A program made the position numbers and the translations under genes. The notes under the pieces are model-generated. The model had not been told where the DNA came from. It did not search any database and saw only the letters and a program-made list of their open reading frames with translations. Below are positions 1-64,000 of a stretch of DNA of 64,000 nt, piece by piece. This DNA is from Bacteroidota bacterium (GTDB taxonomy: Bacteria; Bacteroidota; Bacteroidia; Sphingobacteriales; Sphingobacteriaceae), in contig JABDCF010000002.1 in assembly GCA_013288235.1 (NCBI GenBank), forward strand, positions 1-64,000. Reading direction: 5' to 3'. Position 1 is the stretch's first letter, and each line of letters begins with the position of its first letter.

Positions 1-1026
1 AAATTTTTCAGAAAGTATATTTTCCCTGCGTTGTATGGCCTGTTGGTTTACTTTACCGTCAGGTTGTTGCACGATACAGATATAAAGCTCCGTTTTTGGA
101 CCAGGCCCTTGACAATAAATGCAATCGAGATAGTATTGAGCGTGTTCATTGGCTACGCGGGAGTTTATTTGTTTAAGCGGTTATTTAAATACTACGACAA
201 ACACTGGCCTTTGCAATTTCGTTATCAGAATTTATTGCGCGAGCTGTTAATAATGGTCGGCGCGAACCTGGTTTTGGTGAACATGGTCTTTACTCCCTGG
301 GTTATCATAATTAACGGTCAGCTTTATTGGAATGACCTGGCAGATATCTGCATGATACCTTCGCTTTACGCTATTGTTTACTACGGAATTGCCCGCAGCC
401 GCACGTACATGATGGCTTTTATAGACAACAGGATATTACTTGAAAAGGTAACCAACGATCATCTGCAAACCGAGTTAAAGTTTTTAAAATCACAGTACCA
501 TCCGCATTTCTTGTTTAATGCGCTTAATACTATTTATTTTCAGATGGATGAGGATTTGCAGGGGGCGAAAAAGAGCATCGAAAAATTTTCAGAATTGTTG
601 CGGTACCAGCTATACGATCAGCAGCAGCAGGTACCGGTAGCCAGCGAAATTGAATACCTGCAAAGCTTTATCGATCTGCAACAAGTGCGCAGCACCGACA
701 GGATGAAACTGGAAGTTAAATTTGACAAAAAGCTAAACGGCCAAATGGTTTATCCCCTTTTATTTTTGCCGATGGTTGAAAATGCCTTTAAATTTATTGG
801 CGGGAATTACAACCTGGCTATTAATGCCCAGGTATCGGGCAGCCAGATCATCTTCCGGGTTGAAAATTCGGTGCCTGAATTTCAATCGCCAGCCATAAAA
901 AAGGGCGGGATCGGGCTTGAAAATTTAAAGCGCCGGCTCGACCTGCTATACCCCGGCAAACACTCATTATCTACCAATAAAGAAAACGATACATTTATCG
1001 CTGAGCTAAGCCTTGAATATGAATAA
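1..1026 (+). CDS. LytS-type sensor histidine kinase (His_kinase domain), 5' truncated by window start
   Basis: Frame is open from base 1 (KFFRKYIFPALYGLL...). Contains LKSQYHPHFLFNALNTIYF (H-box) and LPMVENAFKF/GGIGLENLKRRL. Overlaps the downstream LytTR gene. Confidence 0.93.
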   Translation, partial: KFFRKYIFPALYGLLVYFTVRLLHDTDIKLRFWTRPLTINAIEIVLSVFIGYAGVYLFKRLFKYYDKHWPLQFRYQNLLRELLIMVGANLVLVNMVFTPWVIIINGQLYWNDLADICMIPSLYAIVYYGIARSRTYMMAFIDNRILLEKVTNDHLQTELKFLKSQYHPHFLFNALNTIYFQMDEDLQGAKKSIEKFSELLRYQLYDQQQQVPVASEIEYLQSFIDLQQVRSTDRMKLEVKFDKKLNGQMVYPLLFLPMVENAFKFIGGNYNLAINAQVSGSQIIFRVENSVPEFQSPAIKKGGIGLENLKRRLDLLYPGKHSLSTNKENDTFIAELSLEYE

Positions 1027-1714
1027 CATCACCTGCATAATTACTGATGACGAGCCGTTTGCCCGCAAAGGCCTGCAAGGCTATATTGAAAAAATTGATT
1101 TTCTTGACTTGAAAGGCGTTTGTGAGGATGCCTTACAGTTAAGCAACCTGTTGCAGCAGCAGCCGGTCGACTTGCTTTTTTTAGATATACAAATGCCGCA
1201 TATCACCGGGATTGAGTTTTTAAAAGCATTTCCGCGCCCGCCAAAAGTGATATTTACCACCGCTTTTGAACAATACGCCTTGCAGGGGTTTGAACTGGAT
1301 GTAATAGATTACCTGCTCAAGCCAATATCCTACGAACGTTTTTTAAAAGCCACCTGGAAAGCCCGCGATTACTTTGCGTTGAAGGAGGAAAAAGCTGGCA
1401 CTGCCATCCCTTATATGTTTGCAAAATCAAACGGGAAGCTGGAGAAGATAAATTTTGATGAAATACTATTTATCGAGGGTATGGAAAATTATGCCGCCAT
1501 CTATCTTGAAAATAAAAAGCTTATTATACACACAACTATTAAAGGTTTACTCGAAAAGCTGCCGGCAGGGCAATTTATCCAAACGCATAAATCGTATATC
1601 GCCGCCATAAATAAAGTGGATACTATTGAAGGGAATACACTGCACATTCAAAAACACCAGGTGCCTGTGAGCAAATATTTGCGGGAAGCGGTTTTGGGGC
1701 AGATTGTGAGGTGA
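1013..1714 (+). CDS. LytTR-family response regulator
   Basis: Receiver motifs (DDEPFARKGL, LLFLDIQMPHITGIEF, KPISYERF) plus C-terminal LytTR domain (FIQTHKSYIAAINKVD). Overlaps the kinase gene. Confidence 0.95.
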   Translation: MNMNNITCIITDDEPFARKGLQGYIEKIDFLDLKGVCEDALQLSNLLQQQPVDLLFLDIQMPHITGIEFLKAFPRPPKVIFTTAFEQYALQGFELDVIDYLLKPISYERFLKATWKARDYFALKEEKAGTAIPYMFAKSNGKLEKINFDEILFIEGMENYAAIYLENKKLIIHTTIKGLLEKLPAGQFIQTHKSYIAAINKVDTIEGNTLHIQKHQVPVSKYLREAVLGQIVR

Positions 1715-1764
1715 TGTGCGGATATGCAGATGTGCGAATGTGAGGATGTGCAGATGTTTTGGAG

Positions 1765-1800
1765 AATAAACGCCCCCCGGCAAACCAGGGGGCGTTTATT
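1765..1800. terminator. Rho-independent-like hairpin
   Basis: aataaacgccccc / gggggcgtttatt: 13-bp perfect inverted repeat with about 10-nt loop. Confidence 0.8.
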
Positions 1801-1802
1801 AT

Positions 1803-1958
1803 TTAGTTACATAAACCTGCAGCACATTTAGCTTTTGTGCATTTGGCGTTGCATTCGGTTGTACATTTCTTTTTTGTACATTTTGTGCAGTCGCCAGGTT
1901 TTGCAAATGCTGACACGGTTAACATTACCGCAACAGCGAACATTATGATCTTTTTCAT
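1803..1958 (-). CDS. Small Cys-rich exported peptide (51 aa), not in the ORF track
   Basis: MKKIIMFAVAVMLTVSAFAKPGDCTKCTKKKCTTECNAKCTKAKCAAGLCN: signal peptide plus 7 Cys in 27 residues. Confidence 0.75.
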   Translation of the reverse strand: MKKIIMFAVAVMLTVSAFAKPGDCTKCTKKKCTTECNAKCTKAKCAAGLCN

Positions 1959-1974
1959 GATTTTAAATTGAATT

Positions 1975-2142
1975 TGTTGATTATGTTGATTGAGTGAGTG
2001 GTTGATTAGGTTAGTCCCGATAGCTATCGGGGAGTGAGTGGTTGATTAAGTGAGTGGTTGACTAAGTTTAAAACTCATTCAACTCAATCCAACTTAAGCA
2101 ACTCAATCCAACTTAATCAACTTAATCCAACCCCATCAACCG
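1975..2142. repeat. Word-hairpin: (TTGATTRAG)n ... (CTYAATCAA)n, with embedded CCCGATAGCTATCGGG
   Basis: ttgattatgttgattgagtgagtggttgatt... / ...caactcaatccaacttaatcaacttaatcc. Confidence 0.85.
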
Positions 2143-2180
2143 TTAACTAAACAATTCACAGGTAGCGTTCGGTTGGTAAC

Positions 2181-2501
2181 TCAAGCATTGGGCGGTCGCC
2201 ACAGAGAGGAACTAAAATCAGTTAATTTACTTTGTACCATTTCGGGGTAATCAACCGGCATGGTTACAAAATTTCTTTGGGTACCCGGCTTGGCCGGAAT
2301 TATAAATGCTATACAAAGCACGCAGTAATTGCAAATTGTATTGTTTGTATTTTTTTTGTTTTTATTGCAGCAATCGTCTTTAAGGGGATTGTATTTCATC
2401 ATTCCCATATTTGCCCCGTCGATTTTCACACACATTGGCGGCGGCTGGCTAAGGCCAGGTGCGAGTATCAGCAGGACAAGTAAAAATGAAAGCGGCTTCA
2501 T
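2181..2501 (-). CDS. Hypothetical exported/membrane protein with CxxC-type motif
   Basis: N-terminal hydrophobic segment MKPLSFLLVLLILAPGLS; CNYCVLCIAFIIPA. Confidence 0.5.
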   Translation of the reverse strand: MKPLSFLLVLLILAPGLSQPPPMCVKIDGANMGMMKYNPLKDDCCNKNKKNTNNTICNYCVLCIAFIIPAKPGTQRNFVTMPVDYPEMVQSKLTDFSSSLWRPPNA

Positions 2502-2541
2502 GATGTGCCAAAGCTAATTATTTAATTTTAGAATAACATAT

Positions 2542-2634
2542 TAGTTGATTGAGTTGATTGAGTTGATTAGGTGAGTTGTTGGTTTAAATCATAGCCACGC
2601 TAACTTAATCAACTCAATCAACCTAAGCAACCAC
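2542..2634. repeat. Word-hairpin, TTGATT family
   Basis: agttgattgagttgattgagttgattagg / cttaatcaactcaatcaacctaagcaacc; ends at the 2635 stop codon. Confidence 0.85.
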
Positions 2635-2955
2635 CTACCTTTTCTTCCCAACCACCGCCTGGTAAGCAATATTCAAAGCATCCTCCAACATCTCCGGCCT
2701 TACTTTGTTTAATTCAATAAATGTTGCGCCTTTATGGCCGAACTTGTTGGGCACGGGGTAAAAAACAGCTGGATCAAACGAATTAAAAACAGATTGCTCA
2801 ATTAGCGGTAATTTAACCATCATTTTATCGTGATGTATCCAGAGTGTTGCAAATATTTTGTTTTTAACCCTGAACGATGGTATGCCGAAATGGTCTTTCT
2901 CTTCACTTCCCGGAAGCGATAATGCCATTTGCCTTGCTGTTTCTAAATCGACCAT
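2635..2955 (-). CDS. MmcQ/YjbR family protein
   Basis: MALSLPGSEEKDHFGIPSFRVKNKIFATLW typical of MmcQ/YjbR. Confidence 0.88.
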   Translation of the reverse strand: MVDLETARQMALSLPGSEEKDHFGIPSFRVKNKIFATLWIHHDKMMVKLPLIEQSVFNSFDPAVFYPVPNKFGHKGATFIELNKVRPEMLEDALNIAYQAVVGKKR

Positions 2956-2963
2956 ATCTCCTG

Positions 2964-3584
2964 CTATTTTTTTGAAGCAAGGGCAATTTTAATGCCTAAA
3001 CCAATGAGGATAAAACCCGTTATCCTTTCCTGTACCATCCAAACCTTCGGATTATTTTTGAAAAAGTCTTTTGTTTTGCCCAAAATACATGCGACAATAA
3101 TTAAAACGAGTGTGCCCTGTGCGGCAAACCATATGCCCAAAGTGAATAATTGAAACTTAAAAAACGGCGATGCCGGATCGATAAATTGGGGTAAAAATGA
3201 TAAAAAGAAGATGGCCACCTTTGGGTTTAAAGCATTAGTGACTATCCCCTGTTTAAATAATTTAAGGTAATTGGCTTTTGCAGGCTTCTCATCGGTAGTA
3301 TTAACGGCTGATTTTGACAAAAGCGCCTTAATGCCAAGGTAAATTAAGTAGCCCGCCCCGGCAAACTTAATGAGCTGAAAAAGATAAGCCGATTTTGAAA
3401 TAATGATAGACAACCCCAGCACAGCAGCCAAAATATGCACAAAACACCCAACAAATATCCCCGTTGCCGATACTATGCCAGCCTTTACCCCCTGCGAAAC
3501 ACTTCGTGATGCCACATAAAGCATATCATTGCCCGGCGTTAAGTTTAATAACAGCGACGCGATGAAAAATAGGTATAAGTTCAT
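2964..3584 (-). CDS. LysE/RhtB family translocator
   Basis: LTPGNDMLYVASRSVSQGVKAGIVSATGIFVG and multiple hydrophobic segments. Confidence 0.93.
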   Translation of the reverse strand: MNLYLFFIASLLLNLTPGNDMLYVASRSVSQGVKAGIVSATGIFVGCFVHILAAVLGLSIIISKSAYLFQLIKFAGAGYLIYLGIKALLSKSAVNTTDEKPAKANYLKLFKQGIVTNALNPKVAIFFLSFLPQFIDPASPFFKFQLFTLGIWFAAQGTLVLIIVACILGKTKDFFKNNPKVWMVQERITGFILIGLGIKIALASKK

Positions 3585-3826
3585 AGTGGTGAGTGGTTGA
3601 TTTGGTTGACTATGTTGATTAGGTTTTTTTCATGTTTAAAGATGGTGGTTTTAATAATTATTTTCAAATTTGAAAAAAGTAAAAATGCAACACATTGATT
3701 AACAGTCATTAAAGATGCTAAAAAAACGAGTGCTATGGTGAAATGAACACTTGAACATCAGATTAAGCTAAATTACTTAAACATTTTAGTTTAAATTTGA
3801 CCGTCTTTATTCACCAAAATCAATCC

Positions 3827-4600
3827 ATGTCTGTAACCGATAACGGCAACGTAACCCTGGCCATCGAAAATGGTATTGCTACCATTAGTTTTTATCATCC
3901 TGCGCAAAATTCGCTGCCTACAGTATTATTGAATGAATTAACTGATAAAATAACTGCAGCAGGCAATGATCCGCAAACACGGGTTATCATATTAAAAAGC
4001 GGCGGCGACCGCACCTTTTGCGCCGGCGCCAGCTTTGATGAACTGTTACAGATAAAAGATAAACAACAAGGCGCCGAATTTTTTTCAGGCTTTGCCAGGG
4101 TGATCAATGCATGCCGCAAATCTCCAAAAATTATTATTGCCCGCATTCAGGGTAAAGCTGTTGGCGGCGGTGTCGGCCTGGCCGCAGCTGCCGATTATTG
4201 CCTGGCAACTGAAGCGGCCTCCATTAAACTTAGCGAACTGGCTATCGGCATTGGCCCATTTGTTATTTCTCCCGCCGTTACCCGCAAAATTGGATTGCCT
4301 GCATTTTCGCAGCTTACCATCCGCGCTACCGACTTTCAAACAGCACAGTGGGCAATGGAAAAAGGTTTATACAGCGAGGTTTATCCTGATATAGCCACAA
4401 TGGATACTGCGTTGGAAACTCTTGCCAATAAACTGGCTTCCTACCATCCCGAAGCGCTCACAGGACTTAAGCAAATTTTATGGGAGGACACAGATGACTG
4501 GGACGAATTGCTTAACCACCGTGCAGCCATCAGCGGTGAGCTGGTGCTATCGGAGTTTACCCAACAGGCACTACGGGGATTTTTAAGCGGTAAAGGTTAG
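3827..4600 (+). CDS. Enoyl-CoA hydratase/isomerase family protein
   Basis: GDRTFCAGASFDELL, GKAVGGGVGLAAAADYCLATE; ATG at 3827 preferred over the track start at 3797. Confidence 0.93.
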   Translation: MSVTDNGNVTLAIENGIATISFYHPAQNSLPTVLLNELTDKITAAGNDPQTRVIILKSGGDRTFCAGASFDELLQIKDKQQGAEFFSGFARVINACRKSPKIIIARIQGKAVGGGVGLAAAADYCLATEAASIKLSELAIGIGPFVISPAVTRKIGLPAFSQLTIRATDFQTAQWAMEKGLYSEVYPDIATMDTALETLANKLASYHPEALTGLKQILWEDTDDWDELLNHRAAISGELVLSEFTQQALRGFLSGKG

Positions 4601-4744
4601 CCTTGGAAATTTATTTATGGTTAAAACCCGACCAATTTTTATTTGTTTTTATTATACCTTTATGATAAGTTGTTTTTTTAAATCTCAACGTAACCGTGGC
4701 CCCTACTTCTAATAATATCTGCTAATAGCATTAAACTATAGCGT

Positions 4745-6391
4745 ATGTATTCTCCAACAAAAGTAAATGCGGTTACTATTATAGGCTTACTAAGCATAGC
4801 AACCGGCATTTTTATAATAATTGGATGGATCTTCCGAATACCACTTTTCCAAACTATTATACAGGATAGTGTTTTATTGGTATTTAGTACCACCTCGGTT
4901 TGCATTGTATTAGGCGCCGCTTTGCTGATTGCACAATTTCAACTTAGAAAACATAATACTGCCCTAAAGACATTAAATAAACAACTGAAAGATAAGTCGG
5001 AAGAAAGTTCATCAGAATCGTATGCTTTATCAGAAAAACTCAAAAACTGTAAAGGGAATTATCAGTCTGTAATTGAGCGGTCTTTTGATGCTATTTATTT
5101 GGTTGATTTTGACGGGAATTTTATCGATGTGAATCCGAGTATGTGCAAAATGACCGGCTACACCAGGGATGAATTATTAAAATTAAATATAGTAGACCTT
5201 ATTGATCCTGAACAGTTAAAAACAGACCCGGTTGTTCCCTTTCGGAATAACTATGATAAAGCCGTAATTAAAGAAAGACGGATTGTAAACAAAAACGGGA
5301 AGATATTTGAGGTAGAAATTAATATAAAGAAGTTTGCCGATGATAAGGTAATGGTTATTGCAAATGATATTACCAGGCGAAAACAATTGGAAATCGAGCT
5401 CCACCAGGCCGAACTGAAATTTCACACACTGGCCGAGAAATCAACGATAGGCATGTATGTGGTGCAAAAAGAAAAATTCATATACCTAAACCACAGGTTT
5501 GCTGAAATTTTTGGATATGAACCATATGAACTGACAAATAATCCTACCAGTTTTGTTGATATAATCATCAGTGAAGATTACAGGGCAATTGTCAGGAAGA
5601 ACCTATTTGCCCGGTACTCTGGCGAAGTTGACTATGTAAATTATGAGGTAACAGGGAAGAAAAAGGATGGTACCGTTAACCATGTTGAGTTTTCAGGAAG
5701 TCGTGCCGTATTTGACGGCGAGCCAACTATTATCGGTACAGTGATAGATATAACTGGACGCTGGAAAACCGAAGGTGTGTTGAGGCAATATGAAGCAGAC
5801 CTACAAACCATTCTCGATACCACCGATGTTGCTTACGCTTTATTTGACAAAAACCTTAAAGTGACCTCTTTTAATGAAATGGCGGCAGAATTTGCAAGTA
5901 ACCAATATAACCATCGGCTGGGTATAGGGGACCATCTCGAAGATTATTTCCCTGTCGACATGTCGAACCAATTTACAAAAGCTGTTCAGAAAGTACTTGA
6001 AGGGGATAGTATCAATTATGAAATTAACTATCCGCAACCAGGTGGCGCGGTAAACTGGTACTATGCCAGGCTGCTTCCAATCACTAACAAGCAAAAAGAG
6101 ATATTCGGTTTAATGATTGCCCTATCAAACATTACCGAAAGAAAAATAGCAGAAGATTGTTTACATGCCGCATATGACAGGATACAAAGTCATATTAATA
6201 GTATAAAAGAAATGGCCTGGAAACAATCGCACCTGATACGCAGCCCCCTGGCAAATTTAAAAGGGCTGGTTACCTTGCTGCAAGATGACCCATCGGATAT
6301 TGAAATACTTAAGAATATAAAAATTGAACTTGAAAGGCTGGATGCCGTGATCATAGAAATGGCAAAAGATGCCTCAGATCATGATTTGTAG
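4745..6391 (+). CDS. Membrane multi-PAS protein with C-terminal DHp/HisKA-like segment but no HATPase domain
   Basis: Two N-terminal TM segments, three PAS-like domains, terminal AWKQSHLIRSPLANLKGLVTLL; ORF stops before any ATPase motif. Confidence 0.85.
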   Translation: MYSPTKVNAVTIIGLLSIATGIFIIIGWIFRIPLFQTIIQDSVLLVFSTTSVCIVLGAALLIAQFQLRKHNTALKTLNKQLKDKSEESSSESYALSEKLKNCKGNYQSVIERSFDAIYLVDFDGNFIDVNPSMCKMTGYTRDELLKLNIVDLIDPEQLKTDPVVPFRNNYDKAVIKERRIVNKNGKIFEVEINIKKFADDKVMVIANDITRRKQLEIELHQAELKFHTLAEKSTIGMYVVQKEKFIYLNHRFAEIFGYEPYELTNNPTSFVDIIISEDYRAIVRKNLFARYSGEVDYVNYEVTGKKKDGTVNHVEFSGSRAVFDGEPTIIGTVIDITGRWKTEGVLRQYEADLQTILDTTDVAYALFDKNLKVTSFNEMAAEFASNQYNHRLGIGDHLEDYFPVDMSNQFTKAVQKVLEGDSINYEINYPQPGGAVNWYYARLLPITNKQKEIFGLMIALSNITERKIAEDCLHAAYDRIQSHINSIKEMAWKQSHLIRSPLANLKGLVTLLQDDPSDIEILKNIKIELERLDAVIIEMAKDASDHDL

Positions 6392-6667
6392 CTACTAAAA
6401 AACATTATGCCGGTTCAACCATTCAAATTATCTTAAGGCATTTTATCTCATAAAGGCCAACCGAATAAACACCGGCAAGCTAATCAACGATGTTTACATC
6501 ATAATGTTGTCATTAAAAATTTATCTGTTTCGTAATTATAATTTTAACTATACCACATTTATTTTACCTTTATTTGTATCTATAGCTATTGGTTATACGT
6601 AAACGTTTAAATAGCTTTACGATATGTTTTAAGGCGCCATTTTTAATTTTTCTGATATACTTATCAT

Positions 6668-8350
6668 ATGTTCTACTGGTTATTCATTGTTGTAGTATTT
6701 TGCTCAATCCTTATCGTATTTTATATATACAATTATTACGCTAAACATAGCAAGATCAAAAAAAATTTAGAGCGGATACGAAATAAATGGGGCCGCCCCG
6801 TTAACGCCCGGCGGAATTTTAAATTGATAGCATCTTACCTAAATGCTGTTGATGTACCTGCAAAAATATCCTCAGCAACGGCGGATGACCTCGACCTTAA
6901 TAACATTTTCGATTTTATCGATAGAACGAATTCCAAACCCGGAAAACAATACCTGTATAAAAAGCTTTTCACACCCGAAACTTCGCTCGCTGAATTGGTA
7001 AAATTTGACAAAAAGGTTGAAACGCTTAATATTCCCCGACCCGACCTTGAAGGGATAGAGCTGGAACTTACAAAACTTAACAGCACGGATGCCTATTACC
7101 TTGCCGAATTATTCTTAAACGAGCACGAATTTTTGATAGTCCCGCTGATGGCTTTTTACATCAGGATATCGGGCATAGCAATAATAGGTTTAATAATATC
7201 CTTATTTATTGTGCCCAACCCGGTTTGCTTTATGATTTTAATAGCATTGCTGGTAGGTAATATCGCTTTGCATTATGGCACAAAAAATAAAATATCGTCA
7301 TATACACGGTCGTTACCCCAGTTAATCATTTTAAATAGCGTGGCCCGCAGGTTATTAAAAAAGGTAAGTTTTGAAGAGGATGAATTGGTAAAGGCCAGCT
7401 TAAACAAGCTCGCAGGTTTGAACCGATCATTAAACCTGGTAAATTTTGAAAGCAAGATGGCTGATAACCCCGAAAACTTCAGCTACGCTATCTATAAGTT
7501 CATCAAGATGCTCTTCCTGCTGGAACCTTTAATGTTTATCAGTTCGGTTAAACGGATTAATAAGTACCGTAGTGATATTGAGGTGATATATAAGTACGTT
7601 GCCGAAATTGATGCGTTGATCTCCGTGCTTTCAATCAGGACCGGGTTAGCGCATTACAGCAAACCTGTCTTTAATACCGAAAACCTGCAGATGGACCTTA
7701 CAGATATGTTCCACCCGCTTATTTACAACTGTGTGCCTAATTCCATCCATACCCGTACCGATGAGGGCGTTTTGATCACAGGGTCCAATATGTCGGGTAA
7801 AACTACCTTTATACGCTCTATAGCTATCAACACACTTTTGGCGCAAACAATTTATACTACCTGCACAAGGGAATACAAGGCGCCCATACTTAAAATTCAA
7901 ACCAGTATCAGGACGAGTGATGATCTTGGCGAGCATAAGAGTTATTTCCAGGCTGAAGCATTATCAATCCTTGACATTATTAACCAGAGCAGCGGCGACG
8001 AACCTGTAAAAAGCCTCATTATTATTGATGAGATATTCAGGGGCACCAATACGATAGAGCGTATTGCAGCAGCCAAATCGGTGCTTACTTATTTAACCGA
8101 TAACAAAAATTTTGTATTCGTATCTACGCATGACCTTGAGCTTGCTGAATTACTTGACAATGACTACGCGGTTTACTCTTTCGAGGAATCCGTAAATGAT
8201 ACTCGCCTGGTATTTGATTATAAAATGAAAACAGGTGTACTTAGAAATAAAAATGGTATAGCTATACTGGAAACCATTGGTTACCCCGAGTCGGTAGTAG
8301 AGGATGCTTACATAGTTAGCGAAGAATTGAAACGGAAATATTTGTTGTAA
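6668..8350 (+). CDS. MutS-domain V ATPase with transmembrane segments (MutS-related protein)
   Basis: Walker A GSNMSGKTTFIRS, Walker B LIIIDEIFRGTNTIERIAAA; N-terminal TM and central hydrophobic pair. Confidence 0.9.
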   Translation: MFYWLFIVVVFCSILIVFYIYNYYAKHSKIKKNLERIRNKWGRPVNARRNFKLIASYLNAVDVPAKISSATADDLDLNNIFDFIDRTNSKPGKQYLYKKLFTPETSLAELVKFDKKVETLNIPRPDLEGIELELTKLNSTDAYYLAELFLNEHEFLIVPLMAFYIRISGIAIIGLIISLFIVPNPVCFMILIALLVGNIALHYGTKNKISSYTRSLPQLIILNSVARRLLKKVSFEEDELVKASLNKLAGLNRSLNLVNFESKMADNPENFSYAIYKFIKMLFLLEPLMFISSVKRINKYRSDIEVIYKYVAEIDALISVLSIRTGLAHYSKPVFNTENLQMDLTDMFHPLIYNCVPNSIHTRTDEGVLITGSNMSGKTTFIRSIAINTLLAQTIYTTCTREYKAPILKIQTSIRTSDDLGEHKSYFQAEALSILDIINQSSGDEPVKSLIIIDEIFRGTNTIERIAAAKSVLTYLTDNKNFVFVSTHDLELAELLDNDYAVYSFEESVNDTRLVFDYKMKTGVLRNKNGIAILETIGYPESVVEDAYIVSEELKRKYLL

Positions 8351-8428
8351 TTTCGGAATTGGGATTTTCGTCCCGATAGCTATCGGGATCGGATTTGAAG
8401 CGCACTAAAATTTACGAAGCTCGCAACC

Positions 8429-8701
8429 TCATACCCTGTTCCGTAAAACCCGCATTTCTTCCTGCATTTGTTCAACGCGCTCCAGTAAATGGGTAATAGC
8501 CTCAATTCCTGCAATATTTATTTCCAGTTCATGGTGCAAACGGATCATTCTTTCCAGCTTTTGCAGATCACTTTCAGGTATATAGGTAGCTTTATCAACA
8601 ACCCTTAATTCCACCAATCCGGCTTCTTGTAAGGAAGTTATAAATGTATATTCCACCTCATGATAGGTGCATATATCTGTCGTTGCTATCAGGTTAGTCA
8701 T
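8429..8701 (-). CDS. cbpM: Chaperone modulator CbpM-like protein
   Basis: 90 aa MerR-like protein (LERMIRLHHELEINIAGIEAITHLLERVEQM) adjacent to a DnaJ-family gene. Confidence 0.78.
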   Translation of the reverse strand: MTNLIATTDICTYHEVEYTFITSLQEAGLVELRVVDKATYIPESDLQKLERMIRLHHELEINIAGIEAITHLLERVEQMQEEMRVLRNRV

Positions 8702-8789
8702 TGGTCATCGAATTATTGGTTATTTGTATATACTCATTTTTCTTCTTTCGGTCTTTACTGACTTTCGGTCTTTCGGACTACTTCCAATC

Positions 8790-9695
8790 TCACATTGCCC
8801 GCAGTTCTTCAAACAGTTTTTTCTGTTTTTCGGTAAGATTGGTAGGTATGTTGATGTCATAAGTTATATAAAGATCGCCAAACTCATTTTCCTTTTTATA
8901 AACAGGCATGCCTTTGCCTTTCAATTTAACCTTGGTCCCGTTTTGGGTTTCGGATTTTACTTTAATTTTTACTTTACCATTCAACGTGTCAACGGTTACT
9001 TCGCCGCCAAGTACTGCAGTGTAAAGGTCAAGTTTAACAGTACCATAAAGATCGCTGCCATCCCGTTTAAAGTTGGTGTCGTTGGCAATTGAAAAAGCTA
9101 TATAAAGATCGCCGGCTGGGCCGCCATTTACGCCCGGGCCACCATGACCGGCAATTTTTATCGTTTGGCCATTTTCAACACCCGCCGGTATCGTTATTCT
9201 TATATTTTTGCCATTAACTGTAAGCGTCTGTTTATGGGTTTCGGCCACGGCTTTTAAAGTGAGCTGTAGCTCGGCATTATAATCCTGCCCGCGATATTTA
9301 GCCTGCCTGCCGCCCGATGATCCGGCCCCCTGCCCAAACATGGATTGAAAGAAATCGGAGAAATCATCACCGCCAAAACCCTCAAAACTTGAAGCATGGG
9401 CGCCAGAGTACGCCCCATGTTGTTGCCTGTTTTGCTTTTGCTGCCGTTCATATTCCGCATATTCTTCTCCTCGCTGCCAGTTTTCGCCATATTGGTCATA
9501 CTTTTTCCTTTTCTCAGGGTCACTCAATACTTCATTGGCTTCATTCAGTTGCTGAAATTTTTTATTGGCCTCTGCATCATTAGGATTGAGATCGGGATGG
9601 TATTTACGGGCAAGCTTGCGGTATGCACTTTTTATATCCTTGTCAGATGCGTTTTTCGGGATGCCTAATGTTTGATAATAATCAATAAATGCCAT
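8790..9695 (-). CDS. cbpA: DnaJ C-terminal domain / CbpA-like co-chaperone
   Basis: J domain [34 protein letters not shown] and DnaJ C-terminal region; start MAFIDYY at 9695 preferred over 9713. Confidence 0.9.
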
Positions 9696-9883
9696 AGTTA
9701 ATTCGTTATACAACCGCTAATAAGTTTAACCTTAATAACATCTATTAGTTTTTGTGTGATAAAAAACGTTGTTTTAACAGTTGAATAAAGCTACTAAAAT
9801 AAAGGCCATAAAGCATCCTGTCCATTAAAGTTTTCAATAAAATATTTATCTTTCGCAACAGCAATTAAACATATTTTTACCGA

Positions 9884-10219
9884 ATGGACACATCGATATT
9901 TCACCGCTTTAGCGATATAGACACTAAAGAAATAGCGCCCGGCTTTTTCTCAAAATTAATTCACACCGATACCAATACTATAAATTTTATCGAGGTAAAA
10001 GCGGGTAATTCGGTACTGCGTCACCGGCATGTAAACGAGCAGTGTTCCTTTGTTATTGAGGGTAAGTTTGAGCTTACTGTTAACGATATCCCCCAATTAC
10101 TTGACACGGGTTTATTCGCGGTCATCCCGCCCAACGTATGGCATGGCGGCATTGCAATTACCGATTGTAAGCTAATAGATATTTTTAGCCCGGCTAGAGA
10201 AGATTATAAGCTGCTATAA
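9884..10219 (+). CDS. Cupin domain protein
   Basis: GNSVLRHRHVNEQCSFVIEGKFELTV ... IPPNVWHGG. Confidence 0.85.
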   Translation: MDTSIFHRFSDIDTKEIAPGFFSKLIHTDTNTINFIEVKAGNSVLRHRHVNEQCSFVIEGKFELTVNDIPQLLDTGLFAVIPPNVWHGGIAITDCKLIDIFSPAREDYKLL

Positions 10220-10287
10220 AAGGTTCAGGAGGTGTTTATAGCTGCGGCCAACCGGCACTGCTATACGACCAAGGTATATCTTTATAC

Positions 10288-10323
10288 AAAAACAGCCTTG
10301 CTAAAGATAGCAAGGCTGTTTTT
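10288..10323. terminator. Bidirectional-type hairpin terminator
   Basis: aaaaacagccttgct / agcaaggctgttttt, 15-bp stem. Confidence 0.85.
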
Positions 10324-10327
10324 ATGT

Positions 10328-10483
10328 TTAATGACGATCACCATCGTGATGGTGACGCCAATGATGATGACGATGATGGTAATGGCCGCCAACTCTTGCC
10401 TGTACTACAACCTGCTGGGCCATAGCGCTACCGAAAGTGAATACGGTAAGCATAACAATTAAAAACGCTTTTAAATACTTCAT
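10328..10483 (-). CDS. His-rich exported peptide (51 aa)
   Basis: MKYLKAFLIVMLTVFTFGSAMAQQVVVQARVGGHYHHRHHHWRHHHDGDRH; signal peptide plus His cluster; paralog of 10690..10818. Confidence 0.75.
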   Translation of the reverse strand: MKYLKAFLIVMLTVFTFGSAMAQQVVVQARVGGHYHHRHHHWRHHHDGDRH

Positions 10484-10652
10484 GATTTTTGTTTTATAAA
10501 GACTTTGATTTTCACTAAATGAAAATTATTTCTTTGTTTATTATTAAACCATGGATTCATGAAAATGTTTGGCTAATTAAAAATTATCAATTAAATAAAT
10601 TTATCTTATATTTTTTTGGCTTTAAATCACATAACAAGTTTGTAGTTAAAGT

Positions 10653-10683
10653 AAACAGCCCTGCTAAATTTAGCAAGGCCGTT
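10653..10683. terminator. Imperfect hairpin terminator resembling 10288..10323
   Basis: aaacagccctgctaaa / tttagcaaggccgttt. Confidence 0.7.
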
Positions 10684-10689
10684 TATTTT

Positions 10690-10818
10690 CTAATGGCGAT
10701 GCCAATGACGACGATGCCAATGGCGATGGTGCCAGTGGTGATGAACAGGCTGCGCCATAGCGCTGCCGAAAGTAACTACAGTAATTATTACTACTAACAA
10801 TGCTTTTAAGTATTTCAT
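10690..10818 (-). CDS. His-rich exported peptide (42 aa)
   Basis: MKYLKALLVVIITVVTFGSAMAQPVHHHWHHRHWHRRHWHRH; shares MKYLKA...FGSAMAQ with 10328..10483. Confidence 0.75.
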   Translation of the reverse strand: MKYLKALLVVIITVVTFGSAMAQPVHHHWHHRHWHRRHWHRH

Positions 10819-10893
10819 AGCTTCAGTTTTTAAATTGTTCCTAATCACTTTTCATATAATTAAACTTCAAATTTTCAAAAAGGTTTAAAAAAA

Positions 10894-10998
10894 TTGGTTG
10901 ATTAAGTTGATTAAGTGAGTGGTTGATTGGGTTGTGGAAGATAGGCAGTTGGCTAACCGCCATCGAACTTAATCAACCCAATCAACGTAATCAACCAT
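10894..10998. repeat. Word-hairpin, TTGATT family
   Basis: ttggttgattaagttgattaagtgagtggttgattggg / cttaatcaacccaatcaacgtaatcaacc. Confidence 0.85.
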
Positions 10999-11058
10999 TA
11001 ACTTTCCTTTGTATTAAATTTCAAAAAGTTTAGGTTTGTATTTTCCTGAAAGTAACTT

Positions 11059-11565
11059 ATGTCTATTACAAAAGCTTCCGCGTCCGACGTTCCCGAACTT
11101 AACAAATTAATAAACTCCGCTTATCGTGGTGAAACATCAAAAAAAGGATGGACAACAGAGGCCCACCTGCTTGATGGTATAAGAATTGACGAGCCAACGA
11201 TTTACAAATATCTTGATGACACAAATATCATCATCCTAAAAAACACAGATGAGGGGCAAATAACCGGGAGCGTTTATTTAGAAGTAAGGGGCGAGAAATT
11301 ATATGTTGGCATGTTCAGCGTATCGCCGCTGGTGCAAAATAAAGGTATTGGCCGGGAATTGTTGTTTGCAGCCGAAACCTATGCAAAACAACTAAACTGC
11401 CATACTTTAACGATGACCGTAATTAGTACGAGGCTCGAGCTTATCAGCTGGTACGAACGGCGCGGCTTTAAAGCAACCGGCGAGATTGAGCCTTTTCATG
11501 ATGGTACAAAATTCGGCATCCCGAAAGCGCACATTGAACTAATCGTGTTGGAAAAAAGTGTGTAA
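11059..11565 (+). CDS. GNAT family N-acetyltransferase
   Basis: MFSVSPLVQNKGIGRELLFAAETYA ... WYERRGFKATGE. Confidence 0.92.
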   Translation: MSITKASASDVPELNKLINSAYRGETSKKGWTTEAHLLDGIRIDEPTIYKYLDDTNIIILKNTDEGQITGSVYLEVRGEKLYVGMFSVSPLVQNKGIGRELLFAAETYAKQLNCHTLTMTVISTRLELISWYERRGFKATGEIEPFHDGTKFGIPKAHIELIVLEKSV

Positions 11566-11663
11566 GTTTAAATAAGCAATTTTTTAAAAAAGGTGCCGGA
11601 ATGGTGCAACCTTCCCAAAATATTGTCGTCTAATAATCAAAATGATCTTAAGACCGATATTAG

Positions 11664-12023
11664 ATGGAAGAACTACAGCCACAATTAAGAACATTTATTG
11701 TTGAGTACTGCACAAAGTACAAGATAAGGGAAGTAGATCCGTACGCCCTGAGCCTTGATACCAGTATTGACCTTGACCTGGATATTTTTGACATTGAGAT
11801 AGATCTTTTTATAGCTGAATTTGCCGAAAAATTCCACATCGACCAATCAAAATTCAGTTGGTATAAATATGGTTATCCAACGGGCTCGGCAAGTGTAAAA
11901 CTTATAAAAACGATATTTGGTTATCAAAGGCCATGGGTAAAACGATTATCGAGCCGTATTTATAAGCCAAAGTTCAAAGTGGCTAACTTGCAGGATGCCG
12001 TAAGAACAGGCAAGTTGTTATAA
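11664..12023 (+). CDS. DUF1493-like protein
   Basis: SIDLDLDIFDIEIDLFIAEFAEKFHID pattern. Confidence 0.65.
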   Translation: MEELQPQLRTFIVEYCTKYKIREVDPYALSLDTSIDLDLDIFDIEIDLFIAEFAEKFHIDQSKFSWYKYGYPTGSASVKLIKTIFGYQRPWVKRLSSRIYKPKFKVANLQDAVRTGKLL

Positions 12024-12024
12024 G

Positions 12025-12121
12025 ACCACGGCGGGGTATGAGGCTATCTTTGAAGTTTAAAATGTGTGGTCAGCTTGCAACAGTCTGCATCTTAGAAGGT
12101 AGCTGAGTACCCCGCTGTGGT
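12025..12121. other. Long structured hairpin between convergent genes (terminator or structured RNA)
   Basis: accacggcggggta / taccccgctgtggt outer stem plus ggctatctt / aaggtagct inner stem. Confidence 0.6.
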
Positions 12122-12186
12122 TATTTCGGATTTCGGATGCCATTTTGATTTCGGATTTAAAGAAATTTCCAAAAATAAATCCGAAA

Positions 12187-12408
12187 TCACAAATCCGTTA
12201 CCCTTGTGTGTACGCGTTTTACGTAGTTACGTATATCAAGCACAATACCGGCGAAAATGTAGAATATAAGCGGGAAACCCACTGCCAGGAATGAAGAATA
12301 AATAAAAAACAACCTGATCTTGCTGATAGAAACATTAAATTTTTCGCCCAGATAGGTGCAAACCCCAAATGAGTATCTTTCAAAAAAAGTTAATATCCTT
12401 TGCAACAT
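12187..12408 (-). CDS. PspC domain protein
   Basis: FGVCTYLGEKFNVSISKIRLFFIYSSFLAVGFPLIFYIFAGI. Confidence 0.85.
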   Translation of the reverse strand: MLQRILTFFERYSFGVCTYLGEKFNVSISKIRLFFIYSSFLAVGFPLIFYIFAGIVLDIRNYVKRVHTRVTDL

Positions 12409-12409
12409 G

Positions 12410-13696
12410 TTATGCCAATTTTAGTATCTTATTTCCAACGCCGCATTGCAGGCATTTCTTATGATTACAATAGTTATTTTTTAGCTCCAGCAGGGCCTGC
12501 GACTCAAATGCCGTCTTAATTTTCACCCCTAAGTTAGTAAAATCTTTAACAATTTTATTGTTTTCGTTTGGTATATGTTCTAACAACTGCAAACTACGGT
12601 TAATGTAATGCTGTATCTGGTTGTGTTTACCATAGCTAAACAAAAACAATACCAACGTATTTAATAACAAAATATCCACAGAAGCCTGCCCAAGATTTTT
12701 TTCAGAAGGTGCCGACTTAACATCAAAGCGGTAATGATCTTCCCAATAAGGGTTAACCTTTATCTCTGTAAATAAACCTCTTAACCCTTTTACGTCTTTT
12801 ATCTCCAACAGTTTTGAAAATAAATGATTTGACCGAACCACCAGCGCCGCAAATTGTGCCAGCCTTACGGTCGGGAAATTTTGCGGGCGCAGGCGCATAA
12901 ACTTCCATAAATGATTTTCTACAGGAATTAATTTATATTTCTTTTGCAGGAAATCATATTCCTTTTTTAGCTTTTGCGGATATTCATCAACCACATCATC
13001 TTTCAAAAAACCAGCTTGCCCGAATATAAGCGCCTCAATTTGCAAGGGGTTATTTTTATGCTTTGCCAGGATATTTTGCGGTAACGACTTAGCCAGCAAC
13101 TCAAATGGCAGTGCGTTTGTTTTAAAGCCGAAGTTGGCAGCTAAAAACTGGTAAAAAGTCTCTTCCCAATCGCCACGGTTTTTATCAAGGGCTGCGGTAA
13201 CTGATGCCGAACGTTTCTCCAATCGCTCAATTAAAACCCTTGTTAGCCAATTATGCAAGGTAATATCATCAACCGATGCAATATTCGCTTCGCAGGGGAT
13301 AACAGTTTGATTACCAAAGATAAGGTTGTGATAACGGTTATAAAGGTCATCAGGAATACGGTTTTGCAACTCAAGCGTTGGTACGCGGCGGCCATTAGAG
13401 AGCATCAATGGTTCATCATCGCGATACACTACATGCAGTATAACATTATCATAAGCGTTATCGGCAGTATGTCCATGTTTTTGCCAATCGGATGAGGAGA
13501 GGTGTACCTCCACATTCCCGGCCCAAACGGTATCCCCTATCCTGATCCTCGCGTTTTGAAAATCAGGCCCCGAATCGGAATTATGCACCCCTGCCGAAAA
13601 AACTTCAAGTTCTTCACCATCATTGGTTTGCAAATTCATCCTGTCAAACAGCCGGAACTTCCAAACGTAATGCAAAAAGTCTTCGGGGAAAAGCAT
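12410..13696 (-). CDS. DUF2851 family protein
   Basis: MLFPEDFLHYVWKFRLFDRMNLQT...SGPDFQNARIRIGDTVWAGNVEVHLSSSDWQKHGH; C-terminal CNHKKCLQCGVGNKIL. Confidence 0.88.
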   Translation of the reverse strand: MLFPEDFLHYVWKFRLFDRMNLQTNDGEELEVFSAGVHNSDSGPDFQNARIRIGDTVWAGNVEVHLSSSDWQKHGHTADNAYDNVILHVVYRDDEPLMLSNGRRVPTLELQNRIPDDLYNRYHNLIFGNQTVIPCEANIASVDDITLHNWLTRVLIERLEKRSASVTAALDKNRGDWEETFYQFLAANFGFKTNALPFELLAKSLPQNILAKHKNNPLQIEALIFGQAGFLKDDVVDEYPQKLKKEYDFLQKKYKLIPVENHLWKFMRLRPQNFPTVRLAQFAALVVRSNHLFSKLLEIKDVKGLRGLFTEIKVNPYWEDHYRFDVKSAPSEKNLGQASVDILLLNTLVLFLFSYGKHNQIQHYINRSLQLLEHIPNENNKIVKDFTNLGVKIKTAFESQALLELKNNYCNHKKCLQCGVGNKILKLA

Positions 13697-13698
13697 GT

Positions 13699-13833
13699 TT
13701 TAGTTGATTGAGTGAGTGGTTGATTAGGTTGATTTAGTTGTTGAAATATACGATACAAGTTAAAGAGTTTAACTCAAATATAAAAGGCTTAATAAAACTA
13801 CTCACCTAATCAACTCAATAAACTTATTCAACC
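13699..13833. repeat. Word-hairpin, TTGATT family
   Basis: ttgattgagtgagtggttgattaggttgatttag / ctaatcaactcaataaacttattcaacc. Confidence 0.8.
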
Positions 13834-14937
13834 AATTTTCTCCCATTTCCCCGAGTCAAGGCTTTTGTAAATAGCATCAACTACCTTCATATCTTTCAGG
13901 CCTTCTTCGCCGGGTACGCGTGTGGGTTTGTTTTGGGTTACACAATTTGCGAAGTCGTCCATTTGGGCTGCCTGCTGTATAATTTGCGGGAATGGCATTT
14001 GCTTGCCGTTTACGCTACCATCAATACCTCCGTAGCCAAAGGCCGGGCCGAGTTCAAATTTACCGTTTTCTTCTTCAACTTTCAGGTAACTCCAATTGTT
14101 ATTATAGCTTGATTTGCCCGTAGTTTTAAACCCACCCGGAAATTCAAGTTCCCAAAAAACGGTTTCATCAACCTCTTTAAAAAGTTCGGGTTTGGTTTTT
14201 TCTTGTGTGGCTTTAACGGCTATGGGCTCCTGCCCTAAAGTATAGCGTGTGCCCTGTATACTGTAAATGCCCATATCCATCAAGCCGCCGCCCCCCGCCA
14301 ATGCTTTTTTTAAGCGCCATGCATTCGGGTCGCCGCCATAGGTAAAACCGTTGCCAGTATCAATTTTAGTAACCTTGCCAAAAATGTGTTGCTGGCCAAG
14401 GCGCATTACCTCCATAGTATGCGGCTCAAAATGCAAGCGGTAACCAATAGAAAGCATACGATTTTCTTTTTTACACACGGCTATCATTTCTTCGCATTCC
14501 TTAGCATTCAATGCCATCGGTTTTTCACAAATTACGTGCTTGCCCGCTTTTGCCGCCCTTATGGTAAACTCCTTGTGCATGAATACAGGCAACACCACAT
14601 ATACAATATCTATATCGGGATTATGGGCTATCTCATCAAAATTTTGATAGTTATATATGTTCTTTTGCGGGATGTTGTAACGTTTGGACCATTCAACCGC
14701 TTTTGCAGGCGTACCGGTTACTATGCCGGCAAGGTAGCAGTTATTGGTATGCTGCAGCGCCGGCGCCAACTGCCCGAAGCTGTAATAACCCAATCCAACT
14801 AAAGCAATTCCTAACTTTTTACCGGGTTTTGAAGAAATGGCGGCCAGCGATGATAAAGCAGGGTTTAAAGCCAGCACCCCGGCAGCAAGCGAACCTGTTT
14901 TTATAAAACTCCGCCTCGAAAATTTATTTGATACCAT
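13828..14937 (-). CDS. Gfo/Idh/MocA family oxidoreductase with Tat-like signal
   Basis: FSRRSFIKTGSLAAGVLALNP; GIALVGLGYYSFGQL; VICEKPMALNAKECEEM. Confidence 0.93.
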   Translation of the reverse strand: MVSNKFSRRSFIKTGSLAAGVLALNPALSSLAAISSKPGKKLGIALVGLGYYSFGQLAPALQHTNNCYLAGIVTGTPAKAVEWSKRYNIPQKNIYNYQNFDEIAHNPDIDIVYVVLPVFMHKEFTIRAAKAGKHVICEKPMALNAKECEEMIAVCKKENRMLSIGYRLHFEPHTMEVMRLGQQHIFGKVTKIDTGNGFTYGGDPNAWRLKKALAGGGGLMDMGIYSIQGTRYTLGQEPIAVKATQEKTKPELFKEVDETVFWELEFPGGFKTTGKSSYNNNWSYLKVEEENGKFELGPAFGYGGIDGSVNGKQMPFPQIIQQAAQMDDFANCVTQNKPTRVPGEEGLKDMKVVDAIYKSLDSGKWEKIG

Positions 14938-15042
14938 GACGTGGAAAAATTGGTCACCTAAAATTAGCGATTTTTATCATGGTATGAAGTTTGGTTTTTA
15001 AAATAATGCCAAAAAAGGGCAAAGCATCGCCATTTAAAACAA

Positions 15043-15687
15043 TTACAGCAATTCCACCAACTCCTCAAAAGCGCTTATAGTAGCTATCTGCCCGCTCTCC
15101 ACTTTCCCAAAACCGTAATCAGCAAAAATAAACGGGACGCCGGCTTTTGTGGCTGAATCATAGTCGCCCATGGTATCGCCAATATAAACCGGGGTGTTTA
15201 GGTTATGGTCGTTTACAATATCTTTTATGTTTTCGGCCTTTGGGTTTCCTTTGGTGCCATAGCACTGGTGTCCGCTAAAATAATGCTCCATTTGGCTGGT
15301 GCGAAAAAAAACCTCGATATAGCCGCTCTGGCAATTGCTTACTATAAAGAGCTTGTATTTTTTGGCCAGGTAAGCCAGCGTTTCATCCAGGGCGGGATAA
15401 AGCTCGCCACCCTTTGTATGTAATATTTCGAGCTCGCTTTTGGCACAGATATTCATTAATTCGTCCCGCTTTTCCCTATCCAGGTAACCGAACATCGTAT
15501 CAAAAATAACATTGTAGGCCAGGCCTGTAACAGCCCGTATTTTTTCGCGCGTCATAGGTTCATCCACGTAGTCCACCTGGTTAACGGCATCCTGCCAGGC
15601 AAGGGCAACGTTGCCTGTGCTGTCCCAAAGGGTGCCATCGAGGTCAAAAATTATACTGTCGAATTTGTTTTTTAGCGAGGTGGCCAT
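15043..15687 (-). CDS. HAD family hydrolase (phosphoglycolate phosphatase-like)
   Basis: DSIIFDLDGTLWDS; VSNCQSGY; YIGDTMGDYDSATKAGVPFIFADYGFG. Confidence 0.92.
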   Translation of the reverse strand: MATSLKNKFDSIIFDLDGTLWDSTGNVALAWQDAVNQVDYVDEPMTREKIRAVTGLAYNVIFDTMFGYLDREKRDELMNICAKSELEILHTKGGELYPALDETLAYLAKKYKLFIVSNCQSGYIEVFFRTSQMEHYFSGHQCYGTKGNPKAENIKDIVNDHNLNTPVYIGDTMGDYDSATKAGVPFIFADYGFGKVESGQIATISAFEELVELL

Positions 15688-15788
15688 ACTTATTGATATG
15701 GCGGCAAAAGTAACAGATTATTTTTTAGCTTTTGTTGCATTTATAAATTGAACTTACTTCCCCTTCGGGGGGCCAGCGGTCAACGGCT

Positions 15789-17718
15789 TTGTCATCGTTG
15801 CCTCACAAAAACCCTGTTACGCGTAAGTCAACTCGAATTTTGTTAATTTTACCTATATTTTTTAGTAAAAAAGGATATCTGTTGAACACCCGCCCGCCTA
15901 AAAATGTACGCACCGATCCCTTAACTTTAAAAGAACGACTGGCTGCGCTGAACAACCTCCCTGCCTTTTTTAAGCTGGTTTGGCAAACAAGCCACTGGAT
16001 GACTTTGGTTAATTCCCTGTTGCGTATTGTACGATCAGCCATGCCGGTGGCCTTGCTGTATGTTGGCAAGCTTATTATTGACCAGGTGATTTTGCTAAGT
16101 CATAAACATGGGGCAAACACGCATCATTTATGGGTATTGGTTGGATTTGAATTTGCCCTTGCCATACTAACAGATGGCCTGAGCAAAGCTATAACATTAG
16201 TTGACGCCTTATTAGGCGACTTGTTCAGCAACCATACTTCCATAAAAATAATGGCGCATGCTGCCACACTCGACCTTGACCAATTTGAAGATGCTGAATT
16301 TTACGATAAGCTTGAACGCGCAAGGCAACAAACTATAGGCCGCACCCTACTGCTTTCGCAGGTAATGAGCCAGGTGCAAGACCTGATCACGATGTTTTTT
16401 TTAGCAGCAGGATTAATGGCTTTTAATCCCTGGCTAATCATTTTATTGCTTATCGCTATTATACCAGCTTTTTTTAGGAGAATCTTATTTTAACGACCAA
16501 AGCTATGCCCTTACACGTGGACAAACGCCCGAACGCAGGGAACTTGACTATATCCGTTACCTGGGTGCAAGCGATGAAACCGCCAAAGAGGTAAAAATAT
16601 TCGACCTGTCGGGCTTTATTATCGACCGTTTCAGGCAGCTATCCACTAAGTTTTATACTGATAATAAGTTGTTATCCATAAAACGTTCGGTATGGGGTAC
16701 TTTTTTTGCCATGCTGGGCAGCATTGGCTACTATGCTGCTTATGTTGTTATAATCATCAGGGCTGTTGACGGCAGTGTTTCAATAGGTGAGCTCGCCTTC
16801 TTGGCAGGCTCATTCAGGCAGTTGCGCAGCTTGCTTGAGGGTATACTGAGCAGGTTTACTTCTGTATCCCAAGGCGCCATATACCTGCGCGATTTTTTTG
16901 AGTTTTTTGAGATCAAACCAAAAATAAAACCAGCCGATCATCCCCTGCCCTTCCCAAAAACCATATTACAAGGCTTTACATTTGAAGATGTTGGTTTCCG
17001 CTATGCAAATTCCGACCGTTGGGCTAACCGCCATTTAAGCTTCACTCTACACCCAGGCGAAAAGCTGGCGTTGGTAGGCGAAAACGGAGCTGGTAAAACT
17101 ACCCTTGTAAAATTACTGGCCCGTTTGTATGACCCGACTGAAGGCCGGATATTATTAGATGGAAAAGACCTTCAGGAATATGACATTGCAGATCTACGCC
17201 TTAACGTGGGCATTATATTCCAGGATTATTTGCGGTACCAGATGACATTTGCGCAAAATATTGCCGTGGGAAACATTAGCCAGCAACATAACCGCCCATT
17301 GATAGAAGCATCGGCCAAACAAAGCCTTGCAGATACACTTGCAGCAAAACTGCCGGAAGCTTACGATCAGCAATTAGGTAAGCGCTTTGCACAGGGCGTT
17401 GAGCTATCGGGCGGCGAATGGCAAAAGGTGGCGCTTGCCCGCGCTTACATGCGCGACGCACAATTATTAATATTGGATGAACCGACATCCGCACTTGATG
17501 CACGCGCTGAATACAATGTTTTTGAACATTTTGCCGAACTCACCAAAGGCAAATCGGCGGTGCTTATTTCGCATCGTTTTAGCACCGTGCGTATGGCCGA
17601 CAGGATATTAGTACTGGAAAAAGGCGAACTTGTAGAGATTGGCAGCCACCAGGAACTCATCAAAAAAGATGGCCGTTATGCCGAATTATTTAATTTGCAA
17701 GCCATGGGTTACAGATAA
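15789..17718 (+). pseudogene. ABC transporter (TM domain + ATPase) split by an apparent +1 frameshift in a T7 tract (16469-16475)
   Basis: ORF 15789..16493 ends in IIPAFFRRILF*. Removing one T gives IIPAFLGESYFNDQSYALTRGQTPERRELDYIRYLGASDETAKEV and joins ORF 16669..17718 (Walker A GENGAGKTTL, ELSGGEWQKVALARA). Confidence 0.88.
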
Positions 17719-17948
17719 AAATTATTTTTTAAAACATTAAAAAACTTCTGTTGTTTATGTAATGCTTGTTATTAATAATTTAAACAACAGACCCATGAAC
17801 AATCAATTTTACGTGCAAAAAATACGTAAAACTACGTATACGAATAGCGTACAAATCCTGGTTTATTTTTAAATTATATTATTTATTTTTGGCACAGTGA
17901 TAAGTTTTTGTAAATCTACCTTTTGAATATCTTTTAATCTATCTCGCC

Positions 17949-18308
17949 GTGAAACAATTATTACTTAATTCCCTGGTTATTTTCGGCTCGGCATTTATTT
18001 ACATTCAGTGTGTGAAAGTGCTGATACCTGCAAACAAGTTATCAAATCATCAATTTCAAGGCCATCCGAAAGCCCGCATTGTTGGTGATAGCAAACAAAA
18101 CAACACTGCTTTTGCAGTAACCGGTGCATCAGCTTTTAAATTGAATTTTAAAGACAGGATAATTAACCCCCTGTTTAATAATCCGGATTTCCCTTATAAT
18201 ATGATGGCATACTTTAACTACCATTCATTATTTTACAATCCTTATATAGGTGTAAGTTATTATGACCTGCTTAGTAATTATAAGAATATACCACAGCGTA
18301 ATAAGTGA
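17949..18308 (+). CDS. Hypothetical exported protein
   Basis: N-terminal hydrophobic segment MKQLLLNSLVIFGSAFIYIQ; no recognised domain. Confidence 0.5.
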   Translation: MKQLLLNSLVIFGSAFIYIQCVKVLIPANKLSNHQFQGHPKARIVGDSKQNNTAFAVTGASAFKLNFKDRIINPLFNNPDFPYNMMAYFNYHSLFYNPYIGVSYYDLLSNYKNIPQRNK

Positions 18309-18677
18309 TCAGGTTAATTTTTTGACTTAGAGGCGTGGAGCAGTTGCAGAAATCTATTAGCCGATCCGCTTTATAGAAAATCAGATCTGTTTTAAATAAA
18401 TTTACGACAGTATTTAGGAATTGTAGCCTTGGTAAACTACTATGGGGTATGCAGCAATTGCCGACTAATTGAAGGTATAATGTGAACTACAACAATTTCA
18501 GATGTTCGTTTTTGTTATTGCCGTAGGGTATGTAAATACACAGCTAAACTATATTTTTACAATTTCTATTTATTTCTTCTCTCTTTTTTCAAAACCCGGC
18601 CGGGTAATTTTTTCCGAAAATGATATTGTATTTATAACAATATTTAAATATAAAATATGCAATTTCTGTATTTTATA

Positions 18678-18827
18678 TTATTTAACAAGGTGCAATCCAA
18701 TCATACAGATAGCCATTACCGGTATAGCCAATACAACAAATACTCTTGCCATTTGGATGTTGTTTGCATCGCCTTTAACAAATACGTTATAAAGGTCGGT
18801 TTTCAGGGTGTTTAATTTGTGTTCCAT
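18678..18827 (-). CDS. Small single-TM protein (49 aa), not in the ORF track
   Basis: MEHKLNTLKTDLYNVFVKGDANNIQMARVFVVLAIPVMAICMIGLHLVK. Confidence 0.5.
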   Translation of the reverse strand: MEHKLNTLKTDLYNVFVKGDANNIQMARVFVVLAIPVMAICMIGLHLVK

Positions 18828-19041
18828 GATTAGGGTGAATTTTAATTTATCAAATAGTTTATCAAAAAATATAATTTATCAAATTATGCCCTCTTCTACG
18901 GACAACAATTAGCCAGGGTTACATTGCGATGATAAAAAATTAAAAAAAGCAGAAGAAATTGTTAAAAACAGGCAGGCGCAATGAATTTACCTTGATTGCC
19001 CTTGCCTTTTAATGCTTTTAGCAGCTGTACAACCACTTTCA

Positions 19042-19843
19042 TTAATCTTTCCTGCTCATATGAACACCGCGATGGCTACCGGGGTCAACTCCGTAAGAAA
19101 AATCGCCCGATGCAAACCGCCTATACTTTTCTTTATACTTTGCAAAAAACAGCATCAGGCTGCTTTTTATCATTAACCGTCATTTCTGCTGAATTGAGCG
19201 TAACCGAGTATAAACTTTTTTCATCAGGTACAATACCATCTTTTATCAAATCACTGATCATTTCCTTCATTAGCCTTTGATCTTCCCGTGCTTGTTCCTG
19301 GTCAAGTTTCGCCTGGGCCTGATCTTTAATTGCCTGTTCCCGATCCCTGCCAGCCTGTACCTGATCTTTTTCTGCCTGTTCCTGATCAAGTTTTGCTTGT
19401 GCCTGGTCCTTTAGCGCGTCAGCCTGTTCAATTTTTGCCTGTGCTTCGTCTCTCATAGCCTGCTGTTGGTCAAGTTTTGCCTGCGCCTGATCTTTCATCG
19501 CTTGCTGCTGGTCTTTTTTGGCTTGTATTTTATCAATGCGTATCTGCTCTTTTATGCTGTTGATCACATCAGCATATTGCGCGTATTTATCCGCTGGTAT
19601 TTTCGCCTCGTCAACATACAAATCGCTTACTTTACCATTCACAAGTTCTAATTTATATTCATGGTCTTTGTAAAATGTATGAACATTCTCTATTATTCTG
19701 CCTGATGGATCTTTTTTGGTAACGTCAGAATTATTGTAACGGTTCTCATAATTTTCCGAAACCCGAACCTGTGCATGACCCGCGGTTACCAATAACATAG
19801 CGACTACTGAAAGCACACCATATTTTAAGAATTTAGTTTTCAT
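19042..19843 (-). CDS. Secreted heptad-repeat (coiled-coil-like) protein; 3' end disrupted by apparent +1 in a homopolymer at 19144-19149
   Basis: Signal peptide [25 protein letters not shown]; repeats [30 protein letters not shown]. Track ORF ends 19133 (PDAVFCKV*); minus one base it reads [38 protein letters not shown], matching the paralog tail. Confidence 0.8.
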
Positions 19844-20016
19844 TTTTTTGTTGGTTTTAATTTTTAAAATTGACAGTACAATATCACCCCGCTTTTTAAC
19901 GGGTCTTAAAATATTGCCTGGTTATTGGTTATTAAAATTTATTTTCCGTGACTATTTATTCACGCCTTGCCTCCACCGGAAGAATTGTTGCAGCTTGCGC
20001 AAGCACCGCATTTTTT

Positions 20017-20783
20017 TTAGTTATGATAAGAAAAATCGCCCATTGAAAAACTGTGGTATTTTTCCTTGTACTTCTTAAACACGTTATCGGGCTGCCTATT
20101 CCCGTTTACAGTCATACCATCGCTGTTAATGGTCAAGTCATGAAGGCCGTTTTCATCGGCAATTATTTTGTCACTAATGAGGTCTTGTATCAGTTGTTTC
20201 ATCATGCGCTCATTTTCTTCGGCCTGAACGCGGTTTTTTTTCGGCCTGCAGCTGGTTTTTCTTTGCCTGTTCCTTGTTACGGGCTGCCTGTACCTGGTTT
20301 AACTTTACCTGTTCTTCATTACGTTCTTCCTGTACCTGGTTCTTTTTTACCTGTAGCTCATTTAATCGTGCCTGTTCTTCGTTACGAACAGCCTGTTCCT
20401 CATTTTTCTTCTCCTGTATTGCATTCAACTTTGCCTGTTCTTCGTTACGGGCAGCTTGTATCTTGTTTTTCCTGATCTGCTCGCGAATAGCTGCTATAGC
20501 ATCGCTGTATTTATCCCAATCAGCAGCCGGTATTTTCACGCCATCCACATATAATTCGGTCATTTTACCATTTGCCAGCTCCAGCCTGTAAACCTTGTCA
20601 TCCATGTCGCTTTGTATCCGTTCAACGTGTTTACCATCCTCGTTGCGGATACGGTCATAATTATCATACCTGCCAGCGTCATACGCCGTTTTTTCCTGTT
20701 GCGCCTGTTTGTGCTTTAGCGGACACAGCAGTAAACACGGCAGCCACCAGCCATATGCCGCATTTAATGTAATTCGTTTTCAT
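20017..20783 (-). pseudogene. Second secreted heptad-repeat protein, disrupted by two apparent homopolymer frameshifts
   Basis: Signal peptide MKTNYIKCGIWLVAAVFTAVSAKAQ at 20783; frame shifts near 20689-20694 (A6 coding strand) and 20234-20241 (A8 coding strand); then MMKQLIQDLISDKIIADENGLHDLTINSDGMTVNGNRQPDNVFKKYKEKYHSFSMGDFSYHN. Confidence 0.82.
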
Positions 20784-20943
20784 TTTGTTGGTTTTAAAGT
20801 TTAAAAATTGGACAATACTGTATCACTCTGCAAAAAGCAGAATTTAAAAAAATATGAACTTTTGGATCTGTAATGGGACACGGAGAATAGTTACGGTTGC
20901 GCTTACCGCACCTTTTCCCGGTCCAATTTTTTATTATAGGTTG

Positions 20944-22626
20944 TTATTGAACGCTTACTATGTTCTTCTTAGCTTCCTCTTCATTTTTTCTTTCCTGCAC
21001 CTCATTTAGCCTGGCCTGCTCCTCATTTCGGATAGCCTGCGCCTCGTTTTTCTTTACCTGTATTTTATTTAACCGTACCTGTGCCTCGTTACGTTTATCC
21101 TGTTGCTGGTTCTTCCCTGCCTGCGATTCATTTAACAAGGACTGCTCCTGGTTTTTCGCTTGTTCCTGGTCTTTAACCGCTTGTGCCTGATCAATCTTCG
21201 CCTGTGCCTGGTCTTTTAAAGCTGCTGCCTGGTCTTTAATCGCTTGTTCCTGGTCAAGCCTGGCCTGTTCCTGGTCTTTTCTTGCTTGTTCCTGATCGCG
21301 TTGGCCCTGTTCCTTTTCCGAAAGTTCCCGCTTGCTATTTAATTCTGCCGCAGCTATCGGTTGTATTACTTCGTTAATTGGTTTTACAGGCGTCGTTCTT
21401 TCTTGTATGCCGGATATGCCATTTTTCATTTTTATGACGGTTTTCGTCCGTACACGTTTTATTTCAGTCTTTAATGCTTGGGTAACGGTTGCGCTGGTTG
21501 CGGCAATGGCTTTTAAGGGGCCAACGGGTACGGCGGCCGAAGCTACAATAGTATGTGGTTTCTTAAAACCGCTTTTCGCATATTCTTTTATTCGCGCCAC
21601 CGAGGCCGCAGTCATCAATACTGAAAGAACAAGGATACTGCCTATAAAAAATATCTTTTCGCCCAGGCCAAACGTCATATTTTTATTGCCGAGAATACGG
21701 CTTACCCTGCGCATCAGGTAATTTCTTTTGCCGGGGAAAGCAACTGCGTAACTTGAACCATACATTTCATGCTCCTTAAAGCTGATGAGCGCCTGTACAA
21801 AGCCAACCTTATTTTGAGTTTGCTCCAGCGCGATATCATCACAGCAGTTTTCACGCTCTTCCCTTAATAAGGATGATATCCACAACAAACCGGGGTTAAA
21901 GAAAAATATAGTTTCAGTAATGTTTTGCAAGAAATTCACAAAATAATCATTGCGGCGAACGTGGGCCAATTCATGCAATAAAATTGCCTCCACCTGCTCT
22001 GTTGGCAAACCTGCCAATAAGCCAACCGGGATAAGGATAACCGGTTTTAAATGGCCTACAACCACCGGCATTTTAATATACCCGGATTGCAACAGCGTAA
22101 CCGCTTTTTTAATTTTTAGTTTTTCGGCAAAAGTGTTTGCAGTCTTAACCCAAAATTCCGGTGGGCCGGATACCTGGCGGTTCCTGATTTGTTGGTTGTA
22201 TACCAGGCAGCCCATCATTTTTACGCTTTTAAACAGGAAAATAATGAACCAGATCAATACCAGCAGCGGCTCATTAGCAGAAAAATAGGCTGAAAGTGTT
22301 TTTATGAAATGTTTAAAGCCATGTATATTACCGAAAAATAAAGCGGATGTTGCGGTTCCGCCGTTCCCGGGCAGCAACGATCCTGAAGTTCCCGCAATCG
22401 TGCTATTCAATTCGTAAATAAAAGTAAAAGCGCAGGCGGCTGTAAAACCCACAAATAAAACCAGCACCAGGTTGTAACGGTAAGCGGCATTTGCTTTTTT
22501 GGCGAGCATTAAAACTGCACCAGCTATGATCGCAAAAAGTAAACCCTCCCATAACGAGTGGATCAGCATCCAGCCAAAGGCTGGGATCATTTTATCCACA
22601 AATGCGCTTATCAAAACCTGGCCCAT
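20944..22626 (-). CDS. M56 (BlaR1/MecR1-like) membrane metallopeptidase with C-terminal heptad-repeat tail
   Basis: HELAHVRRNDYFVNFLQNI (HExxH), several TM segments, C-terminal tail RDQEQARKDQEQARLDQEQAIKDQ...RNEEQARLNEVQERKNEEEAKKN. Confidence 0.92.
   Translation of the reverse strand: MGQVLISAFVDKMIPAFGWMLIHSLWEGLLFAIIAGAVLMLAKKANAAYRYNLVLVLFVGFTAACAFTFIYELNSTIAGTSGSLLPGNGGTATSALFFGNIHGFKHFIKTLSAYFSANEPLLVLIWFIIFLFKSVKMMGCLVYNQQIRNRQVSGPPEFWVKTANTFAEKLKIKKAVTLLQSGYIKMPVVVGHLKPVILIPVGLLAGLPTEQVEAILLHELAHVRRNDYFVNFLQNITETIFFFNPGLLWISSLLREERENCCDDIALEQTQNKVGFVQALISFKEHEMYGSSYAVAFPGKRNYLMRRVSRILGNKNMTFGLGEKIFFIGSILVLSVLMTAASVARIKEYAKSGFKKPHTIVASAAVPVGPLKAIAATSATVTQALKTEIKRVRTKTVIKMKNGISGIQERTTPVKPINEVIQPIAAAELNSKRELSEKEQGQRDQEQARKDQEQARLDQEQAIKDQAAALKDQAQAKIDQAQAVKDQEQAKNQEQSLLNESQAGKNQQQDKRNEAQVRLNKIQVKKNEAQAIRNEEQARLNEVQERKNEEEAKKNIVSVQ
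20950..21320 (-). repeat. 21-bp/7-aa tandem repeat tract in the M56 gene
   Basis: Consensus (R/K)(D/N)(Q/E)xQAx repeated; same unit in 19285-19530 and 20215-20480. Confidence 0.85.
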
Positions 22627-22633
22627 TTTATTG

Positions 22634-23038
22634 TTATTTTGCTTTTTCGAATTTGTTTAGCATCTCTTTTATTTTTTGCAACTCCTCTGCCGACGTTTTG
22701 TCATTATCAAGCAAAGCAAGCATTAAGCTGCTGGCCGAGCCGTTATACATCGAATCCATAAAACGGGAAAGTAAGTTGCCTTTTATTTTATCCTCCTCAA
22801 CAGCTGCACTGTAAATATGCTTCATATTGGTTTCGTCCCTGTCAACCATTTCTTTTTCTTTCATCACCTGCATCAACTTTAGGGTTGATGTGTACTGCAC
22901 TATTTCTTTTTGCTCATTAAGTTTATCATGTACAAAACGAACGGTTGAGGGGCCATGCTTCCACAAAACCTGCAGCACATCCAATTCGGTTTTGGTGGGA
23001 ATTATAACTTTATCCGTATCTTTTTTAAATAACATCAT
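22634..23038 (-). CDS. BlaI/MecI/CopY family transcriptional regulator
   Basis: TELDVLQVLWKHGPSTVRFVHDKLNEQKEIVQYTSTLKLMQVMKEKEMVDRDE. Confidence 0.93.
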   Translation of the reverse strand: MMLFKKDTDKVIIPTKTELDVLQVLWKHGPSTVRFVHDKLNEQKEIVQYTSTLKLMQVMKEKEMVDRDETNMKHIYSAAVEEDKIKGNLLSRFMDSMYNGSASSLMLALLDNDKTSAEELQKIKEMLNKFEKAK

Positions 23039-23276
23039 AAACCAAAGGTATGTATTAAAAACGTACGTTGCAAATATTGCGTTAAATTTTTTGCAGGTAT
23101 TTTCTTACTCATTGATTTTCAATGATATAAAAAATAGATGAGTAATTATCACGAAGAATAAATGAAGAACTATTCCAGGTTAGGATGCCAAAAACTGTTG
23201 TTCAAAAGCTAAATTTTTGCAGGCTACGAGGCATTCCTTACGGATAAAATCGGGAAGTGCATCTTCATTTTTGAAT

Positions 23277-23510
23277 TTAAAAAATAGCTATGCCACCTTC
23301 AAAATGGTATTGGATATGATGCTGAAGTTTATCACGAAGCAAGGATTCATCGTTGTTAATAATAAACCAGCCATTATAATGCTGTTCAATTTCGTGCAGC
23401 CGCTCGTTAAATTTTTCAATGATCTCCAAACATTCTTTAGCTTCATCACCAATATAAAGAATATTATTAAAAGAAATCCAGTTTGTTAGGGGCGCACGTT
23501 TCATCGTCAA
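23277..23510 (-). CDS. Hypothetical protein
   Basis: 77 aa ORF with ordinary composition (FNNILYIGDEAKECLEIIEKFNERLHEIEQHYNGWFI). Confidence 0.45.
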   Translation of the reverse strand: MTMKRAPLTNWISFNNILYIGDEAKECLEIIEKFNERLHEIEQHYNGWFIINNDESLLRDKLQHHIQYHFEGGIAIF

Positions 23511-23596
23511 ATAGTTTATAGCACCAAATTATTGGTTGAAGATGAAATTGTAATGAAAACCAGGTTATGAATATGATTGTTACAATTGATATTTTT

Positions 23597-23685
23597 AGTG
23601 GTAGTAGCAGAAGGTAGTAGCAGTAGCAATAGTAGTGCATCGTGGTAAATAATTCAAAAACTGCTACTGCCACTAACTATCCCTA
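23597..23685. repeat. Word-hairpin, GTAGTAGCAG family
   Basis: gtggtagtagcagaaggtagtagcagtagcaatagtag / ctgctactgccactaactatccctac; reaches the 23683 stop codon. Confidence 0.7.
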
Positions 23686-24090
23686 CTTTACCCCATCCCC
23701 GCTTAATTCGGGATGATAATGCAGCCCCGGGGTGAGCCAATGCAACAAGATCACCCTTGAATACCTAAAATTGAACGGCGAAAGTATAATGCCTGCCGAC
23801 ATGATGACAATTACATATACCCAGGGGTTGTTGCTCCCTGTTAAAACATGGAGTGCAACGGCCAGCGTTACCATTTCGGCAACAAACATGGCATAGCTAA
23901 CCAGCATCGCTACGTAAAAATAGCCGGGCTCGCGTTCATATTCAAGGCCGCAATGTGGGCAGTTTTTGTACATTACCTGCGATTTAAAACCGTACATAGG
24001 GGTTGCAAACATGGGGCCACGCCTGCAGCGGGGGCATTTGGCATTAACTATTGCGGGCCATGCGGATAATTTGATTTCCTGGTTATTCAT
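23683..24090 (-). CDS. DUF983 family protein
   Basis: AKCPRCRRGPMF ... MYKNCPHCGLEYEREPGYFYVAMLVSYA. Confidence 0.92.
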   Translation of the reverse strand: MNNQEIKLSAWPAIVNAKCPRCRRGPMFATPMYGFKSQVMYKNCPHCGLEYEREPGYFYVAMLVSYAMFVAEMVTLAVALHVLTGSNNPWVYVIVIMSAGIILSPFNFRYSRVILLHWLTPGLHYHPELSGDGVK

Positions 24091-24970
24091 GGTGGTTTTG
24101 ATTTAATATTTTCTTTCTGAATTCTTCGGGCGTAATGCCTTCTGCTTTTTTAAAAAACTTGGTAAAGTATGAATTGTCGCTAAAATTGAGTTCTGATGCT
24201 ATCGCCGTTATATTTAGTTGCGGATTAGTAAGCAGGCGCTTGGCCTCAAGCAATGTACGGTTCCTGATAACTTCGCCGGCCTGTATGCCTAACAGGTCTT
24301 TGCAAACTGCATTTAAATGATTTGGGGTAATGTATAATAGTTCGGCATAGTCTTTTGGCAGTTTAAGGCGGGTATAGTTCTTCTCAATTAACTTTTGAAA
24401 ATTTTTAAGCACAGTTTGATTGTAAGAAGCCGGACCACTGGCGCCCTTATTTGTATTTAAACGGTTAATTAAAATAAACAAACGGAGTATTAACACCCGG
24501 ATCATATCAGTAGCCTGCGTTTCGCCGCTTTCCGATTCTCTAATTATTTCTTCAAATAATATGAATATTTTGGCCTGTAACTTCTGGGGCACCTCAATTA
24601 CAGCATCTTTAAGGTCGCCGCTGAAAAATGAAAAGTTTTCGGCGTATGCTGGGTTCAGCAAAAAGGTATTAAAAAAAGCGCTCGAAAAATTAATAACATA
24701 GCCATCTGTAAAGCCTTCGAAGTTCCAGGAATGCACCTGGCCGGGTATCATAAAATAAATTTGATACGGTGTTACTTTAAAATTTTCAAAATCTATGGTA
24801 TGGCTGCCTGCTCCCCTTGTAAAAAGCACTAAATGGTAAAATGTGTGCTTGTGGGCGGCATGGAGGTTTTTATGATGAAGTAAATAGGGGGCAAAACGGC
24901 TTACGATGATATCATCCTGCCTAAAGTCGGATAAAGTACATATGTCATAAACCGGTGTGCTTTGTATCAT
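24083..24970 (-). CDS. AraC family transcriptional regulator
   Basis: C-terminal HTH: ELNFSDNSYFTKFFKKAEGITPEEFRKKI. Confidence 0.94.
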   Translation of the reverse strand: MIQSTPVYDICTLSDFRQDDIIVSRFAPYLLHHKNLHAAHKHTFYHLVLFTRGAGSHTIDFENFKVTPYQIYFMIPGQVHSWNFEGFTDGYVINFSSAFFNTFLLNPAYAENFSFFSGDLKDAVIEVPQKLQAKIFILFEEIIRESESGETQATDMIRVLILRLFILINRLNTNKGASGPASYNQTVLKNFQKLIEKNYTRLKLPKDYAELLYITPNHLNAVCKDLLGIQAGEVIRNRTLLEAKRLLTNPQLNITAIASELNFSDNSYFTKFFKKAEGITPEEFRKKILNQNHHE

Positions 24971-25039
24971 AGCACAAAACTAAGCACTATATTACCATTA
25001 CAATGGTACTTAATTGGGTTTTTATGGTACTTTTTGTAG

Positions 25040-25151
25040 GAAAGTCTGAAAAGTCTTAAGCTCTAAGTCTTAGGTCTATAGTCTAAAAAAAAGAATTTAT
25101 CTTTGTAATCACCGGCTTCAGTCTTTGAACTTAAGACTTTAGACTCAAGCC
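25040..25151. repeat. Word-hairpin, AGTCTTAAG family
   Basis: aaagtctgaaaagtcttaagctctaagtcttaggtctatagtct / cagtctttgaacttaagactttagactcaagc. Confidence 0.75.
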
Positions 25152-25637
25152 TTACTTTGCATCATTTATTTCTATCCAAAAACCATCCGGGTCTTGCAGA
25201 TATATCTGGTGTACGCCATCGGGCCTGAGCTGCACTTTTTTCGTCTCGCCATTCCAGCCACCATACTTCACATTTAAGGCATCAAGGTGTTTCATAAATG
25301 CATCAAGTGATGGTACGCTAAAACATAAATGGACACTTATATTATGTACTGTGTCAGGACAATTGCCCTGTATAACGTGCAAGGCAAGGCCCTCCCCTAT
25401 TTTAAACCACACATGCAGCGTATCATTAAACGGGTGATGTATTTTTTGCAGCTGAATTACAGTGCTATAAAAATCGGCTGTTTTTCTAAGGTTTTTTGCA
25501 CATAAAGCCGCATGGTTAAATACCGGCTGGTTAGCATTGTTGCTTTGCGAAAAACATAAATCGGGTAAAGCAAATACAATTAACAGGGTTGCTAACGGCA
25601 CGATTTTAATTAAGGCTGATCTTGAAATATTCATCAT
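25152..25637 (-). CDS. Exported VOC/glyoxalase family protein
   Basis: Signal peptide; FNHAALCAKNLRKTADFYSTVIQL ... YLQDPDGFWIEIND. Confidence 0.88.
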   Translation of the reverse strand: MMNISRSALIKIVPLATLLIVFALPDLCFSQSNNANQPVFNHAALCAKNLRKTADFYSTVIQLQKIHHPFNDTLHVWFKIGEGLALHVIQGNCPDTVHNISVHLCFSVPSLDAFMKHLDALNVKYGGWNGETKKVQLRPDGVHQIYLQDPDGFWIEINDAK

Positions 25638-25756
25638 TTTATCCGGTTTTAGAAAAACTAAATATACGGGATAAATTGGAGATCGGAGATTAGTTGCTGG
25701 AGGTTAGCGATTAATTAGCATAAAAGCAAACTGCGAACTAAAACCTGCAAACTACC

Positions 25757-25990
25757 TCACCAGGCCATCATTGGGCTCAGGTTGTAATCGATGGATGTAA
25801 TGGTAATGGTGTTGTGACGGTTCCAGTCTTCAATATCGATAAGGCCGGGCATTGTTTGGTAATGCCTGTCATCTTTTGAACATTTAACAATATAGCCTAT
25901 ATCATCAACCTGGGCTATCACAGGGCGCGAGCCACATTCTTTGCAAAGCTTGCAATAAATTGACACCGGTATATTCACGTAACCCCTCAT
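25757..25990 (-). CDS. Hypothetical protein with CxxC pair
   Basis: IYCKLCKECGSRPVIAQVDDIGYIVKCSKDDRHYQT. Confidence 0.5.
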   Translation of the reverse strand: MRGYVNIPVSIYCKLCKECGSRPVIAQVDDIGYIVKCSKDDRHYQTMPGLIDIEDWNRHNTITITSIDYNLSPMMAW

Positions 25991-26174
25991 ATTACCTTAA
26001 TACGGGGCTACTTTAAAAGAAGTTACCTAAAAATGAACTTTTATGCTAATATTTATCTTATTCACTAACATCCTGTTATAAAATACCTTAAAGTGTTATT
26101 TCAAATCTTTTCAATTTTTTTTGGCACCTTAATTGCAACTGTATTAATACATCTACTTTAAAAAATAAATTGTT

Positions 26175-26309
26175 ATGAAAAAGCACATTTTAAGACTAAT
26201 AGCCTTGCTGATATTTGCATCCGCTATATCAAGTTGTTCAGTGGAATACCGCGAACACCACAGGCATCACGATGACGGTGGGGGTGACCACCATTACCGT
26301 AATTATTAA
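26175..26309 (+). CDS. His-rich putative lipoprotein peptide (44 aa), not in the ORF track
   Basis: MKKHILRLIALLIFASAISSCSVEYREHHRHHDDGGGDHHYRNY; lipobox-like SSC. Confidence 0.65.
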   Translation: MKKHILRLIALLIFASAISSCSVEYREHHRHHDDGGGDHHYRNY

Positions 26310-26339
26310 TAATGGCCAACTAATCATTGTTAAAATATC

Positions 26340-26370
26340 AAAAAGCCTCTGTAACTACAGTGGCTTTTTT
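26340..26370. terminator. Hairpin terminator between convergent genes
   Basis: aaaaagcctctgta / tacagtggcttttt, one mismatch. Confidence 0.75.
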
Positions 26371-26383
26371 GTTGAAATTTACA

Positions 26384-27252
26384 TCAATGGGAAGGTTTGG
26401 TAACCAGCACCCAATCAACCAGTACTTTAGCATCACCGCCCTTTATTCTATCCACAGTTGTTTGCGGTATGCCGTAATAAGGCGCCTTTACTTTGTTTAC
26501 CCCGCCAGGATAGCCCCCTCCAAGTGCAAAATTCAGGATAATAAATTTAGCATTATCAAAAGCCCAGCGGCCATAGTGTTCAACCATGGCCCGTGTTACC
26601 GTGTACGTTACTTTGCCATCCAACTTAAAAACAATACTTTGGTCTGTCCAGTCAACCGAGTAAACATGCCATTGGGAAACATCTGTTCCGGGAGGGAAGA
26701 AAGCGCGGTAAACTAAAGGGGTATTCCCAAAATAGTTGGGACCATGCAGTGCATTACTTATCCAGCTTGAGTCGCCAACGGTTTCCATCATATCAATTTC
26801 GCCGCAATCAGGCCATTTGCCATTGCCAAGCGCCCAAAAGGCTGGCCATAAACCTGCGCCGCCAGTCATTTTCATACGGGCTGAGGCAGTACCATAAGTG
26901 AACTCCATTTTACTTTGGGTATTTATCCGGCCCGATATAAAATCGTACTTTTTATTTTCCTTACTTGTAAAACCGGGCTTATAAACAGCTTTAATAACCA
27001 ATGCGCCATTCACCGCACCTTCGGCCTTTGTGCCCTTCACAAGGTAAAGTGTTGCGGATGAATCGACATAAGCCTGTTGTTCATCGTTAACCGTATGACC
27101 GGTCACCTCAACATTCCATTTGGTACGGTCGAGTGTTTTTTCGTTAAAATCTTCAAAAAAAAAACCGTGTCGGTTTTTGGCGGCGCTTGCTGCGCTTTTA
27201 CCGAAGTTAGCATTGAAAACGCAGCTATTGCCGTGATATAAAGGATTCTCAT
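26384..27252 (-). pseudogene. GH16-like glucanase with frame break in A10 tract (27155-27164)
   Basis: Main ORF 26384..27106 has GLWPAFWALGNGKWPDCGEIDMMETVG. Upstream MRILYITAIAAFSMLTSVKAQQAPPKTDTVFF... is in another frame; correcting the homopolymer gives FEDFNEKTLDRTKWNVEVTGHTVNDE. Confidence 0.85.
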
Positions 27253-27283
27253 AGTTGATTATAATTGGTTTTGCTATTGCCCG

Positions 27284-27745
27284 CTATTTTACTTTCAGAT
27301 ATTTTTCAATGATTGTTCTGTCAATATTCTCCTTCTCAACTTTTTCAAGGCCAGTTTGAATTAGTGTATCATTTTTTATTTTAACGGTAAACTTAAATGT
27401 TTTGCCCTCCCAATTCTTATCGCTATAAAAATCAAGGTGTTCGGTATATTGATCGCCAACTAAAGTATAAGCGCCGCCACCTGCATCAAAATGATTACTG
27501 GAGTCCTTTTTAGTACCCAGATCGTGTCGGATAAAAACAAAATGTGTATCGTTAATTATCTTTAAAAATTTTTGGCCTTTGGTATAATCCGTAACAACGC
27601 TAACCCCTTTTGTAATGGTAGTGCCCGTAATCATTTGCCATGTACCATTGAGTTGGATTGACGGCTGGTTGTCACTTTTTGTTTTAGTAGTACATGAAAA
27701 AAGCGCTGCGATGGCGAACGATAATGCGATAAATTTAAGTTTCAT
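27284..27745 (-). CDS. Putative lipocalin-like lipoprotein
   Basis: Lipobox ALFSC; SIQLNGTWQMITG ... LKIINDTHFVFI. Confidence 0.6.
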   Translation of the reverse strand: MKLKFIALSFAIAALFSCTTKTKSDNQPSIQLNGTWQMITGTTITKGVSVVTDYTKGQKFLKIINDTHFVFIRHDLGTKKDSSNHFDAGGGAYTLVGDQYTEHLDFYSDKNWEGKTFKFTVKIKNDTLIQTGLEKVEKENIDRTIIEKYLKVK

Positions 27746-27873
27746 AATTTAAGATTGACAGGTTGAAATAATTTGTATGCAAGATGCAAAAATTATTATT
27801 TGATTGCCGTTCTAAAGTTACAACTTTTTAAAAAATTTTAAAAAGCGGGTAAATCTTTCTGTTTCTGCAATTC

Positions 27874-28809
27874 TCACATAAACGACAAGGAATTCCGGCT
27901 TGGCACATGCGTTGCTTTTATGGCCGGGAACTTATCTTTAAGCCAATTCAGCATATATTCAGAACCGGGTTCTTCACTGGCAATATGGCCCAGTGTTACA
28001 AGGGACAGGTTGTCGCCTTTTGCGAGGGCATCGCGCACATATTCTGCGGTTTCCCATTCCTGTATTTCGCCAACTATCAACACATCAGGCCTGTATTTCA
28101 TAATAGCTTCAATTTGTGCCCGGCCGCCTGCTGCGCCAGGTATAAACAACACATTTTTGCATACTTGCCCCGGGTTGCCCACATACCTTACTTTTTCAAT
28201 ATTCAGCTTTGTTTTTACGTGCATTATCAGCTTTTTTAAAGTTGTTGCAGGCAGGGTGATAATATTTGGTATCTTTTCATCGGCATATTTTTGCCAATCG
28301 AGTTTTGCCAATACACCGGTAGTAACGCCATCGGGTACCAGATGATGTATATAATCGTGGTTGCGCCATACAGCGATGTTATGCTTATTTAACAAATCTA
28401 TTTTATAACGGTAAACTTCATCGTTCTGTAGCCACGAAGTATCATCAGTATGATTATAAAATGTAGGCTCATGAGCTATAATAAAATTAGCATTAAGGTC
28501 AATGGCTTCACGTATTACTGCGATAGTGGCAAACATGGTGGTGACTATACCATTCACTTTTGTATCCGGGCTGCCTGCTTTTAAAGTGTCAACTGTAGGA
28601 TCTAAAACCCCGCCCGGCACACCTTTAATAAACATATCCATTATTTGCTTTACTGTGTAGGTTTCATCCCCACTAATAAAATTGGCTGCATTACTTAATA
28701 AGGGTGATGCTAAGAGCACACCGGCACCAACCGCCGCGGAAATATCGTAAATGAATTTTCTGCGGCTAAACCCGGAATCAATGGCGGCAAGGTCTTTTAC
28801 AGGTCTCAT
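27874..28809 (-). CDS. NIF3-like dinuclear metal-centre protein with Tat-like signal
   Basis: SRRKFIYDISAAVGAGVLLASP; NFIIAHEPTFYNHTDD; HKHNIAVWRNHDYIHH-type region. Confidence 0.8.
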   Translation of the reverse strand: MRPVKDLAAIDSGFSRRKFIYDISAAVGAGVLLASPLLSNAANFISGDETYTVKQIMDMFIKGVPGGVLDPTVDTLKAGSPDTKVNGIVTTMFATIAVIREAIDLNANFIIAHEPTFYNHTDDTSWLQNDEVYRYKIDLLNKHNIAVWRNHDYIHHLVPDGVTTGVLAKLDWQKYADEKIPNIITLPATTLKKLIMHVKTKLNIEKVRYVGNPGQVCKNVLFIPGAAGGRAQIEAIMKYRPDVLIVGEIQEWETAEYVRDALAKGDNLSLVTLGHIASEEPGSEYMLNWLKDKFPAIKATHVPSRNSLSFM

Positions 28810-28939
28810 AACTGGTTAGGATTAGTTTTTTAATTGAAAGGAAAGCTTATTTAAAGTTAAGCAATTTTAATAAGTAATATCAAAAAACAAATAAACCTGT
28901 AATGCCGTAAAACAAACTGCATTAATTGGTAGAATTCCT

Positions 28940-30415
28940 CTATCTACCATAATTCAATGTCACCAAACATACGCCAAAAGGCTTCAATTCAATGGCATCA
29001 CCACTTATTACAGACTGAACAGGCGCATCATCCCCCGAACGTTCATCAATGGTGCTTATTTTAGCGCCTTTAAATTCAGGAGGCACTTTTAACTGCACTG
29101 TTTTATTCCTTTTGTTGAGGATGAGTACTTTTTTGCTGTTGCCATTTGTGAAGCCCTGCCCAGCAATATCATCACCATTATTGGCAGCAATGCTTGTCTC
29201 AACTAATTTATCGCCTGCTTTGATGTTGTCTTTGATCATCTTCAAGACCCAGAAACGGGCGTTTGGTTTATTGTTTTGATAATTGATCATACTTACATCA
29301 GGGTATTGTGTTGGAAATCCTACCAATTGCGATTCGCCAATAACATCGATATGCGCTTTTGTCAACTCAATAAAAAAATACGAGTAGACCGATGCCGAAA
29401 GGTTCCAGTACACCGGGGTTATCGGCAGTTCGCGCATAGCATCGCTAACAAAAGTACCAAGTTCATCAATGTCTGTTTTAGTGTTTGGAGATAATCTTTT
29501 TCGAATATTTTCGATATAGCTTACAGCATTTAAAAAATTATCAGCTTTATCAAATAGCGTGTATTCATAAGCGTCAAACTTTTGGTTATTATTAGCATTG
29601 GCATAGCAATGATAGGATATCATATCCAGTTTAATGCCGGATTTGTGGTTGGCCGGGTTTAAAAAGTACTCAAACCATCCCGGTTTTTCAAAGGCAAGAG
29701 CCATGCCCACAAATTTAGTTTTTGGCGATACTTTATGGATGGCACTTACCATGGCATCGTAAATTTTGGTGTAGGCCTGCGGTGTAAAATTATGTTCCAG
29801 GTCAGGCTCGTTTAAAACTTCCCAATAGGGAATTTGATAATGATAGCCCGATCTGTGATATTTTCCCATTTCATCGGTAAATCCCCCTTTGGTGTACCAG
29901 CTTATCAGCCTTGTATAATAGCCGGTTAACTCCTTCAGCGTTTTATCCCTGAACTCCGAACCGCCGCCATAGCTCCAGCCCAACTCGTTAGGGTCTTTAG
30001 GATACGGAACTTTATAGCTTGTTTTAAACATCCATTGGGGTATCGTACTAAAATTCATTATCACCGAATGCCCTTTGGTAGCCTCCAGAAAGTCAATGGT
30101 CATCGGGTCGATCAAACTAAAATCCCATGAAGTTTTGCCGCTTTCAGGAGCATCCAGTTCTGCCACGGCTAATTTAGGATATGGAAACCATGGCACATAC
30201 CGCACATAATCAGCACCCAGGTCTTTTAAAGCGTCGAAAGAGCCATCGTGCATTGACGCCCCTCTGCGCAGCATAGGGTTACCAACCACCTGTAAGGTAG
30301 GCGTTGATTGTGATACCATTAAACTATTAGTCCATTTTACAGTGAGCGCCGGGCCTTGCGCCATGCAGGCATGCGCGCTAATAAGCAATAATGCAGCAAC
30401 AGTAAATTTTTTCAT
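28940..30415 (-). CDS. Exported clan GH-A glycoside hydrolase (GH39-like)
   Basis: Signal peptide; YWEVLNEPDLEHNFTPQAYTKIYDA acid/base region. Confidence 0.75.
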   Translation of the reverse strand: MKKFTVAALLLISAHACMAQGPALTVKWTNSLMVSQSTPTLQVVGNPMLRRGASMHDGSFDALKDLGADYVRYVPWFPYPKLAVAELDAPESGKTSWDFSLIDPMTIDFLEATKGHSVIMNFSTIPQWMFKTSYKVPYPKDPNELGWSYGGGSEFRDKTLKELTGYYTRLISWYTKGGFTDEMGKYHRSGYHYQIPYWEVLNEPDLEHNFTPQAYTKIYDAMVSAIHKVSPKTKFVGMALAFEKPGWFEYFLNPANHKSGIKLDMISYHCYANANNNQKFDAYEYTLFDKADNFLNAVSYIENIRKRLSPNTKTDIDELGTFVSDAMRELPITPVYWNLSASVYSYFFIELTKAHIDVIGESQLVGFPTQYPDVSMINYQNNKPNARFWVLKMIKDNIKAGDKLVETSIAANNGDDIAGQGFTNGNSKKVLILNKRNKTVQLKVPPEFKGAKISTIDERSGDDAPVQSVISGDAIELKPFGVCLVTLNYGR

Positions 30416-30459
30416 TGGGTTTATAATTGAGGTCTATATAAAAGTTATCAGATACAGTA

Positions 30460-30561
30460 AATCAAGAATCAAGGGCCAGGAATCAAGATAAACAGTAAAT
30501 AGCAGATAATCTAAGAACAATTTCTTTTCTCCTGGTTCTTGATTCTTAACTCTTGATTCTC
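30460..30561. repeat. Word-hairpin, AATCAAGA family
   Basis: aatcaagaatcaagggccaggaatcaag / ctcctggttcttgattcttaactcttgattct. Confidence 0.8.
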
Positions 30562-30649
30562 TTTCTCAACACACTTTAACAGTTTGTGTCCCAAGCAACT
30601 CTCCTAATTTTATAATTTTTTTTTGGGGGGGGGGCGAGCCGTTGAGCCA

Positions 30650-30766
30650 CTATATCAATATACCTGCAAATGCGTTTTTCCAATCAGTCAAGCTGTCCCC
30701 AATTTGCTTCAAGGCTGATACCCAAAGGTCGGCTTTAAGTGCAGGTGTAAAAGCTTTTTTGCTCAT
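30650..30766 (-). CDS. 38-aa ORF overlapping the amidase stop (TAATG)
   Basis: MSKKAFTPALKADLWVSALKQIGDSLTDWKNAFAGILI*. Confidence 0.3.
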   Translation of the reverse strand: MSKKAFTPALKADLWVSALKQIGDSLTDWKNAFAGILI

Positions 30767-32442
30767 TATTGAAAATTTAACGGCGGGTGTTTTTTATTAA
30801 AATCAGTGGCATCCTGGTAAAGTTTAGCGGCCTGCAATAATTTGCCCTCGCCAAAAAGCTGGCCCATAAATGTTATGCTGGCTGGCCGCCCTTTGGCGTT
30901 GAAGCCGTTTGGCAGTACGACGCAGGGGTTGCCTGTTAAATTGGTCATGGATAAATTAAGGCTGAACGATGGTGTAATATACAAGTCAAGCCCTTTCAAT
31001 TTTCCGTACCAGTTTTGAATGAGTAAGGTACGGGCGCGATTTGCCTCGATATATTCCGCAGCAGGTATAAACTGCGCAGAACGAAATGTATTTGGCCATG
31101 CATTTTTATTTTGCAGCACCATTTGGTCGTCCTTATGCGATAAAACCAATTCCTGGAAGGCGGCGCCCGCTTCGGCATCTAATAAAAAGGTCATGGAACC
31201 TATGGGCATTTTTGGATATTCAATGGGTACTAATTCAGCCCCTAATTCCTTTAATTTCGCCAGCGTAGCGGAGTCGGCTGCATGGTTAGCATATTTACGG
31301 TCAAAATCTGCTTTTACATAACCGATCTTATATCCTTTTAAGGATTTTATCCTGCCGTCATAATTAAACGGCGCGGCAATAGTACTCAAATCCATCGCGT
31401 CAGTTCCCTGTATGGCGTTAAAAACAATCGCAGCATCTTCCACGCTCCTGGTAATGGGGCCAAGTTTGTCCATACTCCAACTTAAAGCCATAGCGCCATA
31501 CTTACTTACGCGCCCGAATGAAGGGCGCAGGCCGGTAACACCACATTCGGTGGAAGGCGATACAATGGAGCCAAGCGTCTCCGAGCCAATGGCAAACGGC
31601 AGGCAGCCAGCACCGACAGCCGAAGACGAACCTGCCGATGAACCGCTCGAACCGCGCGTAATATCCCATGGATTTTTGGTTTTACCGCCAAACCAAACAT
31701 CACCCTGCGCCAGTTCGCCTAAGGAGGTTTTTGCAATTAATATGGCACCTGCATCTTCCAGCCTGGTAACTACCGTGGCATCAACGTCTAACTGCTGATC
31801 TTTAAAAGGCACCGAACCGAAAGTAGTCTTATAATCCTTTTGCGCCAGCAGGTCCTTCACTCCAAACGGAATACCATGCAGTACACCGCGGTAATGCCCG
31901 TCTTTAATTTCTGCGTCGGCTTCGGCTGCTTTCTTTAAAGCATGCGCTTCGGTAAAAGTAATCACGTTGAGTAGCTTGTTGTTGTATTTCTTCAGCCTGT
32001 CAATAAAAAATTGGGTAAGCTCAACACAACTGATCTGTTTTGTGCGTATCAGTTCGCCTAATTGCCTGATGGTGTAAAAAGCAAGGTCATCGCGATTGGC
32101 GGGGATTGTCAGTTTCGCGGTTTTAGAAAGTTTAAAGCCACTTTTTTCATCCGGGTAAGTAAAACCTATGGGTATGGGGTTAAAGTTAAGCGCCGGTACC
32201 ACGCTGTTTGGCATATTTAATTTGCGCAGGTTATCATATGAGGTATTGAACTGGTTAAGGTTGCTAACCATGGAATCTGCCTGGGCATCAGTAAAATCCA
32301 TGCCGATAATTTTCTCCGCCTGTTTGATGACGTCAACGGTTACCGGGGCAACCTGCAATTTCGCGGTAACAAAGGAACCCAGGACAAAACTCAAACCGCC
32401 AATTGCAAAAATTGCGGCGTATTTACGGGTATTCTGTTTCAT
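30766..32442 (-). CDS. Exported amidase-signature family protein
   Basis: GVKDLLAQKDYKTTFGS and GSSGSSAGSSSAVGAGCLPFAIGSETLGSI. Confidence 0.93.
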   Translation of the reverse strand: MKQNTRKYAAIFAIGGLSFVLGSFVTAKLQVAPVTVDVIKQAEKIIGMDFTDAQADSMVSNLNQFNTSYDNLRKLNMPNSVVPALNFNPIPIGFTYPDEKSGFKLSKTAKLTIPANRDDLAFYTIRQLGELIRTKQISCVELTQFFIDRLKKYNNKLLNVITFTEAHALKKAAEADAEIKDGHYRGVLHGIPFGVKDLLAQKDYKTTFGSVPFKDQQLDVDATVVTRLEDAGAILIAKTSLGELAQGDVWFGGKTKNPWDITRGSSGSSAGSSSAVGAGCLPFAIGSETLGSIVSPSTECGVTGLRPSFGRVSKYGAMALSWSMDKLGPITRSVEDAAIVFNAIQGTDAMDLSTIAAPFNYDGRIKSLKGYKIGYVKADFDRKYANHAADSATLAKLKELGAELVPIEYPKMPIGSMTFLLDAEAGAAFQELVLSHKDDQMVLQNKNAWPNTFRSAQFIPAAEYIEANRARTLLIQNWYGKLKGLDLYITPSFSLNLSMTNLTGNPCVVLPNGFNAKGRPASITFMGQLFGEGKLLQAAKLYQDATDFNKKHPPLNFQ

Positions 32443-32460
32443 GAATTAAATATAGCGTAT

Positions 32461-32569
32461 AGATGTGAGATTTGAGATAAAAAGGTTATGGGCGATAGCA
32501 CATAGCCATTGGTGGTTTGGCCGTCCCACATCTCACGTCTAATATCTCACGTCTCATATCTCACATCTT
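32461..32569. repeat. Word-hairpin, ATCTCACATCT family
   Basis: agatgtgagatttgagat / ccacatctcacgtctaatatctcacgtctcatatctcacatct; includes the SGNH stop codon. Confidence 0.8.
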
Positions 32570-34120
32570 ACTAAGCAGTTGCGCTAATCCCTGCGCATAC
32601 CACCGGGCCATGTAATCATTAGGGTGCAGCGGATTTACCAAACAATCTTTCGCTTTTTTCCGCTGATGGATGGCATCGCTTATGCTGTATATATTTAGGT
32701 TGATTATGCCATTGCCTTCCATTTGTGCCAGCACCCGGCTATAGCCCTCCAGGTTGCCCTGGTAAAACGTTTTATATTTGTCGCTATCAAGCACATAATC
32801 CGGATCGAATTTCATGTTTGATAAAAGCACAAATTCAACCTTTGGATTTGCCTCTCTTATTTTTTTAATGATTGTTTCTATATATCCTTTAAATTGCTCC
32901 GGGGTAAAACGCCAGAAATCATTCATACCAAAATCAATGATCACCAAATCGGGCTTTAACGGATTAATATATTTATCAGCATATTGTGCGCCCCAATCCA
33001 CTACCGAGCCGGGCAGGCCTGCGTTATACATCCTGATGTTATTATAATTATACTTTTTTCGAAGTTGCCGGGCAAAAAGGTCGACATAAGTCGGCATATA
33101 GGGCGCTACGGTATCATAACTGCTCACGTCCATGCCGCGGGTAATGCTCATGCCAAAAGCCGCTATTTTTAACGGCCGCTTTGCTTTCAATTTAGCCATT
33201 GTATGCGCCATTTGGCCGCCTTTGTATTGCGGTGCCGGGCCGTCCCATTTATCATGATGGACATAAGTGACCACTACCCACTGCGATTGGATATTGAACC
33301 AGGCCAAATCCTTTTTGGTATCAAAAGAAGTATCCGCCCTGAAAGGCATGGCTGAATTTTTAACCTTTATCATCACCCTGCCGTTCAGGGTAAAATCAAC
33401 ACCATTTTGATAGCTGGTACCAAGATCGAATTTCTTTACCGAGAGTATCTTATCGGGCACAAACAACAATTTTCCCTCCGCCGCTTTTCCGTTAACCGAA
33501 AACATCAGCACAGTTTCGTTATAAATAGTATCCGAACGCCAGAATGGCTTCATATAATCATCAAGGTTACAGCGCGGCTGATGTTTTGTTGTTGGCACGC
33601 CTACATTGGTTGCAATGGTGAAGTCATCTACGTAAATGGCCCCGCTGCCAGTGGCCGTTCTGTCTATACCTATTTCTGCATATTTAGTTCCGGCAGGTGT
33701 TTCGGTGTAATTACCGGTTTGCTGCCAGGCGATTGAATCAGGGGCCTTATTTTTATAAGTCAACAGCAATTTATGCTGAGCATTATAAAAACTTATAAAT
33801 GAATAGCCTTTTGTACCTTTTGACCCCGATTTTACATAAGCATTAAATTGAATGATGGATAATGGTGCAACAGTTATGCGTTGATAAATACTACCAGCAT
33901 TGTCACCCATTTTAACACAGTAATTGCCATGATGGGGCGCAGTTTTATCGATGCTGAAGTTGCCCGCACCGCCGGTAGTTATCCAACCTTTAAGTCCTTG
34001 TTCAAAATCAAGGTTTGTTTGGGCATAAACTTTCCCTGATCCAATAACAGCAAAAACCATAGCCAAAATGCTAACTGATCTTATAAATAATGCGCTATCC
34101 CTTATAATCCTATTTAGCAT
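32561..34120 (-). CDS. SGNH/GDSL hydrolase with N-terminal CBM-like domain
   Basis: IAAFGMSITRGMD; IDFGMNDFW; NPLHPNDYMARW; N-terminal NLDFEQGLKGWITTGGAGNFSID. Confidence 0.85.
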   Translation of the reverse strand: MLNRIIRDSALFIRSVSILAMVFAVIGSGKVYAQTNLDFEQGLKGWITTGGAGNFSIDKTAPHHGNYCVKMGDNAGSIYQRITVAPLSIIQFNAYVKSGSKGTKGYSFISFYNAQHKLLLTYKNKAPDSIAWQQTGNYTETPAGTKYAEIGIDRTATGSGAIYVDDFTIATNVGVPTTKHQPRCNLDDYMKPFWRSDTIYNETVLMFSVNGKAAEGKLLFVPDKILSVKKFDLGTSYQNGVDFTLNGRVMIKVKNSAMPFRADTSFDTKKDLAWFNIQSQWVVVTYVHHDKWDGPAPQYKGGQMAHTMAKLKAKRPLKIAAFGMSITRGMDVSSYDTVAPYMPTYVDLFARQLRKKYNYNNIRMYNAGLPGSVVDWGAQYADKYINPLKPDLVIIDFGMNDFWRFTPEQFKGYIETIIKKIREANPKVEFVLLSNMKFDPDYVLDSDKYKTFYQGNLEGYSRVLAQMEGNGIINLNIYSISDAIHQRKKAKDCLVNPLHPNDYMARWYAQGLAQLLSKM

Positions 34121-34159
34121 TTTTTTATTTTAAACCTGGCTTGAGTTTTTGTATAGATT

Positions 34160-35146
34160 TCAATTATTTTTTATTTCAACTTTACCATTGTTCACCTTTA
34201 ATGGCAGCCATATATAGTCCGATTTTTCAAGATCGGTTTTATCCCAGCGGTCGGCCATAAAGAGGTAAGTATTTTTTCCTACAGGTAATACATAAGTACT
34301 TTGGGATTGAAAAGTTGTATTAGCGCCCGGCCCTGTGCAAGGATTCCCGTATTCCTTATAAGGCCCAAGCACATGTGTAGCAACTGCGTAAGTAGCTGCA
34401 TTTGGCGACCAGCCCGTACAGCTTGATGTTACGAGGTAATACTTACCCCGGTTTTTAAATAAGGCCGGCGCTTCGCGGCGGCGGTTGATCAGGAGGCGCT
34501 TATATGTTTTTGTGGGATGCAGGTAGTCATCGCTTAACGAACATACCTGCATGGTATTATTTTGTTCGGATGAGTAAATGAGATAGGCTTTGCCATCATC
34601 ATCTTTAAACACGGTCATATCCCTTGCCATATTGCCGTTTGGTTTTACGCTCCCGATATATTTGTAAGGCCCCGCCGGGGTTTTGCTTACTGCAACTCCT
34701 GCCTGCGAATACGAATAATCTTTGGCGTCCACATGCACCCACATCACAAATTGTTTGGTTTTGGTATTGTAGATCACTTTTGGGCGCTCTATCACCTTGC
34801 CTGTATCAATATCACTTTTGGGGTCATTTTTTACAGGCGATAGCGCCACGCCTTCATATTTCCAATTCCGCAGGTCGGTTGATGAATAGCAGGATATACC
34901 GCCCGCCGGCACCCGGTAATCTTCCCAGCTTTGCTTTGGCACCCGCCAGGTTTTTCCTTTTTTTATCTCGCCAAACAAATAATAAACACCATTATAATAC
35001 AATATGCCCGCGCCATGCGCATTGACTGGATTTTTATTTGTATCATATAATTTGCCGTTAACCGATAAACCAGGCACCTGGGAAAAAGCACCAGTTGTTA
35101 AAAATAGTGTGGCGAACAAAATGAATGCAAAAATTATATGTTTCAT
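34160..35146 (-). CDS. GH43-like glycosyl hydrolase, resembling galactan 1,3-beta-galactosidase type
   Basis: NAHGAGILYYNGVYYLFGEIK; VIERPKVIYN; ARDMTVFKDDDGKAYLIYSSE; REAPALFKNRGKYYLVTSSCTGW. Confidence 0.85.
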   Translation of the reverse strand: MKHIIFAFILFATLFLTTGAFSQVPGLSVNGKLYDTNKNPVNAHGAGILYYNGVYYLFGEIKKGKTWRVPKQSWEDYRVPAGGISCYSSTDLRNWKYEGVALSPVKNDPKSDIDTGKVIERPKVIYNTKTKQFVMWVHVDAKDYSYSQAGVAVSKTPAGPYKYIGSVKPNGNMARDMTVFKDDDGKAYLIYSSEQNNTMQVCSLSDDYLHPTKTYKRLLINRRREAPALFKNRGKYYLVTSSCTGWSPNAATYAVATHVLGPYKEYGNPCTGPGANTTFQSQSTYVLPVGKNTYLFMADRWDKTDLEKSDYIWLPLKVNNGKVEIKNN

Positions 35147-35194
35147 GGTTCTATAAAAATAGCTTAAAATAGTCGCATTAAAGTACTTACATAA

Positions 35195-36988
35195 CTAAGC
35201 ATACACAACTGCATAAACATCAGCCGTTAATTTAAGCGCATCATTTTCTTTGGATAAACATTGGATACTAACTGGCTTTGTCGGATCAAAAGTTTCATGT
35301 TTCAGTTCGCCTACCCCCCATGATAAACCGCTCCAAATCATTTTATCATATTCAATATGCAATGGCAATTCTTTTCCATCCTGCGATGCTTTAATGATGA
35401 TCACTTCACTGACATTTTTACCATCGGGCGGTGCGCCGGGCCACGAACGGAATGGATCCCCATTTTTATAAAATTGCCGCATAATTATCCGCAGGTCTTT
35501 GCCGGCAACCGGGTTTAACTGGCATTCTATGATGTTTTTAGCTGTGACCGCAAAACTTGTCTCAATTTTATCAATGGATAATGGTATGTTTATGGTATCA
35601 TCGGTACCTAAGTGGTACTTTTCATTAGCATAGGCTTCAAAGCCTACTACTACCAGTTGCTCAGCGCCCAGTGTAAGTTGCTTACCTTTTATCGTTGGTT
35701 TAAACCCGCCATCGGCGTATAATATCTTCGATCTTGAAACCATGCTGGCAGGCAATTCAATCGTTGCTGTTTGCTGTGAAGGGTTAATCACTGTGCAAAC
35801 TATGCCCCTGCTGTCTGACGATTTAAAGCCATATGGTTTTCCTTTGCCGGGGATAGCGCCAAATGTAACCGTGCTGTCTTGCTTTTGAAGCGGGTGATAA
35901 AGGCTTTGCACCTTTGCAAACCACCCGGCATCCTCATTGCTTAAAAGTTCGAGGTTACCATGATAAACATTTACCCATCCACCGCGGGCCAACTCCAAAA
36001 TGAGCATACCTTTCCAGCAATGGAGGGCGCGGTAATAGCAGGTGCCTGTTTTGCCTATCATAAAAGCGCAATTGTCGATACGGCGGATGGGCATCCCGTA
36101 AGCCTGGTAAGCACTCACCTGGTGGTCGGAATAATTATCCTGCGAACGCCAGATATTCATCATCGGCACGTCCGAAAACCGCGGATCGCCGCAATAAAGG
36201 GTATCAAAGGTGTCAAGCCAGCGCGCATCTATCTTTACATTATCGAACGGGGTATAAGTATTTTCCATATTACCGCCGAAGCCGTTGTAACCGGTGATGA
36301 GCACATCGGGGTTGGTTTTGCGGAACTGCTGTAGCATGCCCATAAATGCCACTTTGTTTTTCTCAAGCACTTCTTCCTTACTGTATTTATCTTTCATAGC
36401 AGGCGTTACCGCCTCGAAATAGGCAAAATCGAACTTAAATAAACGAACACCCTTGTCATACCATATTTGCAGCGTTTTGGCGAGGTGATTCAAATAGCCC
36501 CCGTCAAACAGGCACATGATATTAGGGTCGGTACCCAGTGCGTCTTTCCATTCAGGTATAACTTCTAAAAAGCGGCCGCTATGTGTGGCTATCAGGTTTG
36601 TGGAGAACCACATACCCGGTTTAATATTATTTTCTTTGCAGATGGCCAGCCATTTATCAGGGCCGTTTGGCCAGTGCTGCTTATGCCAGGTACGGTAGCC
36701 ACCCCACAGATCAAACCAAAAGGCATCCATTACATAATAGTCAATTTCAACGCCGCTCTTTTTCAACCGTACAATTTCGGCCAGTTCGCGCATGGCCAAT
36801 TCCTCTGTCTGCGGTTTATTGTCTGACAGCTCATCATAAGCCGACCAGTTGTTATAAATAAACACAGGCTTTGCAGGGCCTGCTAATTTCAAATCATTAA
36901 AGCTGGAGGGCTTACTCCATGCCCGTACAAACGGATGCATAATAATACCCAAACTAACAGCACCTGTAATAAAATTACGACGTTTCAT
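35195..36988 (-). CDS. GH36/27-like alpha-galactosidase family protein
   Basis: IDYYVMDAFWFDLWGGY, IKPGMWFSTNLIA, GVRLFKFDFAYF. Confidence 0.7.
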   Translation of the reverse strand: MKRRNFITGAVSLGIIMHPFVRAWSKPSSFNDLKLAGPAKPVFIYNNWSAYDELSDNKPQTEELAMRELAEIVRLKKSGVEIDYYVMDAFWFDLWGGYRTWHKQHWPNGPDKWLAICKENNIKPGMWFSTNLIATHSGRFLEVIPEWKDALGTDPNIMCLFDGGYLNHLAKTLQIWYDKGVRLFKFDFAYFEAVTPAMKDKYSKEEVLEKNKVAFMGMLQQFRKTNPDVLITGYNGFGGNMENTYTPFDNVKIDARWLDTFDTLYCGDPRFSDVPMMNIWRSQDNYSDHQVSAYQAYGMPIRRIDNCAFMIGKTGTCYYRALHCWKGMLILELARGGWVNVYHGNLELLSNEDAGWFAKVQSLYHPLQKQDSTVTFGAIPGKGKPYGFKSSDSRGIVCTVINPSQQTATIELPASMVSRSKILYADGGFKPTIKGKQLTLGAEQLVVVGFEAYANEKYHLGTDDTINIPLSIDKIETSFAVTAKNIIECQLNPVAGKDLRIIMRQFYKNGDPFRSWPGAPPDGKNVSEVIIIKASQDGKELPLHIEYDKMIWSGLSWGVGELKHETFDPTKPVSIQCLSKENDALKLTADVYAVVYA

Positions 36989-36994
36989 ATCTTT

Positions 36995-37065
36995 TGGCTT
37001 AAAGCAGAAAGCTAAAAGACTAAAGCAGAAAAAGCTTTATGCTTTCTGCCTTGGGCTTTTAGCTC
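36995..37065. repeat. Word-hairpin, AAAGCAGAAAGCT family
   Basis: ggcttaaagcagaaagctaaaagactaaagcagaaaaagc / gctttctgccttgggcttttagctc. Confidence 0.8.
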
Positions 37066-38545
37066 ATTTCAATAGTTTTTTTAATTTCGATCCTTTTGGT
37101 AACTGGTAGCCGGTGTATGAGCTTATCTGGGCGGCAGTTGTCAGTTTTGCATTTCCGGGGTTTTTAAAGTGCGGGTTTATATTAAGGCCGGTTATTTTCC
37201 CGTCTTTTTGTTCCTTATTTTCTTTTATCGCCCAGGTATCGAGGTTTGTTATCCCATCGATATTAAACCCTTTATCCATGCTCCACCAATCGTTATTATG
37301 ATATGTAGCATCGCCGATCACATCTTTCCCTTTGATAAGCGAATCTTTCCCTACGAATATATTGTTATAAAAACGCAAACCCTTGCTTTTGCTTACTTCC
37401 GAAAAACACAATGCCGCCACTTTTGAATTATAAATGATATTGCCATACACATCGCAATCATAAAATATCTTCTCGTCACCGGCGCTATTCCAAACATAAA
37501 GCCCTGCCTGCGAATCGGAAACTGTTCCGTCATTCTCGCTGATATTGTACCTGAATGTGTTGTGGTGCCATGGTGTAGCCCCCCAATATTGAAAAATGCA
37601 ATATCCGCTCCCCTGGTTTTCGTACGAGAAACAATACTGAACGACAGAATTGGTAACGCCACCGTCAAGGTCGAACCCACCACCGTCGGCGCCACCTTTG
37701 GAGGTTTTGTTGCGGTACGACAGGCAATGCTGTATCACCACACTTTCCGCTTCGTAAGCCCAGATACCTACAGGTCCGTTGCCAATACGTGGCATGTCCC
37801 AGCCATTGTTTGTAGCTGTGCAACCATCAATCAGTACATTTATACAATTGCCTACAACAATGCCATTGCCGCTATGGTTGGTAAGGTTTGTAGGATCGCC
37901 CGGGTTATTTTCGGCGCGGCAATTTAATATCTTTATGTTGATGCTTTCCCGTTTAGGATATGGGCTTTCAACCGTAATCCCTGCCGAGCCATTATCATGC
38001 GCGAAGACCTTTTTTGCAATTACGTTTTGTGATGCAAAGATGAGTAATCCTGACTTTTGGAAGCCAGAAATATTTAAATCATCAACCGAAATTTTATTGC
38101 TGTTGACAATCGCCAATCCATTTCTTATGTTCCCCGTTTTGCGGCCTGAGCCAACGAGGGCAAGACGTTGTATTTTAATATAGTTGCCTTTATAAATATT
38201 AATGCCAACGCTGTCTTTACCATCAATAGTAGCGTATTTACTTCCGTAAGAAGTAAATACAATGGGCTTGCTAAGTGATCCGTCACCGTTTGTAATTAAT
38301 AAACTTCCGTTAAAAACCTCGCCTGACCTGAAATAAACCGTATCACCTGCACTCAGGCTGAGGCTGTTTATCTTTCCGATAGTTTTAAATGGAGCCGGTC
38401 TTGTCCCGGGATTCGCATCGTTACCCGAAGCGCTAACATAGTATGACCTTGAATGGGTCCTGTAATACGCAAAACTTTGCGTACTAATTAACAAAGCAAT
38501 AACAGCCGTAATACAATAATGAAATACCCTTTTTTTTAAACCCAT
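37064..38545 (-). CDS. Right-handed parallel beta-helix protein
   Basis: YYVSASGNDANPGTRPAPFKTIGKIN and repeated beta-helix rungs (SVVIQHCLSYRN, NSVVQYCFSYEN). Confidence 0.88.
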   Translation of the reverse strand: MGLKKRVFHYCITAVIALLISTQSFAYYRTHSRSYYVSASGNDANPGTRPAPFKTIGKINSLSLSAGDTVYFRSGEVFNGSLLITNGDGSLSKPIVFTSYGSKYATIDGKDSVGINIYKGNYIKIQRLALVGSGRKTGNIRNGLAIVNSNKISVDDLNISGFQKSGLLIFASQNVIAKKVFAHDNGSAGITVESPYPKRESINIKILNCRAENNPGDPTNLTNHSGNGIVVGNCINVLIDGCTATNNGWDMPRIGNGPVGIWAYEAESVVIQHCLSYRNKTSKGGADGGGFDLDGGVTNSVVQYCFSYENQGSGYCIFQYWGATPWHHNTFRYNISENDGTVSDSQAGLYVWNSAGDEKIFYDCDVYGNIIYNSKVAALCFSEVSKSKGLRFYNNIFVGKDSLIKGKDVIGDATYHNNDWWSMDKGFNIDGITNLDTWAIKENKEQKDGKITGLNINPHFKNPGNAKLTTAAQISSYTGYQLPKGSKLKKLLK

Positions 38546-38625
38546 TTCTATTTTTTAAGTAAATATCCTATTAAGATGTATGATGACCAAAATTCGATCA
38601 CCATACATCTTATATCGCCACGGTA

Positions 38626-40386
38626 TTAATAACCCGGATTTTGTTTCAGTTGCGGATCCAGGATAATTTCCTGTTCCGGGATTGGAAAATATTCATTCTT
38701 CCCTTTAACAAAGGTAGCACCGGTTTGTACACTGCCAACACTCCTTGTTTGCTCAACTTTCTGATAAGCATTCAGGTAAGTATCAGCAATACCCCAGCGT
38801 ACAAGATCGAAAAAACGCTGGCCTTCTTCTGCAAATTCCAGTCTTCTTTCAAAGCGTACCGCATTCCGGGCATAAACCTGGTTTGCCCATGGTGTATTAT
38901 ATAAACTCACTTTGTAATTTGCCGATGGCGAACCCGAAGAATGATCTATCGGCTCGGTTGGGCTTGTCATAGCCCTTGTCCTTATCATATTAACATAAAC
39001 ACGCGCCTGTTCAAGGCTACCCACTTCAACTTCACACTCCGCCGCCCATAACAACACATCAGCGTAGCGGATGATATTGTAGTTTACTGCGCTGTTGCCC
39101 ACATAGTAATAGCTTGATATAATGCCGCCAAAGCCTGCACCTTGTTCCGCCTGGGTAAACATGTTTTTAATATTAAGGTACGGCCCGCCAAAAGATTGGT
39201 CGGCAACCCAGCTTTGGCCAGGGTCTAAGCCCCAATCCAGGTAGGGTACCCCCCGTCGGCCAACAGACCAATCTAACCGGGGATCAACGCCGCCCTGGTA
39301 AGGTGTAAATGGTGCAGATGATGCGATACCGTCATCGTTTTTCATATTGGTAACGTTTGAGGTATCAACACCATTTGCATCCAGCATAGGCAAACCATTT
39401 ACATCGGTTTTAAATGCATTTACCAGGTTGAACGATGGTTGTTTCCAATAGCCATAAGTTACATCAGCAGCAGTGCCAACCGGTGATACGCCTGTTTCGC
39501 CCAAATTTGCATTGTTCGGAAGGCTTGTAGGGTCAACTGAAAAGTTTATCTGGAGTACAGATTCTGAATTGTTCTCTGTCCCTACATCAAAATTATCATG
39601 ATAATTAGCTGTTAAAGCATATTTTGTGCCCTGCCAGTTTTTCCCGTTGGCTATAATTGTGGCTAATAATGCCTTTGCATCTGTATATTTTTGCTCAAAC
39701 ATATAGCATTTGGCTAAATAGCATGCCGCAGCCCATTTGTTGGCCTGCCCCGCCAATGGCTGTGTTTCAGGTAAATTAGCATACGCAAATTGAAAATCAG
39801 CTTCTATTTGTGGCCAGATGTTGGCAGTGTTTGGAATAGACGTAAAATTTACTGTTTTTTCATCTACATAAGGCACATTGTTCCACATTTTCTTTGCATC
39901 AAAATGAAAATGTCCACGTAAAAAGCGGCCTTCGGCTATTGCAGCATTTTTTTGTGCTGCTGTCATATCCGTTGCATTTGTAGCGGCAATGATCACTGAA
40001 TTTGCACGGGCAACACCATCGTAATCCGCCGTCCATTTATCATCCAAAAAACCGGTTGTCGCCAACTCCTGGTAATTTTCTATATTAAAACAGTCGGCTA
40101 CCTGGTGCGGGGGGCTGCCTGCGCTGCCACCGAGGTAAGTATCACCTGATGTAATATCGCCATATACCCAGTTGGTACCCGAAGTACCCCACCAGGTGCT
40201 TTTAGTATCGATCCCGGTAAGGTCGTGGTAAGCGCCCACCAAAAGCTGTTGTACCCCAACCTGGGTGTAAAATTTATCGATGGTTAGCCCGGATTGCCCT
40301 TGCGGGGGTACTTCCAAAAAGCTTTTTTTACAGGCGCCCAACATCATTATTGAACCCGTACATATAAAAAGAAATAATTTTTTCAT
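38626..40386 (-). CDS. RagB/SusD family nutrient uptake lipoprotein
   Basis: Lipobox MMLGACKKSFLEVPPQG; NAVRFERRLEFAEEGQRFFDLVRWG; YFPIPEQEIILDPQLKQNPGY. Confidence 0.97.
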   Translation of the reverse strand: MKKLFLFICTGSIMMLGACKKSFLEVPPQGQSGLTIDKFYTQVGVQQLLVGAYHDLTGIDTKSTWWGTSGTNWVYGDITSGDTYLGGSAGSPPHQVADCFNIENYQELATTGFLDDKWTADYDGVARANSVIIAATNATDMTAAQKNAAIAEGRFLRGHFHFDAKKMWNNVPYVDEKTVNFTSIPNTANIWPQIEADFQFAYANLPETQPLAGQANKWAAACYLAKCYMFEQKYTDAKALLATIIANGKNWQGTKYALTANYHDNFDVGTENNSESVLQINFSVDPTSLPNNANLGETGVSPVGTAADVTYGYWKQPSFNLVNAFKTDVNGLPMLDANGVDTSNVTNMKNDDGIASSAPFTPYQGGVDPRLDWSVGRRGVPYLDWGLDPGQSWVADQSFGGPYLNIKNMFTQAEQGAGFGGIISSYYYVGNSAVNYNIIRYADVLLWAAECEVEVGSLEQARVYVNMIRTRAMTSPTEPIDHSSGSPSANYKVSLYNTPWANQVYARNAVRFERRLEFAEEGQRFFDLVRWGIADTYLNAYQKVEQTRSVGSVQTGATFVKGKNEYFPIPEQEIILDPQLKQNPGY

Positions 40387-40411
40387 GTCTGATATATTAA
40401 TTGTAATCAAA

Positions 40412-43400
40412 TTATAAACCCAGGTTTACCCCAAAAAGGAATTTTTGTGAAATGGGATAAGCGGTACCATAATCAATACCCAAATCATTGGGATTGCCAT
40501 CATTTATTTCAGGATCTTGCCCTTTGTATTTGGTTATGGTGAGCAGGTTAAATGCTTGTGCGTATACCCTTAATTTCCTGATACCTTTTATAGCAGGAAG
40601 CGTATAACCGATGGTAGCTGTTTTAAGCCTCAGGTACGAGCCGCTTTGTACAAAAAAGCTCGACGGCGGCGTAGGAGAAGTTACCGAAGAGTTTTGCGCA
40701 AAAATAGGTAAAGTGGCATTTGGGTTCGATGGGCTCCACGTATTTAACGATCCTGCTAAAAGGCCGCCAACCCCTGTGCCGTTTTGATTAGGGTACTCCT
40801 GCATGGCTTCGGCGTAATCAAATATTTTATTGCCATATGATCCCTGGAAGAACAGGCCAAAATCAACCTTTTTATAAGAAAGGTTTAGGCTATAGCCATA
40901 AGTAAAATCAGGTATCGGGCTTCCCAGGTTAGTTTCATCATTAGCATCAATTTTTCCGTCGCCGTTCAAGTCTTTATACATGATATTACCTAAAGCGTTG
41001 GTGGAAGTTATGCCGAGCGAACTTTCTGTAGCATGGCCAGAAACATCAGCAGGAGTACGGTATAAGCCCTGGTATTCATAGCCATAGAACTGGGAAACAG
41101 GTAAACCAACAACGCTGCGTGTAAGGTAAATTGCACCGTTTGACCCATAAACCCCGCCTTGTATAAATGCGCCGGGAAGGCCATCAATATAGTTAACCCT
41201 GTTTTTATCAGTGGTGATATTAAAAGCCATATCATATTTAACCTGGCCTATATGTGAATTGTAGCCAAGCTCCAACTCGATACCTTTATTTGAAAAATTC
41301 ATGATATTTTCAATTGGTGCGGCAGCTGCGCCCGCAGTACCCGGGCTTGGTGGTTGGGCAATTAATTTGTCGGTCGTCCTGTCGTACCAGCTGAAAGCAA
41401 CGGTAAGGCTGTTGTGTAAAAATGATGCATCGAACCCTAAATTGGTAGTTTTGTTAACCTCCCACTGTAGGTATGGGTTGCCAAGCTGGGCAGGATAAAA
41501 ACCGGCTAATGAACTTGTATTGGTACCGCCAAGGTCATAATTACCGAAGGGGCCGGTGGCAAGCAAAGTAAGATAAGCGTTGCCAACATTAACGGCGTTG
41601 TTGCCTGCGGTACCGTAAGACGCCCTAAGTTTAAGGTCATTAAGCCATGAAACATCCTTCAAAAAGTCTTCTTTCGAAATCCTCCAGCCCGCACTTGCAG
41701 CGCCAAAGTTCCCGTATTCCTCCTGTGGCCCAAACAATGATGTACCATCGCGCCTGGCAGTAGCCGTGAATAAGTATTTATCCAGCAAGGAGTAAGTTAC
41801 GTTTGCAAAGTATGATAAATTGGTTGTTTTTGAGCCTGAACCTGAACCAGGCCCCGCTATAACAGTACCGTTGCCCAGGTACTCTGTATTTGGCGATGGG
41901 TACAGGATATTTGTGGCAGTTGATCCGTATGACCGGGAAACATTCTCATTAATTTCATAACCTACCAAAGCGGTAATATTATGTATATGGTTAATGGTAG
42001 TTTCATAGGCCAGTTTATTTAGCCAGCGCCAATCGGTGGTATAACTGCCACCTTCAGTAACGCCGTTTGATGTTATAGGTACCGGCTCCTGGTATGCGGT
42101 AGGGAAATAACCATGGTATTCGTTAGGAAAAAATTGAAAGCCGATCTGGTTGGTATAAGTAAGGCCCTTAATAATTGTGGCCTCGGCATACGCTGAACCA
42201 ACCATAGACTGCGTGTAGCTCTTATCAGCCAGCGAGTTTACCCTGTCGGTGTACGGGTTTCCTGTATTTCCCAGGATGAGGGCGCCGTTGGTGCCCGCAA
42301 AATTACCTGCGATATCATACTTTGGTAATAAAGGTGATATCAGGTATAATTCAGCAATATCGTTATTAGCGCCGCGCCCTTCGGAATTTTGAGACGAATA
42401 AGAAAACTCTACATTCTCGCCTATTTTAAGCCAGGGCTGTATTTTGAATGAGGTATTCACCCGCAGCGAATAACGCTCAAAGTACGAATTCAATAGCGTT
42501 CCCTGGTCGTTTAAATAACCAAAAGTTACTGCGTAATTACTTTTATCAGTAGCGCCGGTAAGGCTTAGGTTGTGGTTTTCGGTAGGGGCATTTTTAAACA
42601 ATGCTCCCCACCAGTTAGTCCCAGCCTTATTTGCCTGTAATATCCGGTAATTCTGATTATTATACAAAGCCGGGTTGGCCAAAGGACTGCCGGCCATTAC
42701 ACCGACATTTGGAGAACCGTTGTTATTTTCGATAATATAATCAGGAAGTACAGCGGAGCTTCCGGTGCCATAAAATGAAGTAGGCGGCGTTAACCCTGCA
42801 TTGATAAAAGAGCTATAATAAGCATCAGCCTGCTGTTGAGGGGTGATGGTTTTTGGTAAGTTCCGGGGCACTTCGACACCATAGTACCCTGTATATTCTA
42901 ACCTGGGCGCACCCATTTTACCGCTTTTAGTAGTGATAACAATAACGCCATTGCTGCCTTCTGCACCATACAATGCAATCAACGATGGATCTTTTAATAT
43001 CGTAAGGCTTTCGATGTCATTAGGGTTTAGCAGGTTCGAAATATCCTGGCTCCCGGCCGATGTACCTACCCTTATCTGTACACCGTCAATTACATATAGT
43101 GGGTCGTTATTCCCAAGTGTGCCTATACCGCGTATACGTATAGTTTCGGGATTGCCGGGTCCTCCCTGGCCGTCAACGGTTACACCTGCTACGCGACCCT
43201 GTATTGCGCCTTCAATACTTGTTACCGGGGTTTGTGCAATTACATCCGCAGAAATTGTAGACGCTGCGCCTGTAACATCGTGCTTAGATTGTTTTGAGTA
43301 ACCTGTAACTATCACCTCATCCAGCCCCTTTGAGTCAGGTACAAGCGTCACTGTTAGTTTAGTTTGACTGCCAACCAATATTTCCTGGGTTTGAAACCCT

Positions 43401-43648
43401 ATAAATGAAAATTGAATAACGTCCGTTGAGGCCGCATTAATACTGAATGCACCGTTTATATTGGTTGGTGTTGAACCGTCTTTGCCTTTTACCTTGACAG
43501 TTACACCCGGCAATGGCGCCCCAGTGTCATCTTTAACGGTTCCTGATATTAAAGACTGTGCGTTTGCCAATTGGCAGCACAATAGCAGTACCATGAGAAA
43601 AAGCATGAAGCCAATACTTCGTGGTAATTTGAGTCGGTGTGTTTTCAT
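40412..43648 (-). CDS. SusC/RagA family TonB-linked outer membrane protein
   Basis: SGTVKDDTGAPLPGVTVKVKG; EVIVTGYSKQSKHDVTGAAS; GSNGVIVITTK. Confidence 0.98.
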   Translation of the reverse strand: MKTHRLKLPRSIGFMLFLMVLLLCCQLANAQSLISGTVKDDTGAPLPGVTVKVKGKDGSTPTNINGAFSINAASTDVIQFSFIGFQTQEILVGSQTKLTVTLVPDSKGLDEVIVTGYSKQSKHDVTGAASTISADVIAQTPVTSIEGAIQGRVAGVTVDGQGGPGNPETIRIRGIGTLGNNDPLYVIDGVQIRVGTSAGSQDISNLLNPNDIESLTILKDPSLIALYGAEGSNGVIVITTKSGKMGAPRLEYTGYYGVEVPRNLPKTITPQQQADAYYSSFINAGLTPPTSFYGTGSSAVLPDYIIENNNGSPNVGVMAGSPLANPALYNNQNYRILQANKAGTNWWGALFKNAPTENHNLSLTGATDKSNYAVTFGYLNDQGTLLNSYFERYSLRVNTSFKIQPWLKIGENVEFSYSSQNSEGRGANNDIAELYLISPLLPKYDIAGNFAGTNGALILGNTGNPYTDRVNSLADKSYTQSMVGSAYAEATIIKGLTYTNQIGFQFFPNEYHGYFPTAYQEPVPITSNGVTEGGSYTTDWRWLNKLAYETTINHIHNITALVGYEINENVSRSYGSTATNILYPSPNTEYLGNGTVIAGPGSGSGSKTTNLSYFANVTYSLLDKYLFTATARRDGTSLFGPQEEYGNFGAASAGWRISKEDFLKDVSWLNDLKLRASYGTAGNNAVNVGNAYLTLLATGPFGNYDLGGTNTSSLAGFYPAQLGNPYLQWEVNKTTNLGFDASFLHNSLTVAFSWYDRTTDKLIAQPPSPGTAGAAAAPIENIMNFSNKGIELELGYNSHIGQVKYDMAFNITTDKNRVNYIDGLPGAFIQGGVYGSNGAIYLTRSVVGLPVSQFYGYEYQGLYRTPADVSGHATESSLGITSTNALGNIMYKDLNGDGKIDANDETNLGSPIPDFTYGYSLNLSYKKVDFGLFFQGSYGNKIFDYAEAMQEYPNQNGTGVGGLLAGSLNTWSPSNPNATLPIFAQNSSVTSPTPPSSFFVQSGSYLRLKTATIGYTLPAIKGIRKLRVYAQAFNLLTITKYKGQDPEINDGNPNDLGIDYGTAYPISQKFLFGVNLGL

Positions 43649-43930
43649 ATAATTTTGGTTTATAATTAATAGTTTAAATTGGTATGCGAATAATATTTAT
43701 GTGTGATGTAATGCTTACCGGTAAAAAGCCCGGTTATATATCTCTATTTTTTAAATAGTATCTCAAAAACTAAATCCAGGGCAACAAAAAAGGGCATCCT
43801 TCTTTCTCTCCATCATCGTAACTGCTTTGTTTTATAGTTTACGGGCGGTTTATAAAGCCCAATTAATGACCGAAGTAAAACAATTTTTTTTTAATTGTGA
43901 AATAAACACTAAAAAATATTTTGAAATATA

Positions 43931-43947
43931 AGTGTAATTTATACACT
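43931..43947. promoter_or_regulatory. Candidate operator AGTGTA-n5-TACACT in the susC/regulator intergenic region
   Basis: agtgtaatttatacact inverted repeat; additional half-site acact upstream near 43907. Confidence 0.35.
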
Positions 43948-44067
43948 ATTAAACCTTCAATATTACGTCCAGGTACACTTTTTGTTAATAGAAAATTTCG
44001 TTTTTATTTTTATATATTTACAATATGTTACATTTACGCCATCGATTTACCAAGTCAAGTATTAGAA

Positions 44068-44775
44068 ATGCAGAAATACTCTAAACAAACCCGGTTATTA
44101 TTAGCGGTTGATTGTATTATTTTCGGATTTGATGGTGAAGCACTAAAAATACTTTTGATAAAAAGGGGCTTTCAGCCCGAAAAAGGCAATTGGAGTTTGA
44201 TGGGCGGCTTTGTACAGTTGAATGAAAGCCTGGACCAGGCATCAAACAGGATATTAAAGCAACTCACTGGTTTAGATGGCGTCTATCTTGAACAACTGCA
44301 TACTTTTGGTGAGACGCAGCGTGACCCGATAGAGCGCACAGTTTCAACAGCATACTTCGCTTTAATTGACATCCACAAATACGAAACACAGCTAAGTAAC
44401 GACTATCATGCCGAGTGGTTCCCGTTAAAACGTGTCCCTAAATTGATATTTGACCAGCAGGAGATGGTGGAAGCTGCTAAAAGGCGCATACGTTATAAGG
44501 CCGCCCTACACCCAATACTATTCGAACTGCTACCCAGCAGGTTTACCCTACCCCAATTGCAGATATTGTACGAAAGTGTTTTTAACACAACTATTGATAA
44601 AAGAAACTTCAGCAAAAGGGTATTGGCAACAGGCTTACTTATAAAATTGACCGATAAAGATAAAAGCAGCTCCAAACGCGGCGCATTTTATTACCAGCTC
44701 AATATGAAGAACTACTATGCCAAATTCCAGGCATTTTTAAATTTTATTCCCAATCCCGACAGTCTTTTGCTCTGA
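44068..44775 (+). CDS. NUDIX-domain winged-helix transcriptional regulator (NrtR/AraR-like)
   Basis: NUDIX-like KGNWSLMGGFVQLNESLDQASNRILKQLTGL with C-terminal winged helix; ATG at 44068 preferred. Confidence 0.85.
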   Translation: MQKYSKQTRLLLAVDCIIFGFDGEALKILLIKRGFQPEKGNWSLMGGFVQLNESLDQASNRILKQLTGLDGVYLEQLHTFGETQRDPIERTVSTAYFALIDIHKYETQLSNDYHAEWFPLKRVPKLIFDQQEMVEAAKRRIRYKAALHPILFELLPSRFTLPQLQILYESVFNTTIDKRNFSKRVLATGLLIKLTDKDKSSSKRGAFYYQLNMKNYYAKFQAFLNFIPNPDSLLL

Positions 44776-44946
44776 TCGCACCCTATAATTTATCCAGCCA
44801 AAGTCAATGTTAACTCATTGTTTTTAAATGTCACATACAGTTAATTACGTAATAATTTTAATAAGTGTTATTTTAACACATATTAAAAAACAGAAGCATA
44901 CCTAATCAAAAAAAGTATAATATTAAATTTCCATAATAGGTTATGA

Positions 44947-45321
44947 TTATTTGGTTAATGTACTATCCCGCTCAATCCTCAGGCTTTCTTTGTGAATGGC
45001 ATTCAATAGCCCGGTTATGAACTCTGATGACAGGCCTTCTTTGTTTCCGGCTGCTATACCTTTATCAAGCACCTCTTTAAACCTGGCGGCCTGCAAGGGC
45101 GCAATATGGTTTTTCGCTTTATAAACACCTATCGCCTTTACGATCCTTTCGCGCTCACCTAATATTTTTATAACCTGATTGTCCAGTGAGTCGATCTTAA
45201 CACGCCCCGCGTCCAGGTCTTGTTTGGTATTTATCGCGGCTGATTGCGCAAAAGAGATAGTACTGCCCAACAGGCATAGGGCCGCTGCTGCTAAAAGCTT
45301 TTTAAATAGTTTTTTGTTCAT
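44947..45321 (-). CDS. Exported type II chorismate mutase-like protein
   Basis: Signal peptide; GRVKIDSLDNQVIKILGERERIVKAIGVYKAKNHIAPLQAARFKEVL. Confidence 0.82.
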   Translation of the reverse strand: MNKKLFKKLLAAAALCLLGSTISFAQSAAINTKQDLDAGRVKIDSLDNQVIKILGERERIVKAIGVYKAKNHIAPLQAARFKEVLDKGIAAGNKEGLSSEFITGLLNAIHKESLRIERDSTLTK

Positions 45322-45356
45322 AAAATAAGATTAAGAAATTATTTGATCAAAATCAA

Positions 45357-46169
45357 CTATTTTCCCTTACTTAACCAGTATTTGTCGAATAATTTAGTAA
45401 ACGAAATACCATTTGGTTTTCCGGATGTTGAATACACGATTGAATATACGCTATCGCGGACAGCTTCTTTTGACAAGTTTTCCCGCTGATAAGCTGACAC
45501 GGACGCGGCTATCATACCTTCTGTTTCACGGGTGAGATCAAAATAAGGGCTAAAAAAGGTTACCAAGCTACTTTTTTTTGTCGCGTCCCTGTAATACATT
45601 TTATATACAACAGTTGAATCCATCTTATCATTTTTGATATCCGGATAATTGATCAATAAAGTATCATTATTTGTTTTCAGCCTGCGGGTAAATGGCTGCT
45701 GGTCGGGTATTTCTATTTGAACAAAAAAGGTCGCACCGCTGCCCTGGGGATATTCACCGGGGTCGAAAAGGAATTTATTTTCCTGCTCAAATATTACCAC
45801 GCCATTGCTTTTTGGCGTGGGTTGCAGGGCGCCAGGAATTTTTTCACTTAAATCGCCGCGGCCGCTTAAGGCTCCTGAAGTTGAACTTAGGTGAAGTGCG
45901 GCAATAGCTAACTCTGAAAACCCAGATCCATCTGATCTTGCCTTAGGGGATTTTGTAAGTATCAAATCTCCTTTGCCTATCATAATTACCAGTAGCTTAT
46001 CTTTGCCCGAAGACCAGTGTATAAGATCAGTGTTTTTTAGTTCCGTTCCGGGGGCTATTGCTTTAGCCCCATATGTAACATTCCCGGTTACTTTTACTAC
46101 GATGTATTGCGCTGCTGCCCTGTTTAACATAAACAATGAGAATATTATCGCGAATATGCAATTCTTCAT
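45357..46169 (-). CDS. Exported protein with FecR-like N-terminal segment
   Basis: MKNCIFAIIFSLFMLNRAAAQ signal peptide at 46169; VVKVTGNVTYGAKAIAPGTELKNTDLIHWSSGKDKLLVI. Confidence 0.65.
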   Translation of the reverse strand: MKNCIFAIIFSLFMLNRAAAQYIVVKVTGNVTYGAKAIAPGTELKNTDLIHWSSGKDKLLVIMIGKGDLILTKSPKARSDGSGFSELAIAALHLSSTSGALSGRGDLSEKIPGALQPTPKSNGVVIFEQENKFLFDPGEYPQGSGATFFVQIEIPDQQPFTRRLKTNNDTLLINYPDIKNDKMDSTVVYKMYYRDATKKSSLVTFFSPYFDLTRETEGMIAASVSAYQRENLSKEAVRDSVYSIVYSTSGKPNGISFTKLFDKYWLSKGK

Positions 46170-47512
46170 AATTGTGCGTTTTTTAATTTTTTCATTTTGC
46201 GCTGTTCCCAAATTTCGTACATAGATTCAAGTCCAATAAATATGATGGCTGGGGCAAGGCTAACATTTATGTTAAACACCAAAATCGAAATATACGATAC
46301 CAACATCAATCGTAAATAATAATCAAATGCCTTTTTGACAAATGGGAACCGGTTAATAAATAATAAGAATCGTTTTGATTTTAATTTATAATTGAAAACC
46401 ATATTAGGCCACTCCTTATAGATTGCCCTATGACTTAATAAGGAAAAACATATAATTAAATACAGTATCCATAACTTAGGGACATATTGATTTCCGTTTA
46501 ATAGCGACAAATATATGTCGCATAAAATAACAGTTCCCGGCAATTTACCAAAAGGCGTACCATACATAATATCATGCATGTCACCATCGAAGTTTCCAAT
46601 AAATATTATTTTACCTTTAATGATATTTTGTATAAGGCCTGTATTATTCTTTATACTTAACAAAGAACCTATGTGATAGAGCTGATTTTTTGAATTACTT
46701 TTTATAGTTTCTTCATCATAGTAATATTCGGGCCAGATATAGTTAAAACTTAATTGTCCGTTACATTTGGTAAAATAATTAGAACCGGAATAAACAACCC
46801 CATCTGCTTTGCTATTTAAAAGGCTTGGAAGAGAATTTTCATTTATATCGTTATAATGTAGCCGGAATTTATTCAAGTTTGAACCATATGTCTCATAATC
46901 TACAATGCCATACCTGGCTTTGTAAATAGGTGTATCGATCTTACCCGCTTTCAATGAAACACTTATCGCTATATTATTACTTTTTTTTATTTCTGATTGA
47001 ATGCTGTCATCAATAATAGTGTCCGGCAAAAAGATATCTAATTTGCTATCTCTTATCTTTTTTTGAATGGCTTTATCGGCGGTATATTTATAAGGATAAT
47101 CAAACTTAAGGTCTAACACAACAAATTGAGGCTTCAATTTTGAGTTATCGATTATTTGCAGTAGCTTTAATATTTTGTAACGATCCGATACTTCAATATT
47201 ACCATATCCGGAAGTGTCATCAATTAAATTTAAATCTTTACCTGTATTTATAAATACAAATTGTTTGTTTTTAGTCGGGTCGCTTTTTAATATTTTATTT
47301 AGTAATTTATATTTAAATAGGTTTACGAAATTGAAAAAAGTGTCTTCTTTTACGACTGTAAAAGAAGAGTTTTGATAAAACCAGGAAGCTAAAAAGATAA
47401 GAATACCTGAAAGCAATGAGGTCAAAAATCGTTTTATTTTAATTTTGCCATCGATCTTGTGCATCGGCCGAGAGGATTTCCTGGGTGATTGTTTGTTATA
47501 TAATTTCCACAT
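46166..47512 (-). CDS. CHASE2-like sensory domain membrane protein
   Basis: FVVLDLKFDYPYKY; GKIIFIGNFDGDMHDIMYGTPFGKLPGTVILCDIYLSLLNGNQYVP; C-terminal TM segments. Confidence 0.75.
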   Translation of the reverse strand: MWKLYNKQSPRKSSRPMHKIDGKIKIKRFLTSLLSGILIFLASWFYQNSSFTVVKEDTFFNFVNLFKYKLLNKILKSDPTKNKQFVFINTGKDLNLIDDTSGYGNIEVSDRYKILKLLQIIDNSKLKPQFVVLDLKFDYPYKYTADKAIQKKIRDSKLDIFLPDTIIDDSIQSEIKKSNNIAISVSLKAGKIDTPIYKARYGIVDYETYGSNLNKFRLHYNDINENSLPSLLNSKADGVVYSGSNYFTKCNGQLSFNYIWPEYYYDEETIKSNSKNQLYHIGSLLSIKNNTGLIQNIIKGKIIFIGNFDGDMHDIMYGTPFGKLPGTVILCDIYLSLLNGNQYVPKLWILYLIICFSLLSHRAIYKEWPNMVFNYKLKSKRFLLFINRFPFVKKAFDYYLRLMLVSYISILVFNINVSLAPAIIFIGLESMYEIWEQRKMKKLKNAQL

Positions 47513-47521
47513 TAGCTTGCA

Positions 47522-49471
47522 TTACCTCTTCTTAAAATAAAACTGCCCGCCCTCGCTGCCAGCAACCTGCATATCGCGCAGCGTAGGTTCGGTACCCGTT
47601 TGCGCATTAATACCTGTGAATATCAATCCATATAATTGCCTTGCCGACAAGTATTTGTTTGTATTATCGGTTAGTGATTTTAATATCATTTGCACATAGG
47701 CGCTTTTACCGGGAACCGGCTCAGACCCGCCACTTGTCAGCAACTGCCGGCTATTAAATTTATATTCATACTTTGCCGGCGCCTCCATCCCCCCGCGCAT
47801 GGCCCCGCTAAAACAAGCATCGGCCATGATCAATATATGATGGGCTTTACAGCCTGCTATTAAATCTTTTATTTCAGTATTAGAGACGTAGTCAATTTTG
47901 TCTTCTGCACCCAGCGGCACCCAGTAAGCCATATTGGTACTTTCTACAAAATAGCCGTGGCCCCCGTAAAAAATAACCAGATTATCGTTTGAGCTTAATT
48001 GGTCAACCCTGTTGCTTACGGCTGTAAGAATCTCTTTCTTGCTTTTATTAAATATTGTATCAACATCGGCCGCATTAAAATTGTATTTATCAATAAACAT
48101 CTGTCTTAAACTCCTGGCTTCGGCAACCGTTGTGTTAAGGGCTGGCCATTTTGCACTCTTGTAATTACTATTTGCTATAAATATGGCATGATACCGCTCG
48201 TCAGCAGCAATCGGGGCAATTTCGTCATCTGACGATCCCCTGCTATCTGCAACTTTCGAGGTGATGCTGAAAGTTTCTGATGTATTCGCCCCCTTTTTAT
48301 CAAAAGCCTCAATTTTTATATCCGCAGTGTTTTTATCGATGTAAATACTAAAAAAGCCACCGGGTTGTAAATCAGTTATGGTTTTTCCATTTACCGAAAC
48401 AGATGTTACATCTGACAGGTCTTTAACGAAACCGCTTACATAAATTTCTCCTTTACCGGTAACATCGGCTGCTACGCTATGCCCGTTAATTATTTGCGGG
48501 GTCTTTAATATAATTTGAGGGGGGGTCTTGTCATTCTCGTTTCGTATATCTATAAGCTTGTTAATTAAATTTAAATTCCTCCTGATATCCTCATTACCGG
48601 GATTTAATACAAACCTTTTTTTATATACCTCGACCGCTTTATCCAAACTTCCGTATTGCTGCTTAAAAATATCTTCTACCTTTTTTTGGGCTTCATTATA
48701 ACATCCATTTTCGGGTGTTATAGTTAATAATATATTTATCGCTTCATCGTAATGGTGCCTTAATAGTTCATTATCAGCCTTTGCAGTAAACACCTGGCAG
48801 GTTTTTTGATTATCTGCAGCAATTTTAGCATTCCGCTTATCAACAATATTTTTTATAACACTATCAGTAAGCTTCGCCTGCAAATTGTTTAAAAAATCAT
48901 CAAGGCAGGGTATTGTTGATTTAACAATATCATCGGTAAATGGCTTTGGAGGAATGGGAAGCTGAAGTGCGGCACTAATTAGGGTTGCATTATCCTCGTT
49001 ATAGTGTTTACGCGAATCGCAGGTGATATTAAAATAGGGGCTTGAAGTAGCGGCATCATAGGCCGTTAGTAAAACAGTAACAGAGTTGCCGTCCTGGGCG
49101 GAAACTGCATTAATACCCACCTCTACGTAAATGTCTGCACCTGAATATCCAATAAGGGCATTTTTTGCATCCGACTGGGTTTTTGCGTTAGCTATTAGCG
49201 AGTTGCTGATTGCCTTCAGCGTAGCATCAAAATCCTGGGTAATAAACCCTCTTTCATTGAATCCTGTATTTATTTGGACGATTGCGCCGCGTAAGCTGTT
49301 ATCTGTTTCCAGTTTTGTCTTCAGAGCCTCGCCGGGCCGGGCATATGGAATAACTATTACTTTTAACTGTGCGGCTTTTATTTTTGTTGGATCGGCATTT
49401 TGCGCCATCAATGTTTTTGATAAAACTACAATCAACAAAAACACTAAAATGAAAGGCTTAGGTTGTTTCAT
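47522..49471 (-). CDS. Exported caspase-like (peptidase C14) protein
   Basis: Signal peptide; YHAIFIANSNYKSAKWPAL; LVIFYGGHGYF (His); ILIMADACFSGAM (Cys). Confidence 0.9.
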   Translation of the reverse strand: MKQPKPFILVFLLIVVLSKTLMAQNADPTKIKAAQLKVIVIPYARPGEALKTKLETDNSLRGAIVQINTGFNERGFITQDFDATLKAISNSLIANAKTQSDAKNALIGYSGADIYVEVGINAVSAQDGNSVTVLLTAYDAATSSPYFNITCDSRKHYNEDNATLISAALQLPIPPKPFTDDIVKSTIPCLDDFLNNLQAKLTDSVIKNIVDKRNAKIAADNQKTCQVFTAKADNELLRHHYDEAINILLTITPENGCYNEAQKKVEDIFKQQYGSLDKAVEVYKKRFVLNPGNEDIRRNLNLINKLIDIRNENDKTPPQIILKTPQIINGHSVAADVTGKGEIYVSGFVKDLSDVTSVSVNGKTITDLQPGGFFSIYIDKNTADIKIEAFDKKGANTSETFSITSKVADSRGSSDDEIAPIAADERYHAIFIANSNYKSAKWPALNTTVAEARSLRQMFIDKYNFNAADVDTIFNKSKKEILTAVSNRVDQLSSNDNLVIFYGGHGYFVESTNMAYWVPLGAEDKIDYVSNTEIKDLIAGCKAHHILIMADACFSGAMRGGMEAPAKYEYKFNSRQLLTSGGSEPVPGKSAYVQMILKSLTDNTNKYLSARQLYGLIFTGINAQTGTEPTLRDMQVAGSEGGQFYFKKR

Positions 49472-49621
49472 ATTTAAAATCCAAATCTTCGATCATATTA
49501 CTTTTGTTACGGACAAGCCATATTGCAGATATAATTAACGTGTTACAACGATAAAATAAACAGCAATACAGGAAAACGATGTTATCGATTACTAAAGAGC
49601 TGACAGTTGACTCAAGAATCT

Positions 49622-50566
49622 CTACTCCTTCTTTGACCTTACATACAGCACGCTTCCACTTGTCATCGAATCCTTTATGGCCTGGCCGCCGGTTAAAACG
49701 GAGCAAAGAGTAAGATCGCCGTCAATCGATTCGATTTTCAGTTCCCCCACAATTTTATCACGCCTGTAAGTTTTTCCCCCAGCTTGCAACATTTCAGTAC
49801 TGATAAGGTCGAGTTTAATTTTATGATTGAATAATCCACCTCCCAATTTAGTTAAAGTCATATTTTTTATATCCTTATCGCCGGGACAGACTGCTTCAGT
49901 ATTTCCATTGTCGAACATCTCACTTCCTGAATTTATTAATATCTTTTCGGGAAGGCCCTTCTTTTCTGATTCCACTTTAACAATAGTCATTATAGGAGGG
50001 AAAAGGTTTCGTACTTCTATTTGAACTTGAGTTTTAAGCTTGCACAATGCATTAGTCAGTATGGACGATCCTGTCTTCGAAGTAAAATCGGCACTTGTGA
50101 CAATTATCGGCTGACTATACATGACCTTGCCTGTCTCCACTGCGTTTATTTCGAGCAGCAGGTGCAATATCCCATGGTACTGAACAATTGTTGTGGTTGA
50201 TAACAGGCTTTTATTATCACTTTCTTCAATATCCATTGGATCTACTATTCCAGTGATAATGTATTCAGCACCAGCCAAATGCCCCTGTTCTGCAACCACT
50301 TTAGCATACATGGATGTATTTTGTTTGGCTGCCTCAAGCTCATTTTTGAGTTTTTCTGTTACTCCCCTATCCAACAAATAAAATCTGTCTTTATTTACAA
50401 AACAGCTTGCCACTTCTGATTGAACCAGATTGGCGACAGATACGGCATTGGGGTTTGAGCATGTAAACGGGATTATTGCAACATGTGTCGGGGACGTTTG
50501 TGCATCCGACAGACTAACGAAGAACAATAAAAACAGGGTAAGTGCTAAAAATAATAATTTTTTCAT
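49622..50566 (-). CDS. CsgG/LpoB-like exported protein
   Basis: Signal peptide; VAIIPFTCSNPNAVSVANLVQSEVASCFVNKDRFYLLDRG; AEYIITGIVDPMD. Confidence 0.7.
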   Translation of the reverse strand: MKKLLFLALTLFLLFFVSLSDAQTSPTHVAIIPFTCSNPNAVSVANLVQSEVASCFVNKDRFYLLDRGVTEKLKNELEAAKQNTSMYAKVVAEQGHLAGAEYIITGIVDPMDIEESDNKSLLSTTTIVQYHGILHLLLEINAVETGKVMYSQPIIVTSADFTSKTGSSILTNALCKLKTQVQIEVRNLFPPIMTIVKVESEKKGLPEKILINSGSEMFDNGNTEAVCPGDKDIKNMTLTKLGGGLFNHKIKLDLISTEMLQAGGKTYRRDKIVGELKIESIDGDLTLCSVLTGGQAIKDSMTSGSVLYVRSKKE

Positions 50567-51016
50567 ATTGATAAGGTTACTTGTTTTAGTGATTAATAGG
50601 CTTTATTTCAATTTAATTTCTTTTATTTATCAATTACAGCATCAAATTCTTTCTTGTAATAAAATAAACAGTGCTATAATTTATTTAATTATACTACTGA
50701 AATACTATGAGAGACGTTATAATTTTAGCAAACAAATATGGCGACCGTTAATGCTAATTGCTTTAAGATCTAATCAATAATTTAGATAAATATATATTTT
50801 TATATTAAAAAAAACAATTGTTATATTTTTCGATCTGTAAAAAATAAATTTCATAAAGATATCTGGCATAAATAAAAAAACAACAGGTGTTTTCACGGTA
50901 TTTTTGATGGCTACGGCCTGGCGGATATCAACCAACAGCATTTTTTATTTACAAGGATTTTTATTTCCGGTAACTGTATCCTTATTTTATAATAATAAGC
51001 ACTTAATTGTCGACAA

Positions 51017-52822
51017 ATGACGTATAAAAATGAATCTCTTCCCTTAAGGTCTGCGATCTTATATTTTACTTTTATCTACCTGGTATTTCAATCAAATCTA
51101 ACCATTGCCCAAACAACGGCAAACACAGCTTCCCTGTATGAGCAAGCCAGTGAAGTTTCGGGCCTTATTGTACAATACGGGCAGGATATGAACGCTATAC
51201 GCGATTTTTATTCGCCTTATACAAAAATTGACGGTTATGAAGATCAATCAGTGCAAACATCACCCGAAGAAAGAAAACGTCTTGTTGAAATTGGCAATGG
51301 TTATCTTGAAAAATTAAAACAGGCTGATTTCGACAGCATGAGCATTTACGGGCAGGTGGATTATATCCTGCTAAAAAAAGAAATAGTTTTTGATCTCGGC
51401 GCTTTAAAGCTTGATGATGACCAATACGACAAAATAAGCGCGTATATCCCTTTTGCTGATGACATTTACCAGCTGGAACAAAAACGCCGCCGTGGCATTT
51501 ATATGGACGGGCAGGATGTTGCATTGCAGCTCAGCAATATTTTAAAGGCATTAAATATGTCGATGGCATCGTTCAATGCCGTTTCATCTATCGATATGCC
51601 TTTGGCCCGTAAAGGGAAAGCTGCCGTGCTTGGTTTACGCAGCAGGCTGAAAAGCTTTTATGATTTTTATATAGGCTACGATCCTAATTTTACATGGTGG
51701 GCGCCCAAACCATATAAAGCTCTGGATTCTACCTTAAATGTTTATGCAACTTTAATTTATAGCAAAGGCAAAATAAACACCACTCAAAAGCCCGACAGCA
51801 GCGGCATAAAGGGGGTTCCGGTTGGCCGGGATGAACTGATACGCCAGCTAAAGGCCGAAATGATCCCCTATACACCCGAAGAACTGATAGACCTTGCCAA
51901 TAAAGAATTTGCTTACTGCGATAAGGAAATGCTGAAAGCATCGCAAGAAATGGGCTTTGGTAACGACTGGCATAAAGCGCTGGAGAAAGTAAAGAACAGC
52001 TATGTGCCCGCAGGCAAACAGCCCGAAGAAATATTAAAATTGTATAACGATGCCCTTAGTTTTATAAAAGCACGCGACCTGATCACCATACCGCCGCTGG
52101 CGGAAGAAACCTGGGGCATGACGATGATGACACCCGAAGCTCAGCTGGTAAACCCCTTTTTTCTGGGTGGCAGCGAGATCATTATCAGCTATCCCACAAA
52201 TACTATGAACGAGGCGGATAAGCTGATGAGCATGCGCGGCAATAACCCTTATTTTTCGCGCGGCACGGTGCAGCACGAGCTTTTGCCCGGGCATAACCTA
52301 CAATATTTTATGAATAGCCGCTATAAATCGTACCGCAACGCTTTTTATACGCCATTTTGGATTGAAGGGTGGAGCTTATACTGGGAACTGCTGCTTTACG
52401 ACCAGGGTTTTGCCAAAACGCCTGAAGAGCGGGTGGGTATGTTGTTTTGGCGGATGCACCGCTGCGCGCGTATCATCTTTTCACTAAATTACCACCTCGG
52501 CAACTGGACACCACAGCAATGCATCGACTTTTTGGTTGACCGTGTAGGCCATGAACGCGCCAACGCCGAAGGCGAAGTGCGCCGCTCGTTTAAAGGCGAT
52601 TACAGTCCGCTTTACCAGGTGGCCTACCTCACCGGCGGCCTGCAATTGATGGCCTTAAAAAGGGAACTGGTTGACAGCGGCAAAATGACCTATAAACAAT
52701 TCCATGATGCCGTAATGAAAGAAAACACCATGCCTATTGAAATGGTGCGGGCAACCCTCACCAACCAAAAACTGGACAGGGATTTTGTTACGAAGTGGAA
52801 GTTTTATGATTTCAATAAGTAG
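51017..52822 (+). CDS. DUF885 family exported protein
   Basis: RGTVQHELLPGHNLQYF; WIEGWSLYWELLLYDQGF. Confidence 0.93.
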   Translation: MTYKNESLPLRSAILYFTFIYLVFQSNLTIAQTTANTASLYEQASEVSGLIVQYGQDMNAIRDFYSPYTKIDGYEDQSVQTSPEERKRLVEIGNGYLEKLKQADFDSMSIYGQVDYILLKKEIVFDLGALKLDDDQYDKISAYIPFADDIYQLEQKRRRGIYMDGQDVALQLSNILKALNMSMASFNAVSSIDMPLARKGKAAVLGLRSRLKSFYDFYIGYDPNFTWWAPKPYKALDSTLNVYATLIYSKGKINTTQKPDSSGIKGVPVGRDELIRQLKAEMIPYTPEELIDLANKEFAYCDKEMLKASQEMGFGNDWHKALEKVKNSYVPAGKQPEEILKLYNDALSFIKARDLITIPPLAEETWGMTMMTPEAQLVNPFFLGGSEIIISYPTNTMNEADKLMSMRGNNPYFSRGTVQHELLPGHNLQYFMNSRYKSYRNAFYTPFWIEGWSLYWELLLYDQGFAKTPEERVGMLFWRMHRCARIIFSLNYHLGNWTPQQCIDFLVDRVGHERANAEGEVRRSFKGDYSPLYQVAYLTGGLQLMALKRELVDSGKMTYKQFHDAVMKENTMPIEMVRATLTNQKLDRDFVTKWKFYDFNK

Positions 52823-52836
52823 GCAGATTATTTATT

Positions 52837-53382
52837 ATGAGAGCAAAACTTGATTTTTTATTCCTCGGGATAATAGGCCTCATGATCGGAAACACCGTTA
52901 TCCAATCGATCCTATTTCAATATGAATTAGGATTGAATAACTACTTAGGATTTGTTGGTTGGGCCATGGTATTAGTAATCAGAATTTCGAACGAAAGGCC
53001 AGGACGATACGGAACCGCATTGCTGCTGGTTTTGGGAACACTTAGTTTACTAAATTTTACTATAGGTACCATCACAATGGCCTTCTTTATCGGACCATTG
53101 GGTATCGGGTTTAACCCTGTAATCCTTATTATTATGATTGCCTATTATTTTGTCAATAAGAAACCAATAAATCAGGTACTGTCCAAGCTTACTAAAGGCA
53201 GTGCCGAAGAACGGCAAACGGAGCGGCAGAAATTGGTTGACTTTTACCTTCATAAATTTAAAACTTACGATTCTTCTGAATTCGGGATCATATTGAAGAA
53301 CTTTAATGAATATCCAGATGAAGCACAAGAGGCTATAAAGCGAATATGCAGGTTGAGAGGAATTACCCAAACAACAATATAA
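52837..53382 (+). CDS. Hypothetical membrane protein
   Basis: Four hydrophobic segments followed by a soluble C-terminus. Confidence 0.6.
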   Translation: MRAKLDFLFLGIIGLMIGNTVIQSILFQYELGLNNYLGFVGWAMVLVIRISNERPGRYGTALLLVLGTLSLLNFTIGTITMAFFIGPLGIGFNPVILIIMIAYYFVNKKPINQVLSKLTKGSAEERQTERQKLVDFYLHKFKTYDSSEFGIILKNFNEYPDEAQEAIKRICRLRGITQTTI

Positions 53383-53548
53383 TAACTGGCTTTATTGGTC
53401 AGAACAACCTGTGTAAAAGTGTACCAACTTAAGTTAATTTTTTGAACCCAAAATCGTTCCACCCGTTTCTCTCATTCCGTGGAACGATGGCACGATTTAC
53501 TTTTATTTTTCTTATTTGTTTACTCCACCTAAAAATAGCGAAAAGAAA

Positions 53549-53588
53549 CTGCCCCGGATTGTTATCAAGGTTGATATATCCGGGGCAG
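53549..53588. terminator. Hairpin between convergent genes
   Basis: ctgccccggat / atccggggcag, 11-bp perfect stem. Confidence 0.8.
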
Positions 53589-53606
53589 TAAAATAGTTAA
53601 TCCGAT

Positions 53607-55556
53607 TTACAGGCTTAAAGGCGTGCTGCTGAATAAATGGTATTCGCCTGGTTGAAGCGTCATGCTATAGGGTAATGAAGTGACGCTAATAGTATTACCG
53701 CTAAAATTATCGTACCAGTTTCCTGTAGACGGAAAACTTATTGATGCAGGTTGCGGAACAACATCGAAGTTAGCAACTGCCTCTACATTGTTTGTCGGGT
53801 CGAGCAATTGTTCATATTTGACAGGCCCGCCAAGATTGTAGGTAAAACTGGTAGAGGCAAAAACCGGGTTTTTGATCTTCATCCTTATCATCCGCGAATA
53901 CACCTGGTATAAGTGATGGCGGTTAGGATCGATCATATATTCCCAATGCGGGGGTTTATCGCCCAAACGACCGCCGGTAGTCGCATCATTAATGCTGATA
54001 TCGTATCCCCGTTCGCCAAATTCCCATAACATTTTTGGCCCTGGCGATGCAAACATAATCACCGCCCCTGCTTCATCACGTGCCAGGCCGGTAGGCAGGT
54101 TCGTTACATTATAACTGCCAGAACTGTTTCCATATGCTTCGTTTTTAAATTGAAGCCGCTCTTCATCATGACTTTCAAAATAATCGATTAAATTGTATGG
54201 GGTTGTCATGCCATCATTACTATAAATCAAACCGGATAAATCCCATACCGGGCCGGTCGCATATCCCATGGTTGCCTGCTCACCGGCGGTGCTTATATTG
54301 TTCCACATCATCATACCCTGCTGTCCGTAAATGGCCTGCTCCTGGTTCCCGGCAAACATTTCCAGTATTACATAAAAATTAGGGTTAAGGCCCTTCATGT
54401 AGTTGTTATAGGTTTCCCAAAGGCTAACCCTGGTTTGATCGTATGCCGCCCATGCCGCCTCGGTGGTGCTATTAGAAACATTTCCTGAATTCACCTGGGT
54501 ATAGCCCTTAGCTTCATCAAAGCGGAACCCGTCTATCTTATATTCGGTCATCCAATATTTCATCACATTCTCGGCCCAATATTTAGTGGCGGCCGTTGAA
54601 TGGTTCACCTGGTACCCAACCCCGTCAGGGTGCATGGTAGTTTGATCGAACCATGGGCTGTTGGCGGCTGGCTGCTGTGCGGCTGCATTCCAGTACATTT
54701 GCACCATCGGCGATGAGCCAAACTGGTCTTCCAGTACAATATCTTGTATTACCGCTATGCCCTTGGCATGGCAGGCATCAATAAAGCCTTTATAAGCATT
54801 GGGCGTACCATAATACTTATCAAGGGCGAACATAAAGTTATTATTGTACCCCCATGAATCATTCCCTTCAAACTCATTAACAGGCATCAATTCAATTGCG
54901 TTAACGCCAAGGTTTGCCATATAGCTCAACGTATCGGTTAAGGTTTGGTAACTATGGGTAGCAATAAAATCGCGCGGCAGCAATTCATAAACCACCAGGT
55001 TTTTTTGGCTGGCCGGGGTAAAGGAACCCGTTTTCCAGGTGTAAGCCGGGGCGTTGTATTGTATATCGCTTACAATGTGGCTTACTTCACCCGCACCGCT
55101 TGGATATTTTTTTATATTTGGATACACGCTTGTGGGAATGTATTGATCGTTAGCCGAGTCCAAAATTTTATTGCTGTAAGGATCGGCAACTTTTAAATTA
55201 CCATCAATAAAGTATTCATAGGCGTATTCGGCAGTGGGGTCCAGGTTATCCACTTCTATCCACCAGCGTGTACCATCAGTAGAGTTTGTCATGGCGTATT
55301 TTGAACTGGCCGTCCAGTTGTTAAAATCGCCCAAAAGCGTTACCGATTTTTTAAGCGGTGCGTAAATATTAAAAATAGCAGAAGTGCCATTATTAATGAA
55401 AGTAACGCCATCACCATAGCCAGCAGGTACATCTTTGCCGGTTGGATTTCCGGTAACGTTCCCGGAACCTTTGTCAGCAACGGGTGTTTTTTTGCATGAA
55501 GTAAAACTTACCAGCAAAATACCGGTAAGCAGTAAGTAGAAATTCCTGATATTCAT
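53607..55556 (-). CDS. Alpha-amylase family (GH13) lipoprotein with CBM48-like domain
   Basis: Lipobox SFTSC; KSVTLLGDFNNW; VNAIELMPVNEF; KIDGFRFDEAKGY; YFESHDEERL. Confidence 0.94.
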   Translation of the reverse strand: MNIRNFYLLLTGILLVSFTSCKKTPVADKGSGNVTGNPTGKDVPAGYGDGVTFINNGTSAIFNIYAPLKKSVTLLGDFNNWTASSKYAMTNSTDGTRWWIEVDNLDPTAEYAYEYFIDGNLKVADPYSNKILDSANDQYIPTSVYPNIKKYPSGAGEVSHIVSDIQYNAPAYTWKTGSFTPASQKNLVVYELLPRDFIATHSYQTLTDTLSYMANLGVNAIELMPVNEFEGNDSWGYNNNFMFALDKYYGTPNAYKGFIDACHAKGIAVIQDIVLEDQFGSSPMVQMYWNAAAQQPAANSPWFDQTTMHPDGVGYQVNHSTAATKYWAENVMKYWMTEYKIDGFRFDEAKGYTQVNSGNVSNSTTEAAWAAYDQTRVSLWETYNNYMKGLNPNFYVILEMFAGNQEQAIYGQQGMMMWNNISTAGEQATMGYATGPVWDLSGLIYSNDGMTTPYNLIDYFESHDEERLQFKNEAYGNSSGSYNVTNLPTGLARDEAGAVIMFASPGPKMLWEFGERGYDISINDATTGGRLGDKPPHWEYMIDPNRHHLYQVYSRMIRMKIKNPVFASTSFTYNLGGPVKYEQLLDPTNNVEAVANFDVVPQPASISFPSTGNWYDNFSGNTISVTSLPYSMTLQPGEYHLFSSTPLSL

Positions 55557-55706
55557 ATCTTTTCTTCTATATAATTGGTTTAAAATTTAAACTGGTTTTT
55601 TATTTCTGTATCAGAAACAGCATATAAAAATATGGTACTTAGGCGTAAACGGTATAAAAGTATTAATTAATTCAGGAAAAAACTAAAACAGGCATTATTA
55701 AATTAC

Positions 55707-56075
55707 TCATTTAATAAACTGCATTACTATTTTAACTAAGCTATCTGCATCGAAGGGCTTTTTAAGGAAGGCATCGGCAAGGCCGGTTTTGGCAATTTCG
55801 TCAATATTGCTGGCTGCTGAAATAAGTACTACTGGTATATGTTTTGTTGCCCGGTTTAGTTTTAAATTTTTGGTTAATTGTTGGCCGTTGGCATCGCTTT
55901 TCCATTCGGTAAGGTAATTGTCCATTATAACGAGGCCGGGATCAACCGTATTTATCGTCTTTAAAATCTCAGCATCTTCCGATGCTATCGCTTCATAACC
56001 CTCATTTTCAAGCACATAAACAATGGTATCCCTTACGTCTTTATCGTCATCAATTACCAGTATTTTTTTGGCCAT
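55707..56075 (-). CDS. Single-domain response regulator
   Basis: KKILVIDDDKDVRDTI; LVIMDNYL; KKPFDADSLVKIV. Confidence 0.93.
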   Translation of the reverse strand: MAKKILVIDDDKDVRDTIVYVLENEGYEAIASEDAEILKTINTVDPGLVIMDNYLTEWKSDANGQQLTKNLKLNRATKHIPVVLISAASNIDEIAKTGLADAFLKKPFDADSLVKIVMQFIK

Positions 56076-56214
56076 GATATTAAGGTATTTTATCGCTATA
56101 ATAACTCTACACGCATGATTTTTGTTTTAGATAGAGATTTTATTTTTAAGGGGGACTTCTAAACTTCCTGATTTATTCTCCATACCGACTGCGCCTCTCT
56201 TAAACATCGTATAT

Positions 56215-56799
56215 TTAAACCAAATCAGCTTTATTATAGCATACCCTACAGCGCGGCTCATAAATTTCTTTTTCACCAAGTAATATTTTACTTTCATCGG
56301 GCACAAGCCTGTACGAATACATGGCAGGGTTACCACATTGCACACACACAGCCTGTAGTTTGGTCACAGAGTCGGCCATGGCCATAATGGCTGGCATCGG
56401 GCCAAAGGGCTGTCCCTTGAAATCCATATCAAGACCTGCAACAATTACCCTTACGCCCCTGTTGGCCAATACATTGCAAACATCGGGCAGTTCGGCATCA
56501 AAAAACTGCGCCTCATCAATGCCAACAACGTGTACATCACTGGCGAGCAGTAATATAGATGATGCATTTTCAACTGGAGTTGATGGAATGGAATTTGCGT
56601 TATGCGATACAAGCGCATTTTCGAGGTATCGGGTATCCGCCTTCGGGCTGAATATTTCTACCTTTAATTTAGCGATCCGCGCACGGTTAAGCCGCCTGAT
56701 CAGTTCTTCGGTTTTGCCCGAAAACATAGAACCGCAAACCACTTCAATGCTACCGCCAAACTCGCTTTTACGCTTAAAAACATCTTCGTATATCATCAT
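56215..56799 (-). CDS. tdk: Thymidine kinase
   Basis: VVCGSMFSGKTEELIRRLNRA; VGIDEAQFFD; four-Cys zinc site (CVQCGN... CRVCYN). Confidence 0.95.
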   Translation of the reverse strand: MMIYEDVFKRKSEFGGSIEVVCGSMFSGKTEELIRRLNRARIAKLKVEIFSPKADTRYLENALVSHNANSIPSTPVENASSILLLASDVHVVGIDEAQFFDAELPDVCNVLANRGVRVIVAGLDMDFKGQPFGPMPAIMAMADSVTKLQAVCVQCGNPAMYSYRLVPDESKILLGEKEIYEPRCRVCYNKADLV

Positions 56800-56953
56800 T
56801 TGTCACTGGTCAATAGTCATCGGTAGTTAGGGCGGTTTTGTTTCTTTATATTAATATACAAACCCACTAAGTGTACCCTTTCATGTATCCCGTAAACAAA
56901 TATCACTAACTTTCACTAATGACCAATGACACTATGACCGATGACTAACCGCC
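56800..56953. repeat. Word-hairpin, TGACCAATGACT family
   Basis: gtcactggtcaatagtcatcggtagttagggcgg / actaatgaccaatgacactatgaccgatgactaaccgcc. Confidence 0.75.
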
Positions 56954-57004
56954 AAATATCAGAATTTAATCTTATTTTTGAATTGCATTTTCTAACATTG
57001 AGAC

Positions 57005-57964
57005 ATGAAGCAAAAGGAAGTTTTTAAAAAGATAGGTGATATTATACGCGAGCTGAATGACCAATACGACTACCTTAAAACGGTAACGGACGATTTGAAT
57101 GACCTGGAACTTGAGCTTTTTGTATCCAACGCTCATTTTTTGACGGATCACATCGAAATATTATGCAAACTCAATTTACAAAACACAAAGGTCAGAAAAC
57201 CGCCTGTTGAAAAAACAGAGACAACGCACGAGCAAAAATATTTTGAACCCGTAGTTCAACAGATGAAACATGGCGCTGATGCGGAAGAAGAAAAACCCGT
57301 AAAAGCACCTTTTAAGCAAACTCAACCAGTAGTTGAAAAGACTAATGAACCGGAGGAGCAGCCTGTACCGCAAATCGACCTTACCGAAACAAGCCCTGTT
57401 GATACTTACTCATTTATAAGGGAGGAGCCGGAAACCATAAGGCATGAATTAATTTTGGACGAGAGCCAGAATTGGGACGACGATGAAATTATCCCCGAAG
57501 AAAGCGAAGAGCCAAAACAGGTAAAGAAAAGAAAAATAAGCCCGGCTACAGTTGACGAAACCATCGCTGACGAAACTGATGTAAAAGAGGCTGTGCTTGC
57601 TGAAAACGAAGTGAAAGCTGTATCCCAGGTAGCAGAAGCAACTAAAGAAGATGAGGTACTTACTGTTAATCAAAAAATGTCGTCGCAGCGGGGCGAAAAA
57701 GGGAGAGCCGAGCAGTTAAGCATTAAACCTATAAGTGATATTAAGCTTGCCATAACCCTTAACGATAAACTGCTGTATGTAAAAGATTTGTTCAATGGCT
57801 ACAACCTGGCGTACAGCGAAGCTATTGAAATACTTAACCGCTTTAACACCTTTGAAGAAGCGTCGCGTTTTTTGAAAACCAATTACGTAACCAAAAATAA
57901 CTGGGAAAGCAAACCCGCAACCACCGAGAAGTTTTATGCGCTGCTGAAAAGGCGCTACGCGTGA
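57005..57964 (+). CDS. Hypothetical Glu/Lys-rich protein
   Basis: Structured termini (MKQKEVFKKIGDIIRELNDQYDYLKT; KPISDIKLAITLNDKLLYVKDLFNGYNLAYSEAIEILNRF) flank an acidic linker. Confidence 0.75.
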   Translation: MKQKEVFKKIGDIIRELNDQYDYLKTVTDDLNDLELELFVSNAHFLTDHIEILCKLNLQNTKVRKPPVEKTETTHEQKYFEPVVQQMKHGADAEEEKPVKAPFKQTQPVVEKTNEPEEQPVPQIDLTETSPVDTYSFIREEPETIRHELILDESQNWDDDEIIPEESEEPKQVKKRKISPATVDETIADETDVKEAVLAENEVKAVSQVAEATKEDEVLTVNQKMSSQRGEKGRAEQLSIKPISDIKLAITLNDKLLYVKDLFNGYNLAYSEAIEILNRFNTFEEASRFLKTNYVTKNNWESKPATTEKFYALLKRRYA

Positions 57965-58052
57965 GGAAAGCGAAAAGCTTAAAGACTAAAGCAGAAAGCT
58001 TTTATGTTCCCCTGCACGGCTTTTTGCTTTCCGCTTTAAGCTCTCAGCTTTA
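57965..58052. repeat. Word-hairpin, AAAGCAGAAAGCT family, between convergent stop codons
   Basis: gaaagcgaaaagcttaaagactaaagcagaaagctttt / ggctttttgctttccgctttaagctctcagcttta. Confidence 0.8.
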
Positions 58053-59312
58053 AACTATCCCCATCCTGTTTGAATCCAGCTTTAGCAGCACAAACAACAG
58101 CATTGTAAAACTCAGCAATGATGACCCTCCGTAGCTGATAAATGGCAACGGAATGCCAATCACTGGGGCCAGGCCTATGGTGGTAGCAATGTTTATCATC
58201 ACATGGAAAAATATGACCGATGCCACTCCATAGCCATAAATTCGCGAGAAAGGGGATCGCTGCCTTTCGGCGATGAAGATTATCCTTAATATCAAAAACA
58301 GGTATAAGCCCAAAACCACTATCGACCCTGCAAAGCCCCATTCCTCGCCTACTGTACAAAAAATAAAATCGGTACTCTGGGCGGGCACAAATGAGTATTG
58401 GGTTTGCGTGCCATGCAAATATCCTTTGCCCCAAAATTTACCCGACCCAATAGCAATTTTCGATTGGTTTACGTTATATCCTTTACCCCGCAGGTCGCTT
58501 TTGATGCCTATTACAATGTCGATACGTACTTTTTGGTGCGGCTGTAAAACATGATTATAGATAAACTTAACGCTTAAAACAAATGCCACGCAAATAGCCA
58601 AACCGGTAAGCATGGTGACCACCAACCGTTTATTTTTTCGTAATAATAAAACAACAAGCAGCGTAACTACACTTATTACCGCAATTACATATAAAGGGCT
58701 AAACAGAATAGATGTTAAAAAAAGAATGATAAATAAAGCGCTTATCACCAGGTAATAAGGCGAGAGCCCCTCGCGGTATAAAACAAAGATCAGGGAGTAA
58801 AAAACAAGCGTTGAGCCCATATCAGGCTGCAACAGGATAAGGAACATTGGGAAACCTATTATAGCTGCTGCGATTAAAAGCGAACGTAGCTCCGATACCC
58901 TGATATTCGGCCCACTTAAATACCGGGCCAAAAGCAGGCAGGTCGTAAATTTTGCAAATTCGGCGGGCTGCAGCCTCACCCCTCCCCCTAAAGATATCCA
59001 TGCGCGGTTGCCGCCAACATCGCGCCCTACCACCAGCACCAACATTAGCAATAACATGGTTATACCATAAAATGCGGGCGATAATGCGGTTATAAACCTG
59101 CTTTCGAGTAACAAAATAACTATCGCTACGCTAATTGCGACTACAATATACCAAAACTGTTTACTATAATCTGTTTTAAAATCTATAATGCCGGGATGCC
59201 CTGCATCAAAAACAGCCGCGCGGATATTAAACCAACCAATAGTACAAAGCGCCAGGTAAATAAACACGGTTACCCAGTCGACATTAAAAAAGAAACTGCG
59301 CTGGTTATTCAT
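58050..59312 (-). CDS. rodA: Rod shape-determining protein RodA
   Basis: SEDS protein; LQPAEFAKFTTCLLLARYL; GIPLPFISYGGSSLLSF. Confidence 0.96.
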   Translation of the reverse strand: MNNQRSFFFNVDWVTVFIYLALCTIGWFNIRAAVFDAGHPGIIDFKTDYSKQFWYIVVAISVAIVILLLESRFITALSPAFYGITMLLLMLVLVVGRDVGGNRAWISLGGGVRLQPAEFAKFTTCLLLARYLSGPNIRVSELRSLLIAAAIIGFPMFLILLQPDMGSTLVFYSLIFVLYREGLSPYYLVISALFIILFLTSILFSPLYVIAVISVVTLLVVLLLRKNKRLVVTMLTGLAICVAFVLSVKFIYNHVLQPHQKVRIDIVIGIKSDLRGKGYNVNQSKIAIGSGKFWGKGYLHGTQTQYSFVPAQSTDFIFCTVGEEWGFAGSIVVLGLYLFLILRIIFIAERQRSPFSRIYGYGVASVIFFHVMINIATTIGLAPVIGIPLPFISYGGSSLLSFTMLLFVLLKLDSNRMGIV

Positions 59313-61296
59313 CTTCTTTATGCATTACCTGGGCCGCCAAATACTTTGTTGATGTATCCTTCTTATTCCTGCGCGATGCACTTCTTAACTCCCCTTTCTT
59401 AGCCGGGATAGTTTGTTTTGGCTTTTTAAGTGTATCCTTCGCAGTAGTTTTTACTCTAACCTTAGGCCTGTATTCATCACTATCAGGGAGCAGGTTTTTA
59501 TCCATTATATAATCTACCTCATCTTTTGGCTTTGTGATATTACCTGTTAAATATTTCTCGACAATATAACTCGCTATCGGGGCAGCGTAAGCAGCGCCGT
59601 ATCCTGCATTTTCAACAATTACGGCGATGGCAATTTTTGGATGGTCGCGGGGGGCAAACGCCACGAAAATAGAGTTGCTTTTACCGTGCGGATTTTGTGC
59701 CGTGCCTGTTTTACCGCACATTACTATACCGGGTATCCTTGCAGCTGCGGCCGTGCCATTATCAACCACGCGCTGCATCCCATCAATAACAGGTTCAAAA
59801 TATTGGGAGTCGATGCCAACGTAATTTCGTTGGGTGTATTCGGCTTTGGTGATTGGTTTATCGCCTATTGCCTTTATTAAGTGGGGCCTATAGTAGTAGC
59901 CATGGTTGGCAATGGTGCATTCAACATTTGCCATTTGCAGGGGTGTTGCCAATAACTCGCCCTGGCCTATAGCCAATGATATAATAGTGTTGGACCGCCA
60001 ATGATTAGCCCCATAAGTTTTATCATAATATAAGGGCGTAGGGACATTGCCCCTGCGCTCATTCGGCAAATCCACATCAAGCTTAACGCCGAACCCAAAT
60101 TTATTTACATCCCCACGCCAGGTTACAAAAGTAGGGCGTGTATTCTTTGAGCCGTTTTTATTCATTAACCGGTCAAAAACATTGCAAAAATACGTATTGC
60201 ACGACATGGCGATGCCTTTGCGCAGGTCGGTAATACCATCAAAATGTTCGCAAGCTACCTTGTGGTTTCCTGCCAAATAATAATGCGGGCAAAAATAAGT
60301 AGTTTGCGGCGTGATAATGCCCTCCTGCAATGCTATTAAGGCATCCAGGGGTTTAAATGACGAGCCGGGTGGGTAATAAGCCTGTATTGGCCGTATCAGC
60401 ATCGGGCTATAAGCATCCTCATACATTTTGGCCGCGTTGTTCCCGCGTTCGCGCCCAACCATCAGATTAGGGTCATAGGTAGGGCTGCTTACAAAAGCCA
60501 AAATTTCGCCGGTTGAGGGCTCAATGGCAACAATACTGCCTACCTTATTTTTCATCAGCTTTTCGCCCAGCTTTTGTATAGTGATGTCTAACGATGAAGT
60601 TAACCGCTGCCCGGCAACGGCCGCTGTATCATACACACCATTGGCATATTTGCCTTTTGACTTACCTCGTGAATCGACCATCGAGTTTTCCACACCTCTT
60701 TGTCCTTTTAAAACCGACTCGTACGATTTTTCGACGCCCGTAACACCTATATAATCGCCTGGGTGGTAATACCCACCCGATCGTTTTATATCTTTATCCT
60801 GTACTTCGCCAATAAAACCCAGGAACTGTGCTGCTACCGAATCCGGATAAATTCGAAGGTACCTTGTTGATGAATAAAACCCGGGAAACTCAGATAACCT
60901 TTCCTGCAGAGATGCATAAGTGGTTACGGAAAGTTGTTTTTCAAAAACTGATGGTAAGTATGGGGAATACTTTACAGCTTTAACCCATTGCTTATCAAAT
61001 GCGGCCCTGTCAATGCCTAATAATTTACAAAATTCAACAGTGTCAAATGGCTTAACCTGTTTGGGTGTTACCATAATATCATAAAAAGGTACGTTTTGTA
61101 CAAGTACCTTCCCGTTGCGGTCTAATATAGGGCCACGGGCAGGATTATGTATGATCAGACGGCGTACGTTATTGCTGGCATAAATTGCATAGCGGTCGTC
61201 AATTATCTGTATATAAAACAGCCTGGCCAGCAGTATAATAATGATGGTTATAAATATCCCCGCAATAACGTACCTCCGCTCAAAAAAACTATTCAT
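59305..61296 (-). CDS. mrdA: Penicillin-binding protein 2
   Basis: YYPPGSSFKPLDALIALQEG (SxxK), MSCNTYFCNVF (SxN), CGKTGTAQNP (KTG). Confidence 0.96.
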   Translation of the reverse strand: MNSFFERRYVIAGIFITIIIILLARLFYIQIIDDRYAIYASNNVRRLIIHNPARGPILDRNGKVLVQNVPFYDIMVTPKQVKPFDTVEFCKLLGIDRAAFDKQWVKAVKYSPYLPSVFEKQLSVTTYASLQERLSEFPGFYSSTRYLRIYPDSVAAQFLGFIGEVQDKDIKRSGGYYHPGDYIGVTGVEKSYESVLKGQRGVENSMVDSRGKSKGKYANGVYDTAAVAGQRLTSSLDITIQKLGEKLMKNKVGSIVAIEPSTGEILAFVSSPTYDPNLMVGRERGNNAAKMYEDAYSPMLIRPIQAYYPPGSSFKPLDALIALQEGIITPQTTYFCPHYYLAGNHKVACEHFDGITDLRKGIAMSCNTYFCNVFDRLMNKNGSKNTRPTFVTWRGDVNKFGFGVKLDVDLPNERRGNVPTPLYYDKTYGANHWRSNTIISLAIGQGELLATPLQMANVECTIANHGYYYRPHLIKAIGDKPITKAEYTQRNYVGIDSQYFEPVIDGMQRVVDNGTAAAARIPGIVMCGKTGTAQNPHGKSNSIFVAFAPRDHPKIAIAVIVENAGYGAAYAAPIASYIVEKYLTGNITKPKDEVDYIMDKNLLPDSDEYRPKVRVKTTAKDTLKKPKQTIPAKKGELRSASRRNKKDTSTKYLAAQVMHKEDE

Positions 61297-61811
61297 TTAC
61301 GTTCTTTCCTTCTAAAAAATAACAAGCCAGAAATTAAAATTAAAAATACTGTAAATAACGAACTCAACAGCACCCTGCCCAGGGTATATTGCAGTTCGGA
61401 AAAGTTAAAAGATTCAATACTGAAAAGGAAAAAATGGTGAAATAAGGTGAGGATTAATATATACGTAAAAAACCACCTGAAGCCCATTATACTAAGGGTC
61501 GGCTCTGGTTCGTTATCAAAGCCTTCTTTTTGGACAGTGATACTGATAAATATTATCCGCACAAGTGCCAGCAAAACACAGGCAGCCGCATGCAAGCCGG
61601 GAGTATCGTAAAAAGCATCGATAGTAATGCCCATAATAAATGCCAGAACGAATAATAATATATTGGGCGTTTCGAACGGCAGCAGTAAAATAAATAAAAT
61701 ATACAGGTAAGGCGTTGAAAGGTTATACAGTGAAATGTTTTTAAGTAAAAAAACCTGTATAAAAACCAATACTATAAACCTTAAAAGATTAATTAAAATA
61801 GTTTTACTCAT
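61293..61811 (-). CDS. mreD: Rod shape-determining protein MreD
   Basis: Hydrophobic 172-aa protein between mreC and mrdA; start MSKTILINLLRF at 61811. Confidence 0.88.
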   Translation of the reverse strand: MSKTILINLLRFIVLVFIQVFLLKNISLYNLSTPYLYILFILLLPFETPNILLFVLAFIMGITIDAFYDTPGLHAAACVLLALVRIIFISITVQKEGFDNEPEPTLSIMGFRWFFTYILILTLFHHFFLFSIESFNFSELQYTLGRVLLSSLFTVFLILISGLLFFRRKERK

Positions 61812-62637
61812 CCTTCTTCTGCTGCGCCTCCAGACCCGCCTGCTCGTTAGCAAATTTATTGTCAACTACATCAACATATTGCAGTTTGCTGAAATCAACA
61901 GCAATGGCCACTTCCATATTTAAAATAAAACCGCCGGCCTTGGTATGCAGGCTGCTTATTGTCCCTATCGATATCCCCTCGGGAAAAAGCGAATAGCCCG
62001 ATGTAACCACCTTTTCGCCAAGCTTTGGCTGAGCGTTGTTTGATACATCTTTCATCAGGCATTTATGAGGGTTAAGGTCATCACCCCATTCAACATATCC
62101 AATTTCTTTATTATTGGCCAGCATAGCACTAAACTGTGAGTCTTTATGTAATAACGACTGCACAACGGCAAAATGGGTAGACACAAAAACAACCTTGCCA
62201 ACAATGCCTTTATCGCAAATAACACCCATCCCCTTTGTAATGCCCTGGTTGCTTCCCCTGTTAATGGTAAGGTAATTATTAATACGATTAACCGAGTTAT
62301 TGATCACCCGGGCTACAATGTATTCATACTGCTGTTTATAAACGGTATCGGTTACCTTATGTTTATTCAGAGTATCGATGTAAAACGAAGACTTTAGCTG
62401 ATTACGCAATTGCGCGTTTTCGCGGGCCAGGTTATCATTAACATCTTTTAATGATAAATAACTATAAAATTCGCTCACCCTCGCATAAAGGTTACCGGTA
62501 ACTTCGTTGGATGAGTTTATAAATGCAGCCTTCTGAAATGAATTGTACTTCACATAAATAATAAGCGAGGTAACCTCAAAAATAAGGAACAAAAAAAATG
62601 CGTTGTACTTACTGATAAATATCCAGAGGTTACGCAT
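61804..62637 (-). CDS. mreC: Rod shape-determining protein MreC
   Basis: Position and GSNQGITKGMGVICDKGIVGKVVFVSTHFAVVQSLLHKDSQFSAML. Confidence 0.95.
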   Translation of the reverse strand: MRNLWIFISKYNAFFLFLIFEVTSLIIYVKYNSFQKAAFINSSNEVTGNLYARVSEFYSYLSLKDVNDNLARENAQLRNQLKSSFYIDTLNKHKVTDTVYKQQYEYIVARVINNSVNRINNYLTINRGSNQGITKGMGVICDKGIVGKVVFVSTHFAVVQSLLHKDSQFSAMLANNKEIGYVEWGDDLNPHKCLMKDVSNNAQPKLGEKVVTSGYSLFPEGISIGTISSLHTKAGGFILNMEVAIAVDFSKLQYVDVVDNKFANEQAGLEAQQKKDE

Positions 62638-62640
62638 TGT

Positions 62641-62714
62641 TAGTTACGATTTTAGATTTACGATTTACGAATTAGTTGAACAATCGTCAATCTGAAATCG
62701 TAAATCGTAAATAG
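62641..62714. repeat. Word-hairpin, ACGATTTACGATTT family
   Basis: ttacgattttagatttacgatttacgaatt / caatcgtcaatctgaaatcgtaaatcgtaaat. Confidence 0.8.
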
Positions 62715-62716
62715 AG

Positions 62717-63739
62717 TTATTGCATTAAAAATTTAAAATTCCCAATATTTTTAAGGGCTGTACCTGTTCCGCGGACTACGGCGCGAAGGGGGTCTTCGGC
62801 TACGTGAACGGGCAGCTTGGTTTTTGCGGCTATACGCTTATCAAGGCCGCGCAGCAAGGCGCCGCCGCCGGTTAAGTATATGCCGGTTTGATAAATATCT
62901 GCCGAAAGCTCCGGCGGGGTAATTTCCAAAGCTTTTAAAATCGCTTCTTCAATTTTCGAGATCGATTTATCCAGACAATGGGCGATCTCGGAATAGGAAA
63001 GCATAATTTGTTTTGGAACGCCTGTCATCAGGTCGCGGCCCTGTACGGCGAAATCTGCAGGTGGGTCGGCCAGCTCAGGCAAAGCAGCACCTACTTCAAT
63101 TTTTACCTTCTCAGCAGTACGGTCGCCGATCATGATGTTGTGCTGGCGACGTATATATTGTACAATGTCGGAGTCGAAGTTATCGCCCGCTACACGGATA
63201 GACTGATCGCAAACGATACCTGATAAAGCGATAACCGCAATTTCGGTAGTACCACCGCCGATATCGATGATCATGTTGCCCATAGGCTCTTCCACATCGA
63301 TGCCTATACCTACTGCAGCAGCCATTGGCTCGTGGATGAGATAAACCTCTTTGGCGCCTGCAATTTCGGCAGAGTCGCGCACAGCACGTTTTTCAACTTC
63401 GGTAATGCCCGATGGGATACAGATCACCATACGTAACGACGGGAAAAACCATCCTTTACCCTGGTTGATCATTTTAATCATGCCGCGTATCATGTGCTCG
63501 GCAGCGTTAAAGTCGGCAATTACACCATCTTTTAAAGGCCGTACCGTACGGATATTATCGTGCGTTTTGCCTTCCATCTGCATGGCCTGGCGGCCTATGG
63601 CAATTACTTTATTAGTTGTCCGGTCAAACGCCACTATCGAGGGTTCGTCAACAACAACTTTATCATTATGTATTATGAGGGTATTTGCGGTACCTAAATC
63701 AATAGCAATTTCTTGTGTAAAAAAATTAAATAGACCCAT
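62717..63739 (-). CDS. mreB: Rod shape-determining protein MreB
   Basis: EIAIDLGTANTLIIHNDKVVVDEPSIVA; NMIIDIGGGTTEIAVIALSGIV; YLTGGGALLRGLDKRI. Confidence 0.98.
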   Translation of the reverse strand: MGLFNFFTQEIAIDLGTANTLIIHNDKVVVDEPSIVAFDRTTNKVIAIGRQAMQMEGKTHDNIRTVRPLKDGVIADFNAAEHMIRGMIKMINQGKGWFFPSLRMVICIPSGITEVEKRAVRDSAEIAGAKEVYLIHEPMAAAVGIGIDVEEPMGNMIIDIGGGTTEIAVIALSGIVCDQSIRVAGDNFDSDIVQYIRRQHNIMIGDRTAEKVKIEVGAALPELADPPADFAVQGRDLMTGVPKQIMLSYSEIAHCLDKSISKIEEAILKALEITPPELSADIYQTGIYLTGGGALLRGLDKRIAAKTKLPVHVAEDPLRAVVRGTGTALKNIGNFKFLMQ

Positions 63740-63780
63740 TTGGTGTTATTTGAAAATTAGCTGCAAAGTTTATAAATATA

Positions 63781-63906
63781 GTTGAATAAGTTGATGATTG
63801 GGTTGATTAAGTTAGATTAGGTTGATTGAGTTGATTAAGTTATTTTTTCTGTGTTATTATTTTTACAACTTAATCAACCCAATCAACTTAACCAACCTAC
63901 TTAACC
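63781..63906. repeat. Word-hairpin, TTGATT family
   Basis: gggttgattaagttagattaggttgattgagttgattaagtt / aacttaatcaacccaatcaacttaaccaacc. Confidence 0.85.
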
Positions 63907-63910
63907 TCTC

Positions 63911-64000
63911 TCAATGTTTAAAATGCCGTACGCCGGTTGTTACCATAGCGATGTTTTTCTCATCGCACATTTCAACTGAAAGCTTGTCGTTTATTGAGCC
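63911..64000 (-). CDS. purH: Bifunctional AICAR formyltransferase/IMP cyclohydrolase, C-terminal end only
   Basis: GSINDKLSVEMCDEKNIAMVTTGVRHFKH*, the characteristic PurH C-terminus; gene continues beyond the window. Confidence 0.88.
   Translation of the reverse strand, partial: GSINDKLSVEMCDEKNIAMVTTGVRHFKH

Follow-up and report, generated by a model that had tools for sequence, protein, structure and literature searches.

The window, i.e., the whole stretch of DNA that was analyzed, comprises 64,000 nucleotides of contig JABDCF010000002.1 (assembly GCA_013288235.1, Sphingobacteriaceae). It belongs to the genome of a soil bacterium that is assembled to 4.37 Mb in 224 contigs and is 71% complete. 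The following features form the operon described here, given in the order of the genes:

49622-50566, minus strand: LpoB/CsgG-like exported protein, 314 residues (Pfam LpoB, 1.4e-4; CsgG, 0.022)
47522-49471, minus strand: exported caspase, 649 residues (domain matches, fold, and catalytic dyad)
46166-47512, minus strand: CHASE2 membrane protein, 448 residues (Pfam CHASE2, 8.1e-8; hydropathy and positive-inside charge pattern; family alignment)
45357-46169, minus strand: small exported β protein, 270 residues (unnamed family, the usual neighbor of CHASE2)
46166-46169, minus strand: ATGA stop/start overlap of the CHASE2 and small exported protein genes, coupling the pair

The LpoB/CsgG-like and caspase genes are separated by 150 nt and the caspase and CHASE2 genes by 9 nt, while the last two genes overlap in the ATGA. 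The four same-strand reading frames and the overlap had been reported in a first-pass annotation of the sequence and were confirmed. The Bacteroidota promoter consensus was matched 5 times, compared with 3.1 expected, and none of the matches was located directly upstream of the operon.

The caspase is composed of a Sec-type signal peptide, a DUF6175 domain (residues 49 to 205), TPR-like helices (approximately residues 210 to 312), an Ig-like β domain (approximately 318 to 406), and the caspase domain (approximately 420 to 649). Whereas the first-pass annotation had correctly described the protein as exported and as carrying a YGGHGY/DACFSG dyad, it had left the N-terminal DUF6175 domain unmentioned; this domain matches positions 34 to 182 of the 293-position Pfam profile (2.3e-20, 73.4 bits, cut-off 23). 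Signal peptides were scored with a simple rule based on hydropathy and the cleavage site rather than with SignalP, and by this rule the LpoB/CsgG-like protein and the small β protein possess one as well. The two motifs span residues 502 to 507 and 551 to 556, so that His505 and Cys553 form the dyad. Both residues are invariant in all 17 aligned caspases, and Asp551 of the DxC motif is likewise present and invariant. Pfam Peptidase_C14 (PF00656) gave no match in the window caspase; relatives beside other CHASE2 genes do match it. The NCBIfam model caspase_w_EACC1 (NF047832) recognized the window protein with 2.2e-17 and 63.3 bits, which is below its cut-off of 140 bits. When the predicted caspase fold was submitted to Foldseek, a metacaspase (7qp1; 5e-9) and MALT1 (3v4o; 5.3e-9) were the nearest solved structures. 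On the strength of the predicted fold and the dyad, the protein is assigned to the caspase-like proteases of clan CD. The AlphaFold model of the full caspase displayed low confidence over the DUF6175 region, and for this reason the fold of that region was left uninterpreted. The family profile detected no clear caspase domain other than that of the window caspase in the window genome, an incomplete assembly, and a search of viral contigs with the caspase sequence gave no match.

The CHASE2 match of the membrane protein (32.6 bits) exceeds the Pfam cut-off of 26.3 bits. Hydropathy predicts four transmembrane helices, with the first one (residues 24 to 42) being followed by an extracytoplasmic CHASE2 loop of approximately 300 residues and by three C-terminal transmembrane segments. 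The positive-inside pattern places a short loop of 33 residues, nine of them Lys or Arg, and a positively charged tail on the cytoplasmic side. The chain stops 13 residues past the last transmembrane helix, leaving fewer than 75 cytoplasmic residues in all. A Pfam scan of the window protein and three relatives revealed no output domain (kinase, cyclase, or GGDEF), in agreement with the initial description of a CHASE2-like sensor lacking an output kinase or cyclase.

Searches of Pfam, NCBIfam, and the PDB placed the small exported β protein in no relevant family. Its predicted structure (pLDDT of 77) is β-rich with a helical C terminus, and a fold search with this model returned only generic Ig/fibronectin-like matches. 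The "FecR-like" label initially given to this protein could not be upheld, as Pfam (PF04773) gave no match and hhalign against eight FecR proteins from the window genome yielded a probability of 0.5%.

Relatives of the operon were sought via CHASE2 homology alone, so that the choice of loci did not depend on caspases nearby. The first search, covering 395 genomes of the class, yielded three relatives, one of which matches the gene order of the window, with four tandem exported caspases ahead of CHASE2 and a small exported protein. With CHASE2 profile searches, 13 of the 301 genomes of the order and 5 of the 396 genomes of the phylum were found to contain relatives, the window genome being counted. 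In a scan of 85,462 species genomes, for which a 12-sequence CHASE2 alignment proved too diverse and an 8-sequence alignment worked, 31 CHASE2 loci were found, mostly in Bacteroidota and additionally in Ignavibacteriota and Desulfobacterota. Two closely related CHASE2 genes on contigs labelled as cyanobacterium and Thalassobius (L097 and L098) were nested among Flammeovirgaceae; as they fall inside Bacteroidota, these contigs are probably mis-binned. The small β protein gene adjoins CHASE2 in 37 of 48 loci, and a clan-CD protease, usually a caspase and sometimes a TPR-CHAT protein, is located within four genes in 29 of them. Of the 138 genes up to two positions away from CHASE2, 35 encode proteases, compared with 4 of the 275 genes more than four positions away (odds ratio of 23, p of 2e-14, not corrected for phylogeny), and on these figures a chance neighborhood was rejected. 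On the CHASE2 tree, caspase linkage takes 7 changes, compared with 15.3 when the labels are shuffled. The conserved unit is a trio of genes encoding the CHASE2 protein, the small exported β protein, and the exported caspase; the co-occurrence expected at the outset across Bacteroidota was found for these three and extends beyond that phylum. The features on which the original interpretation depended are retained in the relatives as well, with the dyad conserved throughout the caspase alignment and signal-peptide-like starts, according to the same simple rule, in 35 of 41 caspases, 4 of 5 CHAT proteins, and 35 of 38 small proteins.

Within the genus of the window organism, 9 of 150 genomes, including the window's own, encode a CHASE2 protein that matches the one in the window. 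The other eight genomes contribute nine loci; each of these combines CHASE2 with the small protein and a caspase, in changed order, and at L067 the caspase is on the opposite strand. At L116, the locus of the nearest relative, CHASE2 comes first and the caspase last, with the small protein between them, as opposed to caspase, CHASE2, small protein in the window, and the association of the trio has therefore outlived rearrangement. At L071 and L072, from more distant members of the genus, CHASE2 and a caspase were recognized and the small protein was not. In Pedobacter, Solitalea, and Flavihumibacter, one to four tandem exported caspases lie ahead of CHASE2. Several copies of the trio are predicted to be translationally coupled, as indicated by overlaps of -4 or -1 between the CHASE2 and small protein genes (L062, L069, L075, L076, L078, L079, L090, and L091) and of -4 between the caspase and CHASE2 genes (L062, L075, L076, and L081). 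The caspase N termini differ among the loci and include TPR, WD40, and WG repeats, LpoB, and DUF6175. TPR-CHAT proteins were identified at L087, L090, and L099 (Saprospiraceae/Lewinella), where no caspase was found, and at L083 (Desulfobacterales). The TPR-CHAT proteases include the CRISPR-associated Csx29, which is cytoplasmic and RNA-guided. The CHAT proteins at these loci resemble it in combining a clan-CD protease with TPR, but they begin with signal-peptide-like sequences and are encoded near CHASE2.

With the sensor, the small protein, and the protease all predicted to be extracytoplasmic and with no output domain at hand, local control of an exported protease is the economical reading. 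Specifically, a complex of CHASE2 and the β protein in the inner membrane may control the exported caspase in the periplasm, an interpretation to which we assign about an even chance of being correct. The caspase would be exported by the Sec pathway, and the CHASE2 protein would span the inner membrane, its sensor facing the compartment that also contains the caspase. As no cytoplasmic output is available, CHASE2 would have to act through contact with another protein, either in the membrane or in the periplasm, with the small β protein as the likely bridge or inhibitor. In the window genome, the LpoB/CsgG-like protein may in addition dock at the DUF6175 domain of the caspase, placing the latter at the outer membrane or the cell wall. 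A signal perceived by CHASE2 would then release or activate the protease, which, by analogy to metacaspases and orthocaspases, would probably cut envelope proteins after Arg or Lys. The gene content, its conservation and linkage, the intact dyad, the rule-based export signals, and the hydropathy-derived topology are observations; complex formation, the direction of control (i.e., which partner activates or inhibits which), specificity, and substrate are what we infer. It is possible, albeit at less than an even chance, that the sensor, adaptor, and caspase-family executioner, all extracytoplasmic, represent an undescribed signalling class of Bacteroidota, Ignavibacteriota, and Desulfobacterota in which an exported protease of clan CD, either a caspase or a CHAT protein, is the only output of a CHASE2 receptor, and that the module is the envelope counterpart of intracellular caspase pathways.

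The roles of protease and sensor might also be reversed, with CHASE2 and/or the small protein as the substrate. The caspase would then cut the CHASE2 loop, and the cut protein would signal via an unlinked cytoplasmic partner, comparable to the regulated proteolysis of anti-sigma factors. Such a mechanism would be in line with the 19 of 48 CHASE2 loci that have no protease in reach, some of them on short contigs: the protease is therefore not obligatory, and the pair of CHASE2 and small protein, often found where no protease is linked, exists independently. These loci count against local control of the protease, as do the exported caspases without CHASE2 at L039 and L040 and the generic fold matches of the small protein. 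The positively charged cytoplasmic loop of CHASE2 could serve to bind the partner. However, the cytoplasmic portion of CHASE2 is small, neither an output nor a partner gene was recognized, and tandem caspases beside a single CHASE2 are better suited to control of proteases than to a single substrate, so that we consider this alternative unlikely, if far from negligible.

The first gene of the operon has a looser relationship to the other three. Its product is slightly below the Pfam cut-off for LpoB (22.2 versus 22.3 bits) and further below that for CsgG (14.5 versus 20.8 bits). In four other genomes, homologs of this protein adjoin stand-alone DUF6175 genes or are one gene apart from them, and no caspase-domain or CHASE2 match was found near these pairs in the stretch covered. 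A small operon for LpoB/CsgG-like and DUF6175-like exported proteins is conserved in Sphingobacteriaceae (L149, L150, L151, and L152). A comparison of the other trio loci with the window protein did not reveal a separate LpoB/CsgG-like gene, and a conserved unit of four genes, as implied by the first-pass annotation, was rejected. The LpoB/CsgG-like gene rather appears to be an accessory that goes with the DUF6175 N terminus of the caspase and not with the core trio. The fusion of DUF6175 to the window caspase suggests that two modules merged in this operon. In Plebeiobacterium sediminum (L103:7070-9073), a caspase linked to a CHASE2 pair itself carries an N-terminal LpoB domain, which suggests a functional connection. 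DUF6175 was not found to be mentioned in the literature searched.

Both the linkage of DUF6175 to LpoB/CsgG-like genes and the Plebeiobacterium fusion would also agree with a module for envelope assembly or maturation, in which the caspase, together with the LpoB/CsgG-like protein and DUF6175, processes exported proteins for the cell wall or surface structures and CHASE2 is a passive anchor. The idea also fits a papain-like C1 protein that is exported, carries DUF4384, and is encoded next to exported caspases in several genomes (L082:4700-6127, L076:6332-7771, and L116:3069-4535). We nevertheless regard it as improbable, given that no separate LpoB/CsgG-like gene was found at the other trio loci and that curli, T9SS, or peptidoglycan-synthesis genes were not recognized beside the operon.

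Caspases and CHAT proteases serve as effectors in several bacterial conflict systems. Immunity or programmed death, set off at the envelope when a phage or predator is sensed and carried out by the exported caspase, is very improbable here: the fusion of CHASE2 to caspases in EACC2 systems (PMC8195603) and the patchy occurrence in the order mentioned above would be compatible with it, but a defence library gave only weak generic caspase/SIR2 matches to the four proteins of the operon, a typical defence protein was not found among six neighboring window genes, and the trio has neither an NTPase nor a nucleic-acid sensor. The defence scan, limited to the operon and these six neighbors, argues weakly against immunity, to which none of the findings points specifically; a role in envelope stress is one that we infer.

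Coupling of a caspase to a CHASE2 sensor is known from a metacaspase-CHASE2 fusion of the cyanobacterium Trichodesmium, the caspase of which is predicted to be cytoplasmic (PMC3501461, PMC2853523), and from EACC2-caspase proteins, which can carry CHASE2 (PMC8195603). In these cases, both parts reside in one chain, whereas the window encodes the caspase separately, as an exported protein that shares the sensor's side of the membrane and is accompanied by a third exported partner. Relative to these fusions, the predicted topology is inverted. Bacterial metacaspases with an N-terminal helix, maybe a signal peptide, have been listed (46 sequences; PMC3501461) and resemble the window caspase in this respect, but linkage to CHASE2 or a β protein is not mentioned in the parts of that article consulted here. 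The Burkholderia BiofilmReg operon (PMC5192318) likewise encodes a CHASE2 membrane sensor together with an exported partner, in that case a FecR/LysM protein; its CHASE2 protein, however, has a histidine kinase output and a response regulator, while that of the window has no output domain, a partner that fails the FecR tests, and a linked protease. No paper combining CHASE2, CHAT, and FecR was found in the literature searched, and no description of the split, exported caspase/CHASE2 arrangement was found in a search outside of which most subscription literature and preprints lay. Given its recurrence in distant bacteria, the trio looks like a real envelope module for protease control that is as yet undescribed. 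Discussion of bacterial caspases mostly concerns effectors of death or defence in the cytoplasm, and the trio, by placing an intact caspase outside the inner membrane under a sensor that lacks a cytoplasmic output, would extend caspase biology to the envelope if this reading is true. As the ligands of CHASE2 are unknown, it would also offer a simple genetic system for finding CHASE2 signals and outputs, and it points to an uncharacterized exported protein family that marks these loci.

Several neighboring genes deserve mention. The C1/DUF4384 protein is a possible second protease of the caspase pathway, and genes resembling it in their start sequence, the only part compared, adjoin the caspases at L039 and L040. 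In the window, an exported type II chorismate mutase (Pfam CM_2, 8.8e-18) is encoded at 44947-45321 on the minus strand, 35 nt downstream of the small exported protein gene, and is possibly cotranscribed with the operon, which lies on the same strand. A NUDIX protein with an NrtR/AraR-type winged-helix regulator domain (43921-44775, plus strand) is located beside a SusC/SusD-like pair (38626-43648, minus strand) and is likely a regulator of sugar use.
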